Part shown: one piece after another, positions 1 to 64,000 of the stretch
Layout: every line of letters starts with the position of its first letter
Position numbering within the stretch: the stretch's first letter is position 1
Source: Pelistega ratti
GTDB lineage: Bacteria; Pseudomonadota; Gammaproteobacteria; Burkholderiales; Burkholderiaceae_B
Assembly: GCF_009833965.1 (NCBI RefSeq)
Contig: NZ_CP047165.1
Location: forward strand, 1,612,001-1,676,000
Reading direction: 5' to 3'
DNA: 64,000 nucleotides
Notes under the pieces: generated by a model
What the model was told of the DNA's origin: nothing
Database searches by the model: none
The model's input: the letters and a program-made list of their open reading frames with translations, nothing else
Program-made: the position numbers and the translations under genes

Positions 1-2275
1 GGTTATAAATATCTACACCCACTCCGCCAGAAGTGTTTTCATCATCATTAACACGGATAACGATTCGTTCTGCATCGACATAATCAACTACGCCACCACG
101 AGTAGCTTGTACTGTTGTACCTGAGTCAACAGCTACTGTACGCTCAATACCTGTACCAACAAGTGGTTTTTCAGGACGTAAGCAAGGAACAGCTTGACGT
201 TGCATGTTTGCACCCATCAATGCACGGTTCGCGTCATCATGCTCTAAGAATGGAATTAATGAAGCAGCAACAGAAACAATTTGTGAAGGCGCTACATCCA
301 TATATTGCACACGATCAGGTGACATAAGCATAGTCTCACCTGCTTCACGGCAAGCAATTAAATCATCGATTAAACGACCATCATCATCTAACTGTGCATT
401 TGCCTGAGCAATAACGAACTTACTTTCTTCAATAGCTGATAAATACTCAATAATATCTGTCGCTTTACCATCAATCACTTTACGATAAGGTGTTTCTAAG
501 AAACCATAATCATTTAAGCGAGAGAAAAGCGCCATTGAGTTAATCAAACCAATGTTTGGACCCTCTGGTGTTTCAATCGGACACACACGACCATAGTGTG
601 TAGGATGTACGTCACGCACTTCAAAACCAGCTCGTTCACGTGTCAAACCACCTTGACCTAAGGCAGATACACGACGTTTATGGGTAATTTCAGACAATGG
701 ATTTGTCTGATCCATAAATTGAGATAATTGGTTAGAGCCAAAGAATTCTTTAATCGCAGCAGAAATAGGTTTTGAATTAATCAAATCATTGGGTAATAAA
801 TTATCAGATTCTGCCTGACCTAAACGATCTTTAACCGCACGTTCAACGCGTACTAAACCAGCACGGAATTGATTTTCAACTAACTCACCAACACAACGAA
901 CACGACGATTACCTAAATGGTCAATATCATCAATCTCACCTCGACCATTACGTAACTCTACAAGAACCTTAATCGTTTCAAGAATATCTTCATTGGTTAG
1001 TGTTAATGGACCTTCTGCTCCTTCACCCAAACCAAGACGGCTATTTACTTTCATTCGACCAACCGCAGAAAGGTCATAAGTCTCTTCACTGTAGAATAAG
1101 CGTTGGAATAAAGCCTCTACCGCTTCTTCAGTTGGTGGTTCACCTGGACGCATCATACGATAAATAGCAACACGAGCTGCCATTTGATCTGGTGTATCAT
1201 CTGTGCTTAATGTCGCAGAGATATACGCACCATGCTCTAATTCATTGGTATAAATCGTATCAAATGTTTGAATACCCGAAGCACGCAATGTTGCTAATAA
1301 CGCTTCAGTAATCTCTGCGTTTGCTTGTGCAAGCACTTCTCCTGTATCGGGATCAGTAATCGTTTTTGCAACCACTCGACCTAATAAATAATCATCAGGA
1401 ACAGAGATTTTTTCTAATTTAGCATTCGCAATATCACGAATATGCTTCGCTGTAATACGTTTATCCTTTTCAACGATGACATTACCTTTTTTATCAGTAA
1501 TATCAAAACGTGCTACTTCACCCTTCCAACGAGCAGGGATAAAGCTCAATACAGCACCATCTTCACGTAAATCAAAGTGATCAAACTCAAAGAAAGTAGC
1601 TAAGATTTGATCATTATTAAGACCAATCGCTTTAAGCAATGTAGTAACAGGCATCTTACGACGACGGTCAATACGGAAATACAGTAAATCTTTCGGATCA
1701 AACTCAAAATCCAACCATGAGCCACGGTAAGGAATAACACGAGCAGAGAATAATAATTTACTTGAACTATGATTTTTACCACGATCATGTTCAAAGAAGA
1801 CACCTGGTGAACGATGTAACTGAGATACGATAACGCGTTCTGTACCATTGATAATGAAAGAACCCGTATCTGTCATCAAAGGCATATCGCCCATATACAC
1901 TTCTTCTTCCTTAACTTCTTTGACTGTTGGCTTACTAGCCTCACGATCAAGTAGCTCTAAACGCACTTTAGCGTAAAGAGAAGAATGATACGTTAAACCG
2001 CGTAATTGACATTCTTTCACATCAAATACGGGATCACGCAAAGTGTAGCTAACAAACTCTAAGCGAGCTAAACCATTAGCACTTTCGATAGGGAAAATAG
2101 AATTAAAAGCAGCTTGTAAACCTTCATTCTTACGTTTTTGCGCACGAGTATCTTGTTGCAAGAAAGTACGATATGAATGTAACTGCGTTTCTAACAGGTA
2201 TGGAACATCCTGGACTTCTTCGCGTTTAGCAAAGCTTTTACGAATACGTTTTATTTCTGTGTACGAGTAAGGCAT
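1..2275 (-). CDS. rpoB: RNA polymerase beta subunit (N-terminal 758 codons; runs off the left edge)
   Basis: Catalytic beta subunit of RNA polymerase. The reading frame starts at the ATG at 2275-2273 ([15 protein letters not shown]) and stays open to the window edge, so the C-terminal part lies outside. The rifampicin-pocket region is readable at about 646-735 ([16 protein letters not shown], then [17 protein letters not shown]), followed by the conserved [15 protein letters not shown] block. The usual sensitive residues (Asp, His, Ser of cluster I) are present. One oddity is Gln at local residue 541 (codon at 655-653), where the family has a nearly invariant Pro. It is the last gene of the rplKAJL-rpoB string and is separated from rplL by a hairpin. 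Confidence 0.97.
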
Positions 2276-2410
2276 GAGCACTCCGACTCGAGAGGGTTGT
2301 AGAGACTATGCAAAGCATAACTCTGTAGGGATTTACGACTTCAGAAAAAATCACTTTTTCTGACCCTGTTAAGGGGATTTGAACGACAATTAAAATGTTT
2401 TTTTCGAAAG

Positions 2411-2450
2411 ACGCAAAAACCCGAAGAGGGCAAAAGCTCTCTTCGGGGAG
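2411..2450 (-). terminator. Hairpin with U-run between rplL and rpoB (probable attenuator)
   Basis: On the minus strand a 9-bp stem (CCCGAAGAG at 2428-2420 pairing with 2447-2439) is followed directly by TTTTT. It sits after rplL and about 145 nt before rpoB. By analogy with the rplL-rpoB attenuator of other Proteobacteria, it probably lowers rpoB transcription relative to the ribosomal proteins through partial termination. The structure is seen; the partial-readthrough role is inferred. Confidence 0.75.
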
Positions 2451-2465
2451 GTTCTAAAGAAGAAA

Positions 2466-2846
2466 TTATTTCAATTCAACTTTAGCGCCAGCTTCTTCTA
2501 GTTTTTTCTTAGCTTCTTCAGCTTCAGCTTTAGCTAGACCTTCTTTTAATGGTTTTGGAGCACCATCAACTAAGTCTTTAGCTTCTTTTAAGCCTAAACC
2601 AGTGATCTCACGTACAACTTTGATCACATTAACTTTAGAAGAACCTGCGTCAGCTAGAACAACAGTAAATTCTGTTTGTTCAGCAGCTGCACCACCAGCG
2701 TCACCACCAGCAGCAGGAGCAGCAACTGCAACAGCAGCAGCGGCAGCAGACACACCAAATTTTTCTTCCATTTCTTTGATTAATTCAGACAATTCTAACA
2801 CAGTCATGTTAGCAATTGCGTCTAGGATTTCAGCTTTTGTAGCCAT
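2466..2846 (-). CDS. rplL: 50S ribosomal protein L7/L12
   Basis: Stalk protein of the large ribosomal subunit that recruits translational GTPases. The 126 residues have the classic layout: an N-terminal dimerisation helix region (about 1-32), an Ala/Gly-rich hinge (about 33-55) and a C-terminal globular domain with [22 protein letters not shown]. The length matches the family. It lies 82 nt after rplJ on the same strand and is followed by the attenuator-like hairpin before rpoB. There is a good SD (GGAG) just before the ATG. Confidence 0.98.
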
Positions 2847-2928
2847 TTTAAGAACTCCAAATATAAATTTTTAAATAAATTCCAGGGTTTTGTATCGCTT
2901 AGTCATTAAAAAAGAACCAACAAATCGC

Positions 2929-3453
2929 TTACGCAGATTCTTTTTGATCACGTACAGCAGCAAGGCCACGTACGAATTTCGTTGGTACTTCGTTAAGCGT
3001 ACGCACAAATGTAGCGACAGGTGCTTGCATTGTGCCCAATAATTTCGATAACAATTCTTCACGTGAAGGCATTGTTGCTAATGCTTTAATACCATTTACA
3101 TCAAGAACTGAGCCGGGCAATGCACCAGCTTTAAGAACGATTTTATCATTCTCTTTAGCAAAATTAGAGAGTACTTTCGCCGCAGCTACAGGATCTTTAC
3201 TGATACCATAGATTAATGGACCAGTTAATTGATCAGAAATACCGTCAAATGCAGTACCTTGAATAGCGCGGTTAACTAATGTGTTTTTAAGAACACGTAG
3301 ATATACACCAGATTCGCGTGCTTTTTTGCGCAATACGGTGACAGAAGCGACGTCAATACCACGGTACTCAGCAACGACAACCGATTGTGCTTCTGCTAGT
3401 TGAGCAGAAACCTCTTCGATGACAACTGCTTTCTCATTACGATTGAGACTCAC
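2929..3453 (-). CDS. rplJ: 50S ribosomal protein L10
   Basis: Anchors the L7/L12 dimers to the ribosome, and in the known autoregulatory circuit binds its own leader mRNA. It has 174 residues, a normal length. The N-terminal [15 protein letters not shown] and the [14 protein letters not shown] region are typical. The start is GTG (codon at 3453-3451) with a GGAG Shine-Dalgarno about 10 nt upstream; no better ATG exists. The roughly 225-nt gap upstream to rplA is the expected place of the L10 leader. Confidence 0.97.
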
Positions 3454-3469
3454 GGTTTGAACACTCCAT

Positions 3470-3660
3470 CAAAAAACACGTAGGAAGGATTTCCCATTGT
3501 GTTACCATATGCGGCGTACCTCTGGTAGAGCTCGATTAAGAATTCTTCCATGGGACGCCATCTACGCCGGATCCAAATTTGCATTTGGGTTTAAGCTCTC
3601 ATAGTATAAACTATTTTGCTCCTGCGGTCTTTGACAGCAGTACTCAGCTTACTACCGAGT
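3470..3660 (-). promoter_or_regulatory. Probable L10 (rplJL) leader RNA
   Basis: The 226-nt untranslated stretch between rplA and rplJ reads on the minus strand through several short complementary segments (for example CCCAAAT / ATTTGG and GGCGT / ACGCC around 3515-3590). In Proteobacteria this interval carries the structured leader bound by the L10-(L12)4 complex, which represses rplJ and rplL translation. Position and structure potential support the call; I could not fold it or match it to a covariance model. Confidence 0.5.
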
Positions 3661-3679
3661 ACAGCCCAAAGTTCTGTGA

Positions 3680-4375
3680 TTAAGCTGCTAAAGAAGCAAC
3701 TTCAACTTTTGCACCACCACCCATTGTTGATGATACAGCTAATTTACGTAAATAAACGCCTTTTGCGGCAGCTGGACGTGCTTTATTTAGAGCATCAACT
3801 AAAGCTAATAAATTCTCTTGTAGTTGCTCAACATTAAAAGATGCACGACCAATAGTCGCATGAATAATACCTGCTTTATCTGTACGGTATTGTACTTGAC
3901 CAGCTTTTGCATTTTTAACAGCTGTTGCTACATCTGGTGTCACAGTACCTACTTTAGGGTTAGGCATTAAACCACGAGGACCTAATACAGTACCTAAAGC
4001 ACCAACCACACGCATTGTGTCAGGTGAGGCGATAACAATATCAAAATTAATATTACCTGCTTTAATTTCAGCAGCTAAGTCTTCCATACCGACAATATCA
4101 GCACCTGCAGCTTTAGCTTGTTCAGCTTTTTCACCTTGAGCAAATACTGCTACACGAACTGTTTTACCAGTACCAGCAGGTAGTACAACTGAACCACGAA
4201 CTAATTGGTCTGATTTTTTAGGGTCGATACCTAATTGAACAGCTACATCAATTGATTCATCAAATTTAGCCGTTGCTGTTTCTTTGACTAAGCTAAGTGC
4301 TTCTGAAACTGAATATAATTTATTGCGATCAATTTTAGCCGCAATCGCTGCAGCACGTTTAGATAATTTCGCCAT
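3680..4375 (-). CDS. rplA: 50S ribosomal protein L1
   Basis: Binds 23S rRNA at the L1 stalk and in many bacteria represses its own operon. It has 231 residues, standard length, with [21 protein letters not shown] at the start and the diagnostic [17 protein letters not shown] block near residue 135. It follows rplK with a 2-nt gap, so the two are certainly co-transcribed and probably translationally coupled. Confidence 0.98.
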
Positions 4376-4377
4376 GA

Positions 4378-4809
4378 TTATACACCCTCAACAGTGATAC
4401 CCATACTACGAGCACTACCAGCAATAGTACGTACTGCAGCATCTAGGTCAGCCGCTGTTAAATCAGGGGCTTTAGTTTTTGCAATTTCTTCTGCTTGAGC
4501 ACGAGTTAATTTACCTACTTTATCTAAGTGAGGACGTGCAGAGCCTGATTGAATACCAGCCGCTTTCTTAATAAGAATAGTTGCTGGAGGGGTTTTCATG
4601 ATAAAAGTGAATGATTTATCTGCATAAGCAGTAATCACCACTGGGATAGGAAGACCTGGTTCCATGCCTTGAGTTTTAGCATTGAACGCTTTGCAGAATT
4701 CCATGATATTCAAACCACGTTGACCCAATGCAGGACCAATTGGTGGTGATGGATTTGCTTTACCTGCTGGCACTTGCAACTTGATAAAGCCGACGATTTT
4801 CTTCGCCAT
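4378..4809 (-). CDS. rplK: 50S ribosomal protein L11
   Basis: Forms the GTPase-associated centre with 23S rRNA. The 143 residues include the signature [21 protein letters not shown] (written here as the L11 core, residues about 22-42) and the C-terminal RNA-binding domain ending [16 protein letters not shown]. First gene of the rplKA pair, 65 nt after nusG, with an AAGGAG-type Shine-Dalgarno before the ATG. Confidence 0.98.
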
Positions 4810-4874
4810 ATTATTACTCCTTACGGGTATTCGCTTAAAAGCTCCCCGGGGTTAAAAGAATCAGGATAGAAAAA

Positions 4875-5414
4875 TTATACGTTTTTCTCAACCTGGCTAA
4901 AATCTAACTCGACAGGTGTACTACGTCCAAAAATCATTACATTCACACGAACTTTGTTCTTCTCGTAATTGACTTCTTCTACTACACCGTTAAAATCTGC
5001 AAATGGGCCATCTTTAATACGTAAGGATTCACCCACTTCAAATAAAATTTTAGGACGTGGCTTCTCACCACCTTCCTGAATTTGTGACAATAAGCGTTCT
5101 ACCTCATGTTTAGGAATTGGAGTTGGTCTTGCATTAGAACCACTTCCCAAGAATCCTGTTACACGATTAGTACTTTTGACTAGGTGCCATGCCTCATCAG
5201 AGAATTCCATCTCAACAAGTACATAGCCAGGAAAAATACGACGTTCACTTACCGCACGTGTACCACCACGACTTTCTACGACTTCTTCTGTTGGTACAAG
5301 AATACGTCCAAAAGAATTTTGTAAGCCGTGCTGTTCGATACGTTCTAATAAAGAACTATGAACCTTTTTCTCCATACCAGAGAAAACGTGCACTACATAC
5401 CAACGCATACTCAT
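4875..5414 (-). CDS. nusG: Transcription termination/antitermination protein NusG
   Basis: Elongation factor that binds RNA polymerase and links it to Rho or to the ribosome. The 179 residues contain the NGN domain ([20 protein letters not shown], then [11 protein letters not shown]) and a C-terminal KOW domain ([22 protein letters not shown]). I keep the ATG at 5414 because AAGGA lies 7 nt upstream; the ATG two codons later would be too far from it. It starts 10 nt after secE, the usual secE-nusG pair. Confidence 0.97.
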
Positions 5415-5424
5415 AAGTAAGTCC

Positions 5425-5808
5425 TTAGTTCCAACCTAGAATTTGACCATAAACAGCCCATGTAATAAGCTTATCCACGATCCACAAGAAAATAGCCATA
5501 ATTGCCACAAACACAAAGACAATACCCGTCATTTGGATAGTTTCTTTGCGAGTAGGCCATACCACGCGTTTCATCTCATTGTATGAACCTTTGGTAAAAT
5601 CAAGCATTCTCTTGCCTGTTTGGCTAATACCAAGCATAACAACAGAAAGAATTAAACCACCAAGGAACATTCCTAAACGAGCATACAGACCAAAATCAGT
5701 AAAAAATGAATAAGCAAAAACTCCAGCAACTATAAAAACAATTGCTAGAGAGACTTTCAGTTTTTCACCTGAATCTGAAACGGTTTCAACTTGACTATTA
5801 TTTGACAT
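5425..5808 (-). CDS. secE: Preprotein translocase subunit SecE
   Basis: Essential inner-membrane clamp of the SecYEG channel. The 127 residues show two N-terminal hydrophobic helices (about 18-36 and 43-62), then the conserved cytoplasmic amphipathic motif [14 protein letters not shown] and the essential C-terminal membrane helix (about 92-117). This is the longer three-helix form found in many Proteobacteria. It lies between tRNA-Trp and nusG. Confidence 0.95.
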
Positions 5809-5835
5809 ATTCTTTATGCGGAAAAACCGCCTTAA

Positions 5836-5911
5836 TGGCAGGGGCAGTAGGAATCGAACCTACAACCTTCGGTTTTGGAGACCGACGCTCTGCCAATTGA
5901 GCTATACCCCT
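5836..5911 (-). tRNA. tRNA-Trp (anticodon CCA)
   Basis: A 76-nt cloverleaf reads on the minus strand from AGGGGTATAGCTC to GCCCCTGCCA. The 7-bp acceptor stem pairs with one G-T wobble, the T-loop is GGTTCGATTCC, the anticodon loop CTCCAAA gives CCA, and the CCA tail is encoded. It lies between tuf and secE, a position seen in other betaproteobacteria. Confidence 0.97.
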
Positions 5912-5985
5912 ATTTAACACGCTCTTTTTTGAAGAGTCTGGGTAGTCTACACGACTACCCGATATTTTACAACAATAATCTTAAA

Positions 5986-7176
5986 TTATTTAGTGATTTT
6001 AGAAACCACACCCGCACCTACTGTACGGCCACCTTCACGAATCGCAAAGCGTAAACCTTCTTCCATCGCAATCGGTGCAATTAACTCTACGTCCATCGCT
6101 ACGTTATCACCCGGTAACACCATCTCTTTATCCGCTGGTAATGTGATCGTACCTGTTACGTCTGTCGTACGGAAGTAGAACTGTGGACGATATCCTTGGA
6201 AGAATGGCGTATGACGACCACCTTCTTCTTTTGAAAGAATATACACTTCTGCCGCAAAGTTTGTGTGTGGCTTAATCGTACCTGGTTTCGCTAACACTTG
6301 ACCACGCTCAACATCTTCACGTTTTGTACCACGTAGTAATAAACCTACGTTATCACCCGCTTGACCTTCGTCAAGTAATTTACGGAACATTTCAACGCCT
6401 GTGCAAGTCGTTTTCGCTGTTTCACGGATACCTACGATTTCGATCTCTTCGCCTACTTTAATGATACCACGCTCAATACGCCCTGTTACCACGGTACCAC
6501 GACCTGAAATAGAGAACACGTCCTCTACTGGCATTAGGAAAGTACCATCAACCGCACGCTCTGGTGTTGGGATATATGAGTCTAGCGCTTCAGCTAACGC
6601 TAAAATAGCTTGCTCACCTAATGGGCCTGTATCACCTTCTAGTGCTAATTTAGCAGAACCTTTAACGATTGGTGTATCGTCACCTGGGAAGTCGTATTTA
6701 GATAATAACTCACGCACTTCCATTTCTACTAACTCTAATAACTCTTCGTCATCCACCATATCCGCTTTGTTTAAGAATACCACGATGTATGGTACACCTA
6801 CTTGGCGAGATAATAGAATGTGCTCACGTGTTTGTGGCATTGGACCGTCAGCAGCTGAACATACTAAAATCGCACCGTCCATTTGTGCCGCACCTGTAAT
6901 CATGTTTTTTACATAGTCAGCGTGTCCTGGGCAGTCTACGTGTGCATAGTGACGTGTTGCTGTTTCGTACTCAACGTGTGCTGTATTAATCGTAATACCG
7001 CGTGCACGCTCTTCAGGAGCGGCGTCAATTGCTGAGTAATCTTTCGCTTCACCACCGAATTTTTTTGCTAATACAGTAGTAATCGCTGCCGTTAATGTGG
7101 TTTTACCGTGGTCAACGTGACCAATTGTACCTACGTTTACGTGTGGTTTGGTACGTTCAAACTTTTCTTTTGCCAT
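5986..7176 (-). CDS. tuf: Elongation factor Tu
   Basis: GTPase that delivers aminoacyl-tRNA to the ribosome. The P-loop GHVDHGKT is at about residues 19-26, with DCPGHADY and [11 protein letters not shown] (G3 and G4) following; domains 2 and 3 are complete. I choose the ATG at 7176 ([14 protein letters not shown], 396 aa) because AGGAG is 8 nt upstream. An in-frame TTG two codons earlier would crowd the ribosome-binding site. It lies in the tRNA-Tyr-Gly-Thr-tuf unit. Many betaproteobacteria carry a second tuf in the str operon, which would be outside this window. Confidence 0.98.
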
Positions 7177-7228
7177 GACCAAGACTCCTGAATATGTCTT
7201 TGAGGAAAATTAATAATAATAGATTACA

Positions 7229-7303
<75 letters not shown>

Positions 7304-7308
7304 AAAAC

Positions 7309-7382
7309 TGGAGCGGGCGAAGGGAATCGAACCCTCATCATCAGCTTGGAAGGCTGTTGCACTACCATTGTGCTACGCCCGC
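7309..7382 (-). tRNA. tRNA-Gly (anticodon TCC)
   Basis: A 74-nt cloverleaf starting GCGGGCGTAGCAC and ending GCCCGCTCCA. The acceptor stem is perfect, the anticodon loop TTCCAA gives TCC, and CCA is encoded. It is separated by 5 nt from tRNA-Thr, so both are processed from one precursor. Confidence 0.97.
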
Positions 7383-7465
7383 AAAACTCAAAACCAGCCT
7401 TTTATTTATTCTCTACTCTTCTCTTTGACTGATCGATGTAAGCTCGATAAAGAACACATAAAAAG

Positions 7466-7551
7466 TGGTGGTAGAGGTTGGATTCGAACCAACGTAGGCG
7501 CTAGCCAACAGATTTACAGTCTGCCCCCTTTAGCCACTCGGGCACTCTACC
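7466..7551 (-). tRNA. tRNA-Tyr (anticodon GTA)
   Basis: An 86-nt class II tRNA with a long variable arm, from GGTAGAGTGCCCG to CCTCTACCACCA. The anticodon loop CTGTAAA gives GTA and CCA is encoded. First gene of the tRNA-tuf unit, 7 nt from the predicted transcription start. Confidence 0.97.
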
Positions 7552-7564
7552 ATAAGAATCTCGT

Positions 7565-7593
7565 ATTATGAACGGTTTATCTAAGCTTGTCAA
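7565..7593 (-). promoter_or_regulatory. Strong sigma-70 promoter of the tRNA-Tyr/Gly/Thr-tuf unit
   Basis: Minus strand: a perfect -35 TTGACA (7593-7588), a 17-nt spacer and -10 CATAAT (7570-7565), 14 nt before the tRNA-Tyr gene. This is a near-consensus promoter placed as expected for a stable-RNA and translation-factor operon. Confidence 0.85.
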
Positions 7594-7699
7594 GACATTT
7601 TCTTAGAAATTTGCAATATACTGAAATATTATGTGCGAAATGTCGTAATTTCGCTGTGAAACAAGTATTTTACCAAAAGACGATATGAAATATCAACAA

Positions 7700-7733
7700 A
7701 AAGGGATGACTGTAAAAATATAATCATCCCTTT
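7700..7733 (-). terminator. Intrinsic terminator after parB
   Basis: A 10-bp perfect stem (AAAGGGATGA/TCATCCCTTT) is followed on the minus strand by a T-run (TTTTTG). It closes the mnmG-rsmG-parA-parB string about 60 nt past parB. Confidence 0.85.
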
Positions 7734-7790
7734 ACTATTTTCTTATAATAAATTACTTTTAATAATTTCTCTTTTAAAACAATATGTTAG

Positions 7791-8741
7791 TTATTCAAAA
7801 ACACCATCAAGTTTGAGTTTTTCTAGAATAGTATTAACATGTTCCGTATTATTAAAATCAATAATTAATTGCCCACTACCCTTTTTACCCATCTTAAAAC
7901 TAACCGTTGTTGCTAAATAATCCGATAAATTATCCTGTAAGCGTACTAAATCACGATCCAGATTTTTTTCTTTTTTTGTTGTTTTTTTACCACTTTCTCC
8001 TGAAAGAATACTATTGACTAATTTTTCGGTTTCTCGCACAGACATTTGCTTAGCATGAACTTGATTAGCAACAATAATTTGTTGTGCATTATCTAATGCT
8101 AATAGCGCTCTAGCATGTCCCATATCAATATCACCTGCACTTAACATCGTTTGTACAGGCTCTGCCAAATTTAATAAACGGAGAAGATTCGTTGTAAAAG
8201 AACGAGAACGACCTATTGCTTGAGCAACTTCATCATGATTAAATTTAAATTCATTAATAAGACGCTTAATCCCTTTCGCTTCTTCTAAGGCATTTAAATC
8301 CTCTCTTTGCATATTTTCAATCAATGCCATAATAGCGGCATTTTGATCGCTAACCTCTTTAATAAGTACAGGTATTTCTTCTAAACCTGCTAATTTTGCT
8401 GCACGAAAACGGCGTTCACCAGCAATAATTTCATACAACCCTTCTTTTAATGGACGGACAAGAATAGGTTGCATCAGTCCTTGTGTTTTAATAGAGTCTG
8501 CTAATTCAAGCAATGCACTTTCATCCATATGTGAGCGAGGCTGATACTTTCCTGCTTTTAAAGAAGAAAGCGTTAACATACTCACACCCTCAGTCGTTTT
8601 CTTCTGCAATGCATCAAAAACATCTTTATCATCACCTAATAAACTATTTAGTCCTTTTCCAAGACCCTTTTGTGTTTTTTTAGGTGCTATTGTTTTCTTT
8701 GCTACTGTCTTACTACTTACCTTACTTACTTTTGTTGCCAT
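7791..8741 (-). CDS. parB: Chromosome-partitioning protein ParB
   Basis: CTP-dependent DNA clamp that loads at parS and spreads. The 316 residues start with a Lys-rich tail and [12 protein letters not shown], then the ParB N-terminal domain with the CTP-binding GERRFRAAK box (about 108-116), the helix-turn-helix region ([22 protein letters not shown]) and a C-terminal dimerisation domain. It overlaps parA by one base (TAATG), indicating translational coupling. Four parS-like palindromes lie 3-4 kb away, next to mnmG. Confidence 0.96.
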
Positions 8742-9520
8742 TATGCTTTATCCAATTTTTTAACACGTTTAATTAACTCAGCACCAAACTGTGCATAAGC
8801 CTTAGCACCTCGAGAACTCTGGTCATAATTAATACCAGGAATTCCATGGCTAGGTGCTTCAGCTAACCTTACATTACGTGGGATAATCGTTTTATAAACA
8901 TTATCCTTAAAATGCTCTACTAATTGATCAGAAACTTGTTGCTGTAAAGTAATACGAGCATCAAACATTACTCTTAGTATACCAATCTGTGTAAGATTAG
9001 CGTTAAGATTTTTATGAACTCGTTTAATTGTATTTACTAAATCAGCTAAACCTTCTAAAGCAAAGTATTCACACTGCATTGGAATAATAACACCATGTGC
9101 AGCACTTAACCCATTTAATGTTAATAAGGACAATGTTGGAGGACAATCAATTAGAATAAAATCATATTGATCATCAACAACTTCTAATGCTTTTTTAAGT
9201 TGATGTTCCCTATCTTCTAACTGAGCCAGATCTAAATCAGCCCCAGATAATTCCCTATTAGCAGGTAAAACATCATACCCACCTATTTCTGAGCGAATAC
9301 GTACATCTTCTATAGTAGATTGATTAATAAGTACTTGATAACTTGTCAATTCAACAGCATTTTTATCAATACCACTACCCATGGTTGCATTACCTTGAGG
9401 ATCAATATCAATCAATAAAACTCTTTTTTTGTGTACGACTAAACTTGCTGCTAGATTAATAGCTGTTGTTGTTTTACCAACACCACCTTTTTGATTTGCA
9501 ACACAAAAAATTTTAGCCAC
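8741..9520 (-). CDS. parA: Chromosome-partitioning ATPase ParA
   Basis: Deviant-Walker ATPase that, with ParB, moves the origin region. The 259 residues begin MAKIFCVANQKGGVGKTTTAINLAASL (P-loop KGGVGKTT at 11-18), followed by the A-prime DIDPQGNAT and IDCPPTLSLLTLN motifs. Short N-terminus, i.e. the chromosomal rather than plasmid class. It lies directly upstream of parB and one base after rsmG. Confidence 0.96.
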   Translation of the reverse strand: MAKIFCVANQKGGVGKTTTAINLAASLVVHKKRVLLIDIDPQGNATMGSGIDKNAVELTSYQVLINQSTIEDVRIRSEIGGYDVLPANRELSGADLDLAQLEDREHQLKKALEVVDDQYDFILIDCPPTLSLLTLNGLSAAHGVIIPMQCEYFALEGLADLVNTIKRVHKNLNANLTQIGILRVMFDARITLQQQVSDQLVEHFKDNVYKTIIPRNVRLAEAPSHGIPGINYDQSSRGAKAYAQFGAELIKRVKKLDKA

Positions 9521-9521
9521 T

Positions 9522-10181
9522 TTAAATTCCTTTTTGCTTTAAATAAATTAAACAACGTTCTGCCTCTAATTGAGGAACCTCTATCGGGAGATAACTAGCT
9601 ACTTCCCATAAAGATTTAGCATGTAGCTCTTCAATTTCTTCCTCTAAATAATGCCCTTTCATAGCTACTAAAGAACCTGTATGAGCAACATGTTTACCTG
9701 CTAAATTAGCAAAATCTGCCAACGAAGCAAAGGCACGAGAAATAACCAAATCAACAGGCTCTACACTATAATTCTCTATTCGGATATGTTTGGATTTTAA
9801 ATTTTTAAGTCCTAATATTCCTGCTACCTGCAAAATAAAACTTGTTTTTTTCTCAACAGCATCAATACATTCTACCTGCCATGTAGGATTCATAATAGCA
9901 AGTACAACACCGGGTAATCCCCCGCCTGACCCCACATCTAAAACACGAACAGATTCTCTATTAGAAAAAGATTTTCTTAACGGCAAAACAACCGAAAGGC
10001 TATCTAACAGATGATGAACAAGTATTTGTTCATCTGTTTTTAATGCTGTTAAATTATACGTTTTATTCCAGCGTTTTAATAAATTCATATAACTAAATAA
10101 ACGCTGTTTCTCTTCCTGACTTAATACAAGACCTAAAGACTTAGCACCTTCATCCAAGCGTTGTTGAATTATAGTATCCAT
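9522..10181 (-). CDS. rsmG: 16S rRNA (guanine527-N7)-methyltransferase RsmG
   Basis: SAM-dependent methyltransferase that modifies G527 of 16S rRNA; loss gives low-level streptomycin resistance in other bacteria. The 219 residues contain the SAM motif VLDVGSGGGLPGVVLA (about 79-94) and the GidB region DLVISRAFASL. It follows mnmG by 11 nt, the conserved gidA-gidB pair. Confidence 0.96.
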   Translation of the reverse strand: MDTIIQQRLDEGAKSLGLVLSQEEKQRLFSYMNLLKRWNKTYNLTALKTDEQILVHHLLDSLSVVLPLRKSFSNRESVRVLDVGSGGGLPGVVLAIMNPTWQVECIDAVEKKTSFILQVAGILGLKNLKSKHIRIENYSVEPVDLVISRAFASLADFANLAGKHVAHTGSLVAMKGHYLEEEIEELHAKSLWEVASYLPIEVPQLEAERCLIYLKQKGI

Positions 10182-10192
10182 TATAAATCCCT

Positions 10193-12079
10193 TTATTGCA
10201 TTCGTTTAATTTGAATTAACAATAATGAAATTGCCGCTGGTGTTACCCCTGAAATTCGACTTGCTTGCCCAATTGTTTCAGGCATATGCTCTTTTAATTT
10301 TTGACGCACCTCAAAAGATAAATTAGTCATTGCATCATAGTCTAAAGAAGTAGGAATTTTTTGATTTTCATAATGAATATGACGATTAACTTCTTCTTGC
10401 TGACGAGCAATATAGCCTGCATATTTTAATTGAATTTCAACCTGTTCAATTTCTGCCAAACTTAATTGTTCTGCTGGATAATAATTTTTTTCAGATGGTA
10501 AATTAAGTAAAGCATCATAGCTCACATTAGGGCGTTTTAAAAGATCAGATAAAAGATAATCTCTCTCTAATGGTTTACCAAATAAAGCAACAGCGTCATT
10601 CTCTTGATAAGTACGCGGACTAACACGAATACTTTTTAAACGTACTACTTCTTTTTCAATATTATCACGTTTACGACAAAAAGCCTCCCAACGGTCATCA
10701 GGTACTAAACCCATACTCCTACCTAATTCTGTTAAACGATAATCAGCATTATCTTCCCTTAAACTCAAACGATATTCTGCTCGAGAAGTAAACATACGAT
10801 AAGGTTCAGTTACGCCTCTAGTAATTAAATCATCAACTAGGACACCTAAATAAGCTTGATCACGGCGAGGAGTCCAAGCCTCTAGCTCATTAACATATCG
10901 AGAAGCGTTTAAGCCTGCTAATAGACCTTGTGCAGCGGCTTCTTCATATCCTGTTGTTCCATTGATCTGCCCAGCAAAAAATAAACCTTTTATTACTTTT
11001 GTTTCAAGACTTGCTTTTAAGCCCCTAGGATCAAAATAATCATACTCAATAGCATAACCGGGTCTTAAAATATGAGCATTTTCTAAACCAGGTAAAGAAT
11101 GAATAAGTTCTAATTGAACATCAAAAGGTAAACTTGTAGAAACACCATTAGGATAAATTTCATGTGTTAATAATCCTTCAGGTTCTAAGAAAATTTGATG
11201 AGAATCTTTATCGGCAAATCGCTTAATTTTATCTTCAATAGAAGGACAATAACGAGGGCCCACTCCATCAATAATACCAGTATATAAAGGTGAGCGATCT
11301 AAACTATTTAAAATAATATCATGTGTTTTTGCATTAGTATGCGTAATCCAACAAGACACTTGCCTTGGATGCATTTCTGCATTTCCCATATAAGAAAATA
11401 CTGGTATAGGATTTGTATCACCCGGTTGTTCTATTAATTTAGAATAATCTATTGTTCTGGCATCAATTCTTGGAGGCGTTCCTGTTTTTAATCTGCCCTG
11501 AGGAAGATTCATTTCCTTTAATCGATGAGCAAGGCTAATAGAGGGGGGATCGCCTGCCCTACCTGCAGAATAATTATTTAGACCAATATGGATAAGTCCA
11601 TTTAAAAAAGTACCTGCTGTTAATACAACTGCTCTTGATCTAAACTTAATACCTATTTGCGTAACAGCTCCAACAACCTTATCACCTTCAAGAATTAAAT
11701 CATCAACAGATTGTTGAAAAATAAAAAGATTTTCTTGATTTTCTAATCGTCCACGAATAGCTTGTTTATAAAGTAAACGATCGGCTTGCACACGAGTAGC
11801 ACGCACAGCAGGGCCCTTAGAAGAATTAAGCACTCTAAATTGAATGCCTCCCTCATCCGCAGCCAACGCCATTGCCCCACCTAGAGCATCAATTTCCTTA
11901 ACCAAATGTCCTTTACCAATACCTCCAATAGAAGGATTACATGACATCTGACCTAAGGTTTCTATATTATGTGTTAATAATAAAGTTTTAGCACCCGTTC
12001 TTGCTGAGGCAAGTGCTGCTTCTGTACCAGCATGACCACCACCAACAACAATAATATCAAATTCTTTAGGATAATTCAT
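10193..12079 (-). CDS. mnmG: tRNA uridine-5-carboxymethylaminomethyl modification enzyme MnmG
   Basis: FAD enzyme that, with MnmE, installs the cmnm5 group on wobble U34. The 628 residues are full length: dinucleotide-binding [19 protein letters not shown] at the N-terminus, the [22 protein letters not shown] signature near residue 47, GTPPRID near 202, and the C-terminal helical domain ending [28 protein letters not shown]. It flanks the putative origin and is transcribed away from it, as in many bacteria where gidA adjoins oriC. Confidence 0.97.
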
Positions 12080-12100
12080 TTTTAATTAAAAATAGTAGTA

Positions 12101-12116
12101 TATTCCACGTGGAACA
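12101..12116. other. parS-like site 1 (one half-site mismatch)
   Basis: TATTCCACGTGGAACA: the palindromic ParB-binding core with one deviation in the left arm. It lies 22 nt upstream of the mnmG start codon, so ParB loading could also touch mnmG expression. Confidence 0.75.
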
Positions 12117-12281
12117 ATTAAAACAGATCTATTTTAACATTTCAAAACATTGCTTAAATAGGTATGAATTTATTATTTAAATTTTCTTTAATAAAATACA
12201 TTAAATAAAACCTCAAAGCATATTTATATATTATTACTAATAGAATATATAAATAAAGCAATAGTTATTTTAGTAAAACCA

Positions 12282-12297
12282 TGTTCCACGTGGAACA
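12282..12297. other. parS site 2
   Basis: TGTTCCACGTGGAACA, a perfect palindrome matching the chromosomal parS pattern TGTTNCACGTGNAACA. The symmetry extends one more base pair on each side. Confidence 0.88.
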
Positions 12298-12439
12298 TTA
12301 CTATATCAACAAAAGAGCTATATTAAATTAGTCATTATATTAATTTATAAATAAAAAGTAGATTAAAAGCAAAGTGCAACACAGCATATCTCCCCTCATT
12401 AACTCTGTTTTCAAATATTATGTTCTATCTTAAATTTAA

Positions 12440-12595
12440 GAGATAATTAATTGCAAATAAATATACAACAAAGTAGATAATTGTTTTTTATACTAAAAAA
12501 GTATCCATAAATACACTGATATTTCCCTAATTTAGCTATACATCTTGTTATCATAAGATTAGAGAATAATAATTTAGAGTTAATCTACCAAAACC
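12440..12595. mobile_element. Decayed IS1595/IS1016-like fragment inside the origin region
   Basis: This stretch aligns by eye with the remnant at 17475-17693 (shared: CTGATANTTCCCTAATTTA, then about 50 nt later TTTAGNGTTAATCTA) and more weakly with the 5' part of the IS at 52472-53184. No intact inverted repeat remains. It looks like a second, older copy of the same internally deleted element. Confidence 0.5.
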
Positions 12596-12688
12596 ATAAA
12601 TTATTTTATAAATTAATATAGCAATTAATCTATTGTATTTCTATTATTATTAATATTTAAGTTATTATTCTAACTCTATTTAATAAAA

Positions 12689-12704
12689 TGTTCCACGTGG
12701 AACA
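12689..12704. other. parS site 3, inside a 24-bp palindrome
   Basis: TGTTCCACGTGGAACA; the dyad symmetry extends to a perfect 24-bp palindrome at 12685-12708, longer than the other copies. Confidence 0.88.
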
Positions 12705-13017
12705 TTTTTATATTTTATTAATACAAATAAGAATTCTATTATCAAAACTAACATAAGCATAAAAATACTATCTATTTTAGAATTAAGTTAATTAAAAATA
12801 ATAGGTTTAATCAAAACAAAGCCTTTTATATAAATGATGTATAGCATTTTAAATATTAAAATATAGTCTAAATTTATATTTTATAGATCTATTTTTAAAC
12901 ACTAGTAGATTTAAGGATAAAGGCATACTAAATATCTTACTTCATTAATTTATTTTTTAAAATATTACACATCTATTTTAAAGTTAAGGTATAGCTTAAA
13001 CTAAATATATAGAATGA

Positions 13018-13033
13018 TGTTCCACGTGGAACA
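13018..13033. other. parS site 4
   Basis: TGTTCCACGTGGAACA, a perfect palindrome, 17 nt from the first DnaA box. The four sites are spaced about 180, 407 and 329 bp apart. Confidence 0.88.
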
Positions 13034-13049
13034 ATTGTACTAAAATAGT

Positions 13050-13058
13050 TGTGGATAA
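13050..13058 (-). other. DnaA box 1
   Basis: TGTGGATAA on the plus strand, i.e. the consensus TTATCCACA on the minus strand, directly right of parS site 4. Confidence 0.8.
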
Positions 13059-13295
13059 CTTTGTTAATATCTTTTGAAATAAACTTGTATATTATGTTTA
13101 TAACCTAATTATTATTTTATATACTTAAATACATTGGCAATTAAAATTAATAATTATTGATTTATAAACTACTCTCTATACAAATGCTGTTTACTAATTG
13201 GTACTAGGTAATTTTTATAAATATATTTTCTTATATAAATGATTAAACAAGCTTTATTTCTTCTTTTACCTAATCATCTAAGGTGTTAATTTATC

Positions 13296-13304
13296 TGTGG
13301 ATAA
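13296..13304 (-). other. DnaA box 2
   Basis: Exact TGTGGATAA (TTATCCACA on the minus strand), in the same orientation as box 1. Confidence 0.8.
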
Positions 13305-13732
13305 GTATAAATAATTACTAAAATATTAGTAAGATCAACTTGATGGGTTATATAGTATTAATTTCAAAATAGATATAAATAATTAGCAGATAATATAATT
13401 CTATCGTATTATAACTTTACTACATAATAGATAATTAAAAAGTAATCATATACTATAAGTAATAATTTTAACTTTGCACATAATAATATAAAAAATAGAT
13501 AAATCTTACTATATGCTGATTAAGCTATATCTGACTATATTTAAAACAAGCTTATTATTTATTTTTATCGTATTCCTCAAATAAGACAGTTATATTTACT
13601 CATTTGATAAACCCTATTTCATAGTTAATCCAATCCTAAATACTATTTATAATGATGCTTTACTAATTTATAAACATATCCTTCTTTATCTTTTTTGCAT
13701 TAGTTAAAATCTTTCTATATTAAGGCTATTAA

Positions 13733-13780
13733 TATATATAAATAAGAAGAATAATAAGGCACTGTGGATAACTAGAATAA
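13733..13780 (+). repeat. 48-bp inverted repeat, left arm (contains DnaA box 3 at 13763-13771)
   Basis: The 48 bases are the exact reverse complement of 14233-14280. The arm holds a consensus DnaA box in the same orientation as boxes 1 and 2. Beyond the perfect part, about 13 more bases outward (13720-13732) match imperfectly. In AT-rich DNA that is otherwise decaying, exact identity suggests recent duplication or selection. Confidence 0.9.
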
Positions 13781-14232
13781 TATATTAAATAACTTTATTT
13801 TCAATAAGTTAATATATTTTATATAGAAGAATAACTTAGATAAAATATGTGTATTAAATAGGATATCTAAGATAATAATTAAAAATATATTATTTTTCCC
13901 TCTTTTATAAAAGTAAAATACACATAAAATAATGGATAACTTTACTTATCTTATTTAATTAGGTAGTTTTTAAAAATAAAGTACAATACTATAGACATTT
14001 CTCATTAACTTATCCTTTAAAACATAGTACTTCTTATTTTGAATTAATCATTAAAATATCATTAGTAAAGTATATTTTTTAAAAGTATGGGTATAAGGAT
14101 ACTATTTCTTTTGAATAATCTTTTTTAAACTAAATATAGTTCTTTTATCCTATTTTCATTCAATAATTTTATGCCTATTTATTAAGCCTTTCTATAAAAC
14201 CTAAGATAATGAAATAAAAGATAAAAACCTAT

Positions 14233-14280
14233 TTATTCTAGTTATCCACAGTGCCTTATTATTCTTCTTATTTATATATA
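14233..14280 (-). repeat. 48-bp inverted repeat, right arm (contains DnaA box 4 at 14242-14250)
   Basis: Exact reverse complement of 13733-13780, so its DnaA box (TTATCCACA) faces the opposite way. The two arms enclose 452 bp of AT-rich DNA that could contain the unwinding element. Confidence 0.9.
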
Positions 14281-14407
14281 AAAATAGCTTTAATACCAAT
14301 AAGTTCCTTAAATCAATTAGTTTCAAAAGAAATAACATACAATATAAAATATCTTTAAGTTATTTTGATACTATATATTTATTTAATTAATTGTTTTAGG
14401 AGATTGT

Positions 14408-14836
14408 ATGCAATACGATAATAACAATGTATTTGCCAAAATTTTAAGAGGTGAATTACCTTCTTTTAATGTTTATGAAGATGATAAAACCTATGCTATG
14501 ATGGATATTATGCCTCAGTCTAAAGGACATCTTTTAATTCTTACTAAAGAACCTGCCCCTACCTTTTTTGAACTTTCAGAAGAAGGTGCAAAAGCATGTA
14601 TAGCAACGGCTAAAAAAATTGCGCCTGTTTTAATGAAAATAACTCAAGCGGATGGACTAATCCTAACGCAATTTAATCATGAATGTGCAGGTCAAACAGT
14701 TTTTCATGTTCATTACCACCTGATCCCTCGTTATGCAGGTCAACAAAATGTTCAAGCACACGCAAGAGTAGAAGGTGATAAAGAAGAAATAAAAGCACTT
14801 GCAGAAGCACTACGTCATGCTTTAGCCGAATCATAA
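14408..14836 (+). CDS. HIT-family nucleotide hydrolase/transferase
   Basis: Histidine-triad proteins hydrolyse nucleoside phosphoramidates or AppA-type dinucleotides. The 142 residues have the catalytic HVHYHLIPR motif (about 98-106) preceded by FNHECAGQTVF, and the N-terminal FAKILRGELPSFNVYEDDKTYAMMDI strand typical of HINT-like proteins. The ATG has a good SD (AGGAG). It borders the origin region on the right; a roughly 2.3-kb gap precedes it, so its promoter lies in the AT-rich DNA. Confidence 0.9.
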   Translation: MQYDNNNVFAKILRGELPSFNVYEDDKTYAMMDIMPQSKGHLLILTKEPAPTFFELSEEGAKACIATAKKIAPVLMKITQADGLILTQFNHECAGQTVFHVHYHLIPRYAGQQNVQAHARVEGDKEEIKALAEALRHALAES

Positions 14837-14845
14837 ATAAAAAAA

Positions 14846-14925
14846 CCTTATTTATAAAAAGTCATTGATAGACAATATATTTTTATATAAAAGTAGATTT
14901 TTGAAGAGATATTTTATAAATAAGG
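14846..14925. repeat. 14-bp perfect inverted repeat enclosing 52 nt
   Basis: CCTTATTTATAAAA at 14846-14859 is reverse-complementary to 14912-14925. It lies between the HIT gene and the next gene and could act as a Rho-independent-like stop or be a remnant of a small element. There is no strong U-run directly after it. Confidence 0.45.
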
Positions 14926-14955
14926 TGAGTATCAATGGATTAATCCTAAGGAATT

Positions 14956-15954
14956 ATGATGGAAAATACACTTGCTAGAATTTATAGAGTTAAAGATACT
15001 AGTCTTATCCCTAATACATGTGAAGTACTTAAAATAGGAAAATACTTAAATAGTGATAAAGGAGAAATCCAATTTCTTCAAAAAAATTTATTAAAAAATA
15101 GTCGTTTTTTGGTAGATCCCTCTTCTGGTTGCTGGTGGTTAGAGTTTTTTACTGAAAAAGTCACACAAGTTAAAAGACGTTCAGCTAATGATATAACTGA
15201 AAATTCAAATAACTATAAGCAAGTTTTTTGTATTGATTGGAATACGCTACCTGATATAACAATTAGCCGTGAAGAATGGGTAAAACGAACAGAAAATATG
15301 CTTAAAGAGCAACAATTAGATAATAATAAATTTGATTATGATATTGCTCGTTTAGCTTATATTGAAACAGTAGAATTTACCCCTGATATAGTTGATAAAG
15401 TTTCTTTCGCTATCCGAAAAACATCTACAATTACTCTCCATGATTATCATAAAGAAACAAATCATTTAGAGCATATTGATACAAAAGGTTTATCGTATCT
15501 TACTACATTTAATACCTTTGATCACTTTCAGCGTTATGTTATTTTACTCACTTTAGCTTATGCTTATTTAAGTGTGATGGATCAAATTGGTGGACATTTA
15601 TCTATGGTAGCTGAACAATCTATTCAAAAAATGGAAAATGATCAGCTTGCTTATATTCATGAAAGAATAGCACGATTTAATGCAAGGTTTTTCTTTCAAT
15701 ATCCTGTAGAATATAAAAATGGAGGATTATCCCAAGCATGGAAAAGTATTAATCAACTATTAGAAATTGATAAACGTCATAATGAATTGCATAAAAAAAT
15801 TACGCAATTACATCATATCGTTGATCTTCGCTATGAAAAAGAGGCTCACCAATATGAAAAGGAAACTCATAAATTAAATGAAAAACGTAATTTATACATT
15901 GCTGTATTAGGTATTATTTTGGCAGCATTACAAGTTGTACAGATTTTTACTTAA
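14956..15954 (+). CDS. Unrecognised protein with C-terminal coiled coil and membrane anchor
   Basis: I do not recognise the family. The 332 residues have no signal peptide; residues 1-200 look globular and soluble (rich in Trp, Tyr and charged residues, e.g. SGCWWLEFF). There is one hydrophobic stretch near 190-208 (YVILLTLAYAYLSVMDQIGG), a charged, heptad-like region about 265-312 (Lys/Glu/His-rich), and a C-terminal membrane helix (YIAVLGIILAALQVVQIF) at the very end. The architecture suggests a tail-anchored membrane protein facing the cytoplasm. It is alone in its transcription unit. Base composition is as low in GC as its surroundings. Real gene: clear SD (AAGGA) and a long uninterrupted frame. 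Confidence 0.75.
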   Translation: MMENTLARIYRVKDTSLIPNTCEVLKIGKYLNSDKGEIQFLQKNLLKNSRFLVDPSSGCWWLEFFTEKVTQVKRRSANDITENSNNYKQVFCIDWNTLPDITISREEWVKRTENMLKEQQLDNNKFDYDIARLAYIETVEFTPDIVDKVSFAIRKTSTITLHDYHKETNHLEHIDTKGLSYLTTFNTFDHFQRYVILLTLAYAYLSVMDQIGGHLSMVAEQSIQKMENDQLAYIHERIARFNARFFFQYPVEYKNGGLSQAWKSINQLLEIDKRHNELHKKITQLHHIVDLRYEKEAHQYEKETHKLNEKRNLYIAVLGIILAALQVVQIFT

Positions 15955-16377
15955 TAATTGGTAAATTCAAAGTGCAATATTGTATATCATTAATTTATTA
16001 TTTAAAATATTGTACTTCTATTTTTTGAATTTAAGGTTTATAAAATTAATTTAGATAAAATATTTATTTTAAATTTAAAATATTATATGATAAAACAATG
16101 CTAGTAATATTAATAATTTACTAGGCTATGTCCTCAATTTACTTTAGCTTCAAATATTAAGTAAAAAATGCAAGTATTAGCTTAAATTTTGATAGTAATC
16201 TTTATAAATGGGCTAATCTAACAAGCATATTTTTGGCTTATCATAGGAGCTTTTATAAATTGTGGATACACCTTAACATTTTTAGCATTTATCTATCAAA
16301 TAAAAATACCGTGTATTTACTTTATTAATACACGGTATTTCATTTTAAATATGATACTTTATTCTCAATAAAATTAT
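15955..16377. other. Intergenic region with degenerate repeat and terminator
   Basis: It contains one copy of the roughly 70-bp palindromic repeat seen three times in the origin region (15969-16033; arms AAGTGCAATATT and AATATTGTACTT), a single DnaA-box-like TGTGGATAC at about 16261, and the terminator at 16304-16340. No gene seen. Confidence 0.5.
16304..16340 (-). terminator. Bidirectional intrinsic terminator
   Basis: A 14-bp perfect stem (16304-16317 with 16327-16340) with a T-run on the minus side (TTTTTATTTG). It serves the TehA-like gene and possibly the convergent gene at 14956. Confidence 0.85.
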
Positions 16378-17325
16378 CTATTTTGCTTTTAGCCAAAATT
16401 GCCCCTTTATAAGTTTCCAAAGGGTCATTAATATTAGATAGCCTATAGCAATATTAGCAAAGCTAAAAGATATTACCGCTAATTCTGGTAATACGCCTGC
16501 ACGATAATAAACAATAGCTGAGTTAGCTAAAGAAGCAAGACCAAATGAAAAAGCCCAAAATCCTATATTAATACCGTTTTCACTGATCCAGTATAGTAAA
16601 CGCCATAAGAAAAATAGCTGTAAAAACCCATAACCCCATAAAAACTTAGCAAAAGTATCTACCTCACCACCATTCAGTGAAAAATAAGCAGATACTCCTA
16701 CAAAAGCCGGTGCTAAAATAATCCCCATAGTAGGACGAAAAGGTGCTTCTATTGAAGAAATACGTAAGTGTTGTAGTAGTACAGGCTCAAAGATAATCCA
16801 TGCGAAAAAACCTGCACCTAGAAATAAATACCCTAAATCATGATATCCTAGCATGGCTAAGGAACCTGCGCTAGTAAAATTTGCAGCGACTGCTGGTAAA
16901 TAAAAAGGAGGACGAGTTGATTTTTGTTGGAATGTACCTCCTTTCCATAATTCACTGATGCGAATAGAAGAAAAAAGTAACTGCCCTATTGTTCCTATCC
17001 AAATAAGGCTTTCACCTAGAGTAGGAATCCAGCGGAATAAAATAGCCCCTGACAACATAGTAGTAATAGGAATCATTGAAATAAATGAGAATCGTATAGG
17101 GCAATGATATTCTTCCAATACTTCAGAACGATAGGCAAAAATTTTATAGATATACATTGCTATAAATAATACCCAAATAAGTATAGCGATACTACCAAGA
17201 ATATTACTAATAAGATGAGAATAAGCGAATAACTCATCAACATGAGCCCATGTTAAAGATAATGCAGATAAACCTAGTGGAATACCAAAATAGCTTGTTG
17301 GTAAAGGAAATGGTTTATTATTCAT
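16378..17325 (-). CDS. TehA/SLAC1-family anion channel or tellurite-resistance/dicarboxylate transporter
   Basis: An integral inner-membrane protein of 315 residues with about ten hydrophobic helices. The opening FPLPTSYFGIPLGLSALSLTW, the central LPAVAANFTSAGSLAMLGYHDLGYLFLGAGFF and the helix with the conserved Phe position are typical of the TDT/SLAC1 fold, which forms a trimeric anion channel. In E. coli, TehA overexpression gives tellurite resistance; the natural substrate is unknown. No tehB methyltransferase gene is adjacent, so a tellurite role is not supported by context. Single-gene unit. Confidence 0.85.
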   Translation of the reverse strand: MNNKPFPLPTSYFGIPLGLSALSLTWAHVDELFAYSHLISNILGSIAILIWVLFIAMYIYKIFAYRSEVLEEYHCPIRFSFISMIPITTMLSGAILFRWIPTLGESLIWIGTIGQLLFSSIRISELWKGGTFQQKSTRPPFYLPAVAANFTSAGSLAMLGYHDLGYLFLGAGFFAWIIFEPVLLQHLRISSIEAPFRPTMGIILAPAFVGVSAYFSLNGGEVDTFAKFLWGYGFLQLFFLWRLLYWISENGINIGFWAFSFGLASLANSAIVYYRAGVLPELAVISFSFANIAIGYLILMTLWKLIKGQFWLKAK

Positions 17326-17788
17326 AAAAATTCCTACTACATAAAAGTCCCAAAATATTAGTATAACGAACGTGTCAAGTACTTGAAATTGAAACTTTAA
17401 TTTTGCTTAATATCTAGTCTTTTATTACTATAATAGGATTAAATATAGTCAATTTTTAAATAAGAATAATATTAGGGACTGTAGTAGATTAATTGTTATA
17501 TTAGCTGTTAAAAATAAAGATAAATGATTGTAAACGAAAGAATCTACATAGAGAAAATAACTTGAATTTTTGTATATTAGAACTGACTATCCAATCAGTA
17601 GTAGATATACTGATACTTCCCTAATTTAACCATGCTCTCTTTTGTTATAAAACTAAAGAGGTAATGAATTTAGGGTTAATCTATTACACCCCCTAGTATT
17701 TTTACCCTCTAATTTTTTGTAGGTAATTTAGTTAAAGAATTTTATTATTACTTTATACTTAAAATAAAAAGATATTTTACTTAATTAT
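17326..17788. other. Intergenic region containing an IS remnant
   Basis: Apart from the decayed IS1595-like element at 17475-17693 I see no gene or clear regulatory site; a promoter for the leftward TehA-like gene should lie near 17340-17450. Confidence 0.4.
17475..17693 (+). mobile_element. Internally deleted, decayed IS1595/IS1016-like element (MITE-like)
   Basis: The ends resemble the terminal repeats of the complete element at 52472-53184: left GGGACTGTAGTAGATTA, right (reverse complement) GGGGGTGTAATAGATTA, against GGGGCTGTATTAGATTA. The left part also aligns with the first codons of its transposase (GATAAATGATTGTAAACG and onward), but the start codon and frame are destroyed and most of the gene is missing. 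Flanking octamers TAATATTA and TAGTATTT could be a decayed 8-bp target duplication. Confidence 0.75.
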
Positions 17789-19051
17789 TCACTCTATTTT
17801 TTCTATTTCAATACGTATCCATTGCCGATAATCCTCGCTGCCAAAACGTTTGGGAATAAAATCAGAAAATGCTCCATTTTTTATGATGGCTTCATAGGAA
17901 CAAACTTGCCATTCTTTAGAAGAAAAAATAGGACTAAAATCAACTTGTATTAGAGGTTCAAGCTGACTGAATAATGTCCAGCGTACCTTTGTACCATCAG
18001 GATAATTTGTGGCGACATGAAGTTTTGATGAGGATTCATAGCTACCAATTTTTTGTTTAGGATTAAAAGGTAATGGTGGGAATGGGCGACCACTTGCAAA
18101 GCCAAATAAACGATCATGTGCATATAGACTTTGATGCATATAAGGCCATACATATTTACCAAGGAATTCCTGATCAGCAAAGTGTTTAATTTTATAACCT
18201 TGGGCAAGGAAAGTATTTATTTTTTCTTGTATATGCGGTATAGCTCCTCCTATTGCTCCCCACATCCCCGCTAGAATGAGATCAGTATGAGAGCCTGTAT
18301 CACGCATATGATGAAAGAGTTTTCCACTTTTTATCCATTCTTGTACAGCGGCAGCTTCACGATAGCCAATAACAGAGTCTGCATCACGAAAAATAACACG
18401 AGCAACAGAAGGGTCATCAATAGCAAGAAAACGCCACATTGTTCCCGGCCAGTGTTGAAGTGCCTCATCTATTTCTTCAATATAAACTAATTCTGCACCA
18501 TTCGCTTTTAAACGTTTAATAGCATGATGGGGTACACTATGATCAAGATAAAAACGACAAATCCATCCAGGGTAAATATGGTTTACGATTTGTGCATTAA
18601 TAACAGCAGGTTCAAGATAACGAGCGGCAGTACCATAGAGAGAAAAGGCAATGATATTTTTGCCCTCTTTTGAGATTATTTGGGGTAATTCAGGTTTTTT
18701 AGGATGCTCACCATGCAAGTGTTGTTCGCGTAAATCAAGTGCATACCGTCCATAATAAGCGGCTTTTGCATCATCGTGTAAATCACCATATAAATGCGCC
18801 AAAATATCCCATGTAGGAATATCAGAGGCATCTTTTTCTAATGCTTTTAATGCCCATTCTACACCCTGTTGTGGTTTATTCCATTTTAAATAAATATAGG
18901 CTAAACGATAAAAATGGCTAGGTTCATTTGGCTGAATTTTTAATAAGTTTTGTACTTGTTGCTCTGCTTCTGCAAACTCATTTAGCCGTACATGATAACC
19001 GTAGTTTTTTATAAAAATATTAATAACTTGTTCAATAGTATATTCTGGCAT
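17789..19051 (-). CDS. TPR-containing glycosyltransferase-like protein
   Basis: The 420 residues combine an N-terminal tetratricopeptide region (about 15-110: FYRLAYIYLKWNKPQQGVEWALKAL, then IPTWDILAHLYGDLHDDAKAAYYGRYAL) with a glycosyltransferase-like domain (about 130-330). The latter has VARVIFRDADSVIGYREAAAV, an Asp-x-Asp motif of the metal/nucleotide-sugar type, and a WG-A-G-GG segment. No signal peptide or membrane helix, so it should act in the cytoplasm, on a surface polysaccharide or protein acceptor that the sequence does not reveal. Stand-alone gene; no other polysaccharide genes adjacent. Confidence 0.7.
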   Translation of the reverse strand: MPEYTIEQVINIFIKNYGYHVRLNEFAEAEQQVQNLLKIQPNEPSHFYRLAYIYLKWNKPQQGVEWALKALEKDASDIPTWDILAHLYGDLHDDAKAAYYGRYALDLREQHLHGEHPKKPELPQIISKEGKNIIAFSLYGTAARYLEPAVINAQIVNHIYPGWICRFYLDHSVPHHAIKRLKANGAELVYIEEIDEALQHWPGTMWRFLAIDDPSVARVIFRDADSVIGYREAAAVQEWIKSGKLFHHMRDTGSHTDLILAGMWGAIGGAIPHIQEKINTFLAQGYKIKHFADQEFLGKYVWPYMHQSLYAHDRLFGFASGRPFPPLPFNPKQKIGSYESSSKLHVATNYPDGTKVRWTLFSQLEPLIQVDFSPIFSSKEWQVCSYEAIIKNGAFSDFIPKRFGSEDYRQWIRIEIEKIE

Positions 19052-19123
19052 ATTAAGAAGTGCTTAGATATATTTTAGTGACTTGAATAAAGATAGTGCT
19101 ATTTTAAACATAGATTATATAAA

Positions 19124-19166
19124 AACAAAGTATAAATATTCTTTACTATCCTATTTATACTTTGTT
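19124..19166 (-). terminator. Intrinsic terminator after the glucose-uptake gene
   Basis: A 15-bp perfect stem (19124-19138 with 19152-19166) followed on the minus strand by TTTTTATATAA, about 60 nt past the GlcU-like gene. Confidence 0.8.
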
Positions 19167-19224
19167 AATTATGCTTTCTAGTAATCTACGATTTAATTTT
19201 AATATATCTAGTTTAGCTATTATT

Positions 19225-20097
19225 TTAGTGATTTAATCCAATCATAATACCACCACTAACAACTAAAATTAAACCAATAGTGATAAACCGCATTTCAAGC
19301 GATGTTTTCTTTTCACCAAGCAAATAAATACTACCGAGTGTAGCAATAACAACATTCATTTGAGAGAGCGTGAAGCCTGTTGCTACACCGTTACGACTGG
19401 GTTCAATAGAGATTAGATATGTGAGTGCTGCACCAGAAAAAACTAAACCACCAATAAGGTTTTGTGCTATTTTACCGTCAAAAATACGGTTTTGATGTTC
19501 ACCACGGCGAGTTAATAAAATAGCAGCTGTTGCCATACCAATAGCTTGTGGTAAAAATTTTTCTTGCCCACTAAGGTTTGTCGCAAAATTAGGGAAAAAA
19601 GAATACCCAATATAGCCTATTGTAGAAATAAGTAAGGTAATTAACCCTGCTTTTAAATTTCCTGCATTTTCTTGCGTAGGGTTTTCTTGTTTGGTTGTTA
19701 GCCAAATTCCAATAGTAATTAAGGTTAATGCGATAAAACCAATAATTTTTTGTGTACTACTTGCCCAATCTCCAAAGATAAGTACACCCATTAATGCTGT
19801 TCCAACAAGCTGTAAACCAGTAGAAATAGGCATTGTTTTAGAGACACCAATTTGTGTAAAGGCACGGTATTGATTCATTTGTCCAAATGCCCAGCTAGCA
19901 CCTGATAGAAAGCACATTAAATATGCCCAAGCATCAAAATGAATGGGTAGAAAAAAAATACTGCTTATAATAGCAACGGCAAGAATTCCGAACGTTGTAC
20001 CTAAAATTTGCTGAGCAGGTTTACCGCCAATACGGGCAACACAAAGGGGTAAAATTCCCCAAAAGAAAGCAGGTAATAAGCCGATTAAAATATTCAT
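19225..20097 (-). CDS. GlcU-like sugar uptake protein (GRP/DMT family)
   Basis: Inner-membrane carrier of 290 residues with about ten helices. The start MNILIGLLPAFFWGILPLCVARIGGKPAQQILGTTFG and GFTLSQMNVVIATLGSIYLLGEKKT near the end are characteristic of the glucose/ribose uptake (GlcU/RbsU) family best known in Firmicutes. It follows a glucose-dehydrogenase-like gene by 73 nt on the same strand, the same functional pairing as the Bacillus/Staphylococcus glcU-gdh operon but in reverse order. Probable import of glucose for direct oxidation; substrate not provable from sequence. Confidence 0.8.
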   Translation of the reverse strand: MNILIGLLPAFFWGILPLCVARIGGKPAQQILGTTFGILAVAIISSIFFLPIHFDAWAYLMCFLSGASWAFGQMNQYRAFTQIGVSKTMPISTGLQLVGTALMGVLIFGDWASSTQKIIGFIALTLITIGIWLTTKQENPTQENAGNLKAGLITLLISTIGYIGYSFFPNFATNLSGQEKFLPQAIGMATAAILLTRRGEHQNRIFDGKIAQNLIGGLVFSGAALTYLISIEPSRNGVATGFTLSQMNVVIATLGSIYLLGEKKTSLEMRFITIGLILVVSGGIMIGLNH

Positions 20098-20122
20098 AAC
20101 AATTCTTCTTAAATGTTAAGAG

Positions 20123-20148
20123 AAAAGGCCATCTTTTGATGACCTTTT
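20123..20148 (-). terminator. Weak hairpin between the dehydrogenase and GlcU-like genes
   Basis: An 11-bp stem with one G-U pair (20123-20133 with 20138-20148) ending in a short T-run on the minus strand. It may reduce transcription of the transporter relative to the dehydrogenase. Confidence 0.5.
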
Positions 20149-20170
20149 ATTAAAGTATTTAATAATTGAA

Positions 20171-20968
<798 letters not shown>

Positions 20969-21091
20969 TTAATTTAAAAAAGAAGTTATTTATTACAAAT
21001 ATAAAATAACTATCAAATAAATACTAAGGGTTTACCCTAAATAGTGTTTGTCATATTTTTTTCAATACTTTTTTTGTATCTTTCTGTATCA

Positions 21092-21817
21092 CTAATGTAT
21101 AGGTGATAAATAATCTAATCCTCCTTTATTGCCTAGTAAAGTAGGATGAATTTCTGTGTAACGTTTATCTTGTAGCATTTCTGTTGTTTGTGCTAGGTAT
21201 GCTTGAAAATGCGGTGTTGTACGATGATACTCATAAGCTGTATCATCTGCATAAATTTCAAAGAATAACCATTTATGAGGTTCTTCTTTTAAGGTGGCTG
21301 CATACATGGCAATTACCCCCTTTTCAGCCTTTAGTGATTCAGCCATTTCTGCTGTTACGATCTCACTAAAACGTTGATTAAATTCAGGCTTAACATCAAC
21401 AAAAACAAGATTAGTACGTGTAGTGGCTGTTTGTGTTACTTTCTTATCACCCAGAAAACGAGGTGTTAGGGCAATACGTTTTTTATGCTCTGTCAGAATA
21501 TCTGGAGAAGCTTTTAAAAAGGCTTGATATTGAGGAGATTTAAGGTGAGTCTGGTAGGCTGTTTCATCTGCATAAATTTCTACCATATAGGCTAAATGCG
21601 AATTCTCTTTATTTTTGAGTGAATACATTGCTAATGTACCTTGCTCATTATCAATAGAGGTTTGGATATTTTGTTCCCCTACTTGATCATACAAAGATAT
21701 TTTTCCTTGTTGAATACCTAATTCAAAAAGATTAAAAATGGGGGCAGCTTGTAGATGAAATGACATAGATAGTCCTAAAAGGATACTAAAAAATTTTGAT
21801 ACATTAAACATAAACAA
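21092..21817 (-). CDS. Exported protein with two tandem ABM-fold domains
   Basis: The 241 residues begin with a signal peptide (cleavage after LQAAP, about residue 25). Two homologous halves follow (about 40-120 and 135-225), each with the antibiotic-biosynthesis-monooxygenase signature: GTLAMYSLKN..YMVEIYADETAYQTHLKSPQYQAFL and GVIAMYAATL..LFFEIYADDTAYEYHRTTPHFQAYL. ABM folds are usually small cytoplasmic dimers (quinol or haem monooxygenases), so a periplasmic tandem fusion makes an internal pseudo-dimer. No catalytic function can be assigned. Single gene. Confidence 0.75.
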   Translation of the reverse strand: MFMFNVSKFFSILLGLSMSFHLQAAPIFNLFELGIQQGKISLYDQVGEQNIQTSIDNEQGTLAMYSLKNKENSHLAYMVEIYADETAYQTHLKSPQYQAFLKASPDILTEHKKRIALTPRFLGDKKVTQTATTRTNLVFVDVKPEFNQRFSEIVTAEMAESLKAEKGVIAMYAATLKEEPHKWLFFEIYADDTAYEYHRTTPHFQAYLAQTTEMLQDKRYTEIHPTLLGNKGGLDYLSPIH

Positions 21818-22136
21818 TCCTACTGAAATGGTTTAGGTTCTATGATGTAGAAAGGATTAACTAATGATAATTTACTTTTTAAGTTAATGAAAATATTGTG
21901 TAAATAATTAGTTATTGATAAGTAATAACTAATGGATAATTTTCTTCCCTCAACTATAAAAAAGCAAGTTTTTTTATATAACTTTTCTACTGCTTACTAA
22001 TACTTGTATAAGCGTAACAAAATTTGATAAAAAGGGATAGGATAATTTTTATTAAATTAATTTATATTTAAAATAATAATGATTTAAAACTTTAAGTTCC
22101 CTTTTTCTTGATACCTTATTTAGGTTTTAAAATAAT
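21818..22136. other. Intergenic region, one small hairpin only
   Basis: A 9-bp hairpin at 21908-21932 (TTAGTTATT/AATAACTAA); otherwise AT-rich without a recognisable gene. It should contain the promoter of the leftward ABM gene. Confidence 0.35.
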
Positions 22137-22715
22137 CTAAGAAAGAATAGTTTTTATTTGTGCTTGTAATGCAGGGATAACCATTTGTTCAAACCAAGGG
22201 TTTTTAGATAGCCAAATCTGATTACGAGGAGAAGGGTGTACAAGTGGTAAAAAATGAGGGAGATAGTCTTGATAATGTGCAACAGTTTCTGTGACACTGA
22301 GTGAATGATGAGGCAAATAATACTGTTGTGCATATTGCCCAATCAAAATAGTAAGCTGTAGATTGGGTAAGTTTTCTAAAATAAGGGGATGCCATTTTTC
22401 AGCAAACCCTTTACGAGGAGGTAAATCGCCTGATTTGCTTTTGCCGGGATAATAAAAATCCATTGGAATAACAGCGAATAGACCAGAGTGGTAGAAAGTT
22501 TCACGATCTACACCTAACCATTGGCGTAGGCGATCACCACTTTTATCATTCCAATAAAGGCGTGATTGCTCTGCTTTTAAACCTGGAGCTTGTCCTACGA
22601 TATTGATACGTGCCGTAGTTGGTGCAGCAAATAATGGTTCAATTCCCCTTTCTGTATAGTATTGATTTTGAGGGTCTGCCATAATGGCTTGAGTAATTTG
22701 TAGAATATTAGGCAT
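22137..22715 (-). CDS. Uracil-DNA glycosylase family protein
   Basis: The 192 residues have the superfamily motifs: INIVGQAPGLKAE near the N-terminus (water-activating loop) and LVHPSPRNQIW near the C-terminus (minor-groove loop). The family members most like this are stand-alone UDG-fold proteins of the YqfB/Udg-like type that may excise uracil or related lesions. I choose the ATG at 22715 (MPNILQITQAIM), with AGGAA 7 nt upstream; the longer frame adds 14 unlikely residues. No Cys cluster, so not a Fe-S (family 4/5) enzyme. Confidence 0.82.
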   Translation of the reverse strand: MPNILQITQAIMADPQNQYYTERGIEPLFAAPTTARINIVGQAPGLKAEQSRLYWNDKSGDRLRQWLGVDRETFYHSGLFAVIPMDFYYPGKSKSGDLPPRKGFAEKWHPLILENLPNLQLTILIGQYAQQYYLPHHSLSVTETVAHYQDYLPHFLPLVHPSPRNQIWLSKNPWFEQMVIPALQAQIKTILS

Positions 22716-22789
22716 GATTATTTCCTTATAATAAGTAAAACTAGGGGAGTTTATCAATACTTTTTAAGGTAAGGGATAATGAATATAGA

Positions 22790-23323
22790 TTATGCTTTAT
22801 CCTTTTTTGTTAAGAGAGTCAAACTATATTGTGCTGGCTCATACCCTTGCTCGGCTGCTGCTTGAAACCATTTAATCGCTAATGCATCATCTTGTACAAC
22901 ACCTCGCCCTTTTTCATATAACCATGCTAGACTGAATTGAGCTTTTGCATAACCTTGTTCAGCAGCGATTTTAAACCATCTAAAGGCTTCTGTATAATCT
23001 CGTGCTACCCCTCGACCTGTTTGATACATAACAGCCAGATTAAATTGTGCAGGGGCATAACTTTGTTCTGCGGCAATGCTATACCATCTTATTGCTTCTG
23101 TATCTTCTTGAGAAATCCCCTTTCCCTTTTCATACATCCAAGCAACATAATATTGTGCTTCTGTATGACCTTGTTTCGCTAATAATAAAAAAAGAGGAAA
23201 GGCTTTATCATAGTTTTCTTGTGCCATATAGTGTATTGCTTCATCAATACTAAGTGGTGAGCAACCTTTTTCGTCTTGTGCAGAAAGTGCTGTACGAGTA
23301 GTTGGTGATAATTGGTCAGGCAT
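22790..23323 (-). CDS. Sel1-repeat protein
   Basis: The 177 residues hold four Sel1-like repeats of about 36 residues, e.g. AQYYVAWMYEKGKGISQED, AQFNLAVMYQTGRGVARDY, AQFSLAWLYEKGRGVVQDD. No signal peptide, so probably cytoplasmic; such solenoids mediate protein-protein contacts. The function is not predictable. Stand-alone gene. Confidence 0.85.
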   Translation of the reverse strand: MPDQLSPTTRTALSAQDEKGCSPLSIDEAIHYMAQENYDKAFPLFLLLAKQGHTEAQYYVAWMYEKGKGISQEDTEAIRWYSIAAEQSYAPAQFNLAVMYQTGRGVARDYTEAFRWFKIAAEQGYAKAQFSLAWLYEKGRGVVQDDALAIKWFQAAAEQGYEPAQYSLTLLTKKDKA

Positions 23324-23746
23324 TGTTTTCCTCCTTATTGCCTAAGTAGTGATTAATGTTTTCTATTGTAAACCTTATTGTGGATTGATAGGTATGATAA
23401 ATGTTAATACTTAAACTATTTTTGATATAGATTATGTATTGAATGGATAAGTGTTATATACCTTTTAGCAAGAAATAATAAGTAAATAGGATTTATAAAG
23501 ATACTTTATGCGTTATTTTTGATTAATAAAATATTATTTTATAAAGATAGGTATTATTTCCAAATAAAAATAATAATCAATAATTTTGTAACATACCAAT
23601 ATATTAATTGAAGAATTTTATTAAATATTTAATAATAGATACATATTTAATTAATAAGATACAATTTTATTTGTTAATGACACTGGCCACTTGCACATCA
23701 ATAAGGCTTGTCAGTCAGATTTTGCTTATTATTTTGGATCTTGACC
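23324..23746. other. Gene-free upstream region of the two-partner secretion locus
   Basis: Very AT-rich, no coding frame. It must contain the tpsA promoter. A possible small dyad (ACTGGCCACTT) lies at about 23682. I see no perfect -35/-10 pair. Confidence 0.35.
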
Positions 23747-26700
23747 ATGCAAAAAATTTCTCTCTCTAAAATGACAATTGCATTATCGCTTTGTTATGTA
23801 CCCTATATTAGTTATGCTGATATTCAAACAGCTAATACCCATACTCAAGTGATGCATCAAGCGGGTGTAGAAGTTGTTAATATTGCAACACCTAGCCAAT
23901 CTGGTTTATCACATAACCAATACAATCAATATAATGTTAATAAAGCAGGTGCTGTACTTAATAATGGCTTACAAACTAGTCATACGCAGTTAGCAGGTGA
24001 TATTGCCAGAAACCCAAATTTACAAACACATGCAGCAAAAATTATCCTAAATGAAGTAGTAAGCCGTAATCCTTCACATATTGCGGGTAAACAAGAAATT
24101 GCAGGACAGGCTGCCGATTATATCTTAGCTAATCCTAATGGTATTAGTGTTGATGGAGGTGGTTTTATTAATACACCTAGAGCCTCTCTTGTTGTGGGCA
24201 AACCAACGGTAGAAAGTGGTCAATTAATAGGCTATCATGTAGATGGTGAAAAGAGCCTTACAACAAAAGGGGTAATTTCTGGCGTATCAAATCTTGATCT
24301 TATTGCACCTACGGTTAATATTTCTGGTCAAATTCAGGCTGATGGTGGTAATGTTAATATTCTACAAGGACAAAATAAGATTGAACGTGCAGATGATGGA
24401 CAGCTCACTATTAATGTTCTGCCTCAACAAACACAAGTATTAGATGGTAAAGTTGCTGGTAGTATCCAAGCTGGTCGCATCCGTATTCACTCAACTAATG
24501 AACAGGCTAATTTAGCGATTACAAGTAGTGATTTAACGGCAAAAGAAGTTATTATTACTGCGGGTAATGCCAGATTAGATGGTACGGTTTCAAGAAAGAA
24601 TCTCGGTACAGTAAAAGAGATTAAAGAACCGAATAATATTGTTGGTAGTGGCGATAAAAATCATGATAAAGAATCCTTTGTCACAACAAATATTCAAGCA
24701 GACTCTGTTATTGTTATTGCATCAAATCAATTAGATCTAATTGGTACACATATTCAAGCGAAAGATGCGGTATTAATTGGTGGAAAAACACATCTTGGCG
24801 CTCAAAAAACAAAAGAAAGAACATCCGTTACCGAGCACCGTTTTGACACTAAAAAAAGATCTAAAGTAGCTGAGCGTTCATTAACCGTGGTAGAAAAAGC
24901 ACAGCGTACAGTGATCAATGCCGATAAACTTAAACTAGGGGCAATCAAAGATAAACTTACTACTGATGCTGCTCAAGTTAATGTACAGCAATTAACCTTA
25001 CATGGTGAAAAGGGTATTACGCTTCAAGGGGTAAAAGAACATAGTCATTATGATGATAATGTTCAATTTAAAAATCTTGGTAAAAAACGTAAAACAGGTA
25101 GTAGTCATCAAACCGCTAATGCCCAAAATTATGTCGCCACTGAACTTAATGTAAAAGGTGATTTAATTACATCAAGTAATGCTGATGTCATATTTGCAGG
25201 TGCGGTGGGGCGAATTGATGGTGATTTAGTTGTTGAAAATATCGGTAATGTCCAGTTTCAGGCTGAAAAAGTCAAAAATAGTCATGTTGTTGATGATAGA
25301 GAAAAATATTGGGGTGGTTTAGCTGGTTCAAAAACCTTGGGCTCTACTCGTAATGATGCAGAAAAGCATGGTGCGGATTTCACTGTTAATGGTGCTGTTT
25401 TAATAGATGCTAAGAAAGGTGTTAGCGTTTCAGGCAGTCGAGTGATTTCTGGGAAAGATGCTTTAGTGAAAGCCAATAAGGGTGATTTAGTTGTAGATGC
25501 TGTATCCAATGTCAGTGTCTTTGAAGAAAAAGGGCGTAAAGGAACTATTTTTGATATTACGAAAGAACGTACACAAGGTTATAAACTCGTCTATACCAAA
25601 AAAGAGGCTGAGCTTGCTTCTAAATCAAATCTACAGTTAATTACCGATAATAATGTCAATATCACAGGAAGTCGTGTAAAAGCAGGTGGTTTACTTGATA
25701 TTACAGCAGGTAAAAATATTAATATTGATAGTAGTCAGGATTATCTATCGCAAAGTTATAAACAATCTGGTATTGGTTTTACGACTAAGGTTGAAAAACC
25801 TATGGTATCACTGGATAAAGAAGGACTTGCCAAATCATCTATTGATTTATTAGGTGATGTTATTATTGGTAAAGTGAAACGTGATGAATTGGTCAAAAAC
25901 CTAGCAGATAATGTTAAAAATAACTTTAAATTTAAAGGTGAAGCAAGTGCTACATTCGGTTTTTATAACCACTATAAAGTAACAGAAGAGCATACCTATA
26001 ATCCATCATTAGTCAGTGGTGGTAGTGCTAACCTTACAGCAAAAAATATTAATGTAATCGGTAGTAAAGTAGAGGCAACAAAGGGTGATTTATCTATTAA
26101 TGCAGAAAATAAGGTAAATACAAAAGCCTCTCATGATTATGTATATGATTCAACGGTTAATACAGACTTTGGTATTACTAAAACAGTAACAGTAACAGAA
26201 AATAGCCTGACCAATAAAATCTCACTAGGTCTTCAGCACGTTGATAAAGATAAAACCAGTACAAAGGCAAAAGGTAGTCAATTATCTGCGGCTAATGACC
26301 TGACGATTAATGCTAATGAGATGATCAAACATAAGGGCACACAACTTAATGCAGGTCATGATCTCACTGAAAATGCTAAAGCTATTTATCATAGCCCAGA
26401 ATATAATACCGATAGTGATAAAAAGAAAAACTTTGATTTAGGCTTGAGTTTAACAACGACTATTAATAAGGATAAATCAGCAAGTGGTAGTTTAGTATTA
26501 GGTATCTCTGGTGGTCGTGAAAGTAATACTGCTGAAAATGCACAGAGTGCAACAATTACGGCAGGAAATGATATTAATATGAATGCTGAGTATCTTCATG
26601 ATATGGGTACACAATACCAAGGAGGAGGTAATGTTAACCTTAACTCCAATAAACAGATTATACAATCAGCACATAATACAAAATCACATGATAAATTGAC

Positions 26701-28021
26701 TGCTGGTATCACTATCGGTGTGAGTGCAAGTACAAAAGACTTTACAACAACCAATGTTGGTGTGAATGCTGGTGTTCATTTCCAAAAAGACCAGAGCCAC
26801 TCAAGCACAGCTCATAAGGCTAATGTACAAGGTGATAATGTTAATATCGTTACAGGTACATTAAATAGTCAAGCTGATATTGTTGCTAAAAACGATGTCA
26901 ATATTCATGCGGATAAAGCGAATTTTACGCAATCGCAAAATACTAGTTCTCATAAAGGAGGTGGCTTTACCCTTAATGTTGGCGTAGGTAGCATTGTAAT
27001 CCCTGCGGCTGGGGCAGCAATACCATCTGTTGATGTAAAATTTACAGCCAATGCACATCAAGGTAGCCGTACAGATGCTGTATTACATACGGTACAAGGT
27101 GGTAATGATGTTGATATTCATGGGAATGGGGGTGTCAGCTTACAAGGAACAAATGTTGCAGCAGGTAATAATGTTTACATTACAGGCAATACGGTTGAAG
27201 TAAAACCCGGCAATAGCCGAGTGCAAGACCTTAAAGTTAATGTCGGTGGTGGTGTGAGTGTAGGGGCTAATACATCTAGCCTTGGTATTACGGGTAATGT
27301 AAATGTTCAGCATGAAAATAGTACCACTCATTCTGCTGTTTCTATTGATGGTAAAAATGTCAATATTCAAGGTGAAAACGGAGTAACACTAACTGGTGTG
27401 ACATCCAATAGTACAAACCTAAACATTGATGGTGGTAAAGGTGATATTACCTTAAATGCTGCTAAAAATAATGTTAATAAAACAGGTGTTGATGTTGGTC
27501 TATCATTAAGTGGTGGTCTAAGTAATGATAAATGGACACCATCAAAAGGTTCGGGCAAAGTAAATGTTGATGTTGTGCGTAATGAAACACATACAACAAC
27601 TGATCTAAATGCACAAAATGCTACTATTTCAGGTAATAATGCTCACTTTAATGGCAGTAGTATTAATGCTGCTAATGTGATGAATAATCTGACAGGTAGT
27701 GTTACGACAACCCCTGTAACAAATAAAGTAAATGAAACCAGTGTACATCTTTCAGCCAGCGGTAGTGGTAAATTTACCCCTTATCCTGATGGTAAATGGG
27801 CAGAGAGTGCTAAAAAAGATTGGGATAACGGTACAATTGCAGGTGTTAAGGCAGATGTCAATGTTAAGGTGGACTCAACTAAAACAGAAGTAGTGAAACA
27901 AGGTGGTATTAATCCACCAAAACCACAGGTGGTTAAAAACCAAGTGGTTAAAACAAATATTAATGTCACAACAAATCAAAAAGAGCGCCTTGTAAAAATG
28001 ATTAAACAACGTAGACGCCGT
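23747..28021 (+). CDS. Filamentous haemagglutinin-like exoprotein (TpsA)
   Basis: Large secreted beta-helical protein, 1425 residues to the stop at 28022-28024. I take the ATG at 23747 because it gives a clean signal peptide (MQKISLSKMTIALSLCYVPY, cleavage after ISYA) and a TTG-extended start would not. The TPS secretion domain follows (about 28-270) with both hallmark motifs, NPNL (89-92) and NPNGI (129-133). The rest is repeats with hemagglutinin-type segments (about 380-1400; recurrent VNITG, NINVIGSKVEA and DINMNAEY blocks). The C-terminus ends in a basic tail (VKMIKQRRRR) with no CdiA-like toxin and no pretoxin VENN motif. Probable adhesin/biofilm factor exported by the TpsB next door. 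Confidence 0.93.
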
Positions 28022-28047
28022 TAATTCGTTTAAATACTTACTAAAAT

Positions 28048-28081
28048 ACCGAAATTACTATTTACGAATAGTGGTTTCGGT
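28048..28081 (+). terminator. Hairpin between tpsA and tpsB
   Basis: A 15-bp stem with two mismatches (28048-28062 with 28067-28081), followed by a modest T-rich stretch. It may cut down readthrough so that the pore is made at a lower level than its substrate. Confidence 0.55.
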
Positions 28082-28187
28082 TGATGTTTTTAAAGTTATA
28101 TTAACCGTACCAAAGCAGTACGGCATAGTTGTTTGTTAAGGGGTGATTATGCGGGTATGATGTCGTGCGGAAAATTAGGATATATTT

Positions 28188-29840
28188 ATGAAATACTCCC
28201 TGATATGGATTGCTTGTGTACCTGCTTTTGTTTGGGCAAATAATACAAATAATACATCACTACTTTCTTTGCAAAATGAATTTAATCGTTTTCAGCAAGA
28301 AACTAAGTATCAAAATGAACAACTTCAACAGACTCAGCAACAACGTTGGATAGAGCAACATCAATACCAAGCTAAACCATCTGTATCATCTCAAACAGAT
28401 TTATCACAAGTATGCTTACCCTATAATACGATACAGTTTAAAGGGTTTACTTTAATCGATCCAATCCCTTTTGCACCTAAGGCAAATGAGTGCTTAAATG
28501 AGGCACGACTGAATCAGCTAAGTCAAGATATTACAGCAGCTTATTTGGCGTTAGGCTATGTGCATAATCCTTTTCATTTTGAAGTAGGTTCTACTGGTCA
28601 GCTGATTATGCGTGTTACAGAGGGGAAGATTAGTCAATTCTCCAGTAATAGTCAGCGATTAAATTTCTCAATGTTATTACCTCAACGGTTAGGTAAACCT
28701 TTAAATATTAAAGATCTTGATCAAGCATTAGATCAAGCAAATAAAATGGCTGGTAGTAAAGTGAGTGTCGATGTTTTACCTGCCAAAAATGGGAAAATTG
28801 AACTGGCTTTTCTTAATGAAGAAAAAGCACGAATAACAGGGCATTTAGGTTTAGATAATACGGCTTCAAAAAGAACAGGACGTTGGCAAGTAAAGGGAGG
28901 ATTGAATATAGATAGTCCTTTAGGTCTTTCTGATAGCCTTTATCTTAATGCAAGTCATACATTAAAATCTTATCGTCAGAATGTTAACCGTTCTTTCTCT
29001 TTCTTTCATACTATCCCTTATGGTTATTGGACATTTAGTACATTTGGCTCATATTCAGCCTTTAAATCAACTATTCCATTACGGTATTTTTCAGTTGATC
29101 AAAGAGGATATACATGGCAGGCAGCGATACGAAGTGATTATACGTTTAGACGAAATTCAAATGCAGTTTCTACACTTTATACCCAGTTAGAACGGATAAA
29201 AAGTAAAAGTTATTTATTAGATAGTTTAATTACTTTACAAAGTCCTACCTTAACAACCGCTCAGATAGGGATTAATCATTTACAATTATTCCCTAATGGT
29301 TCATTGATTGCTGATATAAGCTATGAATGGGGTCTCAAATGGTGGAATGCCATGCGTAATCAAGGGCGAGATCAACCACAAGGGCAATTTAATCGTTGGC
29401 GAACAGAGTGGCAATTGACGTATTTTTATCGTATAAACGCACAGCTTTTTCGACAATCGAGCCGTTTAATTGGACAATATAGTCGCCATTATTTACCTGC
29501 TATTAAACAAGCGGATTTAATGGGGCGTTATGCTGTACGGGGATTTAATGATTTTGCTATATCAGCGGAAAAGAGTGTTGTATTACAGAATAATATTGCA
29601 TGGTTATATCCGTATAAACAGGGGCAAATTGAGCCGTATATCGGTATAGATATTGGGATACAAAAAACAACGGCAAAGCAGGCGAAGAGCCAAAAAGCAC
29701 TTGCCTATGTTTTAGGTGTAAAAATGATACAACCACATTGGCAAATACAGGTAGAATGGGGAACAGGACGATTATTCTTACCCAACCACCCTATTATTCA
29801 AGAGAGAAGCGTAACAGCGCATTTAAATCTAACATTCTAG
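28188..29840 (+). CDS. Two-partner secretion outer-membrane pore (TpsB, FhaC/ShlB family)
   Basis: Transports the upstream TpsA across the outer membrane. The 550 residues show a signal peptide (cleavage after FVWA, about residue 17), a Gln-rich N-terminal linker helix (QQETKYQNEQLQQTQQQRW), two POTRA domains (about 65-215, with two Cys) and a 16-stranded barrel (about 220-550). The barrel has the VRGF tetrad of loop L6 near residue 450 and a C-terminal beta strand ending in Phe (HLNLTF). The order tpsA-tpsB and the shared strand support a single system. Confidence 0.92.
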   Translation: MKYSLIWIACVPAFVWANNTNNTSLLSLQNEFNRFQQETKYQNEQLQQTQQQRWIEQHQYQAKPSVSSQTDLSQVCLPYNTIQFKGFTLIDPIPFAPKANECLNEARLNQLSQDITAAYLALGYVHNPFHFEVGSTGQLIMRVTEGKISQFSSNSQRLNFSMLLPQRLGKPLNIKDLDQALDQANKMAGSKVSVDVLPAKNGKIELAFLNEEKARITGHLGLDNTASKRTGRWQVKGGLNIDSPLGLSDSLYLNASHTLKSYRQNVNRSFSFFHTIPYGYWTFSTFGSYSAFKSTIPLRYFSVDQRGYTWQAAIRSDYTFRRNSNAVSTLYTQLERIKSKSYLLDSLITLQSPTLTTAQIGINHLQLFPNGSLIADISYEWGLKWWNAMRNQGRDQPQGQFNRWRTEWQLTYFYRINAQLFRQSSRLIGQYSRHYLPAIKQADLMGRYAVRGFNDFAISAEKSVVLQNNIAWLYPYKQGQIEPYIGIDIGIQKTTAKQAKSQKALAYVLGVKMIQPHWQIQVEWGTGRLFLPNHPIIQERSVTAHLNLTF

Positions 29841-29933
29841 GGTTTTATATGATGGGAAGACTATAAATGATGTACTACAAAAGGTATGTTATTTATTATC
29901 GTTAAGTATTATCAGGGAAGATAGGATTAAATT

Positions 29934-30665
29934 ATGTTGAAATATATACGAATTACTATAGTGATAGTGTGTGCTATTCTTATTTGTATAGTGGGTACTG
30001 TTTATGCATTGCTACGATTACGTCACCCCAGTAGTGTAGGTGTCGTGGCGGGTTTATTTGGTGCTATGCATAAATTAGTGGGTCTAAAAGTAATTACTCG
30101 TAAAAGACCAACATTTACACAGCCAGCTATTTATATTGCTAACCATCAGAATAATTATGATATGCTGACTTTAGCGGCAATGGTACCACCAAAAACCGTT
30201 AGTATTGGTAAAAGTAGTTTGATATGGGTTCCATTTTTTGGTTTGGTTTTCTGGGCAACAGGTAATATTTTTATTCAGCGTAAAAAACGAAGTAGTGCGA
30301 TTAGTACAATGAATCGAGTGGCTGAGATTATTCGTCAAAAACAAATTTCAATTTGGATGTTTCCTGAAGGGACGCGTAGTCGAGGAAGAGGTTTACTACC
30401 TTTTAAAACAGGTGCTTTTCATGCCGCCATTGATGCGGGTGTTCCTATTGTGCCAGTTGTTTGTTCTTCGTTGCATAATAAAGTGGATTTAAACCGCTGG
30501 AATAATGGGGTAGTTATTTGTGAAATACTTGATCCTATTGATACAACGGGTTATCACCGTGAAAATTTAAAAGAATTAATCGATAAATGCCATGCAGTAA
30601 TGCAAGCAAAAATTGAAGCTTTAGATCAGGAAGTGGCAATATTAGAAAGTCAAACAGCAGAATAA
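29934..30665 (+). CDS. plsC: 1-acyl-sn-glycerol-3-phosphate acyltransferase
   Basis: Makes phosphatidic acid from lysophosphatidic acid at the inner membrane. The 243 residues start with a membrane helix, then the catalytic NHQNNYD (NHxxxxD) box near residue 72, IFIQRKKR, and FPEGTRSRGRGLLPFKTG (substrate-binding block) near 148. Length and motifs are standard. Independent of the two-partner secretion locus. Confidence 0.93.
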   Translation: MLKYIRITIVIVCAILICIVGTVYALLRLRHPSSVGVVAGLFGAMHKLVGLKVITRKRPTFTQPAIYIANHQNNYDMLTLAAMVPPKTVSIGKSSLIWVPFFGLVFWATGNIFIQRKKRSSAISTMNRVAEIIRQKQISIWMFPEGTRSRGRGLLPFKTGAFHAAIDAGVPIVPVVCSSLHNKVDLNRWNNGVVICEILDPIDTTGYHRENLKELIDKCHAVMQAKIEALDQEVAILESQTAE

Positions 30666-30839
30666 ACAATGTAATACACTTTTAAGGATAATTATTATTA
30701 GAAAGTATGTTTAGATAATTATCCTTAAATCACAAAATACTTTTAATATAAAGCATTGTTTATAAAAGTTTAAATATAAACTATATAGTAAAAACTATAA
30801 TTACTAAAAATGGCTAATACCCTAGGAAATGATATAAAT

Positions 30840-30882
30840 ACTTTTGTTTATACCCTTCCCAGAAAAGGGTAAAAGTTTTTCT
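30840..30882 (+). terminator. Intrinsic terminator or attenuator upstream of the purine permease
   Basis: An inner 7-bp stem TACCCTT/AAGGGTA (30851-30857, 30865-30871) and an outer ACTTTT/AAAAGT, followed by TTTTT. It is 175 nt past plsC and 250 nt before the permease, so it may stop plsC transcripts or attenuate the permease. Confidence 0.7.
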
Positions 30883-31064
30883 CTTCCTTTTTCTTTCGTA
30901 AGTCTTTTAATAACGGTTATTTGTTAAGAAATAAGAGTAATTTTTACCATAGTATAAAAATCTCTATTAATATAGTTCAAATTTAATGCTTTTAAGAAAT
31001 TAAAGCGTTATACACTACTTCATCATCTTAATAATTCTACTGGCAAATTTACGTTAAAAAGCAC

Positions 31065-31073
31065 TGATATAAT
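31065..31073 (+). promoter_or_regulatory. Extended -10 promoter of the purine permease
   Basis: TGATATAAT (TGn plus a perfect TATAAT). No good -35 at normal spacing, which an extended -10 tolerates. About 60 nt before the ATG. Confidence 0.45.
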
Positions 31074-31132
31074 CGCTTATCTTTTTAGCTATTTCGCGTA
31101 TAATTCGCACTTTCTTTACATAAGGGATCAAT

Positions 31133-32440
31133 ATGAATAAGCAACTCCTTTACTCGGTTGAGGATAAACCGCCTTTTGGATTGAGTTTATTACTTGCTGC
31201 ACAGCATTTATTAGCAGCACTCGGTGGCATTATTGCTGTGCCATTGGTGATTGGCAATGTATTAAAACTATCTACTGAAGATACGATTACTTTAGTTAAT
31301 GCTGCTTTATTAATTTCTGGTGTGGTAACTGTAATTCAGTGTCGTGGGTTGGGCCCGATTGGTATCCGTTTACCTAGTGTGATGGGAACTAGTTTTACTT
31401 TTGTTGCGGCAGCATTGGCAATTGGGTTTAGTGATTATGGCGTAGCAGGTATTTTGGGTGCATCGTTGGTTGGCTCTTTTGTGATGATTATTGGTAGCTT
31501 TTTTATGCCCTATATTCGTAAACTTTTTCCTCCAATTGTGACGGGTACGGTTGTGATGATGATTGGATTAAGTTTAATTCCTGTTGCGGTGGATTGGTTT
31601 GCTGGTGGTCAACGAGGTGATGCCAATTATGCCACCCCAGAAAATTTAATGATGGCTACTTTTGTGTTGGTTATTGTGGTTGTTTTGGTTCAATGGGGCA
31701 AAGGAATCTTTTCTGCGGCGGCTATCGTTATTGGCATGATGACAGGTTATGTTCTCTGCTTAGCTCTTGGTTGGGTTAATTTTGAAGGGGTTGCGAATGC
31801 TCAAGCTTTTGCGGTTCCTCAACCACTTCACTTTGGACTTGCGTTTCCTCTTTCTGGCATTATCGGTATGTCTATTGCTTATTTAGTCACTATTGTCGAA
31901 TCTAGTGGTAACTTCCTTGCCTTGGGTAATGCGACAAACACTGAAATTACGGGTAAGCATTTGCGAGGTGGTGTATTGGCTGATGGTTTAGGTTCTGCTT
32001 TGGCTGCGATTATGTCCACCACACCGTTTTCTTCTTTCTCACAAAATATTGGGGTGATTTCATTAACGGGTGTGGCAAGTCGTCATGTCGTTGCATTAAC
32101 GGGTGTATTACTCGCATTAGCGGGGCTATTTCCTGTATTTGGGGCATTAATCGTATCAATTCCGCTACCCGTATTGGGTGGTGCAGGGTTAATGATGTTT
32201 GCAATGATTATTGCAGCAGGCATTCAAATGTTAGATAAGGTTGAACGTAGTAAACGTAATGGTTTAATTATCGCTATTTCAATCGGTTGTGGCTTAGCGG
32301 TTACTACCCGTCCAGAACTTCTTGATAAACTACCGCATTTTTTCAAAGAAGTATTAGGTTCAGGGATTACCGTTGGTTCATTACTGGCATTAATTTTAAA
32401 TGTTATTTTGCCAGAAGATAAAGAAAGTGTAAAAGAATAA
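31133..32440 (+). CDS. NCS2/NAT-family purine (xanthine/uric acid type) permease
   Basis: Inner-membrane proton-coupled nucleobase importer of 435 residues and about 14 helices. The NAT signature QNIGVISLTG (Q-N-x-G-x4-T/G) is in helix 10 region near residue 304, preceded by the conserved ESSGNFLALG (substrate Glu). IRLPSVMGTSFTFV near residue 80 is typical of the xanthine/urate branch rather than UraA. Good SD (AAGGGA). Substrate specificity is inferred from motif similarity. Confidence 0.88.
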   Translation: MNKQLLYSVEDKPPFGLSLLLAAQHLLAALGGIIAVPLVIGNVLKLSTEDTITLVNAALLISGVVTVIQCRGLGPIGIRLPSVMGTSFTFVAAALAIGFSDYGVAGILGASLVGSFVMIIGSFFMPYIRKLFPPIVTGTVVMMIGLSLIPVAVDWFAGGQRGDANYATPENLMMATFVLVIVVVLVQWGKGIFSAAAIVIGMMTGYVLCLALGWVNFEGVANAQAFAVPQPLHFGLAFPLSGIIGMSIAYLVTIVESSGNFLALGNATNTEITGKHLRGGVLADGLGSALAAIMSTTPFSSFSQNIGVISLTGVASRHVVALTGVLLALAGLFPVFGALIVSIPLPVLGGAGLMMFAMIIAAGIQMLDKVERSKRNGLIIAISIGCGLAVTTRPELLDKLPHFFKEVLGSGITVGSLLALILNVILPEDKESVKE

Positions 32441-32448
32441 CGTTATGG

Positions 32449-32490
32449 AAAACACGCAATATGTCTCGTACTAATGCGTGTTTTTATTTT
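32449..32490 (+). terminator. Intrinsic terminator after the purine permease
   Basis: A 10-bp perfect stem AAAACACGCA/TGCGTGTTTT (32449-32458, 32475-32484) followed by TTATTTTG. Confidence 0.9.
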
Positions 32491-32702
32491 GTATCAAAGG
32501 TTTTTACTAATAAAAATTGAGTCTTGATAAGCATAAGAAGCAATGTATCCAAAATAAAGGTGCTATTAAGTAATAAGCGGATTATTTTTCTAATGCATGA
32601 TAGGGATGAATTTATATAATTTCTGCATAATACTAAGTCAATAGTGATTTTATACTTTGCTTAAAAACGTATTTTATCAGTGATATTTTGCAATATCACA
32701 CA

Positions 32703-33587
32703 CTAATAGTAATGAGCAAAATTCTCTTTTAATAGGTTCAATACAACGCTGACTTTTGCAGATTGTACGCGATGAGGGGTAACAGCATATAATTCTACCC
32801 CTCCCATAATTCGCCATTCGGGTAAAACAACGTGTATTTCTTGTCGCATACGTTCTTGTTGGAAATCTGTTTCTAGCACTAATCCTAATCCAATTCCTTG
32901 TTGTAGTAATTTTTGTTGGGCTAATAGTTGTGAGCAGTAAATAGGGTGTTCTATATGTAATACAAAATTATCTTTCCCCTTTTGCATAAGAAAATGTATA
33001 GGCTGATAGGCTAACCATGTTTGTGTTAGTAAATCAGTAGGGGTTTTGATAGGATACTTTGCTAAATAATCAGTCGTTGCCAAAATTTGCCACTGCGTAC
33101 TGATTAAATGGTGAGCAACGATATTAGGATCATCTAAAGCATGTTTACCCCCACGAATGGCGATATCAATTTTACCTTGCTGTAAATCTTGTAAATCATC
33201 GCTAAAATGTAGATGGGGCTGAATGGCAGGGTATTGTTCAATGAGTTGTTGTAGTGTTGCAATAAATGCACGGTTATTCGCTAAACCAGATGCAAGTGCA
33301 ATATGAATATCCCCTTGTGCTTCGGTTTTAGCATTTTCAAGTGCGGCAAATGTATCATTCACGTCTTGTAGTAGCTTATGACAATATTCACCTAATACCC
33401 TACCTACTTCCGTTGGTACAAGACGGCGTGTACTGCGATTAATCAATTTTACTTGATACTGTTGTTCTAAACGGGAAATATGTTGGCTAACAGCAGATGG
33501 GGTAATACCCAGTATATCAGCGGTTGCTTGCATCGTACCTTGTTGGAGCAGATGAGCAAAAACAAGTAAGGGTTTAATTTCTTGCAT
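32703..33587 (-). CDS. LysR-family transcriptional regulator
   Basis: The 294 residues comprise an N-terminal winged HTH (about 10-60: QQGTMQATADILGITPSAVSQHISRLEQQYQVKLINR) and a periplasmic-binding-like effector domain. It is transcribed divergently from the NAD(P)-binding gene at 33720, with a 132-nt shared upstream region; LysR proteins usually control the gene they face. The effector is unknown. Confidence 0.9.
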   Translation of the reverse strand: MQEIKPLLVFAHLLQQGTMQATADILGITPSAVSQHISRLEQQYQVKLINRSTRRLVPTEVGRVLGEYCHKLLQDVNDTFAALENAKTEAQGDIHIALASGLANNRAFIATLQQLIEQYPAIQPHLHFSDDLQDLQQGKIDIAIRGGKHALDDPNIVAHHLISTQWQILATTDYLAKYPIKTPTDLLTQTWLAYQPIHFLMQKGKDNFVLHIEHPIYCSQLLAQQKLLQQGIGLGLVLETDFQQERMRQEIHVVLPEWRIMGGVELYAVTPHRVQSAKVSVVLNLLKENFAHYY

Positions 33588-33719
33588 TTTTAAGTTTAAC
33601 TTAATAATAAAATAAGATTTTACCCTATTATCATTAATTTTATTTTGAAATACAATAAATTATATAGCGTTGCTTAATAAACAACGAAATGAGTTTAACC
33701 CTTTTTGGAGGAATCAAAA

Positions 33720-34373
33720 ATGAAATTTGCTGTTATTGGTGCTACGGGTTTAGTGGGTAATGCCGTTGTTCAAGAATTGGCTGCACGAGGTCATGAGGTA
33801 ACGGCTTTTGCCCGTCATGTGGATAAAGTTTTTAAAGCGGATAATGTGAAAGCTGTTGTGGCAGATGTTAATGCCCCTGATTTTGCAGACAAACTTAAAG
33901 GTTTTGATGGAGTGGTGAGTGCGTTTAACCCTGGTTGGACAAATCCGAATTTAGCTGAAGATTTTACAAAAGGGGCTAATGCTATTGTTGAAGCAGCTAA
34001 AACAGCACAAGTAGCTTATTTATTGGTCGTTGGTGGAGCAGGTAGTCTATATGTTGCTCCAGATTTACAATTGGTGGATACACCTGATTTTCCAGCTGAT
34101 GTTTACCCTGGTGCGAATGCTGCTCGTGTGTTATTAAATATGCTTAAACCTCGCCGTGATGTGAATTGGGCATTTTTATCCCCTGCAGCAATGTTTGCTG
34201 TGGCTGAATTAGATTTCAATAAAACAGGGAAATACCGTGAGGGTAAAGATGATGTGTTGCTTGATGCCAATGGCGCACCAGCTAATATTGCCGTACCTGA
34301 TTTAGCTGTTGCGATTGCAGATGATGTAGAGAAGAAAGGACATTTATTTACTCGCTTTACTGTTGCGGCATAG
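33720..34373 (+). CDS. NAD(P)-binding (NmrA/atypical SDR) protein
   Basis: The 217 residues start MKFAVIGATGLVGNAVVQELAARGHEVTAFAR, a Rossmann GATGLVG nucleotide-binding motif. Later motifs (FDGVVSAFNPG, LLVVGGAGSLYV) match the NAD(P)H-binding NmrA-like proteins often called YwnB or SDR5. It lacks the classical YxxxK catalytic pair. I choose the ATG at 33720 with a perfect GGAGG 8 nt upstream. It is divergent from the LysR gene, hence probably induced by it, possibly by quinone or aldehyde stress (inference). Confidence 0.85.
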   Translation: MKFAVIGATGLVGNAVVQELAARGHEVTAFARHVDKVFKADNVKAVVADVNAPDFADKLKGFDGVVSAFNPGWTNPNLAEDFTKGANAIVEAAKTAQVAYLLVVGGAGSLYVAPDLQLVDTPDFPADVYPGANAARVLLNMLKPRRDVNWAFLSPAAMFAVAELDFNKTGKYREGKDDVLLDANGAPANIAVPDLAVAIADDVEKKGHLFTRFTVAA

Positions 34374-34395
34374 TATTTGTGTATTTTATCAAGGT

Positions 34396-34427
34396 AAAAA
34401 GAGTGGAGAGTTATTTCCACTCTTTTT
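34396..34427 (+). terminator. Intrinsic terminator after the NAD(P)-binding protein gene
   Basis: A 12-bp perfect stem AAAAAGAGTGGA/TCCACTCTTTTT with a T-rich tail. Confidence 0.9.
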
Positions 34428-34547
34428 GTTTGAGTAAAAGAAGGGACAGTTATATTATCAATCCTTAAAAAATAGATAATAGGATAAAGAATTTAAAAAT
34501 AATAAAAATTGATATAACTCATTGAATTTTCAAAGTTTTTTAAAAAA

Positions 34548-34590
34548 ATAACTATTGTACAATAGTTATGCTTTCTCTTGCAGAGAAAGC
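34548..34590. repeat. 22-bp palindrome abutting a 9-bp hairpin
   Basis: ATAACTATTGTACAATAGTTAT-type dyad (34548-34569), perfectly symmetric, directly followed by GCTTTCTCT-TGC-AGAGAAAGC (34570-34590). Could be operator, processing or mobile-repeat structure. Confidence 0.6.
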
Positions 34591-34669
34591 ACACCCTCCT
34601 TATAAAGCATGCATATAGAAATAATATATCTAGATGTTGTTCTTTTATAAAAGAGGATGTTATTAAATA

Positions 34670-34700
34670 AACTCGTTTTCTCTTTCAGAGAAAACGAGTT
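34670..34700. repeat. 14-bp perfect hairpin upstream of the small orphan gene
   Basis: AACTCGTTTTCTCT / AGAGAAAACGAGTT with a 3-nt loop, ending 30 nt before the next start codon. It has the same core as the hairpin at 34570-34590. No U-run follows on either strand, so it is not a normal terminator. Confidence 0.65.
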
Positions 34701-34730
34701 AGAAATGTTAATTAATTTGGAGATAATATA

Positions 34731-34967
34731 ATGAATGACAATGACGTTAAAAAGCTTTTCTCAACTACAATAATGGGAATGAATGGTAAAGAGTTAGGTG
34801 ATTTAGTAACATGGTTTAGTAGAACCCCGTTCGATAGATGTTTAGCCATCTTTAATTATGATAAAAAAAAATTAAAGATATTAGAAAATATTATTTCTAT
34901 ACCTACTGAAATAGATATTAAGTCATATCAGGAAAAATTAGAGTCTTTAAGAGAATATATTGTATGA
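34731..34967 (+). CDS. Small unrecognised protein (78 aa)
   Basis: I do not recognise it. The protein is small, soluble and slightly acidic, with no signal peptide or membrane helix (MNDNDVKKLFSTTIMGMNGK at the start; predicted mostly helical at the end: IDIKSYQEKLESLREYIV). A GGAG Shine-Dalgarno lies 8 nt upstream of the ATG, which supports translation. It is followed 35 nt later by a gene for a secreted protein and may form a two-gene unit with it. Confidence 0.6.
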   Translation: MNDNDVKKLFSTTIMGMNGKELGDLVTWFSRTPFDRCLAIFNYDKKKLKILENIISIPTEIDIKSYQEKLESLREYIV

Positions 34968-35002
34968 TGGTATGAACAGGTTTGAAAATAAGGAAGAGTA
35001 AA

Positions 35003-35629
35003 ATGTTAAAAAAACTCTTAATAAGTACCTTTTTATTTGCTAGTATTCCTGTTTTTGCTCAAACAGCGGATGAGTTAGTTAATCAAGCGGATAATATGGT
35101 TGATAAAGCTGAAGCTATTTGGGAAAGTAATAATAGCTACATGATAGACTCAGATAATTTTAAAGAAGTAATTGCTTTATATGAAAAGGCTTTTACCTTA
35201 TATCAAAGGGCTAATAAGCAGCTTCATCTCAATTATCCCAAAGTGAAAGAAAAAGAATTATCAGCAAAGGCTAGGTTATATCATTTAGTATGGAGTGGGA
35301 GTGCAAAAAATTGCTCTTTGGCTCTTTCGTTGCGTAATGAAATTATAGAAGAGCAAGATATAAATGCGTATCCACATATAAAAGCGGCTGCTTTAAACGA
35401 AGATGGCGGTCGTTATTATACGGGGATTTGTGCTAGGCAAGATGATTATAAATCATTAGAAGCTTATGGAGAAGCTTGTGATTTAGGACATAATCAAGCT
35501 TGTGTATGGTATAACATGACAAAAAATGATATAAGGAACGCGGAGATATATCTTGAAAAATGTAAAAGAGGTGATACTTTTGCTTGCTCATCTCCATTTT
35601 TGCCACAGAATAGATATAGGGTATATTAG
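35003..35629 (+). CDS. Secreted Sel1-like, Cys-containing protein of unknown function
   Basis: The 208 residues begin with a signal peptide (MLKKLLISTFLFASIPVFA, cleaved before QTADEL). A helical region with TPR/Sel1-like spacing follows (VIALYEKAFTLYQRANKQLHL), then a Cys-rich Sel1/Hcp-like part (EAYGEACDLGHNQACVWYNMT, EKCKRGDTFACSS). The Cys pairs suggest disulfides formed by DsbA in the periplasm. The ATG at 35003 is chosen for its AGGAAG SD and the signal peptide. Function unknown. Confidence 0.7.
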   Translation: MLKKLLISTFLFASIPVFAQTADELVNQADNMVDKAEAIWESNNSYMIDSDNFKEVIALYEKAFTLYQRANKQLHLNYPKVKEKELSAKARLYHLVWSGSAKNCSLALSLRNEIIEEQDINAYPHIKAAALNEDGGRYYTGICARQDDYKSLEAYGEACDLGHNQACVWYNMTKNDIRNAEIYLEKCKRGDTFACSSPFLPQNRYRVY

Positions 35630-36297
35630 GAATAGATTTTCTATTTCTAAACAAGGACTTATAAAATGATGTTTATTTAATACTATTGGATAAAATACAT
35701 TTTAATATTGTCTAATCTAATAGCAGAGATAGTGGGTAAATTATAAAATCTAGGTAACGTTTAGTATCTTTTCCATTAGGAATACTAGGATCTTGATCTT
35801 TCTATTTTAAGATTAATTTTAGGTTAGTTTTTTCTGGTTTGCTAAAAGTTACCTTCTTACTCTATATAAAAACTCGCCGATTTGTGCATTATTCTCAATT
35901 AGAAAATAAGAGGCATGGCGAGTATGTTATCTAAAATTCTACCGTCATTTATTATTATTTGCAACTTACTATACTTATTTAACAATAATTATTCTATTTT
36001 ATATATTTTCTTCCGTCTCTATTGGCTTAATCTGTTTAGTAACATACGAAAGACTATGCTTTAGCATTCTCCAAAATCAATATTTCTCTTAATAAAAAGG
36101 AAATTTAAAATTTCTTATAGTTTATTCCTTCCCCCATAAACCAATAAAATTTTTATTAATTTGAAATACCCCGTATCCCTTATTCACAAACTTCCCTTCC
36201 TCTGTAAAATCACTAAAAATCCTCAACAAAATCAAGTAGAAACCGAGTAGAATAGTACACTTTTAAATTTTTTTAGTTTAGTCATTAAGGAATTTCT
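35630..36297. other. 668-nt gene-free region; possible minus-strand RNA end
   Basis: No convincing reading frame. It contains a long hairpin at 35872-35923 (ACTCGCC/GGCGAGT plus an imperfect inner stem) followed by TTTTT on the minus strand only, although no minus-strand gene lies upstream of it. The promoter of the Kef-type gene must lie near 36240-36290. Confidence 0.45.
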
Positions 36298-38193
36298 ATG
36301 TCGGCAGAAATAGTTGAAACGGCACAGAGTGCTGGTGATTTGATACGCGCCGTAGCATTATTAGGCGCAGCAGTAATTGCCGTACCCTTATTTAAACGTA
36401 TAGGGCTAGGTTCTGTACTGGGTTACTTAGCAGCAGGCTTGGCAATTGGACCTTTTGGTTTAAAAATTGTCAGTGATTATAATGCGATCATCCACCTTGC
36501 TGAATTTGGTGTGGTTATGTTCTTATTCGTGATCGGTTTAGAGATGAATCCATCACACCTCTGGGGTTTACGCCGTCAAATTTTTGGGTTGGGTAGTTTA
36601 CAAATCATTATTGCCTCCATTTTTATGACTATTGTGGGTCATCTTTTTGGGGTTTCTTGGCAAGTTGCTTTTGTCTCTTCGACAGGATTTGTATTAACCT
36701 CTACTGCTATTGTGATGCAGGTATTAGGTGAACGTAAAGAACTTACTACTAAGCGTGGGCAGCAAATTGTCTCTATCTTACTATTTGAAGATTTACTGAT
36801 TGTCCCTCTATTAGCCATTGTTGCTTTTTTATCCCCTATTGAGAAAGCAGAGACGGTTTCTTGGTGGCAAACAGCCTTAATAGGTATAGGTTCATTAGTT
36901 GCATTAATATTGATTGGTCGTTTTGCACTTAATCCTATATTTAGGATCTTAGCCAATTCTAAAGCTCGTGAAGTAATGACAGCTGCTGCTTTATTTGTTG
37001 TATTAGGTGCAGCATTACTAATGGAAGAGGCGGGGCTTTCTATGGCAATGGGAGCATTTGTGGCTGGTGTTTTACTATCAGAATCCTCTTTCCGTCACCA
37101 ATTAGAAGCTGATATTGAGCCATTCCGTGGTCTATTACTAGGACTATTCTTTTTAGGCGTAGGGATGTCACTCAATCTAACCGTTGTTGCGAATAATTTA
37201 TGGCTCATTCTATCGGGTGTCATTGCTCTAATGCTAACGAAGGGTATTTGTATTTATCTTGTCGCACGTGCAGCTAAAAGTACACATAAAGTGGCTCTTG
37301 AACGTGCTTTATTAATGGCACAAGGTGGTGAGTTTGCCTTTGTATTATTTACGGATGCACTATCACAAGGTGTTATTGATGAAACAGTTAATGCTAATAT
37401 GACGGCAATTATCGTACTCTCAATGGTATTTACACCATTAGTCCTTGTTCTTTATGAAAAATTTGCCCCTAAAGAGAAAACAGAAGCTACCCAAGATGAT
37501 GAAATTGATGAACAACATTCTATCTTAATTATTGGTATGGGTCGTTTTGGACAAATCGTTAATGATATGTTGCGTCACAGCGGTTATCATACAACAGTTG
37601 TTGATTTTAATGCGGCTATGATTAAGGGTTTCCAAGAATATGGTATTAAATCCTATTTTGGTGATGCTTCTCGCCATGAATTTTTAATCGCTGCTGGTTT
37701 AGAAAAAGCAGAATTACTTGTTGTTGCCATTGATAATAAAGAACAAGCCGTTAATATTGTCGAATTTGCACGTAAAATTAATCCTAATATCAAAATTGTT
37801 GCACGTGCCTTCGATCGTTTTAGTACATTCCACCTACATCGGGCAGGTGCAGATGAAGTGATACGAGAAACCTTTGATTCAGCAGTACGTGCAGGCAAGC
37901 GTGCACTTGAAGCAGTAGGAATGGAAACAAGCACTGTTAAAGAAATTGCCAATTACTTTTTTGATGCTAGTCGTCGTGAGGTTGCCCTAATGGCACAAGT
38001 ATATGACCCTAATATCAAAATGTTCCAAAACACCGCTATGCGAGATATTGCACTTGAATATGATCAACGTATGGCTGAACGTATTCAAGAAATTATTCTT
38101 CGTGCACAGCAAGAAAAGGAAGAGAAAGAAGAACAGGATAGCGATACCACTGAACAAACCCTAGAAGGGGTTAGTGAAATAGTAGAGCGTTAA
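36298..38193 (+). CDS. Kef-type monovalent cation:proton antiporter (CPA2) with RCK domain
   Basis: Inner-membrane potassium or sodium/proton antiporter of 631 residues. Residues about 20-395 form 12-13 helices, with GLGSVLGYLAAGLAIGPFGL, FLFVIGLEM and STGFVLTSTAIVMQVL blocks typical of KefB/KefC/YbaL. A TrkA-N (RCK) domain follows from about 405 (ILIIGMGRFGQIVNDML), so gating by a nucleotide or glutathione adduct is possible. An acidic tail (EEKEEQDSDTTEQ) ends it. No kefF/kefG ancillary gene is adjacent. Strong SD (AAGGAA). Confidence 0.92.
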   Translation: MSAEIVETAQSAGDLIRAVALLGAAVIAVPLFKRIGLGSVLGYLAAGLAIGPFGLKIVSDYNAIIHLAEFGVVMFLFVIGLEMNPSHLWGLRRQIFGLGSLQIIIASIFMTIVGHLFGVSWQVAFVSSTGFVLTSTAIVMQVLGERKELTTKRGQQIVSILLFEDLLIVPLLAIVAFLSPIEKAETVSWWQTALIGIGSLVALILIGRFALNPIFRILANSKAREVMTAAALFVVLGAALLMEEAGLSMAMGAFVAGVLLSESSFRHQLEADIEPFRGLLLGLFFLGVGMSLNLTVVANNLWLILSGVIALMLTKGICIYLVARAAKSTHKVALERALLMAQGGEFAFVLFTDALSQGVIDETVNANMTAIIVLSMVFTPLVLVLYEKFAPKEKTEATQDDEIDEQHSILIIGMGRFGQIVNDMLRHSGYHTTVVDFNAAMIKGFQEYGIKSYFGDASRHEFLIAAGLEKAELLVVAIDNKEQAVNIVEFARKINPNIKIVARAFDRFSTFHLHRAGADEVIRETFDSAVRAGKRALEAVGMETSTVKEIANYFFDASRREVALMAQVYDPNIKMFQNTAMRDIALEYDQRMAERIQEIILRAQQEKEEKEEQDSDTTEQTLEGVSEIVER

Positions 38194-38318
38194 GTTAGTT
38201 TTTCTATATATGGAATAATACTATTATTATTCACTTTATAAAAACCACAAAAAGATGCCCCTTGAAATCGAAACTTTAAGGGGTAAGGTTTTGTGAGAAA
38301 TTCTTTATCAATATAAAA

Positions 38319-38363
38319 ATCTGCACCTTAACATTAGAAAAAATTCTATTTTAAGGTGCAGAT
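38319..38363 (-). terminator. Intrinsic terminator of the TRAP operon
   Basis: A 13-bp perfect stem (ATCTGCACCTTAA) with a T-run on the minus strand (TTTTTATATT). A second 9-bp hairpin (38389-38429, AGTACCTTT/AAAGGTACT) lies between it and the gene end, so the operon has two tandem stem-loops. Confidence 0.8.
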
Positions 38364-38440
38364 AATTTAATAAAAATTACTACTGATAAGTACCTTTCAG
38401 GCTGATAAAAATCATTTATTAAAGGTACTGATACCGTATA

Positions 38441-41101
38441 TTAACTTTTCTTTAAGGTAAGCAATTGTTTACGTCTGCGTTGATTCCATGCAATGAAACC
38501 AATAAGGAATAAAGCAGGAATCATGGTGATTTCCTTAGGAAGTGCTTTTTGAGGCAGCACTACATCAAGTAATACTTGATCCCAATTTAATCCAGTATCC
38601 GCAGCAGGAGAATCAATTTCTACATTATCAATTATTATCTTATTGCTTGATTGATTATTGATGTCTATCATTTCTCCAGTATCTAACAATGTTAGACCAA
38701 GGGCTTTTATGCGATCATCACCCGTATTGCCTTCAGGTACTTTTAATTCTGCGTAGAAAATGACTTCTTTACCGTAAGGATTTAAACCAGATACTTTAAC
38801 CTTAAACTTATCACCAACAGCGATTTTTTCAATTTCTTGGGTAAGCTGAACAGGTAAAATATGACGTTCACTAGGTGAGATTTTTTCCATAAAGAATCCG
38901 GGATTAAAGAGCATAAAGGCTACAATAATCAATACAAGTGTTTCCCATGGTCTATTACGGGTAAAGAAATAACCCATTGTCGCCGCTGTAAATGCTAGGA
39001 TACCAATTGTAGCGGTAATAAAGACGACTGTTCCTTTGATCCAATCTACATCAATCAGTAATAAATCCGTATTAAAGATAAATAGGAATGGTAAGATAGC
39101 CGTTCGTAGGCTATAGAAGAATGCTTCAATCCCTGTTTTAATAGGACTACCACCAGAGATAGCAGCTGCAGCAAAGGAGGCAAGCCCTACAGGAGGGGTA
39201 ACATCCGCCATAATACCAAAATAAAATACGAATAAATGCACAGCAATCAGCGGTACAATTAAGCCGTTTTGTCTACCTACTTCCACAATAACAAGTGCCA
39301 TCAGTGAAGAGACGACAATATAGTTGGCGGTGGTTGGTAATCCCATGCCTAAGATTAAGCTAAAGATAGCCACAAGAATTAGCATGAGAAGAATATTACC
39401 CATAGATAACATTTCAATAATGCCAGATAACTGCACACCAAAGCCAGTAAGTGATACAACACCAACAATAATCCCAGCTGTGGCAGTGGCAATGCCAATA
39501 CCAATCATATTCATTGCACCGGCTTCTAAACCGTTAAGTAATTCTTGAAAGCCTTGTTTAAAGAGGGGTATTTTGCACCCTTTTTCACCGCGGAAGAAGC
39601 TTAATAGTGGTCGTTGAGTCAATAATATAGCGGTTAATGTTACGGTTCCCCAGAAGGCAGATAGTCCGGGAGACATACGTTCAATCATTAAGCACCACAT
39701 TAATACAACAACGGGTAATAAGAAATGTAATCCTGCATTAACTGTTGGTTTCGCTGATGGTAATTTAACAATTTGTGCATTTGGATCATCAGGCTCTAAG
39801 TCTGGGAATGTAGCGACACGGCGAATAAGTGCTAAATAGACAATAGCTAATAAAGCTAACACGATTAAAAAAGCAAAATCAGGTGTTGCCGTTTTTAACC
39901 ACCCTAATCCAAATTCTAAACCAAAATATACAGCACAAATAATTAAGAAATTCGCTAATATTTTGATTAGGCTAAGTAAGAGTGGGCTTGGTGGATCAGT
40001 ACGTTCTAAACCTTTTAATCCCATCTTTTGAGCTTCAAGATGCACAATATAGACTAAAGCAATATAAGAAATTAGTGCAGGTAAAAAAGCATGGGTAATT
40101 AACTGACTATACGGCATATTGACGTATTCAATCATTAAAAAAGCAGCTGCACCCATCACCGGTGGCATAATTTGCCCATTTACCGAAGAGGCTACTTCAA
40201 CTGCCCCTGCCTTTTCTTGTGTGAAGCCAACACGTTTCATCATAGGAATAGTAAAAGTGCCTGTGGTAACAACATTGGCAATAGAAGAACCAGATACTAA
40301 ACCTGTTAAAGCGGAAGAAACAACGGCTGCCTTGGCAGGCCCCCCACTAAAATGCCCCAGATAAGCAAAAGCAACTTTAATGAAATAATTGCCTGCTCCT
40401 GCCTTATCTAATAAAGCACCAAATAAAACAAATAAGAACACGTATTTAGTGGATACACCAAGTGCAACACCAAAAACACCTTCAGTGGTAATCCACTGTT
40501 GGTTGATAATTTGAGAGAAAGATCCCGAACGATGGCTAATAATCCAATCGGTTGGTAAAAATTGCCCAAAATAGTTATAGAGTAAAAATATACCTGCAAT
40601 AATAACTAATGGTAAGCCTAAGCTACGGCGACAAGCTTCTAATAAGATAAGGATACCAAAGCAACCGACAATAATATCTTGGGTATTAGGTGCGCCAAAA
40701 CGTGTAACTAAACCCTCATAAAAGAAAATGTAATATGCCGCTAAGAAAGCACCTAAGCAAGCAAATATCCAGTCAGGGAGAGGAATTCTATGTTTGGGAG
40801 AACCAGCAAAGGCAGGGAAAGAAAGATAGGCTAAAAAAAGAGCAAACGCTAAATGTACAGAGCGTGCTTTTGTGTCATCGATGACAACATTAAAGTCAAG
40901 TCCCCATGATCGAATAACTTCTTGTAGCCAAAAGGGAAGTGGTGAGGTGTAATAGAGTTGAAAAAGTGACCATAAGATGGCGACAGCGACAATGAGTTTT
41001 TTAGCAGGGCCGGCTAGGTTACGTCCTCCAGTATCACTGGAAGCAACCATATCTTGTAGATGATCATAATCAATGGTTTGGGTTTGAGTATTATTTACCA
41101 T
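38441..41101 (-). CDS. TRAP transporter fused permease (DctQ-DctM type)
   Basis: The 886 residues join a small-subunit-like N-terminal part with a large permease, a form that works with TAXI binding proteins. Many hydrophobic helices; conserved blocks include GGPAKAAVVSSALTGLVSGSSIANVVTTGTFTIPMMKR (about 255-290) and MGLPTTANYIVVSSLMALV. A periplasmic domain of about 110 residues sits near the C-terminus before a last helix and a basic tail. I take the ATG at 41101; a GTG four codons earlier is possible. It lies downstream of the TAXI binding protein on the same strand. The substrate is probably a dicarboxylate or small organic acid. Confidence 0.92.
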   Translation of the reverse strand: MVNNTQTQTIDYDHLQDMVASSDTGGRNLAGPAKKLIVAVAILWSLFQLYYTSPLPFWLQEVIRSWGLDFNVVIDDTKARSVHLAFALFLAYLSFPAFAGSPKHRIPLPDWIFACLGAFLAAYYIFFYEGLVTRFGAPNTQDIIVGCFGILILLEACRRSLGLPLVIIAGIFLLYNYFGQFLPTDWIISHRSGSFSQIINQQWITTEGVFGVALGVSTKYVFLFVLFGALLDKAGAGNYFIKVAFAYLGHFSGGPAKAAVVSSALTGLVSGSSIANVVTTGTFTIPMMKRVGFTQEKAGAVEVASSVNGQIMPPVMGAAAFLMIEYVNMPYSQLITHAFLPALISYIALVYIVHLEAQKMGLKGLERTDPPSPLLLSLIKILANFLIICAVYFGLEFGLGWLKTATPDFAFLIVLALLAIVYLALIRRVATFPDLEPDDPNAQIVKLPSAKPTVNAGLHFLLPVVVLMWCLMIERMSPGLSAFWGTVTLTAILLTQRPLLSFFRGEKGCKIPLFKQGFQELLNGLEAGAMNMIGIGIATATAGIIVGVVSLTGFGVQLSGIIEMLSMGNILLMLILVAIFSLILGMGLPTTANYIVVSSLMALVIVEVGRQNGLIVPLIAVHLFVFYFGIMADVTPPVGLASFAAAAISGGSPIKTGIEAFFYSLRTAILPFLFIFNTDLLLIDVDWIKGTVVFITATIGILAFTAATMGYFFTRNRPWETLVLIIVAFMLFNPGFFMEKISPSERHILPVQLTQEIEKIAVGDKFKVKVSGLNPYGKEVIFYAELKVPEGNTGDDRIKALGLTLLDTGEMIDINNQSSNKIIIDNVEIDSPAADTGLNWDQVLLDVVLPQKALPKEITMIPALFLIGFIAWNQRRRKQLLTLKKS

Positions 41102-41135
41102 GACAATAGACACTCGATAAAAAATAACAACAAAA

Positions 41136-41179
41136 CGGCGAGATCGGCTGATTAATAAATCTGACCGATAGCCTCGCCG
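41136..41179 (-). terminator. Intercistronic hairpin between TAXI protein and permease
   Basis: Two-part stem (CGGCGAG/CTCGCCG, then ATCGG/CCGAT) followed on the minus strand by a broken T-rich tract (TTTTGTTGTTATTTTTT). Probably partial termination that keeps the binding protein in excess over the permease. Confidence 0.6.
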
Positions 41180-41210
41180 CTAACTTATCAAGAATGATAG
41201 TAAAACGGGA

Positions 41211-42173
41211 TTATTTTATCCAACCACGTTCTTTATAATAACGCACGGCTCCGTCATGTAAAGGCGCTGATAATGCGTTTGTAATCATCTCTTCTTCTTT
41301 GAGGTGTGCAAAAGCAGGGTGAAGTCGTTTAAAGCGATCAAAATTATCAAATACCGCTTTAACAACAGCATATACTTTATCGTCTGCTACATCTGTTGAT
41401 GTAACGAGCGTAGCATATACACCAAATGTTTCTACAGGATTATCACTGCCTTTGTATAGCCCACCAGGGATAACGGCTTTGGCATAATAAGTGTGATCAG
41501 CGACAAGTTTATCGATTGTTTCACCAGTAACAGGTACAAGGTGAGCATCGCAAGAGGCAGCGGCTTCTTTTAAAGCCCCATTAGGATGACCAACGTTATA
41601 GGTAATGGCATCTAAGTTGTTATCACACATTGCTGATGCCATTTCAGCAGGTTTTAATTCAGAGGCTACTTTGAATACTTTATCTGTCCAACCTTTCGCA
41701 TTTAAAATAACATTAAAAGTCGCACGTGTACCAGATCCGGGGTCACCTACATTGACGCGTTTCGCTTTTAAATCATCAAACTGTTTAATCCCTGAATCAT
41801 CACGCGCCATGATAGTGAATGGTTCGGGATGGATAGAGAAGATGGCACGTAATTTTTCATTTTTCTTGCCTTCAAAAGAGCTTGATCCATTATAGGCATG
41901 ATATTGCCAATCAGATTGGGCAATTCCCATATCCATTTGGCGATCTGCAATCGCATTAAGATTAGCAACGGAAGCACCAGTAGATGGTGCGTTACATTTA
42001 ATCTGTGTTTTAGCAGTATCACGATTAACTAATTGGCAGATAGATTGTCCAACAACATAATATACACCTGTTTGACCGCCTGTCCCTATCGTAATAAATT
42101 GTTCTTCAGCGTGAGCAGATAATGATCCCAATGCAAAAGCGGTTGCAAGTGAGAAACTTAATAATTTTTTCAT
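41211..42173 (-). CDS. TAXI-family TRAP transporter solute-binding protein
   Basis: Periplasmic receptor of 320 residues with signal peptide MKKLLSFSLATAFALGSLSA (cleaved after AHA). The FITIGTGGQTGVYYVVGQSICQLV start and the Asp-Pro-Gly-Ser-Gly segment (NVGDPGSGTRATFNVIL) are the TAXI hallmark. It feeds the fused permease downstream. The ligand is not determinable by reading. Confidence 0.92.
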   Translation of the reverse strand: MKKLLSFSLATAFALGSLSAHAEEQFITIGTGGQTGVYYVVGQSICQLVNRDTAKTQIKCNAPSTGASVANLNAIADRQMDMGIAQSDWQYHAYNGSSSFEGKKNEKLRAIFSIHPEPFTIMARDDSGIKQFDDLKAKRVNVGDPGSGTRATFNVILNAKGWTDKVFKVASELKPAEMASAMCDNNLDAITYNVGHPNGALKEAAASCDAHLVPVTGETIDKLVADHTYYAKAVIPGGLYKGSDNPVETFGVYATLVTSTDVADDKVYAVVKAVFDNFDRFKRLHPAFAHLKEEEMITNALSAPLHDGAVRYYKERGWIK

Positions 42174-42396
42174 TTAAATATCCTCTAATTAAAAAGAAGA
42201 TAGGTAATATCTTCAAAAGTAGTTATATGACAAAATGAGTTATAGCATTATTTTTGTTACTTAAACAATCAGTAAAAGCCCTAATGGTCATGTAAAACTA
42301 CATTTAGATACGCTTTATGAATAAGGCAAGATAGTAGAAGATAAGTATTTTTATAGCGTCTATATCGACTATTTATATATTTTATGCACATTAAAA

Positions 42397-42424
42397 AGCC
42401 GTAAGGTGGTAAAACCCTACGGCT
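42397..42424 (-). terminator. Intrinsic terminator after the OmpA-like lipoprotein gene
   Basis: AGCCGTA/TACGGCT stem (42397-42403, 42418-42424) with T5 after it on the minus strand. Confidence 0.8.
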
Positions 42425-42457
42425 GAAAAAGCATACTAACTACCTGTTTGGGGCAAA

Positions 42458-43303
42458 TTAGTATTGATATTGTGGAGCAGGTGGGTAGCTCTTATCGTAT
42501 AGTGCTGAAGGGCCGTTTGGACCTGCTTCTGATGAAGAGGTTGGTGTAAAACCATCTGCTTTAATTTCAACACGACGGTTAGGTTTGAGGCAGTCACGTA
42601 AAGCTTGACCTTTTTCATTTGAGCATGCTTTAACTTGTTGCTCTTTACCGCGACCAATCGCCTCGATAGGTGCTGTTACACCATGTGCTTGTAATAAGGC
42701 ACGTACAGTGTTTGCACGACGTTGTGATAAGTCTAAGTTATATTCTACTGAACCTAAACGATCAGTAAAGCCTGTTACGCGGACTTGTTTTGGATTCGCT
42801 TGTTTAAGCTCACCAGCAACACGTGCCACAATATCTTTACCTTCTGCTGTTAATTGGTCTTTGTCAAAGTCAAATAATGTATCGCCACTTAGTGTGTAGT
42901 GAGCATTACCATTACATCCATTTGGATACCAGAAGAAACTCTGTGCATCATAGTTTTTGTCAAATAGGATTTTGTATTGGCATACTTTGTGTTCACCATT
43001 TTCACGATAGTGGAAAACATAATCCCATTCTCTTACGCCATAAAGCCCTTCTGCGAAGTGTGGACGACCAATTAAATTGTACAATTGATCTTTGTTCATA
43101 CCACGTTCGATAAGACGAACATTGTCCCAGTTAGGCCATGAGCCTTCTTGCGTACCGCTGTGGTTAAAACCTGCACGATCAATCTTTGGCCATACTAAAT
43201 CGTCAAGTTCTGCTGTTCCTTCAGATGATACTTTGCTTAAATTACCGCAAGCTACTAAGGTAAGACCTAAAGCAGCAGCGCATGCAACTTGAGTTAGTTT
43301 CAT
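42458..43303 (-). CDS. OmpA-like lipoprotein with SmpA/BamE-like domain
   Basis: The 281 residues begin with a lipoprotein signal (MKLTQVACAAALGLTLVAC, lipobox LVAC). A SmpA/BamE-like segment follows (RGMNKDQLYNLIGRPHFAEG..WDYVFHY, about 65-110), then a C-terminal OmpA peptidoglycan-binding domain (about 150-255, TGFTDRLGSVEYNLDLSQRRANTVRALL). It is an outer-membrane lipoprotein linking membrane and cell wall. The ATG at 43303 has AAGGAA upstream; longer in-frame starts are not supported. Such fusions occur in Bordetella-type betaproteobacteria. Confidence 0.88.
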   Translation of the reverse strand: MKLTQVACAAALGLTLVACGNLSKVSSEGTAELDDLVWPKIDRAGFNHSGTQEGSWPNWDNVRLIERGMNKDQLYNLIGRPHFAEGLYGVREWDYVFHYRENGEHKVCQYKILFDKNYDAQSFFWYPNGCNGNAHYTLSGDTLFDFDKDQLTAEGKDIVARVAGELKQANPKQVRVTGFTDRLGSVEYNLDLSQRRANTVRALLQAHGVTAPIEAIGRGKEQQVKACSNEKGQALRDCLKPNRRVEIKADGFTPTSSSEAGPNGPSALYDKSYPPAPQYQY

Positions 43304-43417
43304 AGTTAATTCCTTTACAATAAGGTGTTGATATGTCTTAATAAACATTTCATTTTAGCATACCTTTTTAGAAAAACACTATTCTTTATAGAGGGTGTTG
43401 GGGATAAACAAATAAAA

Positions 43418-43442
43418 AAACCCTTCTTGGTCGGAAGGGTTT
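43418..43442 (-). terminator. Bidirectional intrinsic terminator after dsbA
   Basis: AAACCCTTC/GAAGGGTTT stem with T-runs on both sides (TTTTTTTATTTG on the minus strand); lies 30 nt past dsbA. Confidence 0.88.
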
Positions 43443-43471
43443 TATTTTTTTAAATTAAAGTGCCACGGTTA

Positions 43472-44083
43472 TTACTTATTTTGGGCTAAGAGTTCTTTGA
43501 TTAAATCAATCGTACCTTCATAAGTACCTACCATACCGGGAGAGGTGAGGTACTTACCCGCAATAGCAAAAGAAGGAGTAGCATTTATTTGATATTGATT
43601 AGTGAGGTCTGTAGCTTGTTTAACTTTAGTAACGACACCAAAAGAATCATAAGTAGATTCAAATGTTTGCTTATCAATGCCTTGTTTACTAGCCCATTCA
43701 ACAATTGCATCACGAGTGAATAATCGTTGCTTTTCTTGATGGATAGCTTGGAATACTTTAGGGTGTAAATCAGTACGCTCTAAGGCAACAAGACTGTAAT
43801 ACAGGTGTTGCATAGGTGTCATAGAGGCATTAAAACCAACGGGAACAGGTAAAAAGGCAACGTTTTCAGGCAGTTCTTTTTTTAGTTGCTCTACCATTGG
43901 TTCGATAGCGGCACAATGGCTACACGCATAAGAGAAGAACTCTAATACTTCGGTCTTATTGGGCGTTTGTGAATCAAAAGTAGGGTTAAAAGTGGTGTAG
44001 CGTTCTTGTGCTTGCACGGTAAATGAAGCGGCAACTAATCCTAAAATAGGGATAAATTGCTTGAATAATTTAACTATTGACAT
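43472..44083 (-). CDS. dsbA: Periplasmic thiol:disulfide oxidoreductase DsbA
   Basis: Donates disulfide bonds to exported proteins. The 203 residues have a signal peptide (cleaved after VQA, about residue 25), the thioredoxin-fold active site FFSYACSHC near residue 51-56 and cis-Pro loop ATPSFAIAG near 168. The active-site dipeptide is Ser-His instead of the usual Pro-His. It comes after the argS-SPOR pair, as in other Alcaligenaceae, but with a 397-nt gap. Confidence 0.92.
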   Translation of the reverse strand: MSIVKLFKQFIPILGLVAASFTVQAQERYTTFNPTFDSQTPNKTEVLEFFSYACSHCAAIEPMVEQLKKELPENVAFLPVPVGFNASMTPMQHLYYSLVALERTDLHPKVFQAIHQEKQRLFTRDAIVEWASKQGIDKQTFESTYDSFGVVTKVKQATDLTNQYQINATPSFAIAGKYLTSPGMVGTYEGTIDLIKELLAQNK

Positions 44084-44480
44084 AAGAAATCCTTGGAAAA
44101 TAAACGTTTATCTTGAATAAATATACTAGGAAAAGGGGACGCTTTATTTTTACCGATGAGACCAAACTGTTTGTCGTTAAGGCTGGAGCAGTTATGTTTA
44201 ATCATTCTAAACAAGTTACTTTTAATACGGTAAAAATGTGTTGCGTCCTTTCGGGGTGTTGTAGAAATATCCACAGACCCTATTGTCCTAAGCGTTCCTC
44301 ATTGTAACAAACTCATACGACAAATCAATATCTAAGAAAGGTGTTTGTATAAGAAATATGTCTATCTATTTCGATAAAAGATGGATATGACCATGCTGAT
44401 GGGAGGATATGGCTCGGGGAGAGAGAGTAGTGCTTAGGATAGTAATCTAAAGCGATATGCTATCCTAAGAAATGGTGTAT
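44084..44480. other. Gap between the SPOR gene and dsbA; hairpin only
   Basis: A 10-bp perfect stem at 44433-44442 with 44460-44469 (CTTAGGATAG/CTATCCTAAG) just past the SPOR gene, without a U-run. Short open frames in the gap lack ribosome-binding sites. The dsbA promoter should lie here. Confidence 0.45.
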
Positions 44481-45221
44481 TTATCGAATGACTGTCGCGT
44501 GGATATTATTGGATTTTAATTTGGTTTGTGCCTCTTTTAGGGCGTTATCATTGGTAAAAGGACCTACACGGACACGATAGTAATCGGTATTATTAACTGT
44601 TACTTTTAATACGGTTGTATTAGAAAAACCTTGCATAAGTAAGGAAGCTCTTTTGGCTTCGGCTTCGTCAAGATTTTTAAATGCACCAACTTGGAGATAA
44701 TGTGTTGCTTGCCCTTTTGGTGTAGCAGGAGTAGGTTGCATATTTTGGATAAAGCGTCCTAAATCATCAGGGTTCTTATCTACTGCTTTGTCTGGGCTTG
44801 GTTTATTGGGTGGAGCGGATACAGATGGTTTATTGACCACTGTGGGTGCTACTTTAGGTGGTGTAACAGGTTGTACGACCGTTGGCGTAGGTTTTGTTGT
44901 GACCACTTGAGAGGGTTTGGGGGTAACCGTTATAGCAGGTGGAGTAGGTACTTTCTCATGAGTAGCTGCTGGCATAACGGGTGAAGAGGGGGAGGTAACA
45001 ACAACATGTTGAGATTGACCATTAATCGTTTTTTCTTGAATAATAGGTACAGTACGTTGTTGAGTAATAATTTGCGAGACACACGCATTTGAATGACTAC
45101 GCATATAATAGGCAACCCCTGTGGCTATCCCGATACCGATAATCACACCAAAAAAGAAATAGCCAAAGGGAGACGAATGACTTTTACTACTTGTACGAGT
45201 GGTTGTTCGTTTTGTTGCCAT
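44481..45221 (-). CDS. SPOR-domain membrane protein
   Basis: The 246 residues show a Thr/Lys-rich cytoplasmic tail, one membrane helix (about 19-41: FGYFFFGVIIGIGIATGVAYY), a long Pro/Val/Thr-rich periplasmic linker and a C-terminal SPOR domain (about 170-246: HYLQVGAFKNLDEAEAKRASLLMQG, YYRVRVGPFTN). SPOR domains bind denuded peptidoglycan at the septum; the layout resembles FtsN-like division proteins. It follows argS by 6 nt. Confidence 0.88.
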   Translation of the reverse strand: MATKRTTTRTSSKSHSSPFGYFFFGVIIGIGIATGVAYYMRSHSNACVSQIITQQRTVPIIQEKTINGQSQHVVVTSPSSPVMPAATHEKVPTPPAITVTPKPSQVVTTKPTPTVVQPVTPPKVAPTVVNKPSVSAPPNKPSPDKAVDKNPDDLGRFIQNMQPTPATPKGQATHYLQVGAFKNLDEAEAKRASLLMQGFSNTTVLKVTVNNTDYYRVRVGPFTNDNALKEAQTKLKSNNIHATVIR

Positions 45222-45227
45222 AATATC

Positions 45228-46910
45228 CTACATTTTTTCTGGTGCTGATACACCCAATAAATCGAGCGCGTTAGCAATAACTTGGCGAGTACTGTCTGCT
45301 AAAGCTAAGCGAGCGAGCTTGAGTGCTTGATCGTCAATCATAATGCGTTCAGCGTTATACCATGAATGAAAATCAGCAGCTAAATCTAATAACCAGAAAG
45401 CGATTAAATGTGGTGAAAGTTCTTTGGCGGCAAGTTGAATCATATTGGGTAATTCAGCAAGCCGTTTTAATAAAGTCATCTCTGTTGGTGCAATAAGTAG
45501 GCTAATATCTGCCTGATGAACTTGTTGAGCCAACTCTTCGCTATCGCGTAGAATTTTACAGATACGTGCGTGGGCGTATTGAATGTAATAAACCGGGTTT
45601 TCTTCGCCTTTTGAAAGTGCTAAGTCAATATCAAAGGTAAATTCAGTATCGGCTTTACGTTGGATAAGGAAGAAACGGACAGCATCTTGACCTACCCATT
45701 CAATTAAGTCTCGCATGGTCACATAAGAGCCTGCACGTTTAGAAATTTTAACCTCTTCACCACCACGCATAACCCGTACCATTTTGTGAAGTACATAGGC
45801 AGGGAAATCTTTTGGAATATCAAGATGTAATCCTTGTAAACCTGCTCGTACACGGGCAATTGTGCCGTGGTGATCACTTCCTTGAATATCAATGGCATGA
45901 TGATAGCCACGATTCCATTTACTGAGATGGTAGGCAACATCAGGCACAAAGTAGGTATAAGAACCATCTGATTTGCGCATGACGCGATCTTTATCATCAC
46001 CTGTGCCTAAGTCAGTGGTGCGTAACCATAACGCACCGTCTTGTTCGTAGGTATAGCCATTTTTAGTGAGTATATCGACTGCCTCTGCAACTTTACCATC
46101 GGTATAAAGTGAGCTTTCTAGGTAGTATTGATCAAAGACAAGGTTGAAGGCTTTTAGATCAAGGTCTTGTTCATGGCGAAGATAGGCAACAGCAAAACGA
46201 CGAATATCCGTTAAATTATCCAAATCACCTGTTGCGGTTACATCTTTTCCATCTGCATGGACTGTTTTCTTGGCAATAAAATCATTGGCAATATCCACAA
46301 TATAATCACCACGGTAACCATCGCTTGGATAGTTGGGGTGATCAGGGTCAATTCCTTTGGCTCTGGCTTGAACACTAATGGCAAGATTATTAATCTGATT
46401 ACCTGCATCATTGTAATAAAACTCACGATGGACTTGATAGCCAGCGGCAGAAAAAAGACGACAAATACAATCACCTAAAGCCGCTTGACGAGCATGTCCA
46501 ACGTGTAGTGGGCCAGTAGGGTTAGCCGATACAAACTCAACCATCAGTGATGTACCATTAGCAGGTGCTTTGGCAAAATGAGCCCCTTGTTCTTGAATGA
46601 CGTTAATCACTTCTTGATGAACAGCAGGTGTACAACGTAGATTAATAAATCCTGGACCAGCCACTTCAGCAGAAGCCAGTGTTTCTTTGGCAAGAGGATT
46701 GCTCATTAGCGTATCAACAATATCTTGTGCTAACTCACGAGGGTTGCGTCCTGCAGGTTTTGCCAGTTGCATGGCAACATTAGTGGCGACATCACCGTGT
46801 TCTGCTTGTTTGGGACGCTCTAATTTAATCGTTGGGTTGTGTTCAGGAAGAAGCGTGTGAACAGCTTCAGATAATAATTGAATTAATGTATTTTGAAGCT
46901 CAGGGAGCAT
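45228..46910 (-). CDS. argS: Arginyl-tRNA synthetase
   Basis: Class I synthetase of 560 residues. The HIGH-type motif is [19 protein letters not shown] (near residue 130), and the KMSKS position is in [16 protein letters not shown]-terminal Add1 and C-terminal anticodon (DALR) domains are present. I choose the ATG at 46910 ([16 protein letters not shown]), preferred over a start 8 codons upstream because it matches the family. It forms a unit with the SPOR gene. Confidence 0.96.
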
Positions 46911-47184
46911 AGTATTCGTAACCAGTAAAAACACCCAAAAGCGAGGTGTATGTTGAAAGATAAATAAGCATAATCATAGCATATTTACACTTTTTTCTCT
47001 CTGAAAAGGGGTAGATGCTTGGGCTGTTTTTAAGGAGAATAGGGTTAAAGCTAATAGGGTATTTTTATAAATTGGGAAAGTATCCTTTGTATAAGGATGA
47101 AAACAAGATAAAAAAAGAATAGGGTGCTTGAAGGTATGGTGGGCATTTTTTATAATGGGGAAGTTCATTCGTTAGGAGTTATTT

Positions 47185-47550
47185 ATGTTGATTATTTTTT
47201 CTTCTCAATCTAGTGGTGATATTTTGATGTTAGATAAACATGCTTTACCACTCTTACAAGCGATGGGCCGTGATTATGAGACAATGCCTGCTGAGGGGGT
47301 AATTACACATAATCAGTTAGCTAGTAGTATTGCGGCACTTGAAAGAGCAATTGCCCATGACAAAGAGGAAAACCCACAAGAAGGGTACAAAGAAGAAGAT
47401 GAGCGAGAAGAAAAAGAAGAAGAGAAACCCCACCCAGTTCTGGAAAATGTTAATCTTGCACGCCGTGCATTCCCTCTACTGGAAATGATGAAAGAAGCCC
47501 TTAAACAAGAAAAAGATGAGGTAGTTTGGCATCAGCAAAATGCATGGTAA
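47185..47550 (+). CDS. DUF1840 family protein
   Basis: The 121 residues have the DUF1840 pattern: MLIIFSSQSSGDILMLDKHALPLLQAMGR at the N-terminus, GVITHNQLASSIAALERAI in the middle and a C-terminal ARRAFPLLEMMKEALKQ helix, linked by an acidic region (EEDEREEKEEEK). The family is almost confined to betaproteobacteria and its function is unknown. Good SD (AGGAG). Confidence 0.88.
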   Translation: MLIIFSSQSSGDILMLDKHALPLLQAMGRDYETMPAEGVITHNQLASSIAALERAIAHDKEENPQEGYKEEDEREEKEEEKPHPVLENVNLARRAFPLLEMMKEALKQEKDEVVWHQQNAW

Positions 47551-47683
47551 GCGGTTTGTTTCATCCTTCTATCCTACTCAAATACATTAAAAGTATTAAA
47601 TTATTTTGAGTTTTAACTAAATAAAATGTTAAAAATAGTCTGAGAGGAATACCCTTTCAGACTATTTTGATTTAATTGAAAAA

Positions 47684-48121
47684 TTAAGATATTTTATGGT
47701 TTAAAAACCAATGACTGAATGGCCAGTCCACACTATCAAGTAGGTTTTTTGTTATTAATCCTAATTCAGTATCCCCTTCGATTTGTAGTTTACGATTGAA
47801 AAAAAGCGTATCAGGGTCTTCTTCACGAATGATCATTCGCATAAAATCAACACCGTTAGCGGCTAAGCGTAGGTCGGGTTGTCCTATAAAGTTTTCATCA
47901 ATAAATCTTTCAGTATTGGCACTAAAGCGTACCTTAATACCAGCATCTAATACATCAATTTCAAACTTACGACCATTAAATAGCTGCATATCAGCGGGTA
48001 GTAACCCTTTTTTTAGCATGATATTTAAGACGGTGACGAGTAAAAAGCGTGGTGGTTTACTGGGTAGTTTCTCCCCAATTTTACCTATCCAAGTGGGTAA
48101 TATAATTTCAGGCAGCGACAT
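47684..48121 (-). CDS. ubiT: UbiT, SCP2-domain lipid carrier of anaerobic ubiquinone synthesis
   Basis: The SCP2-fold protein binds isoprenoid intermediates in the oxygen-independent ubiquinone pathway. 145 residues from the ATG at 48121 ([20 protein letters not shown]), overlapping the end of ubiV by 14 nt; a longer frame into ubiV is possible but lacks a good ribosome-binding site. SCP2 core: [21 protein letters not shown] and [15 protein letters not shown]. Third gene of the ubiU-ubiV-ubiT unit, the same set as in E. coli. Confidence 0.88.
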
Positions 48122-49028
48122 TATATAGCTCCTTTTTAACGGCTTCGATACCGGGACGGTTAAGCCAGTAGCCATCTACAAGTGTACCCGTTGCTAAACG
48201 AGTTAATTCAGGTAGTGCTTCTGCTAATAGTGTTTTTCCATCTATCACATTGCGGTGTAAACGAATGATTTCGGGCATACCGTGCAGTTGTGGTGATAAG
48301 CGTAGTACATTGACACCAATAGAGGCTAATTCCGTATGATGAGGTAATAGGTTTTGACAGCCATAGGACATGGTTTGAATGCCATTGATGGTTAGAAATG
48401 GCTTGCCTTCTCGGGTGTTCATATCCATACCATATTCGTAGTCAAGACAACGAAACTCACAGCTATCTTTATTCAGATTATAATGACGTGCGGTGAAACA
48501 TCGTGATGAATAGGCTAAAGGCATTTTTCCCCAAGCAAAAACTTCGGTTTCAATCGCTTCTGAATCAGCAATAATAGAGGCTATTTTGCTACCACTTAAT
48601 TCAGATGGTGTAACCCAACGATATGCACCTAGTTTTTTGAATAAAGCCAGTGTGGTTTCGTTATAAATATTGAGGCTAGCTCCCGCCACAAAAGGAATAT
48701 TATGTTCCCGAGCGAGCTTAACTGCTCCCATATCATTTGCTTCAACCTTAAACTTATTTTGTTCGGTAATTTTACGCAGGCGTTTTAAGTCAGACTCACT
48801 TTCTAGCAGAACTTGTGAGGATAAGATAATCTCTTTACCGCTTTCAGCCAAGTCTTCTGCTAAGCTAAACCAGTCGGCAAAACGCATTTTCTGACGGCGA
48901 GAACATACGGTTTCCCCTAGATATATAGTATCCAAAGGCATATCCAGCATAGAGGCATAAAATTCTAATAAGGCTTCTTTTTGCCAGAAAAATTGAATAG
49001 GGCCGAGTGATAATTTTAATGAATGCAT
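48108..49028 (-). CDS. ubiV: UbiV, Fe-S component of anaerobic ubiquinone hydroxylation
   Basis: U32-peptidase-family protein that works as a heterodimer with UbiU to hydroxylate ubiquinone precursors without O2, using prephenate as oxygen donor in the known system. The 306 residues contain the Cys set expected for a [4Fe-4S] cluster: Cys in [10 protein letters not shown] (near 41) and the triad [21 protein letters not shown] (near 175-195). Follows ubiU by 10 nt. Confidence 0.9.
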
Positions 49029-49038
49029 CTCCTTCTCC

Positions 49039-50043
49039 TCATTTCCACGGACGGTTATATGCCCCTAATGTGGTTTGATGGCCTTCAGATACCTTACTTA
49101 AAGCGGTATTCCATGCAGGGGCTACTTTAAATGTGTCGGGGTTTTTGACAGCGGCATCTAATGCCTGACGTAATGCTTTAGTAACTTGAGCCGTGTACAT
49201 TGGGCTACGCTGACGACCTTCAACTTTAATGGCAGATACCCCGATTTTGATGATTTCGGGTAGCATTTCCAATATATTTAGACTGGTTGGTTCTTCTAAG
49301 GCGTAATAAATTTCGTTATTCACTTCAAAACGACCTTTACAGAGTGTTGGATAACCAGCTGGCTCATTGGGTTTAAACTGATCGATAAGCACATTATTAA
49401 GATGTACATCCATACGGTCAGGGTGTGGCATCCAGCGTACTGCCTTGGCAGGGGAGCATACCCCTTGCATATTGGGTGATTCACCCGTAGCATAACTGGA
49501 TAAAATACAGCGACCCTCTACCATCACACATAAACTACCGAAACCAAATACTTCGATTTCAACATCAGTATTATCAATAACGTGCTTTACTTGGTCAATC
49601 GTCAATACGCGTGGTAATACGGCACGGCGAATACCAAAGAGTTCTTTCATCAGATTAATAGCTTCGTAATTGGTAGCGGAACTCTGTACAGACATATGTA
49701 ACTGTAATTCAGGATATTTATCGCTAGCATAAGCCATAATCGCAGGGTCTGCGACAATAATGGCATCTGCACCTAATTTAACAGCAGTATCAACGGCTAC
49801 TTGCCATTGTTTGATTTGCCCTGCCTGTGCAAAGGTATTAATCGCCATTAAAATCTTGCGTCCGCGAGCATGAGCATAGGCTACACCCTCTTCGGCTGAT
49901 TTCATATCAAAATTGAGACCAGGAAAATTGCGAGCATTTGTCGCATCTTTTAGCCCCATGTAAACCATATCAGCACCATTATCGACTGCTGTTTTAAGTG
50001 CAGGTAAATTACCTGCGGGACATTCTAACTCGGGTATTTTCAT
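49039..50043 (-). CDS. ubiU: UbiU, Fe-S component of anaerobic ubiquinone hydroxylation
   Basis: U32-family partner of UbiV, 334 residues. Opening [30 protein letters not shown]; cluster ligands visible as [15 protein letters not shown] and TLCKGRFE (residues about 165-235). The start has a perfect AAGGAGG ribosome-binding site. First gene of the operon. In E. coli the ubiUV operon is FNR-controlled; I do not see a convincing FNR site in the 285-nt upstream gap. Confidence 0.9.
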
Positions 50044-50328
50044 TTTTTTGTCCTCCTTGCCAATTAAAATACTGAGTATTTAAAATATTATTAGTATTGT
50101 GTTCTCATTTTAAGATGAAAAAACACAAATATATTGGTTCAAATTTAAATGTTAATTTAACTTTTTATAATAGATTTTCTGCTTAGTTAAGTTTAACACT
50201 AATTAACAAAGATTACTTTATAAGTTTTATATTTAAAGTAATTATCAATAAGTGTCTTTTCATAAAAAGGGTGTAGTCATTTCATACATACGCCCCCTTT
50301 ACCGTATCACTATAAAAATCGCTATGGC

Positions 50329-52008
50329 TTAGATGGTGATACCTGCATGAATATGACGATTAATAGCACTTAGTACCGCATGGAATGAAGCAGTCACAAT
50401 ATCTTTATGAATACCAACCCCAAAACCTGTGCCTGATTCCCCTAGACGGAGTTCAACATAACATACAGCATTCGTTTTTTCACCAGAACCAATAGCATGT
50501 TCGTGATAATCCATAAAACGAATAGGTAAATTTAATGCATCAATAAAGGCAGAAATAGAGCCATCGCCATGTCCTTTTACCTTACGGACTTCTTCCCCGT
50601 AGCCTAATTCAGCTTCTAAGGTGAAGAGACTACCGCCCTGTCCATTATCGGAAGAGGTGATACGGTGGCTGATAAGATGCCATGGTTTATTTTGTTGAAG
50701 ATATTCTTTATTGAAAATATCAAATACCGCATTACCATTGACTTCTGTACCTGTTTCGTCTGTAACACGTTGGATAGCACGGCTGAATTCAATTTGAAGA
50801 CGGCGAGGTAGGTTAAGCCCATGTTCATTTTCAAGTAAGTAAGCAATACCACCTTTGCCTGATTGGCTATTTACTCGAATAACGGCATCATAACTTCGTC
50901 CTAAATCGGCTGGGTCAATCGGTAAATACGGTACTTCCCAAGGTTGGTCAGCTTTTTGTTGTGCAAAACCTTTCTTAATGGCATCTTGATGAGAGCCTGA
51001 GAAAGCGGTAAAGACAAGATCGCCGACATATGGATGACGAGGGTGGACGGGTAATTGATTACAATATTCTGCGGTTAAGCGGACAGCATCAATATCCGAA
51101 AAATCTAAACCGGGATGGATGCCTTGTGTATAGAGGTTTAAGGCAAGGGTGACTAAGTCCACATTACCCGTACGCTCACCACTACCAAATAAACAACCTT
51201 CAATACGATCAGCACCTGCCATTACGGCTAATTCAGCGGCAGCAACAGCTGTGCCACGGTCATTATGAGGGTGCACACTGACAATAACATTTTCTCTATC
51301 GTTAATATATCGGCAGAAGTATTCGATCTGATCGGCGTAAAGATTGGGGGTGGTCGCTTCAATAGTAGCGGGTAAGTTAAAAATAATCTTACGTTCAGCA
51401 GAGGTTCCCCATTCTGCACTAACAGCATTACAGACGGAAATAGCAAAATCAGGTTCGGTTGTACTAAAGACTTCTGGTGAGTATTCAAAAGACCATTTGA
51501 CCTCAGGATATTTTGCCATGGCTGCTTTGACCATGCGTGTGCCAGCAACGGCAAAGTCGCGCACCTCATCTTGCGTCATTTTAAAGACAATCTTACGGAA
51601 AGCAGGAGCGGTTGCATTGTACATATGGATCATGGCATTTTTTGCGCCAGCACAAGCTTCTGCGGTACGATTAATAAGGTCTTCTCGTGCTTGTGTTAAC
51701 ACAATAATAGTGACATCATCAGGAATAAGATTATCTTCAATTAAGGTGCGAACAAAATCAAAATCTGTTTGTGAGGCAGAAGGAAAGCCAACCTCAATTT
51801 CTTTAAAACCAATTTGAAGTAAATGTTTAAAAAAGCGTAGTTTACGCTCAACACTCATGGGTTCAATTAAAGACTGATTGCCATCACGTAAGTCGGTACT
51901 CATCCAAATGGGTGGTTTAGTAATGGTTTTGCTGGGCCATGTTCTATCGGAAAAATCCTGTGTAAATGGCTTAAAAGGAATATATTTTGACGCGGGGTTT
52001 GAAAGCAT
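50329..52008 (-). CDS. leuA: 2-isopropylmalate synthase (LeuA, long form)
   Basis: First committed enzyme of leucine synthesis: condenses acetyl-CoA and 2-oxoisovalerate. The 559 residues carry the HMGL-like catalytic domain ([16 protein letters not shown] near 45; metal ligands HPHNDRGT near 255) and the C-terminal LeuA dimer/regulatory domain that binds leucine (about 440-559). The ATG at 52008 ([15 protein letters not shown]) has AGGTG 5 nt upstream; the 12-codon-longer frame would start inside a leader hairpin. Its expression is probably controlled by the attenuator upstream. Confidence 0.95.
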
Positions 52009-52034
52009 AATGCACCTATTTATTTTATAGAGTT

Positions 52035-52073
52035 CCCAGTGCATTTTAAGGCTTTGCCTAGCAAGTCACTGGG
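52035..52073 (-). promoter_or_regulatory. Stem-loop covering the leuA ribosome-binding region
   Basis: CCCAGTG at 52035-52041 pairs with CACTGGG at 52067-52073, with an inner GGC/GCC stem. It lies between the attenuator terminator and the leuA start and might tune translation initiation. Confidence 0.5.
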
Positions 52074-52099
52074 ATGATAATGAATAATCCAAAGTGGCT

Positions 52100-52143
52100 A
52101 AAAAAGGCTGCGGAGCACCACTAAAGCTCTAGGCTCGGCAACC
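52100..52143 (-). terminator. leuA attenuator terminator
   Basis: Minus strand: GGTTGC pairs with GCAGCC and GAGC with GCTC, interrupted by one C-C mismatch (stem 52143-52133 with 52116-52106), followed immediately by six T. The stem begins inside the last codons of the leader peptide, as in classical amino-acid attenuators: a ribosome stalled on upstream Leu codons would leave it free to be disrupted by an alternative pairing. Confidence 0.8.
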
Positions 52144-52245
52144 GATCGCTAGGTCTAGCAGTAAGAAATACGCACGAACAGAAACACCGCTTGCGAGGAA
52201 GCGGTTAGAAGAATAAAGAGAATGGGTGTTCGTTTGTGTGTTCAT
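52129..52245 (-). CDS. leuA leader peptide (38 aa, Leu-rich end)
   Basis: A short frame from ATG (52245-52243) to TAG (52131-52129): MNTQTNTHSLYSSNRFLASG, then a second half ending FLLLDLAIGCRA. The run Leu-Leu-Leu-Asp-Leu uses TTA CTG CTA GAC CTA, placed just before the terminator hairpin, as expected for leucine-sensing attenuation. It has no Shine-Dalgarno: the promoter spacing puts transcription start at or within a base or two of the ATG, so it may be translated as a leaderless message. Too short for standard gene calling. Confidence 0.75.
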   Translation of the reverse strand: MNTQTNTHSLYSSNRFLASGVSVRAYFLLLDLAIGCRA

Positions 52246-52252
52246 GGGTTTA

Positions 52253-52281
52253 TTATTAGTTTAAACTATCAAAAAAATCAA
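52253..52281 (-). promoter_or_regulatory. leuA leader promoter
   Basis: Minus strand: -35 TTGATT (52281-52276), 17-nt spacer, -10 TAATAA (52258-52253). Only 7 nt separate the -10 from the leader-peptide ATG. Confidence 0.65.
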
Positions 52282-52471
52282 GTCCTAATCTAAAAATTTT
52301 TTAAAAAAATAAGTATATGTTGAAAAATATACACGAAGTGAGACGGTAGTAAATAGATAAATAGTAGCGATTTTTGTGGTTAATAGTAGGGTTATAAATA
52401 TCTTATCTGGGATAGTTTTACTGATATGTAGATAAATAAAATATTTACAAATTCTAGTGAGAATAAATTAT

Positions 52472-53184
52472 GGGGCTGTATTAGATTAGCCCTAAATTTT
52501 ACACCATTTTCTCAGCATTTTTAACTGCTCTTTTGGTGTTCCAAAGTTAAACCGAAACTCACATTCTTTCAAGAATAAAGCAAAGTATTTTCGGTCTATT
52601 CCATTATACTTACGAAGCACTCTTTTTGCTTGACTCCAGAAGTTTTCTATACCATTAATATGGTTTTGTCTTATAGCAAACTGCTTAGTATGATTAATCC
52701 GTTGATGATGAAATCCATTCACATCAAGGGTATTATAACTGGGGTATGTATCGGTATAAACCCAGCTATCTGGTTTGATTTTCCTTTTAATAACAGGTAG
52801 TAAGGTCTTACTTTTCGTGTCCTGTACGATAAGCGTAAAAACCTTACCTTGCCTTTTCAATATCCCAAATACCGCTACTTTACCTGCTGCCCCTCGCCCT
52901 CGTTTCCCCTTTCGTTTACCACCAAAATAACTCTCATCAAGTTCTATTGCACCTTCAAAAATTTCATCCGCTTCTAAGGTTAAATAATAATTAATGACCT
53001 CTCTAATTTTACGATAAAAGAGTGCAGCTGAATTAGGATTAATACCTAGTATATCGGCTGCTGATCGAGCAGTTACTTCTAGTACAAAAAACTCAAGTCA
53101 TTTTCTTTGTACAGATTTCTTTAATTTACAATGACTTATCTTCATTTTTATAGACTAACACAACTGCTAATCTAATACAGCCCC
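52472..53184 (-). mobile_element. IS1595-family (IS1016 group) insertion sequence, 713 bp
   Basis: Perfect 19-bp terminal inverted repeats (GGGGCTGTATTAGATTAGC at 52472-52490 and its complement at 53166-53184) flanked by an exact 8-bp target duplication TAAATTAT (52464-52471 and 53185-53192), the duplication length typical of the IS1595 family. The intact ends and duplication indicate a recent insertion between leuA and rpoN. Confidence 0.95.
52492..53145 (-). pseudogene. IS1595-family transposase, interrupted by an in-frame TGA
   Basis: The full frame would be 217 residues from the ATG at 53145 (MKISHCKLKKSVQRK) but TGA at 53100-53098 stops it at codon 16. After it the frame stays open to the TAG at 52494-52492: LEFFVLEVTARSAADILGIN, the ESYFGGKRKGKRGRGAAGK motif and the ISXO2-like catalytic region ending FWSQAKRVLRKYNG..ECEFRFNFG. 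No ATG, GTG or TTG lies between the stop and a TTG at 52860, so a restart would lose the DNA-binding part. The element is probably dead unless the stop is read through. Confidence 0.88.
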
Positions 53185-53258
53185 TAAATTATTATTTGGG
53201 GGGCAACAGATTGTTATCGCATCGGTTTAATCTAAAAGAACAATATAATTCAATTTTC

Positions 53259-54344
53259 ATTTGTCAAATTAAGTTAGACATTTTTAGACATTGCTTTTTT
53301 AAGAGCCTCTTTTAAATAAATCAGAAAAACATGGTAAGGGGTTTTATAACCGAGAGATTTTCTAGGTATCATGTTTATTTTATGAGCAATACTGGACAAA
53401 TATGATTGAGTCATTCCTATAAAATCAGTCTGTTTCGGTAGTCCATGTCGGCGTAATAATCCATTAGAATGTTCATTAAGTCCTCTCTGACTTGGACAGC
53501 CTGGATCGGCAAAGAAAATATCAATATCATGTGCATTGGCAATCGTTTTCCAGTCAGAGAACTCTTTGCCTCTATCAAAGGTGATGGATTTAAATAAATG
53601 AGGTAGAGTTGAAAAAGAAGACATCCAGCGATTGATTGCCTTTTGTATATCCTGTGCTTTTCGTCCATCTGTTTGTAAGGTAATAATAGCTTTAGACTTT
53701 CTCTCAACCAGTGTTATCACCGCACTTTGATGATTTTTCCCTACGATAGTATCACCTTCTAAATGCCCAAATTCTTCCTTAAACGCTGGATAATATTTGG
53801 CTCGTTCATGAATATCCCTTACAAAAGCTTGTTTACCCCGTGTTTCTTTTCGTCCATTGGCTCTACGCTTACCTTTCCAAGGTAAATCCTCTTTCTTAAA
53901 AACACCTCGTTCCACTAAGCGATATAGTGTTCTCATCGAGCAAGAAATTTTCTTGTGATAGACCCCTTTAATCACATCAAAGTTCCACCCCTTATCCAAA
54001 TGGGCTTGTATTAACGCTCTCTCTTTTTTGGATAATTGGGTTTTACCCCGCCCACAATAGCACTTATTCTTTTTATACTGTTCATAATACTCATAGGCAG
54101 AGTAACCCTTTTTTAACATCGCTATTACCCTATAGATCGTTTGCCTTGATCGATTTAATGCCTTAGCTATATCTATTACTTTTTTACCAATTTGGTAATA
54201 TGCCTCTATCATAACCAATTCATTTGTGCTAAGATGAGTGTAAGTCATTTATGTTAGTTCCTTTTCAGTAAATGTGGTGTTTATCTGAATCTAATGTAAA
54301 TGGCTTTTTTTGTCCAGTTTTTTGTCTAGCTTAATTTTACAAAT
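53259..54344 (-). mobile_element. IS30-family insertion sequence, about 1086 bp
   Basis: Imperfect terminal inverted repeats of about 22 bp: ATTTGTCAAATTAAGTTAGA at 53259 onward and its counterpart (reverse complement ATTTGTAAAATTAAGCTAGA) ending at 54344; two mismatches. The transposase stop codon lies inside the left repeat. A target duplication is not evident. It lies only 74 bp from the IS1595 element. Confidence 0.88.
53274..54248 (-). CDS. IS30-family transposase
   Basis: DDE transposase of 324 residues, apparently intact. An N-terminal HTH region (MTYTHLSTNELVMIEAYYQI, DIAKALNRSRQTIYRVI) is followed by the IS30 catalytic core: HLEGDTIVGKNHQSAV (first Asp), ITFDRGKEFSDW (second Asp) and GLNEHSNGLLRRHGLPK (Glu). 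The length fits the family. Confidence 0.95.
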   Translation of the reverse strand: MTYTHLSTNELVMIEAYYQIGKKVIDIAKALNRSRQTIYRVIAMLKKGYSAYEYYEQYKKNKCYCGRGKTQLSKKERALIQAHLDKGWNFDVIKGVYHKKISCSMRTLYRLVERGVFKKEDLPWKGKRRANGRKETRGKQAFVRDIHERAKYYPAFKEEFGHLEGDTIVGKNHQSAVITLVERKSKAIITLQTDGRKAQDIQKAINRWMSSFSTLPHLFKSITFDRGKEFSDWKTIANAHDIDIFFADPGCPSQRGLNEHSNGLLRRHGLPKQTDFIGMTQSYLSSIAHKINMIPRKSLGYKTPYHVFLIYLKEALKKAMSKNV

Positions 54345-54387
54345 TGGGAATATATAACCCAGAAAAAGAACGAGATGATCATAAAAA

Positions 54388-54408
54388 AACCGCCCTTTAA
54401 GGGCGGTA
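54388..54408 (-). terminator. Intrinsic terminator
   Basis: CCGCCC-TTTAA-GGGCGG stem with TTTTTTTAT after it on the minus strand; ends the membrane-protein gene at 54437. Confidence 0.9.
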
Positions 54409-54436
54409 AAATAAATAATAACCATTTAAGCGCTAT

Positions 54437-55069
54437 TTATTCTTTATGTAGAGAATGTGGCGTATCATCATTATTTAAATCTAAATTAATATGATGAAGC
54501 AAATGATCGACTTTTTCTCTTTCCTCTGCCATATTAGGTTCATTATTGTCTGTAGGGATTAGTCCTAATAGCTCGCGATGTCGATGGATTTGGGCTAATC
54601 GGTTAATACGACCACTCCTAAGTTGTGTACGTGTATCGTATAGATTTTTAAGGGTAATGGGTTCTCGTTGATCTTGCCATACCCAAATAAGTACGTTTTT
54701 AGCATGTTGGGAAAGCTGTGGAAGTAGCTTTTCCATGACATCTGCCTTAGGGATAATACTACCTGCTTTTTCAATGCTATGGCTAACCCAGCCATATAAA
54801 ACAAAATAAAGAATGATTGTTCCGATTAAAATAAGCCCCCACCAAATATAATTGTTTATACTATTGAGGTATTCCATGACTTGGGTACTATACGTTGCTA
54901 AAAAGGCATAGTTTTGTTGCTCACCAAAGGCGAGTATTTGCTTGGCTAGCCAGTACCATACAACTAAACAGACCAGTATAATAATGGTGCGTTGTATAAG
55001 ACGGGGTACAGCCAATTGGAATAGGGTTTTATTTAAAAGTGAAATATCTGAGTTAGTGATTGGTGTCAT
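54437..55069 (-). CDS. Unrecognised two-helix membrane protein
   Basis: I do not recognise the family. The 210 residues have two membrane helices (about 23-45 and 74-95), a cytoplasmic middle part (SIEKAGSIIPKADVMEKLLPQLSQHAKNVL) and a hydrophilic, His/Asp/Asn-rich C-terminus. The start codon overlaps the rpoN start codon on the opposite strand (TCATG shared), which is unusual; one of the two starts may be wrong. Ends at a strong terminator. Confidence 0.6.
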   Translation of the reverse strand: MTPITNSDISLLNKTLFQLAVPRLIQRTIIILVCLVVWYWLAKQILAFGEQQNYAFLATYSTQVMEYLNSINNYIWWGLILIGTIILYFVLYGWVSHSIEKAGSIIPKADVMEKLLPQLSQHAKNVLIWVWQDQREPITLKNLYDTRTQLRSGRINRLAQIHRHRELLGLIPTDNNEPNMAEEREKVDHLLHHINLDLNNDDTPHSLHKE

Positions 55070-56471
55070 GTCAGTTAGTATGCATCAAGAAATAAAATTA
55101 ACGGCTCGCCAGCAAATGGTGATGACCCTGCAACAACAGCAATCATTGAGGTTATTGCAGTACTCTACTATGGAGTTTGAAGCTGAATTATATAAAATGC
55201 TTCAAGAAAATCCAATGTTAGAGTTGGTATCTTTACCAAATGAAGCGAATCAAGAAGAAGATTCTATCCAGTCGATTGATAATACCGATATATCAGATGA
55301 CTATTCTAACGCATACCGCGTAGATAGTGCAGATTATTTACAAGAGATAAATGCAACGAAAAGTTTGCAAGACTATCTGTTGGAACAATTAAGTACAAGC
55401 GCTATTGATTATCGACAAAAAACAATTATCAGCTATTTGATTGGTGATATTGATGACAATGGTTATTTAACAACAGATTTATCGGTACTTACGCAAATAT
55501 TATCGACTACCTTACAAGAACAAGTCCCTCTGGTAGAAGTAGAACAAGCATTAACAACGCTTCAGCGATTTGATCCTATTGGTATTGCGGCACGTTCCCT
55601 CTCTGAGTGTCTTTTATTACAATTAGATAGGCAATATTTAACACAAAAGGTCTCTGATGATGTATTGATAATCGCTAGACAGATTTGTCAATATGGTCTG
55701 GAAGCATTAGCACGAGCGGATATAGCCACATTAGAGCAATTAGTTCACGCGGATATTACCCATATTCGTCAAGCGACACAACTGATTCAACAATTAAATC
55801 CTAAACCCGGAAAAGCGTATAGTGTTGGAGAGGCAAACTATATTGTGCCTGATTTGTTATGTCAGTTTAAAGAGGGACAATGGGCTATTTACCTTAATCC
55901 ACAGATATTACCTAAGGTTCGGGTACATAAAGAGTATGAAAGGTTAATTAAAATTACCCATAAAAAAGAAGTGATTAGCCCAGAAATTGCATCACAGTTA
56001 AAGCAGGCAAGAGCTTTTTTGGGACAGATGAATCAACGATTTGCAACGATTCTTTTGGTGGCTCAAACTATTATGCAAGAACAATATGATTTTTTTACTC
56101 ATGGTATGCAAGCGATAAAACCATTAACCTTAAAACAAATTGCGGAACAATTATCCTTACATGAATCAACGATTTCCCGTACGGTTAATCAAAAATATAT
56201 TGATACCCCTCATGGTATTTTTGAGTTAAAACGCTTTTTTAGTAGTGGACTTAATACACAAGAAGGTAGTCAAACATCTGCAACAGCTATTCAACTCAAG
56301 ATTAAAGCCTTTATTGAGGCAGAATCAAAAGCAAAACCATTATCAGATAATCAATTAATGGATAAGTTACATCAAGAAGGGATTGAAATTGCTCGCCGTA
56401 CGGTAGCAAAATACCGAGAAGCGGTTGGTTTTCCTGCGGCATCTATTAGAAAAGCGAAAGCCTTACTTTAA
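55068..56471 (+). CDS. rpoN: RNA polymerase sigma-54 factor
   Basis: Sigma-54 directs polymerase to -24/-12 promoters and needs an AAA+ activator. 467 residues from the ATG at 55068 (MSVSMHQEIKLTARQQ; the ATG at 55080 is also possible). Region I is Gln/Leu-rich (LQQQQSLRLLQYSTMEFEAELYK), region II is acidic, and the C-terminus contains the HTH (LHESTISRTVNQKYI) and the RpoN box ARRTVAKYREAVGFPA, close to the consensus ARRTVTKYRE. Unlike most betaproteobacteria, it is not next to lptB or hpf. It ends normally near KALL. Confidence 0.93.
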   Translation: MSVSMHQEIKLTARQQMVMTLQQQQSLRLLQYSTMEFEAELYKMLQENPMLELVSLPNEANQEEDSIQSIDNTDISDDYSNAYRVDSADYLQEINATKSLQDYLLEQLSTSAIDYRQKTIISYLIGDIDDNGYLTTDLSVLTQILSTTLQEQVPLVEVEQALTTLQRFDPIGIAARSLSECLLLQLDRQYLTQKVSDDVLIIARQICQYGLEALARADIATLEQLVHADITHIRQATQLIQQLNPKPGKAYSVGEANYIVPDLLCQFKEGQWAIYLNPQILPKVRVHKEYERLIKITHKKEVISPEIASQLKQARAFLGQMNQRFATILLVAQTIMQEQYDFFTHGMQAIKPLTLKQIAEQLSLHESTISRTVNQKYIDTPHGIFELKRFFSSGLNTQEGSQTSATAIQLKIKAFIEAESKAKPLSDNQLMDKLHQEGIEIARRTVAKYREAVGFPAASIRKAKALL

Positions 56472-56606
56472 TGGCTATCTATCCTAGGCTAGCGATTAGA
56501 TATTGTCTATCAAGGGATAGATAAAGAAGAGGTTTAAAAACAAATTGTCGTTGTAAAACAACATATTAGCCGTAACATTTAGAAAAAAGCTATTTTGTAA
56601 TCATAA

Positions 56607-56665
56607 ATGATAATAATTATTAATTGACAAAATAGAAAAAACATATGATAATAGTTCTCAATTAA
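56607..56665 (+). promoter_or_regulatory. bfd promoter with Fur-box-like sites
   Basis: Perfect -35 TTGACA (56624-56629), 17-nt spacer and -10 GATAAT (56647-56652). Overlapping Fur-like sequences: ATGATAATAATTATTAAT ahead of the -35, and ATGATAATAGTTCTCAATT across the -10. Fur-Fe binding would repress bfd when iron is plentiful. Confidence 0.75.
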
Positions 56666-56685
56666 TCAAATTTTATAGGTGAACC

Positions 56686-56901
56686 ATGTACGTTTGTATT
56701 TGTAATGCAATTAGCGATAAAAAAGTCAAAGAAGCTGTTGCTAACGGTGCACGCACATTGGCTGATTTACAAGCTCAGCTTGGTGTTGCTACCTGTTGTG
56801 GTTGCTGTGCAGGTTGTGCAGAATCTTATCTTGAACCACAAGCAGATGCGTCAGCACTTCAAGTAACAGAGGTTATGCCTTCTTGGAAAGAAGCACTTTA
56901 G
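56686..56901 (+). CDS. bfd: Bacterioferritin-associated ferredoxin
   Basis: [2Fe-2S] protein that donates electrons to bacterioferritin to release stored iron. The 71 residues have the expected Cys ligands: C4 and C6 (MYVCICNAI) and C38/C41 within ATCCGCCAGC. Good SD (AGGTGA). It is followed by bacterioferritin after 160 nt and preceded by Fur-like sites, matching iron-starvation induction. Confidence 0.95.
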   Translation: MYVCICNAISDKKVKEAVANGARTLADLQAQLGVATCCGCCAGCAESYLEPQADASALQVTEVMPSWKEAL

Positions 56902-56975
56902 TCTTCTCATCACTTAGGTTTTTCTTTAAAAAATCTAAATTAAAACCATTCTTATTAGCTTAACAGCCTTTATTT

Positions 56976-57004
56976 AAGCCATTCTTCTATAAAAGGAATG
57001 GCTT
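56976..57004 (+). promoter_or_regulatory. Hairpin between bfd and bfr
   Basis: AAGCCATTC/GAATGGCTT, 9-bp perfect stem; no long U-run. It may end part of the bfd transcripts; bfr has its own plausible -35/-10 (TTGAAT-N17-TTAAAA, starting at about 57003). Confidence 0.45.
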
Positions 57005-57062
57005 GAATGGCTGGGTTTTGCTATGTTAAAATGCAAGCATTCATCATTAAATGGAGCATTAA

Positions 57063-57533
57063 ATGCAAGCACCAGATAAGGTTAATAGTTTCTTAAATAA
57101 AATCCTTAAAACAGAATTAACCGCCATTAACCAGTATTTCTTACATGCACGTATGTTGAAAAACTGGGGGTTAGAAGGATTAGGTAAAGCAGAATACAAA
57201 AAATCTATTGAAGAGATGAAGCACTCGGATAAAATTATCGAACGTGTGTTTATGTTAGAAGGGCTTCCTAATCTTCAAGACCTAGGTAAAATCCGTATCG
57301 GTGAAGATGTGGCTGATATTATTGCGTGTGATTTAGCCTTAGAGCGTGAATTCCATACCGATCTAAAAGAAGCCATTGAGCATATGGAAAAAGTACAAGA
57401 TTACGTTACTCGCCGTTTATTGGTCGATATTTTAGACGATAATGAAGAACAAATTGATTGGTTAGAAACACAACAAGACTTAATCGAATCACTTGGTTTA
57501 GAAAATTATCTTCAATCGCAAATAGAAGATTAA
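57063..57533 (+). CDS. bfr: Bacterioferritin subunit with incomplete ferroxidase centre
   Basis: Haem-containing iron-storage 24-mer subunit, 156 residues. Aligned with E. coli Bfr: haem ligand Met52 is present, and ferroxidase residues Glu18, Tyr25, Glu51, His54 and Glu94 are present. Glu127 is replaced by Asn and His130 by Gln (segment [10 protein letters not shown]), so the second iron site lacks two ligands. This resembles hetero-oligomeric bacterioferritins in which one subunit type lacks ferroxidase ligands. A partner Bfr should exist elsewhere in the genome. Follows bfd on the same strand. Confidence 0.93.
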
Positions 57534-57587
57534 TATTAGGGTGATGAGTATTTCTTTATGGTAGGTACTCATCTATCAAATGGATAT

Positions 57588-57625
57588 AAAGGCAAAATAG
57601 AAAAGACTATTTTGCCTTTTTTATT
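57588..57625 (+). terminator. Intrinsic terminator after bfr
   Basis: 13-bp perfect stem AAAGGCAAAATAG/CTATTTTGCCTTT followed by TTTATTG. Confidence 0.9.
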
Positions 57626-57775
57626 GAGTTAAACATAAAGTAGCTATCCTGTCGTACTTACTCTTTGGGTAAAGAGTATAGGTAATTATAAAAGGTAAGT
57701 TTTGTAAGTAAGCATACAATAGAAATCCTGATTACCTACTATCCCTTTATAAACCCATTTAGTAGAAGAAAAGTC

Positions 57776-59008
57776 TTATTTTTTCTCTTCTAATAGATGT
57801 TCATAACGAGCATCTGTTAGTGTTTTTAAGAATGCAACCAAGGCATCTACTTTGCGATCATTGAGTACATTGGCTTTTAAATCGGTGTAATTTACTGTAT
57901 CAGGGACTTCAGGTTCTCCCCATGGTTTCCCTGTTTCTGGGTTAATTTTACGCATGGGGTGATTAAAGTGATCATAGAATAAGATGACAGTACGTAAATC
58001 TTTAAAAACCCCATTATGCATATAAGGCCCTGTAACCGCAATATTACGCAGTGTTGGGGTTTTGTATTTTCCTTTTTGCTTAATATCTCCATTAACTTTA
58101 GGATTATCTAATAAGCCATTGTCTTTATAATCAGCCCCTAATTGATTTAATGCAATTAATTCTAGGTTGGCTGGAACACCAATATTATGGTATTCAAAAT
58201 TAGTAAAAATCTCGCCTTCACTGTCTTCTGGTTTAAGTGAATGACAGGTTTTACAATTGACATTATTATTCGAGAAAAATAGGGTTCTTCCTAAATCCTC
58301 TAGAGGTGTTAATTCATATTCTCCGCGTAAATAGCGGTCGTATTTAGAGTCAAAAGGGGCAAATTCAGGTGTATGTTCATATGCCATAATGGCATCACCC
58401 ATGGCATCATAGGCTTTATCGGTATTTGTCCAAATATCATCCCCATATATTTTTTTGAATTGTGCTTGATAGTATTCATTTTCGGCAAGACGGTTGATGA
58501 TACTGGCTTTATCAGGCATTTGCATCTCAACAGGGTTAAGAGGTGGTTGCCCTGCTTGCTCTGCCATATCTTTTGCCCGACCGTCCCAGAAAGTCCCCCC
58601 TTTATAGGTTTGACGATTTTCATCATATGAGAACGGTATATTCCATGCACCATACATAGCAGTAGGGGCATTACGGTTGCCAAATGATTTTCCATCTGCT
58701 CCTTCTGATACCATACCATGACGAGTATTAGGGCGATTATCCACAAAAGCATGATTAGGGTTATGGCAACTTGAGCAACTTTGTGTTTGTGGATAAGAAA
58801 GACGGGCATCAAAAAAGAGTGCCTTACCAAGCTCAATCTTATCTTTTTGATGCTGATGAGAAGAGGCATGATGTTTGTGTGGATTTGAGGCTGTCTTTTT
58901 ACCGTCATATTGGTGAGGTGTATGCGTTACTTTTTCTGCATAAACAGGTTGAATACATTGAAGCCCAAGGGTAATGGCGGTTGCCGTCAATAAACGAAAA
59001 GTAAACAT
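57776..59008 (-). CDS. Di-haem cytochrome c peroxidase family protein (CcpA/MauG-like)
   Basis: Periplasmic c-type cytochrome of 410 residues with signal peptide (cleaved after VYA, about residue 24) and two haem-binding motifs, CSSCH (near 78) and CKTCH (near 255). A His-rich stretch (HKHHASSHQHQ) follows the signal peptide and may bind metal. The core motif TPTLRNIAVTGPYMHNG contains the C-terminal residues seen in cytochrome c peroxidases. It is last in the five-gene iron operon, starting one base inside the desaturase stop (TAATG). In the cell it could reduce peroxide or oxidise a partner. Confidence 0.88.
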   Translation of the reverse strand: MFTFRLLTATAITLGLQCIQPVYAEKVTHTPHQYDGKKTASNPHKHHASSHQHQKDKIELGKALFFDARLSYPQTQSCSSCHNPNHAFVDNRPNTRHGMVSEGADGKSFGNRNAPTAMYGAWNIPFSYDENRQTYKGGTFWDGRAKDMAEQAGQPPLNPVEMQMPDKASIINRLAENEYYQAQFKKIYGDDIWTNTDKAYDAMGDAIMAYEHTPEFAPFDSKYDRYLRGEYELTPLEDLGRTLFFSNNNVNCKTCHSLKPEDSEGEIFTNFEYHNIGVPANLELIALNQLGADYKDNGLLDNPKVNGDIKQKGKYKTPTLRNIAVTGPYMHNGVFKDLRTVILFYDHFNHPMRKINPETGKPWGEPEVPDTVNYTDLKANVLNDRKVDALVAFLKTLTDARYEHLLEEKK

Positions 59009-59940
59009 TATGAAGTCCTTTTTAGACGAATTAAAGCACGAAAAGGCTGAAATAAAAGTTGAGAGACACTTTGGTATTTTTGCATTTCTTGCTGTGGCAT
59101 ACCAAAGGATGGTTTTGTTGAAATTGCCTTGGAAGGTAGCCAGCTATGAAAAAGCTTATCCCATATTGCTAGATAGCCACCATAGTTATAGCGACCATAG
59201 CCTTTATAATGATGAATTTGGTGCATAGCAGGAGAGATAAAAAAACGCTCAAGCCACTTGGGGTAAGTAACAAATAAATGAGAATGTCTAAGGTGTGTGC
59301 CTAAGAGTGAAAAAATAAAAACAAAACCATTTGCCCCTAATACTGTCCACATATTAATACGAGGACCAAATAAGCTAAGAAATACACCTGTCATAATGCC
59401 CACACTGATAGCATAGCGTAAACCAAATAGAAGATTTTCAATGGGGTGAACACGATAAAAAGTGAGTGGATTCAGCAGGGGAGCACTATGATGAACTTTA
59501 TGAAATTGCCATAGGTATTTATTTTTGTGCATCCAGCGGTGTAGGATATATCGGCTAAAATCACTGACAACAAATAAACAAAGCGTATAAAGAATAGCAA
59601 TGGCTTCGTAGGATAATGCGGTAATAGGTGTCCCTATATAAGGTGCTAAACCTTTAAAAACCCAAATAGCAATTGTTTTGACAGAGATAATAAGGGGAGC
59701 AACTAATCCTACTTTGATTAATGTTCCTATAAAGAAATACCGATAATCCAATAAAGCACTGGGATGCAGTAAATAGGCTTTAAGCTGTTGCCCTAGCGTT
59801 TTATCCTGTGATGAAAGGGGGTGTCTATACATTTGATACAGTGTATAGATAAGAGCAATAAGTGCAGAGCTTAGGATATATAACCAGAAAATACGTTGAG
59901 CAGGATTGGCTAATGAGCCTTCCCAAAGTTCAGCTAACAT
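59008..59940 (-). CDS. Sterol-desaturase/fatty-acid-hydroxylase family membrane protein
   Basis: Integral membrane di-iron enzyme family, 310 residues, about six helices. His boxes: HRWMHKNKYLWQFHKVHHSAP (HxxxH and HxxHH type, near 155-175) and HQIHHYKGYGRYNYGG near 240, the latter with a downstream NYGGYLAIWDKLFHSW tail. Substrate unknown. Overlaps ccp by one base and is 12 nt after the second imelysin gene, so translationally coupled within the operon. Confidence 0.85.
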   Translation of the reverse strand: MLAELWEGSLANPAQRIFWLYILSSALIALIYTLYQMYRHPLSSQDKTLGQQLKAYLLHPSALLDYRYFFIGTLIKVGLVAPLIISVKTIAIWVFKGLAPYIGTPITALSYEAIAILYTLCLFVVSDFSRYILHRWMHKNKYLWQFHKVHHSAPLLNPLTFYRVHPIENLLFGLRYAISVGIMTGVFLSLFGPRINMWTVLGANGFVFIFSLLGTHLRHSHLFVTYPKWLERFFISPAMHQIHHYKGYGRYNYGGYLAIWDKLFHSWLPSKAISTKPSFGMPQQEMQKYQSVSQLLFQPFRALIRLKRTS

Positions 59941-59952
59941 AGTACCCTCCGT

Positions 59953-60981
59953 CTAGTCACCATCTGCATCCAAGACTTTTGCCACTACAGGTAAAGCAGC
60001 AATCATACTAATATAGTATTGTTGATAAAGTTGATTGCTAATATCGTATAGTTTATTTGCCTGTGTAAAAAGGGAAGCATCATCTTTAGCCGTTTTAAGA
60101 ATAGATAAGATATTCTCTAAATTATGATCAATATCTTGCCCTAGTTTGGCTTCATCATATGCGGTTAGAATACTTTGTAAACCATTTTTTTGGGGGTATG
60201 CAAATACCTGTTGTTGTGTTGCAAAAATACTGGTTAAGGCAGCACCACTATAACCACTTAGGGCATATTCGGCACGGCGTAAATCAGGTTTATTTTTGTA
60301 TTTACGGGTTAAACCAGCTACATCACCAATACGCCAATCTTTTGTCGAAAAAATACTACTTGATAAGCTATGTACAATATTGGCTAATGATTTATCAGGC
60401 TCGTTAAAAAAGACAGGACGAGCATCTTGATAGGCTTGTGCTATCTCTTTATATTGGGTACATAAAGACTGAGTGATGTAATGGGCAAATTGTTGCTCAC
60501 GTTCAGTGACTTGCTCATCTTGGAATAAGATATACTCTAAAGCATTAATACTACGATAAGAGTATTTAAATAAGGCAGTTTTGGGATCATTTGTCCCATT
60601 AAGCGCTCGTGTTAATTGGGCTTGCCAGTCTTCCTTTCCTTGTTTAAAAATATCAATACGTCCGGGGGTATCTAAAAATTCTTCATTAAGTTCACCCAAT
60701 ATATAGGTGGTTTGAACGGCTTTCCAGTCTTTGATAAGTTGTAAAAAAGGGGGGCGAACCGTATCAACATGATTAATTTTTTGATCACTGGCTAAAGCGG
60801 TTGCTAATCGTTCACAAGAAAGGTGGGCAGATTGTGCATTGGGAAGAATGACTTCATCATAAATATAAGTGAGTGGTTGCGTGAGGTCAGGAGCAGCTAT
60901 ACTAGAAGAAAAACTGGCTAAACTTACCATTGTACTGGATAGGCTTAGGCAAATAAATTGTTTAAGATTAAAGTATTTCAT
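59953..60981 (-). CDS. Imelysin-family iron-regulated protein (second copy)
   Basis: The 342 residues have a signal peptide (cleaved after SSIA, about residue 29) and an imelysin (EfeO/IrpA-like) helical bundle. The family motif GxHxxE is degenerate here: SINALEYILFQDE. Such second imelysins commonly pair with a GxHxxE copy and a DUF1111 protein. Presumed periplasmic or lipid-less iron/haem-related binding protein. It overlaps the DUF1111 gene stop by one base. Confidence 0.85.
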   Translation of the reverse strand: MKYFNLKQFICLSLSSTMVSLASFSSSIAAPDLTQPLTYIYDEVILPNAQSAHLSCERLATALASDQKINHVDTVRPPFLQLIKDWKAVQTTYILGELNEEFLDTPGRIDIFKQGKEDWQAQLTRALNGTNDPKTALFKYSYRSINALEYILFQDEQVTEREQQFAHYITQSLCTQYKEIAQAYQDARPVFFNEPDKSLANIVHSLSSSIFSTKDWRIGDVAGLTRKYKNKPDLRRAEYALSGYSGAALTSIFATQQQVFAYPQKNGLQSILTAYDEAKLGQDIDHNLENILSILKTAKDDASLFTQANKLYDISNQLYQQYYISMIAALPVVAKVLDADGD

Positions 60982-62360
60982 TATAAAGACTCCAAAAATT
61001 TAAATAAGTCTTGCCGTTCTTGTTCTGAAAGCTGTCGAAAGGCTTCACGTGCTTGTGTGGCTTGACCACCATGCCAAGCAATAGCTTCTGCAAGGGTTCT
61101 TGCTCTACCATCATGTAAGTAAAAGGTTTTATAACTATTTCGCCATAAAGGAGCGGTACGCCATTCTGAGGCACTAGCATCAAACTCGGGACGTTGGTCA
61201 GCAAGCTCCTCGCCCATATCATGTAATAAGAAATCGCTATAGGGGTAGAAAACTTTGCCCGTCTCCGTGGTTTGCTGGCTTTGATGACAGTGGATACATT
61301 GTGATTTGGCAAAAATTTCTTGCCCTCGCTCTATACTGGCAATTACTTTTTGTTGTGCTTCTTGGGAGAGGCCTTGCTGACGTAAACTAGCCTCTCTTTT
61401 AGCAGACGATAGGGGTTGAGGGGGTAAGGGTAATTGCCCTGTATAAAAAGCAATAGAATATAAGCGTTGAGTAGATAAATTAAAAGGTTCTTCACCTGCC
61501 AAAATACGTCCTTGAGGGGCATTTAGGCAAGCTGTTTGTGCTGGTGTACATGATTCATGTGGAAAGTACAGAGAAGTTAATCCCATATCATTAAGAGCAG
61601 CATCAGCTGACTGCATAACAAGATTGGCTTGTGATGCTTTCCAACCAAATTTTCCGACAGTTTTTTCTTTTGAGATAGCATCATATACCCAATTGACTTT
61701 GCCTGCTAACCACGGTGTTTGTTCTTGTTGTTTTTGCTGGGTTTGTAGTAGGTGAGTATTAGGAATGGCTTCGATTAAAGATAAACCAATGGTAAAGGGA
61801 GCAAGGCGAATACTCGTGCCAGTTTCTTTTGCAAGAGGCCCGTACCCTAAGTTTTGAAGCTCCAGTTCCCAGTATCGTAGAGGCAAAACCGTACCATCAT
61901 TAAAAATAAAATCTTTTGTTTTAGCATGAAATAGGGGGGTGGCTTCTGCTGCAACACTGGTTATATTATTGGGCGATAATTGATAACCATAAACAGGATC
62001 AGGCACGGTAATTTGAGTAGAGTCTCGCTTAGCGTGTTGGCTTGCTTGGCTTAATTTGACAATTAAGTGTTTCCAATTGGGGTTAAAGTCAATTTTTTGC
62101 CGTTCTTCCTGTGTGAAACGTGGTTTTTTGAGTTTGGTTTCATGACAACTGACACAGGCATTTGTATTAAATAAAGGGCCTAACCCATCTCTTGCCGTGG
62201 TTGAGCTAGGGGCGGCTACCCATGGTAGGTGAAAAAAGGAGCGCCCTTGAGCAAGAGCGTCCTCTTCGGGGAGTAAGTAGGAGGCATTCGCCCACGCATG
62301 GTTCATTAGTGTTAAAAAGCCTACTACAAATGTCCAATATAATGTGCGAAATACCATCAC
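60981..62360 (-). CDS. Di-haem oxidoreductase, DUF1111 family
   Basis: Secreted/periplasmic cytochrome of 459 residues with signal peptide (cleaved after AWA, about residue 24). Two CxxCH motifs: NACVSCHETK (near 66) and SQCIHCHQSQ (near 348). The middle contains the family's GWKASQANLVMQSADAALNDMGLTS block. Often encoded beside imelysin and probably acts in redox handling of iron. It follows the first imelysin by 6 nt. Confidence 0.87.
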   Translation of the reverse strand: MMVFRTLYWTFVVGFLTLMNHAWANASYLLPEEDALAQGRSFFHLPWVAAPSSTTARDGLGPLFNTNACVSCHETKLKKPRFTQEERQKIDFNPNWKHLIVKLSQASQHAKRDSTQITVPDPVYGYQLSPNNITSVAAEATPLFHAKTKDFIFNDGTVLPLRYWELELQNLGYGPLAKETGTSIRLAPFTIGLSLIEAIPNTHLLQTQQKQQEQTPWLAGKVNWVYDAISKEKTVGKFGWKASQANLVMQSADAALNDMGLTSLYFPHESCTPAQTACLNAPQGRILAGEEPFNLSTQRLYSIAFYTGQLPLPPQPLSSAKREASLRQQGLSQEAQQKVIASIERGQEIFAKSQCIHCHQSQQTTETGKVFYPYSDFLLHDMGEELADQRPEFDASASEWRTAPLWRNSYKTFYLHDGRARTLAEAIAWHGGQATQAREAFRQLSEQERQDLFKFLESL

Positions 62361-62366
62361 TTTCTA

Positions 62367-63758
62367 CTAACCCTCTATTTTGGTTTCTTCTGAATCGGTT
62401 ACATCCTCTTCTGATAAATTAATATCAAATGCTTTACCGACCGTAATCATTTGATCACCCAAACGGCGCATCTGATTTTTCATGCTCACAATATTGCGAG
62501 ATTCTTTTTCATGCTCTGGTTTGATTTGGTAGTCAAAATGCATCTGAGAAGAGGCTAAGGTATTTATTTTCTGAATACGCGATTGAATATCATCAATCAG
62601 TTTACTTATTGTGGCTTTATCGGTATTTGATAAGCCATCCCATAGAGCAGGGCCTACTTTTTTACCATTCATTTCCCCTTTGAGAATATCCACAAAACCT
62701 TGGAAGTTCTGGGCAATATCGCGGTGTGTATTATCAGAGAAGCAAGAATGCTCATCTTCTTCACTTGGGGTGAGAACGGCAACGGCAACACGTTCATTGG
62801 CTAATTCAGACTTCATAAAAACACCTAAGCCAGCAATAATTTGGCGAAGTGCTTCTTTAGGGGGAATATTTTTATCGGCTTCTGCCCCTTTGAGCTGTCC
62901 TAGTAAAGCAGCACGGTATAAACCTGTATTGGTGTCTTTTGTATCACGTTCAGGAGCCCATGCTTGCGTAATAGTCGTTAAATCAGCCACTAATTTTTCG
63001 GCTGCTGCATTAAGGTAGGCTTTGCGGCGATCCGCAAATTGATCACTCGTATAATCGCTAAGTGGTCGCTGACCTGCTGTTGTAGGACCATGTGTGATGG
63101 TATCCGCTACAAAGCTATTATAATCTTGGTCTTGTCCCCATAGTAAGAATTCAATGGCATGGTAGCCTGTTGCGACATTGGCTTCACCACCATTTTCATT
63201 GAGATCAGTGAGGACTTCTGGGGTAATTGTATCAATATTAACGGCTTTAGCCTCTTCACCTGTAGGGGTAAATTTACCTGTACTATCAATAATATTGCCA
63301 GAGGTACGTTTACCATCTGCATCAATGGTATAGTCAATCATCACCTCATCAAGTGGCCATGCATTGATCTGTGATTCAAGGCTACCATAAGCATCTGCTA
63401 CCCAGCCTTCTTCGGCATCAATAGGCCCATTAGAAAGACGGAATGGCTCTGTTAAACCATAAGATTCTCGTGATTGAAGCCACGCTTTTTTGGCAGTATT
63501 CAGCGTGGCTTCAGTCGGTGTTTGTGTAAAGGCTTGTAGAGCAGTTTGTAGGGCTTTAGCATCTTTTAAGCTATCGGCATAGAGTGTATAAGCTTGTTCG
63601 GCATAAGTCCCTAGCACTACTGATGGTGAGATGGCATGTGCATGTTGATGAGCAAAAGCGACTGATGTTGTTGATGGAATAATAGTAGGAACTGTCATTA
63701 AAATACCGCCCATCACTAAGGCAAGGGATAAGCGATGAAGAGTGGTAGAGTATTTCAT
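62367..63758 (-). CDS. Imelysin-family protein (IrpA/EfeO-like, first gene of the iron operon)
   Basis: The 463 residues have a signal peptide with a His-rich N-terminus of the mature protein (HQHAHAISPSVVLG) and the imelysin motif GYHAIEFLLWGQD (GxHxxE) near 215. The C-terminal part has NMKNQMRRLGDQMITVGKAFDI-like helices. Imelysin proteins bind iron or iron-loaded chelates; it is not necessarily a peptidase. First gene of the five-gene operon; a Fur-like palindrome and a good AAGGAG SD precede it. Confidence 0.9.
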   Translation of the reverse strand: MKYSTTLHRLSLALVMGGILMTVPTIIPSTTSVAFAHQHAHAISPSVVLGTYAEQAYTLYADSLKDAKALQTALQAFTQTPTEATLNTAKKAWLQSRESYGLTEPFRLSNGPIDAEEGWVADAYGSLESQINAWPLDEVMIDYTIDADGKRTSGNIIDSTGKFTPTGEEAKAVNIDTITPEVLTDLNENGGEANVATGYHAIEFLLWGQDQDYNSFVADTITHGPTTAGQRPLSDYTSDQFADRRKAYLNAAAEKLVADLTTITQAWAPERDTKDTNTGLYRAALLGQLKGAEADKNIPPKEALRQIIAGLGVFMKSELANERVAVAVLTPSEEDEHSCFSDNTHRDIAQNFQGFVDILKGEMNGKKVGPALWDGLSNTDKATISKLIDDIQSRIQKINTLASSQMHFDYQIKPEHEKESRNIVSMKNQMRRLGDQMITVGKAFDINLSEEDVTDSEETKIEG

Positions 63759-63775
63759 TTTTTCTCCTTTTGATA

Positions 63776-63794
63776 AATAAGAATTATTCTTATT
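63776..63794 (-). promoter_or_regulatory. Fur box of the imelysin operon
   Basis: AATAAGAATTATTCTTATT, a perfect 19-bp palindrome with the shape of a Fur site, centred 27 nt upstream of the start codon and next to a candidate -10 (TACAAT on the minus strand). Strong support for iron repression. Confidence 0.82.
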
Positions 63795-63934
63795 GTATCA
63801 CTTATATTACTAAGCTTTACACTTATCTTTATCTTTGAAACAATAAGTTAGGTTTAAAGTATAAGTATTATTATTTTGTATGAGCAGTGTTTCAGTTATG
63901 CTAGTGGCAGTGATAAGTTGCTATAAAAATTAAA

Positions 63935-63967
63935 AAGCAGATAAGTGTTGATAGTGCTTATCTGCTT
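63935..63967 (-). terminator. Intrinsic terminator of a gene to the right of the window
   Basis: 11-bp perfect stem AAGCAGATAAG/CTTATCTGCTT with TTTTTAATTTTTA after it on the minus strand. It must end a minus-strand unit beyond the right edge. Confidence 0.8.
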
Positions 63968-64000
63968 GTTTAATGGTGTAATACGGTTGCTATTACTTGT

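Follow-up and report, generated by a model that had tools for sequence, protein, structure and literature searches.

The question raised by this locus is what a long, exact inverted repeat with a DnaA box in each arm represents, and how its arms came to be identical. The window, that is, the whole stretch of DNA analysed, comprises 64 kb (G000:C1:1612001-1676000) of the Pelistega ratti genome G000 (2,326,689 bp, single contig). Bases 13733-13780 and 14233-14280 were confirmed to be exact reverse complements over 48 bp, as the preliminary description had reported, each with the DnaA box TTATCCACA and with 452 nt between them. The exact match stops at these bases on either side of both arms; an imperfect match continues outward to give arms of 63 nt (13718-13780 and 14233-14295, 95% complementary), in which all three mismatches fall in the outer 15 positions (P ~0.011 if uniformly distributed). 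The 48-bp pair is the longest exact inverted repeat in the window among those with arms less than 5 kb apart, and it is far beyond chance: the maximum in 200 first-order Markov sequences derived from the intergenic stretch was 20 bp. Genome-wide, the 63-bp arm matches only these two places.

As long perfect repeats in inverted orientation that enclose ~450 bp of non-coding DNA, the arms could be the ends of a small mobile element (MITE), here a unit of 548 bp. Such a pair occurs only once in the genome, however, no target duplication was visible by eye in the flanks, and the arm is an origin module that occurs singly or in direct pairs in relatives, as described below; with neither multiple copies nor a target-site duplication found, this explanation was rejected as having a negligible probability. 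A cruciform with a structural use, as suggested previously, draws on the single-strand fold, in which the arms pair and which is far better than that of 100 shuffled sequences (z -10.7). Extrusion from duplex DNA is very unlikely with a spacer of 452 bp, and the single or direct copies of the same units in relatives cannot form a cruciform at all; the idea found no support and is regarded as highly improbable.

The region of the repeat is very probably the replication origin (oriC), because it coincides with the switch in GC skew, has a dif-like site almost opposite it on the chromosome, and adjoins mnmG-parAB and parS-like sites; the earlier assignment of the repeat to a probable origin is thereby upheld. 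GC skew was sampled in 24 segments (20 stretches of 20 kb, and the window in four parts). All segments between 465 kb and the 10-kb segment that begins at 1622 kb have a negative skew; from 1632 kb onward, and around the chromosome as far as 349 kb, the skew is positive. Within the window, the cumulative skew reaches its minimum at 21.1 kb, as part of a plateau spanning ~13-21 kb, which locates the switch to ~8 kb; within this resolution the switch falls at the repeat. The dif-like site at 417 kb (three mismatches to the string that we take to be the dif consensus) is 1.12 Mb off in one direction and 1.21 Mb in the other, and the repeat region thus lies at the skew switch, opposite the terminus.

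On the left of the repeat lie mnmG (10193..12079, minus strand) and then rsmG, parA and parB (10181-7791); on the right lies a gene for a HIT-family protein (14408..14836, plus strand), which borders the origin on the right in some members of the family. Palindromes of the type TGTTCCACGTGGAACA, which presumably represents the parS consensus, are found at ~12.69 and 13.02 kb, and further perfect DnaA boxes at 13050..13058 (minus strand, in front of mnmG, 16 bp from the parS-like palindrome 13018-13033) and 13296..13304 (minus strand). A parS-like site near a DnaA box was also seen in G001, G002, G004, G006 (degenerate palindrome) and the Advenella loci L001 and L002. Four of the 53 perfect genome copies of TTATCCACA fall within 1.2 kb at the repeat; genome-wide, the box is not enriched over its reversed control (53 vs 55). 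Two convergent perfect copies of TTATCCACA, 42 bp apart, were noticed at 58737-58796 inside a di-haem cytochrome c peroxidase-like gene. An origin beside dnaA was rejected for this genome, dnaA being at 1427 kb, 200 kb off and away from the skew switch. No GATC cluster for SeqA was seen (4 GATC in 3063 bp vs 4.5 expected). The mnmG/gidA neighbourhood is shared with E. coli, as far as the accessible text of PMC4446571 describes it; the lack of GATC enrichment and the distance of 200 kb to dnaA are not.

Within the named collection, which may omit near records, MnmG is most similar to the proteins of Advenella (80% and 79%), followed by other Burkholderiales, and this points to a low-GC betaproteobacterium, probably of the Alcaligenaceae type. 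A search of the plasmid collection gave partial mnmG matches of 60-80% identity, the five matches listed being chromosome-sized records; another search of that collection gave one unrelated short match and nothing more. Elsewhere in the window, an Rfam abiF RNA (35872-35922; score 38.3, gathering threshold 37) lies behind a 215-aa ORF without a Pfam match, and a 1438-aa ORF (23708-28024) with a TPS secretion domain and haemagglutinin repeats encodes a protein of the two-partner-secretion type.

In the E. coli origin, according to the accessible part of PMC10380432, opening of the unwinding element (DUE) is the task of the left half, which contains R1 and the IHF site, and the middle and right boxes face the other way. 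The window resembles this arrangement, as given there, in having a DUE-like stretch beside R1, an IHF-like site inside R1 and candidate opposite-strand boxes further in. It differs in having a second, inverted core.

In the left core, the AT-rich stretch that would serve as DUE (13718..13762, plus strand; 13733-13762 identical in the right arm) aligns to the stretch beside R1 in G003, G005 and G006, three further genomes of the genus. Next to it lies the perfect box TTATCCACA (13763..13771, minus strand), R1-like in that its strand and its place relative to the IHF-like site are as in relatives, and abutting this a weak DnaA-like box TTATTCTAG (13772..13780, minus strand), at whose inner edge the exact identity between the arms ends; relatives have a weak box of similar sequence at the same place beside R1. 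The predicted IHF site TTTCAATAAGTTA (13799..13811, plus strand), at +36 from R1, has one mismatch to WATCARNNNNTTR, which we take to be the IHF consensus. Genes for both IHF subunits are present in the genome. At +153, a possible decayed opposite-strand DnaA box AAATACACA (13916..13924, plus strand) has two mismatches; in relatives these boxes are clear, TTATNCACA being exact at 153/154 in G003, G005, G028 and others.

The right core mirrors this order. Its predicted unwinding stretch (14251..14295, minus strand; 14251-14280 identical to the left arm) is followed inwards by the inverted R1-like box TTATCCACA (14242..14250, plus strand; perfect), the weak box TTATTCTAG (14233..14241, plus strand) and, at the mirrored +36, a degenerate IHF-like site TTTCATTATCTTA (14202..14214, minus strand) with two mismatches. 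Further in are TTATTCAAA (14110..14118, minus strand) at the mirrored +132 and the opposite-strand box TTATACCCA (14088..14096, minus strand) at the mirrored +154, with one mismatch each. The +132 box is common to this core and the second cores of G003 and G006, and is found in none of the three first cores. A DnaA-box cluster with a perfect R1 beside an AT-rich stretch is thus present, and the preliminary description was right to give importance to the boxes. Its suggestion that the arms flank the unwinding element did not hold, as the putative unwinding stretch lies inside the arms, on their outer sides.

With up to two mismatches allowed, the spaced pattern R1-N27-IHF has two sites in the whole genome, which are the two arms, on opposite strands; the reversed control pattern occurs once. 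An IHF-like site (≤2 mismatches) at +36 together with a box (≤1 mismatch) at +154, as in the right core, was obtained in a fraction of 5e-5 of 40,000 Markov sequences; with the +132 box included, it was obtained in none of the 40,000, but the +132 offset was noticed afterwards and the former figure is the only fair test. By itself, the right-core IHF-like site is expected by chance at 3%; sites with two mismatches are not rare, and they also occur beside R4-like boxes in five loci, three of which are probably one species. Ungapped alignment of the two inner flanks was not significant: 61/148 positions are identical, which 11% of random placements reach, and over the 40 nt next to the arms 20/40, which 8% reach. 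Homology of the cores over their full length therefore rests on the offsets, not on alignment. Since inner parts, although degenerate, lie at about the core offsets in both arms, the repeat most likely represents the end modules of two cores.

The left core has the better IHF site and a decayed inner box, and the right core the better inner boxes and the poorer IHF site, so that a composite origin with shared parts is plausible. In this variant of the two-core reading, the left side would provide DUE, R1 and IHF site, and the perfect box on the right would replace the decayed R4-like box at 13916. The two mismatches of that left-core +153 box fit, as does the strand order, minus then plus: the two halves of E. 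coli oriC, left and right, have this order in the accessible text of PMC10380432, and so do the family loci. The distance is 479 bp instead of 154 or 180, however, and the right arm copies the whole DUE side, which a substitute for R4 would not need. We treat the composite origin as a tentative possibility.

A DnaA-trio system was considered as the main explanation and dropped. Counted as at least three NAN trios within 16 bp of the box, runs of seven are found in both arms (2.2% of the null), and runs of one to six, mostly at chance level, in the other 11 cores, with one strand assignment covered; NTN runs are mostly not significant outside the window arms. The arms resemble the basal unwinding system of PMC8287927, as far as its accessible part describes it, in their tandem DnaA boxes, short spacer and trinucleotide-like AT stretch; they depart from it in that the trio run is not significant in most relatives tested, the strand assignment being uncertain.

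The comparison with related strains, which had been recommended as a check, gave a divided answer: of the other six genomes in the genus, three have kept the unit, and the inverted arrangement was seen in none of the six. In the mnmG-HIT gap, or up to the contig end, G006 has two direct copies of the arm unit, G005 one, and G003 one clear and one degenerate copy. The unit is absent from the gap in G001 and G002, and the contig of G004 ends first. In G001 and G002, two small genomes (loci L097, L098 and L101), dnaA lies a few kb from the gap, with a perfect box just upstream; because the gap has no core and dnaA is close by, their origin may be elsewhere. In G004 (L092/L093, G004:C128) mnmG is split across frames, which may be an assembly or sequencing fault.

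In G003, G005 and G006 the first unit starts just behind an aminotransferase gene. The window does not have this gene, and no remnant of it was detected there by tblastn (E 0.01). In G006 (L094, 5760-9700) a gene that by eye is TnpB-like precedes the aminotransferase gene, and apparent phage-like gene debris lies behind the second core.

Loci with the aminotransferase gene were collected (34 loci: 30 from a homologue search and four of 80 MnmG relatives; some species are probably represented twice, as by L002 and L158). In 11/34, a minus-strand box of the TTATNCACA type is followed after 153-154 or 180-181 bp by a plus-strand box; seven have plus boxes only, one has a minus box only, and the other 15, one weaker site aside, lack both kinds within 500 bp. 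High-GC members such as G138, in which the core is kilobases from the aminotransferase gene, are missed by this count and were found by the pattern scan.

A match to the IHF consensus (≤1 mismatch) lies at +36 in 13/19 cores (window, G005, G006, G028, L001, L002, L040, L156, L157, L158, L159, L160 and L175); in L001, L159 and L175 an imperfect R1-like box begins one base further on, which makes the true offset 35. G003, G020, L036, L161, L162 and L177 have no such match at +36 within one mismatch. In the family, R1-N27-IHF was found in 106/268 genomes at ≤1 mismatch and in 220/268 at ≤2, not all matches being at origins (the G003 match at one mismatch, for example, is plainly elsewhere); by our reading of the table, the reversed control pattern gave two matches at one mismatch. 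By sequence criteria the arm is thus a recognisable module, consisting of a putative AT-rich unwinding stretch, an R1-like DnaA box and an abutting weak box. In many relatives this module appears to be part of an E. coli-like core with R1, an IHF-like site at +36 and opposite-strand boxes at about +154 and/or +180.

Two R1-N27-IHF matches (≤1 mismatch) within 3 kb on one contig occur in 15 genomes of 10 genera (G006, G014, G024, G028, G033, G047, G049, G076, G081, G092, G099, G103, G118, G122 and G140), and all 15 pairs are same-strand. The nearer core lies at most 830 bp behind an aminotransferase homologue in 14 of them, and 5.6 kb away in G014. At ≤2 mismatches, at least nine more same-strand pairs appear in genus g2, each with at least one member at two mismatches. 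The g2 pairs are 1345-1346 bp apart in all nine, and this constant spacing suggests that something conserved, perhaps a gene, lies between the two matches. G003, G088 and G127 have three further same-strand double cores. Among the matches listed, there are thus at least 27 direct pairs in 10 genera, 350-2700 bp apart, and one inverted pair, which is that of the window.

Thirteen pairs were fetched (the 15 without G006 and G028, which had already been examined), and in 12 both cores have boxes (≤1 mismatch) at +153 to +155 or +178 to +181; the exception is G092, whose two cores both lack a box near +154 or +180. The 13 stretches have a GC content of 35-59%, with nine of the 12 at ≥48%; the box pattern therefore cannot be attributed to AT-richness. 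In the genera g6 (four genomes) and g43 (two genomes), DUE-R1 modules are 93-100% identical between first cores and 84-98% between second cores, and 68-81% within a genome. Judged by these identities, both cores are clearly orthologous across species, old and long kept, and no other observation speaks as strongly for a useful second core. In G117, G045 and G164, of the Advenella-like genus g40, R1-N27-IHF matches once more 67-89 kb from the core; this second match is on the other strand and has a conserved sequence of its own, and we can only guess that it is perhaps a DnaA-regulating locus of the datA or DARS type.

The identity of the arms had been taken to point to selection, conversion or recent copying, and this is borne out by 48/48 identical positions beside inner flanks that cannot be aligned. 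Over 52 columns, the two DUE-R1 modules within a genome are 96% identical in the window, 92% in G006 and 81% in G003; between these three genomes, first cores are 85-87% and second cores 74-77% identical, and the inner parts of the cores reach 55-62%, the background of gapped AT-rich alignment. At a divergence of ~14%, as between first cores, simple arithmetic gives 48/48 about once in 1400. Because this is so improbable, the right module would be either a recent copy of the left one or held similar to it by conversion; the 48-bp identity suggests recent copying, or gene conversion together with constraint. Likeness within a genome is not general among the modules compared: G003 and g23 are without a clear sign of it (in g23, 81-89% within vs 78-87% between genomes), and g42 is mixed (88 and 92% within a genome, 86% between first and 97% between second cores).

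Recent copying might also mean that the left core alone is the working origin and the right arm a young, roleless inverted duplication of ~63 bp. Identity is indeed confined to 63 bp, the inner flanks align no better than background, and relatives with a single core exist (G005 and g40). This account leaves aside the boxes at the mirrored +132 and +154 and the IHF-like site at +36, the concentration of the three mismatches in the outer 15 of 63 bp (P ~0.011), and the position of the right arm, which is about that of the second core of G006 (core spacing 479 vs 497 bp; 892 bp in G003). The right arm looks like the second core of relatives, and we think it rather unlikely that it has no role.

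The arms are, in our judgement, probably the DUE-R1 modules of two oriC-core copies with their unwinding sides outward, the second core having been flipped in this lineage. The module, the offsets that recur in the family, the two copies and the inversion can be read directly from the DNA. By analogy with E. coli, DnaA would bind R1 and the weak box of each core, and IHF would bend the DNA on the inner side of each. The outer AT-rich stretches would then melt, so that the origin, 0.6 kb long, would have a DUE at either end, and the helicase could be loaded at either or both cores. The second core probably arose from a same-strand second core as in G003 and G006, was then flipped in this lineage, and owes the identity of its outer module with the first, whether preserved or newly produced, to gene conversion and constraint. 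Both cores may be functional, and each might load one helicase. A bidirectional start set by the symmetry, which the preliminary description had proposed, may apply. The more specific possibility of a symmetric two-sided origin, in which the inverted cores would open oppositely and load one helicase each on opposite strands, is considered doubtful.

In a literature search (with DoriC and most subscription papers outside its scope) no double or inverted oriC core was found for this family. The putative double origins in bacterial chromosomes of Gao 2015 (PMC4403523) and the duplicated oriC of BCG Pasteur (PMC2448323) likewise involve more than one origin copy per chromosome, but as described in the accessible parts of these sources they are separate origins or duplications of tens of kb, whereas the family cores are core-sized, lie 350-2700 bp apart in one origin region and, in the window, are inverted. 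The window has two DnaA-box clusters in one origin region, as in the bipartite origins of B. subtilis and H. pylori. Those origins have parts with different roles, placed to either side of dnaA. The window parts, unlike them, are copies, and each is presumed to have a DUE of its own.

The general view is that bacteria use a single oriC on each chromosome, and loading of the second helicase is described as unclear in the accessible part of PMC10201434. A repeatedly doubled origin core, present as a mirror image in one species, provides a natural experiment that bears on the use of one DUE or both and on the relevance of orientation, and the finding can be checked with ordinary origin assays. 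If the symmetric origin were true, bidirectionality would be written into the DNA by an inverted duplication, and the same-strand double cores of relatives would be its asymmetric counterpart.
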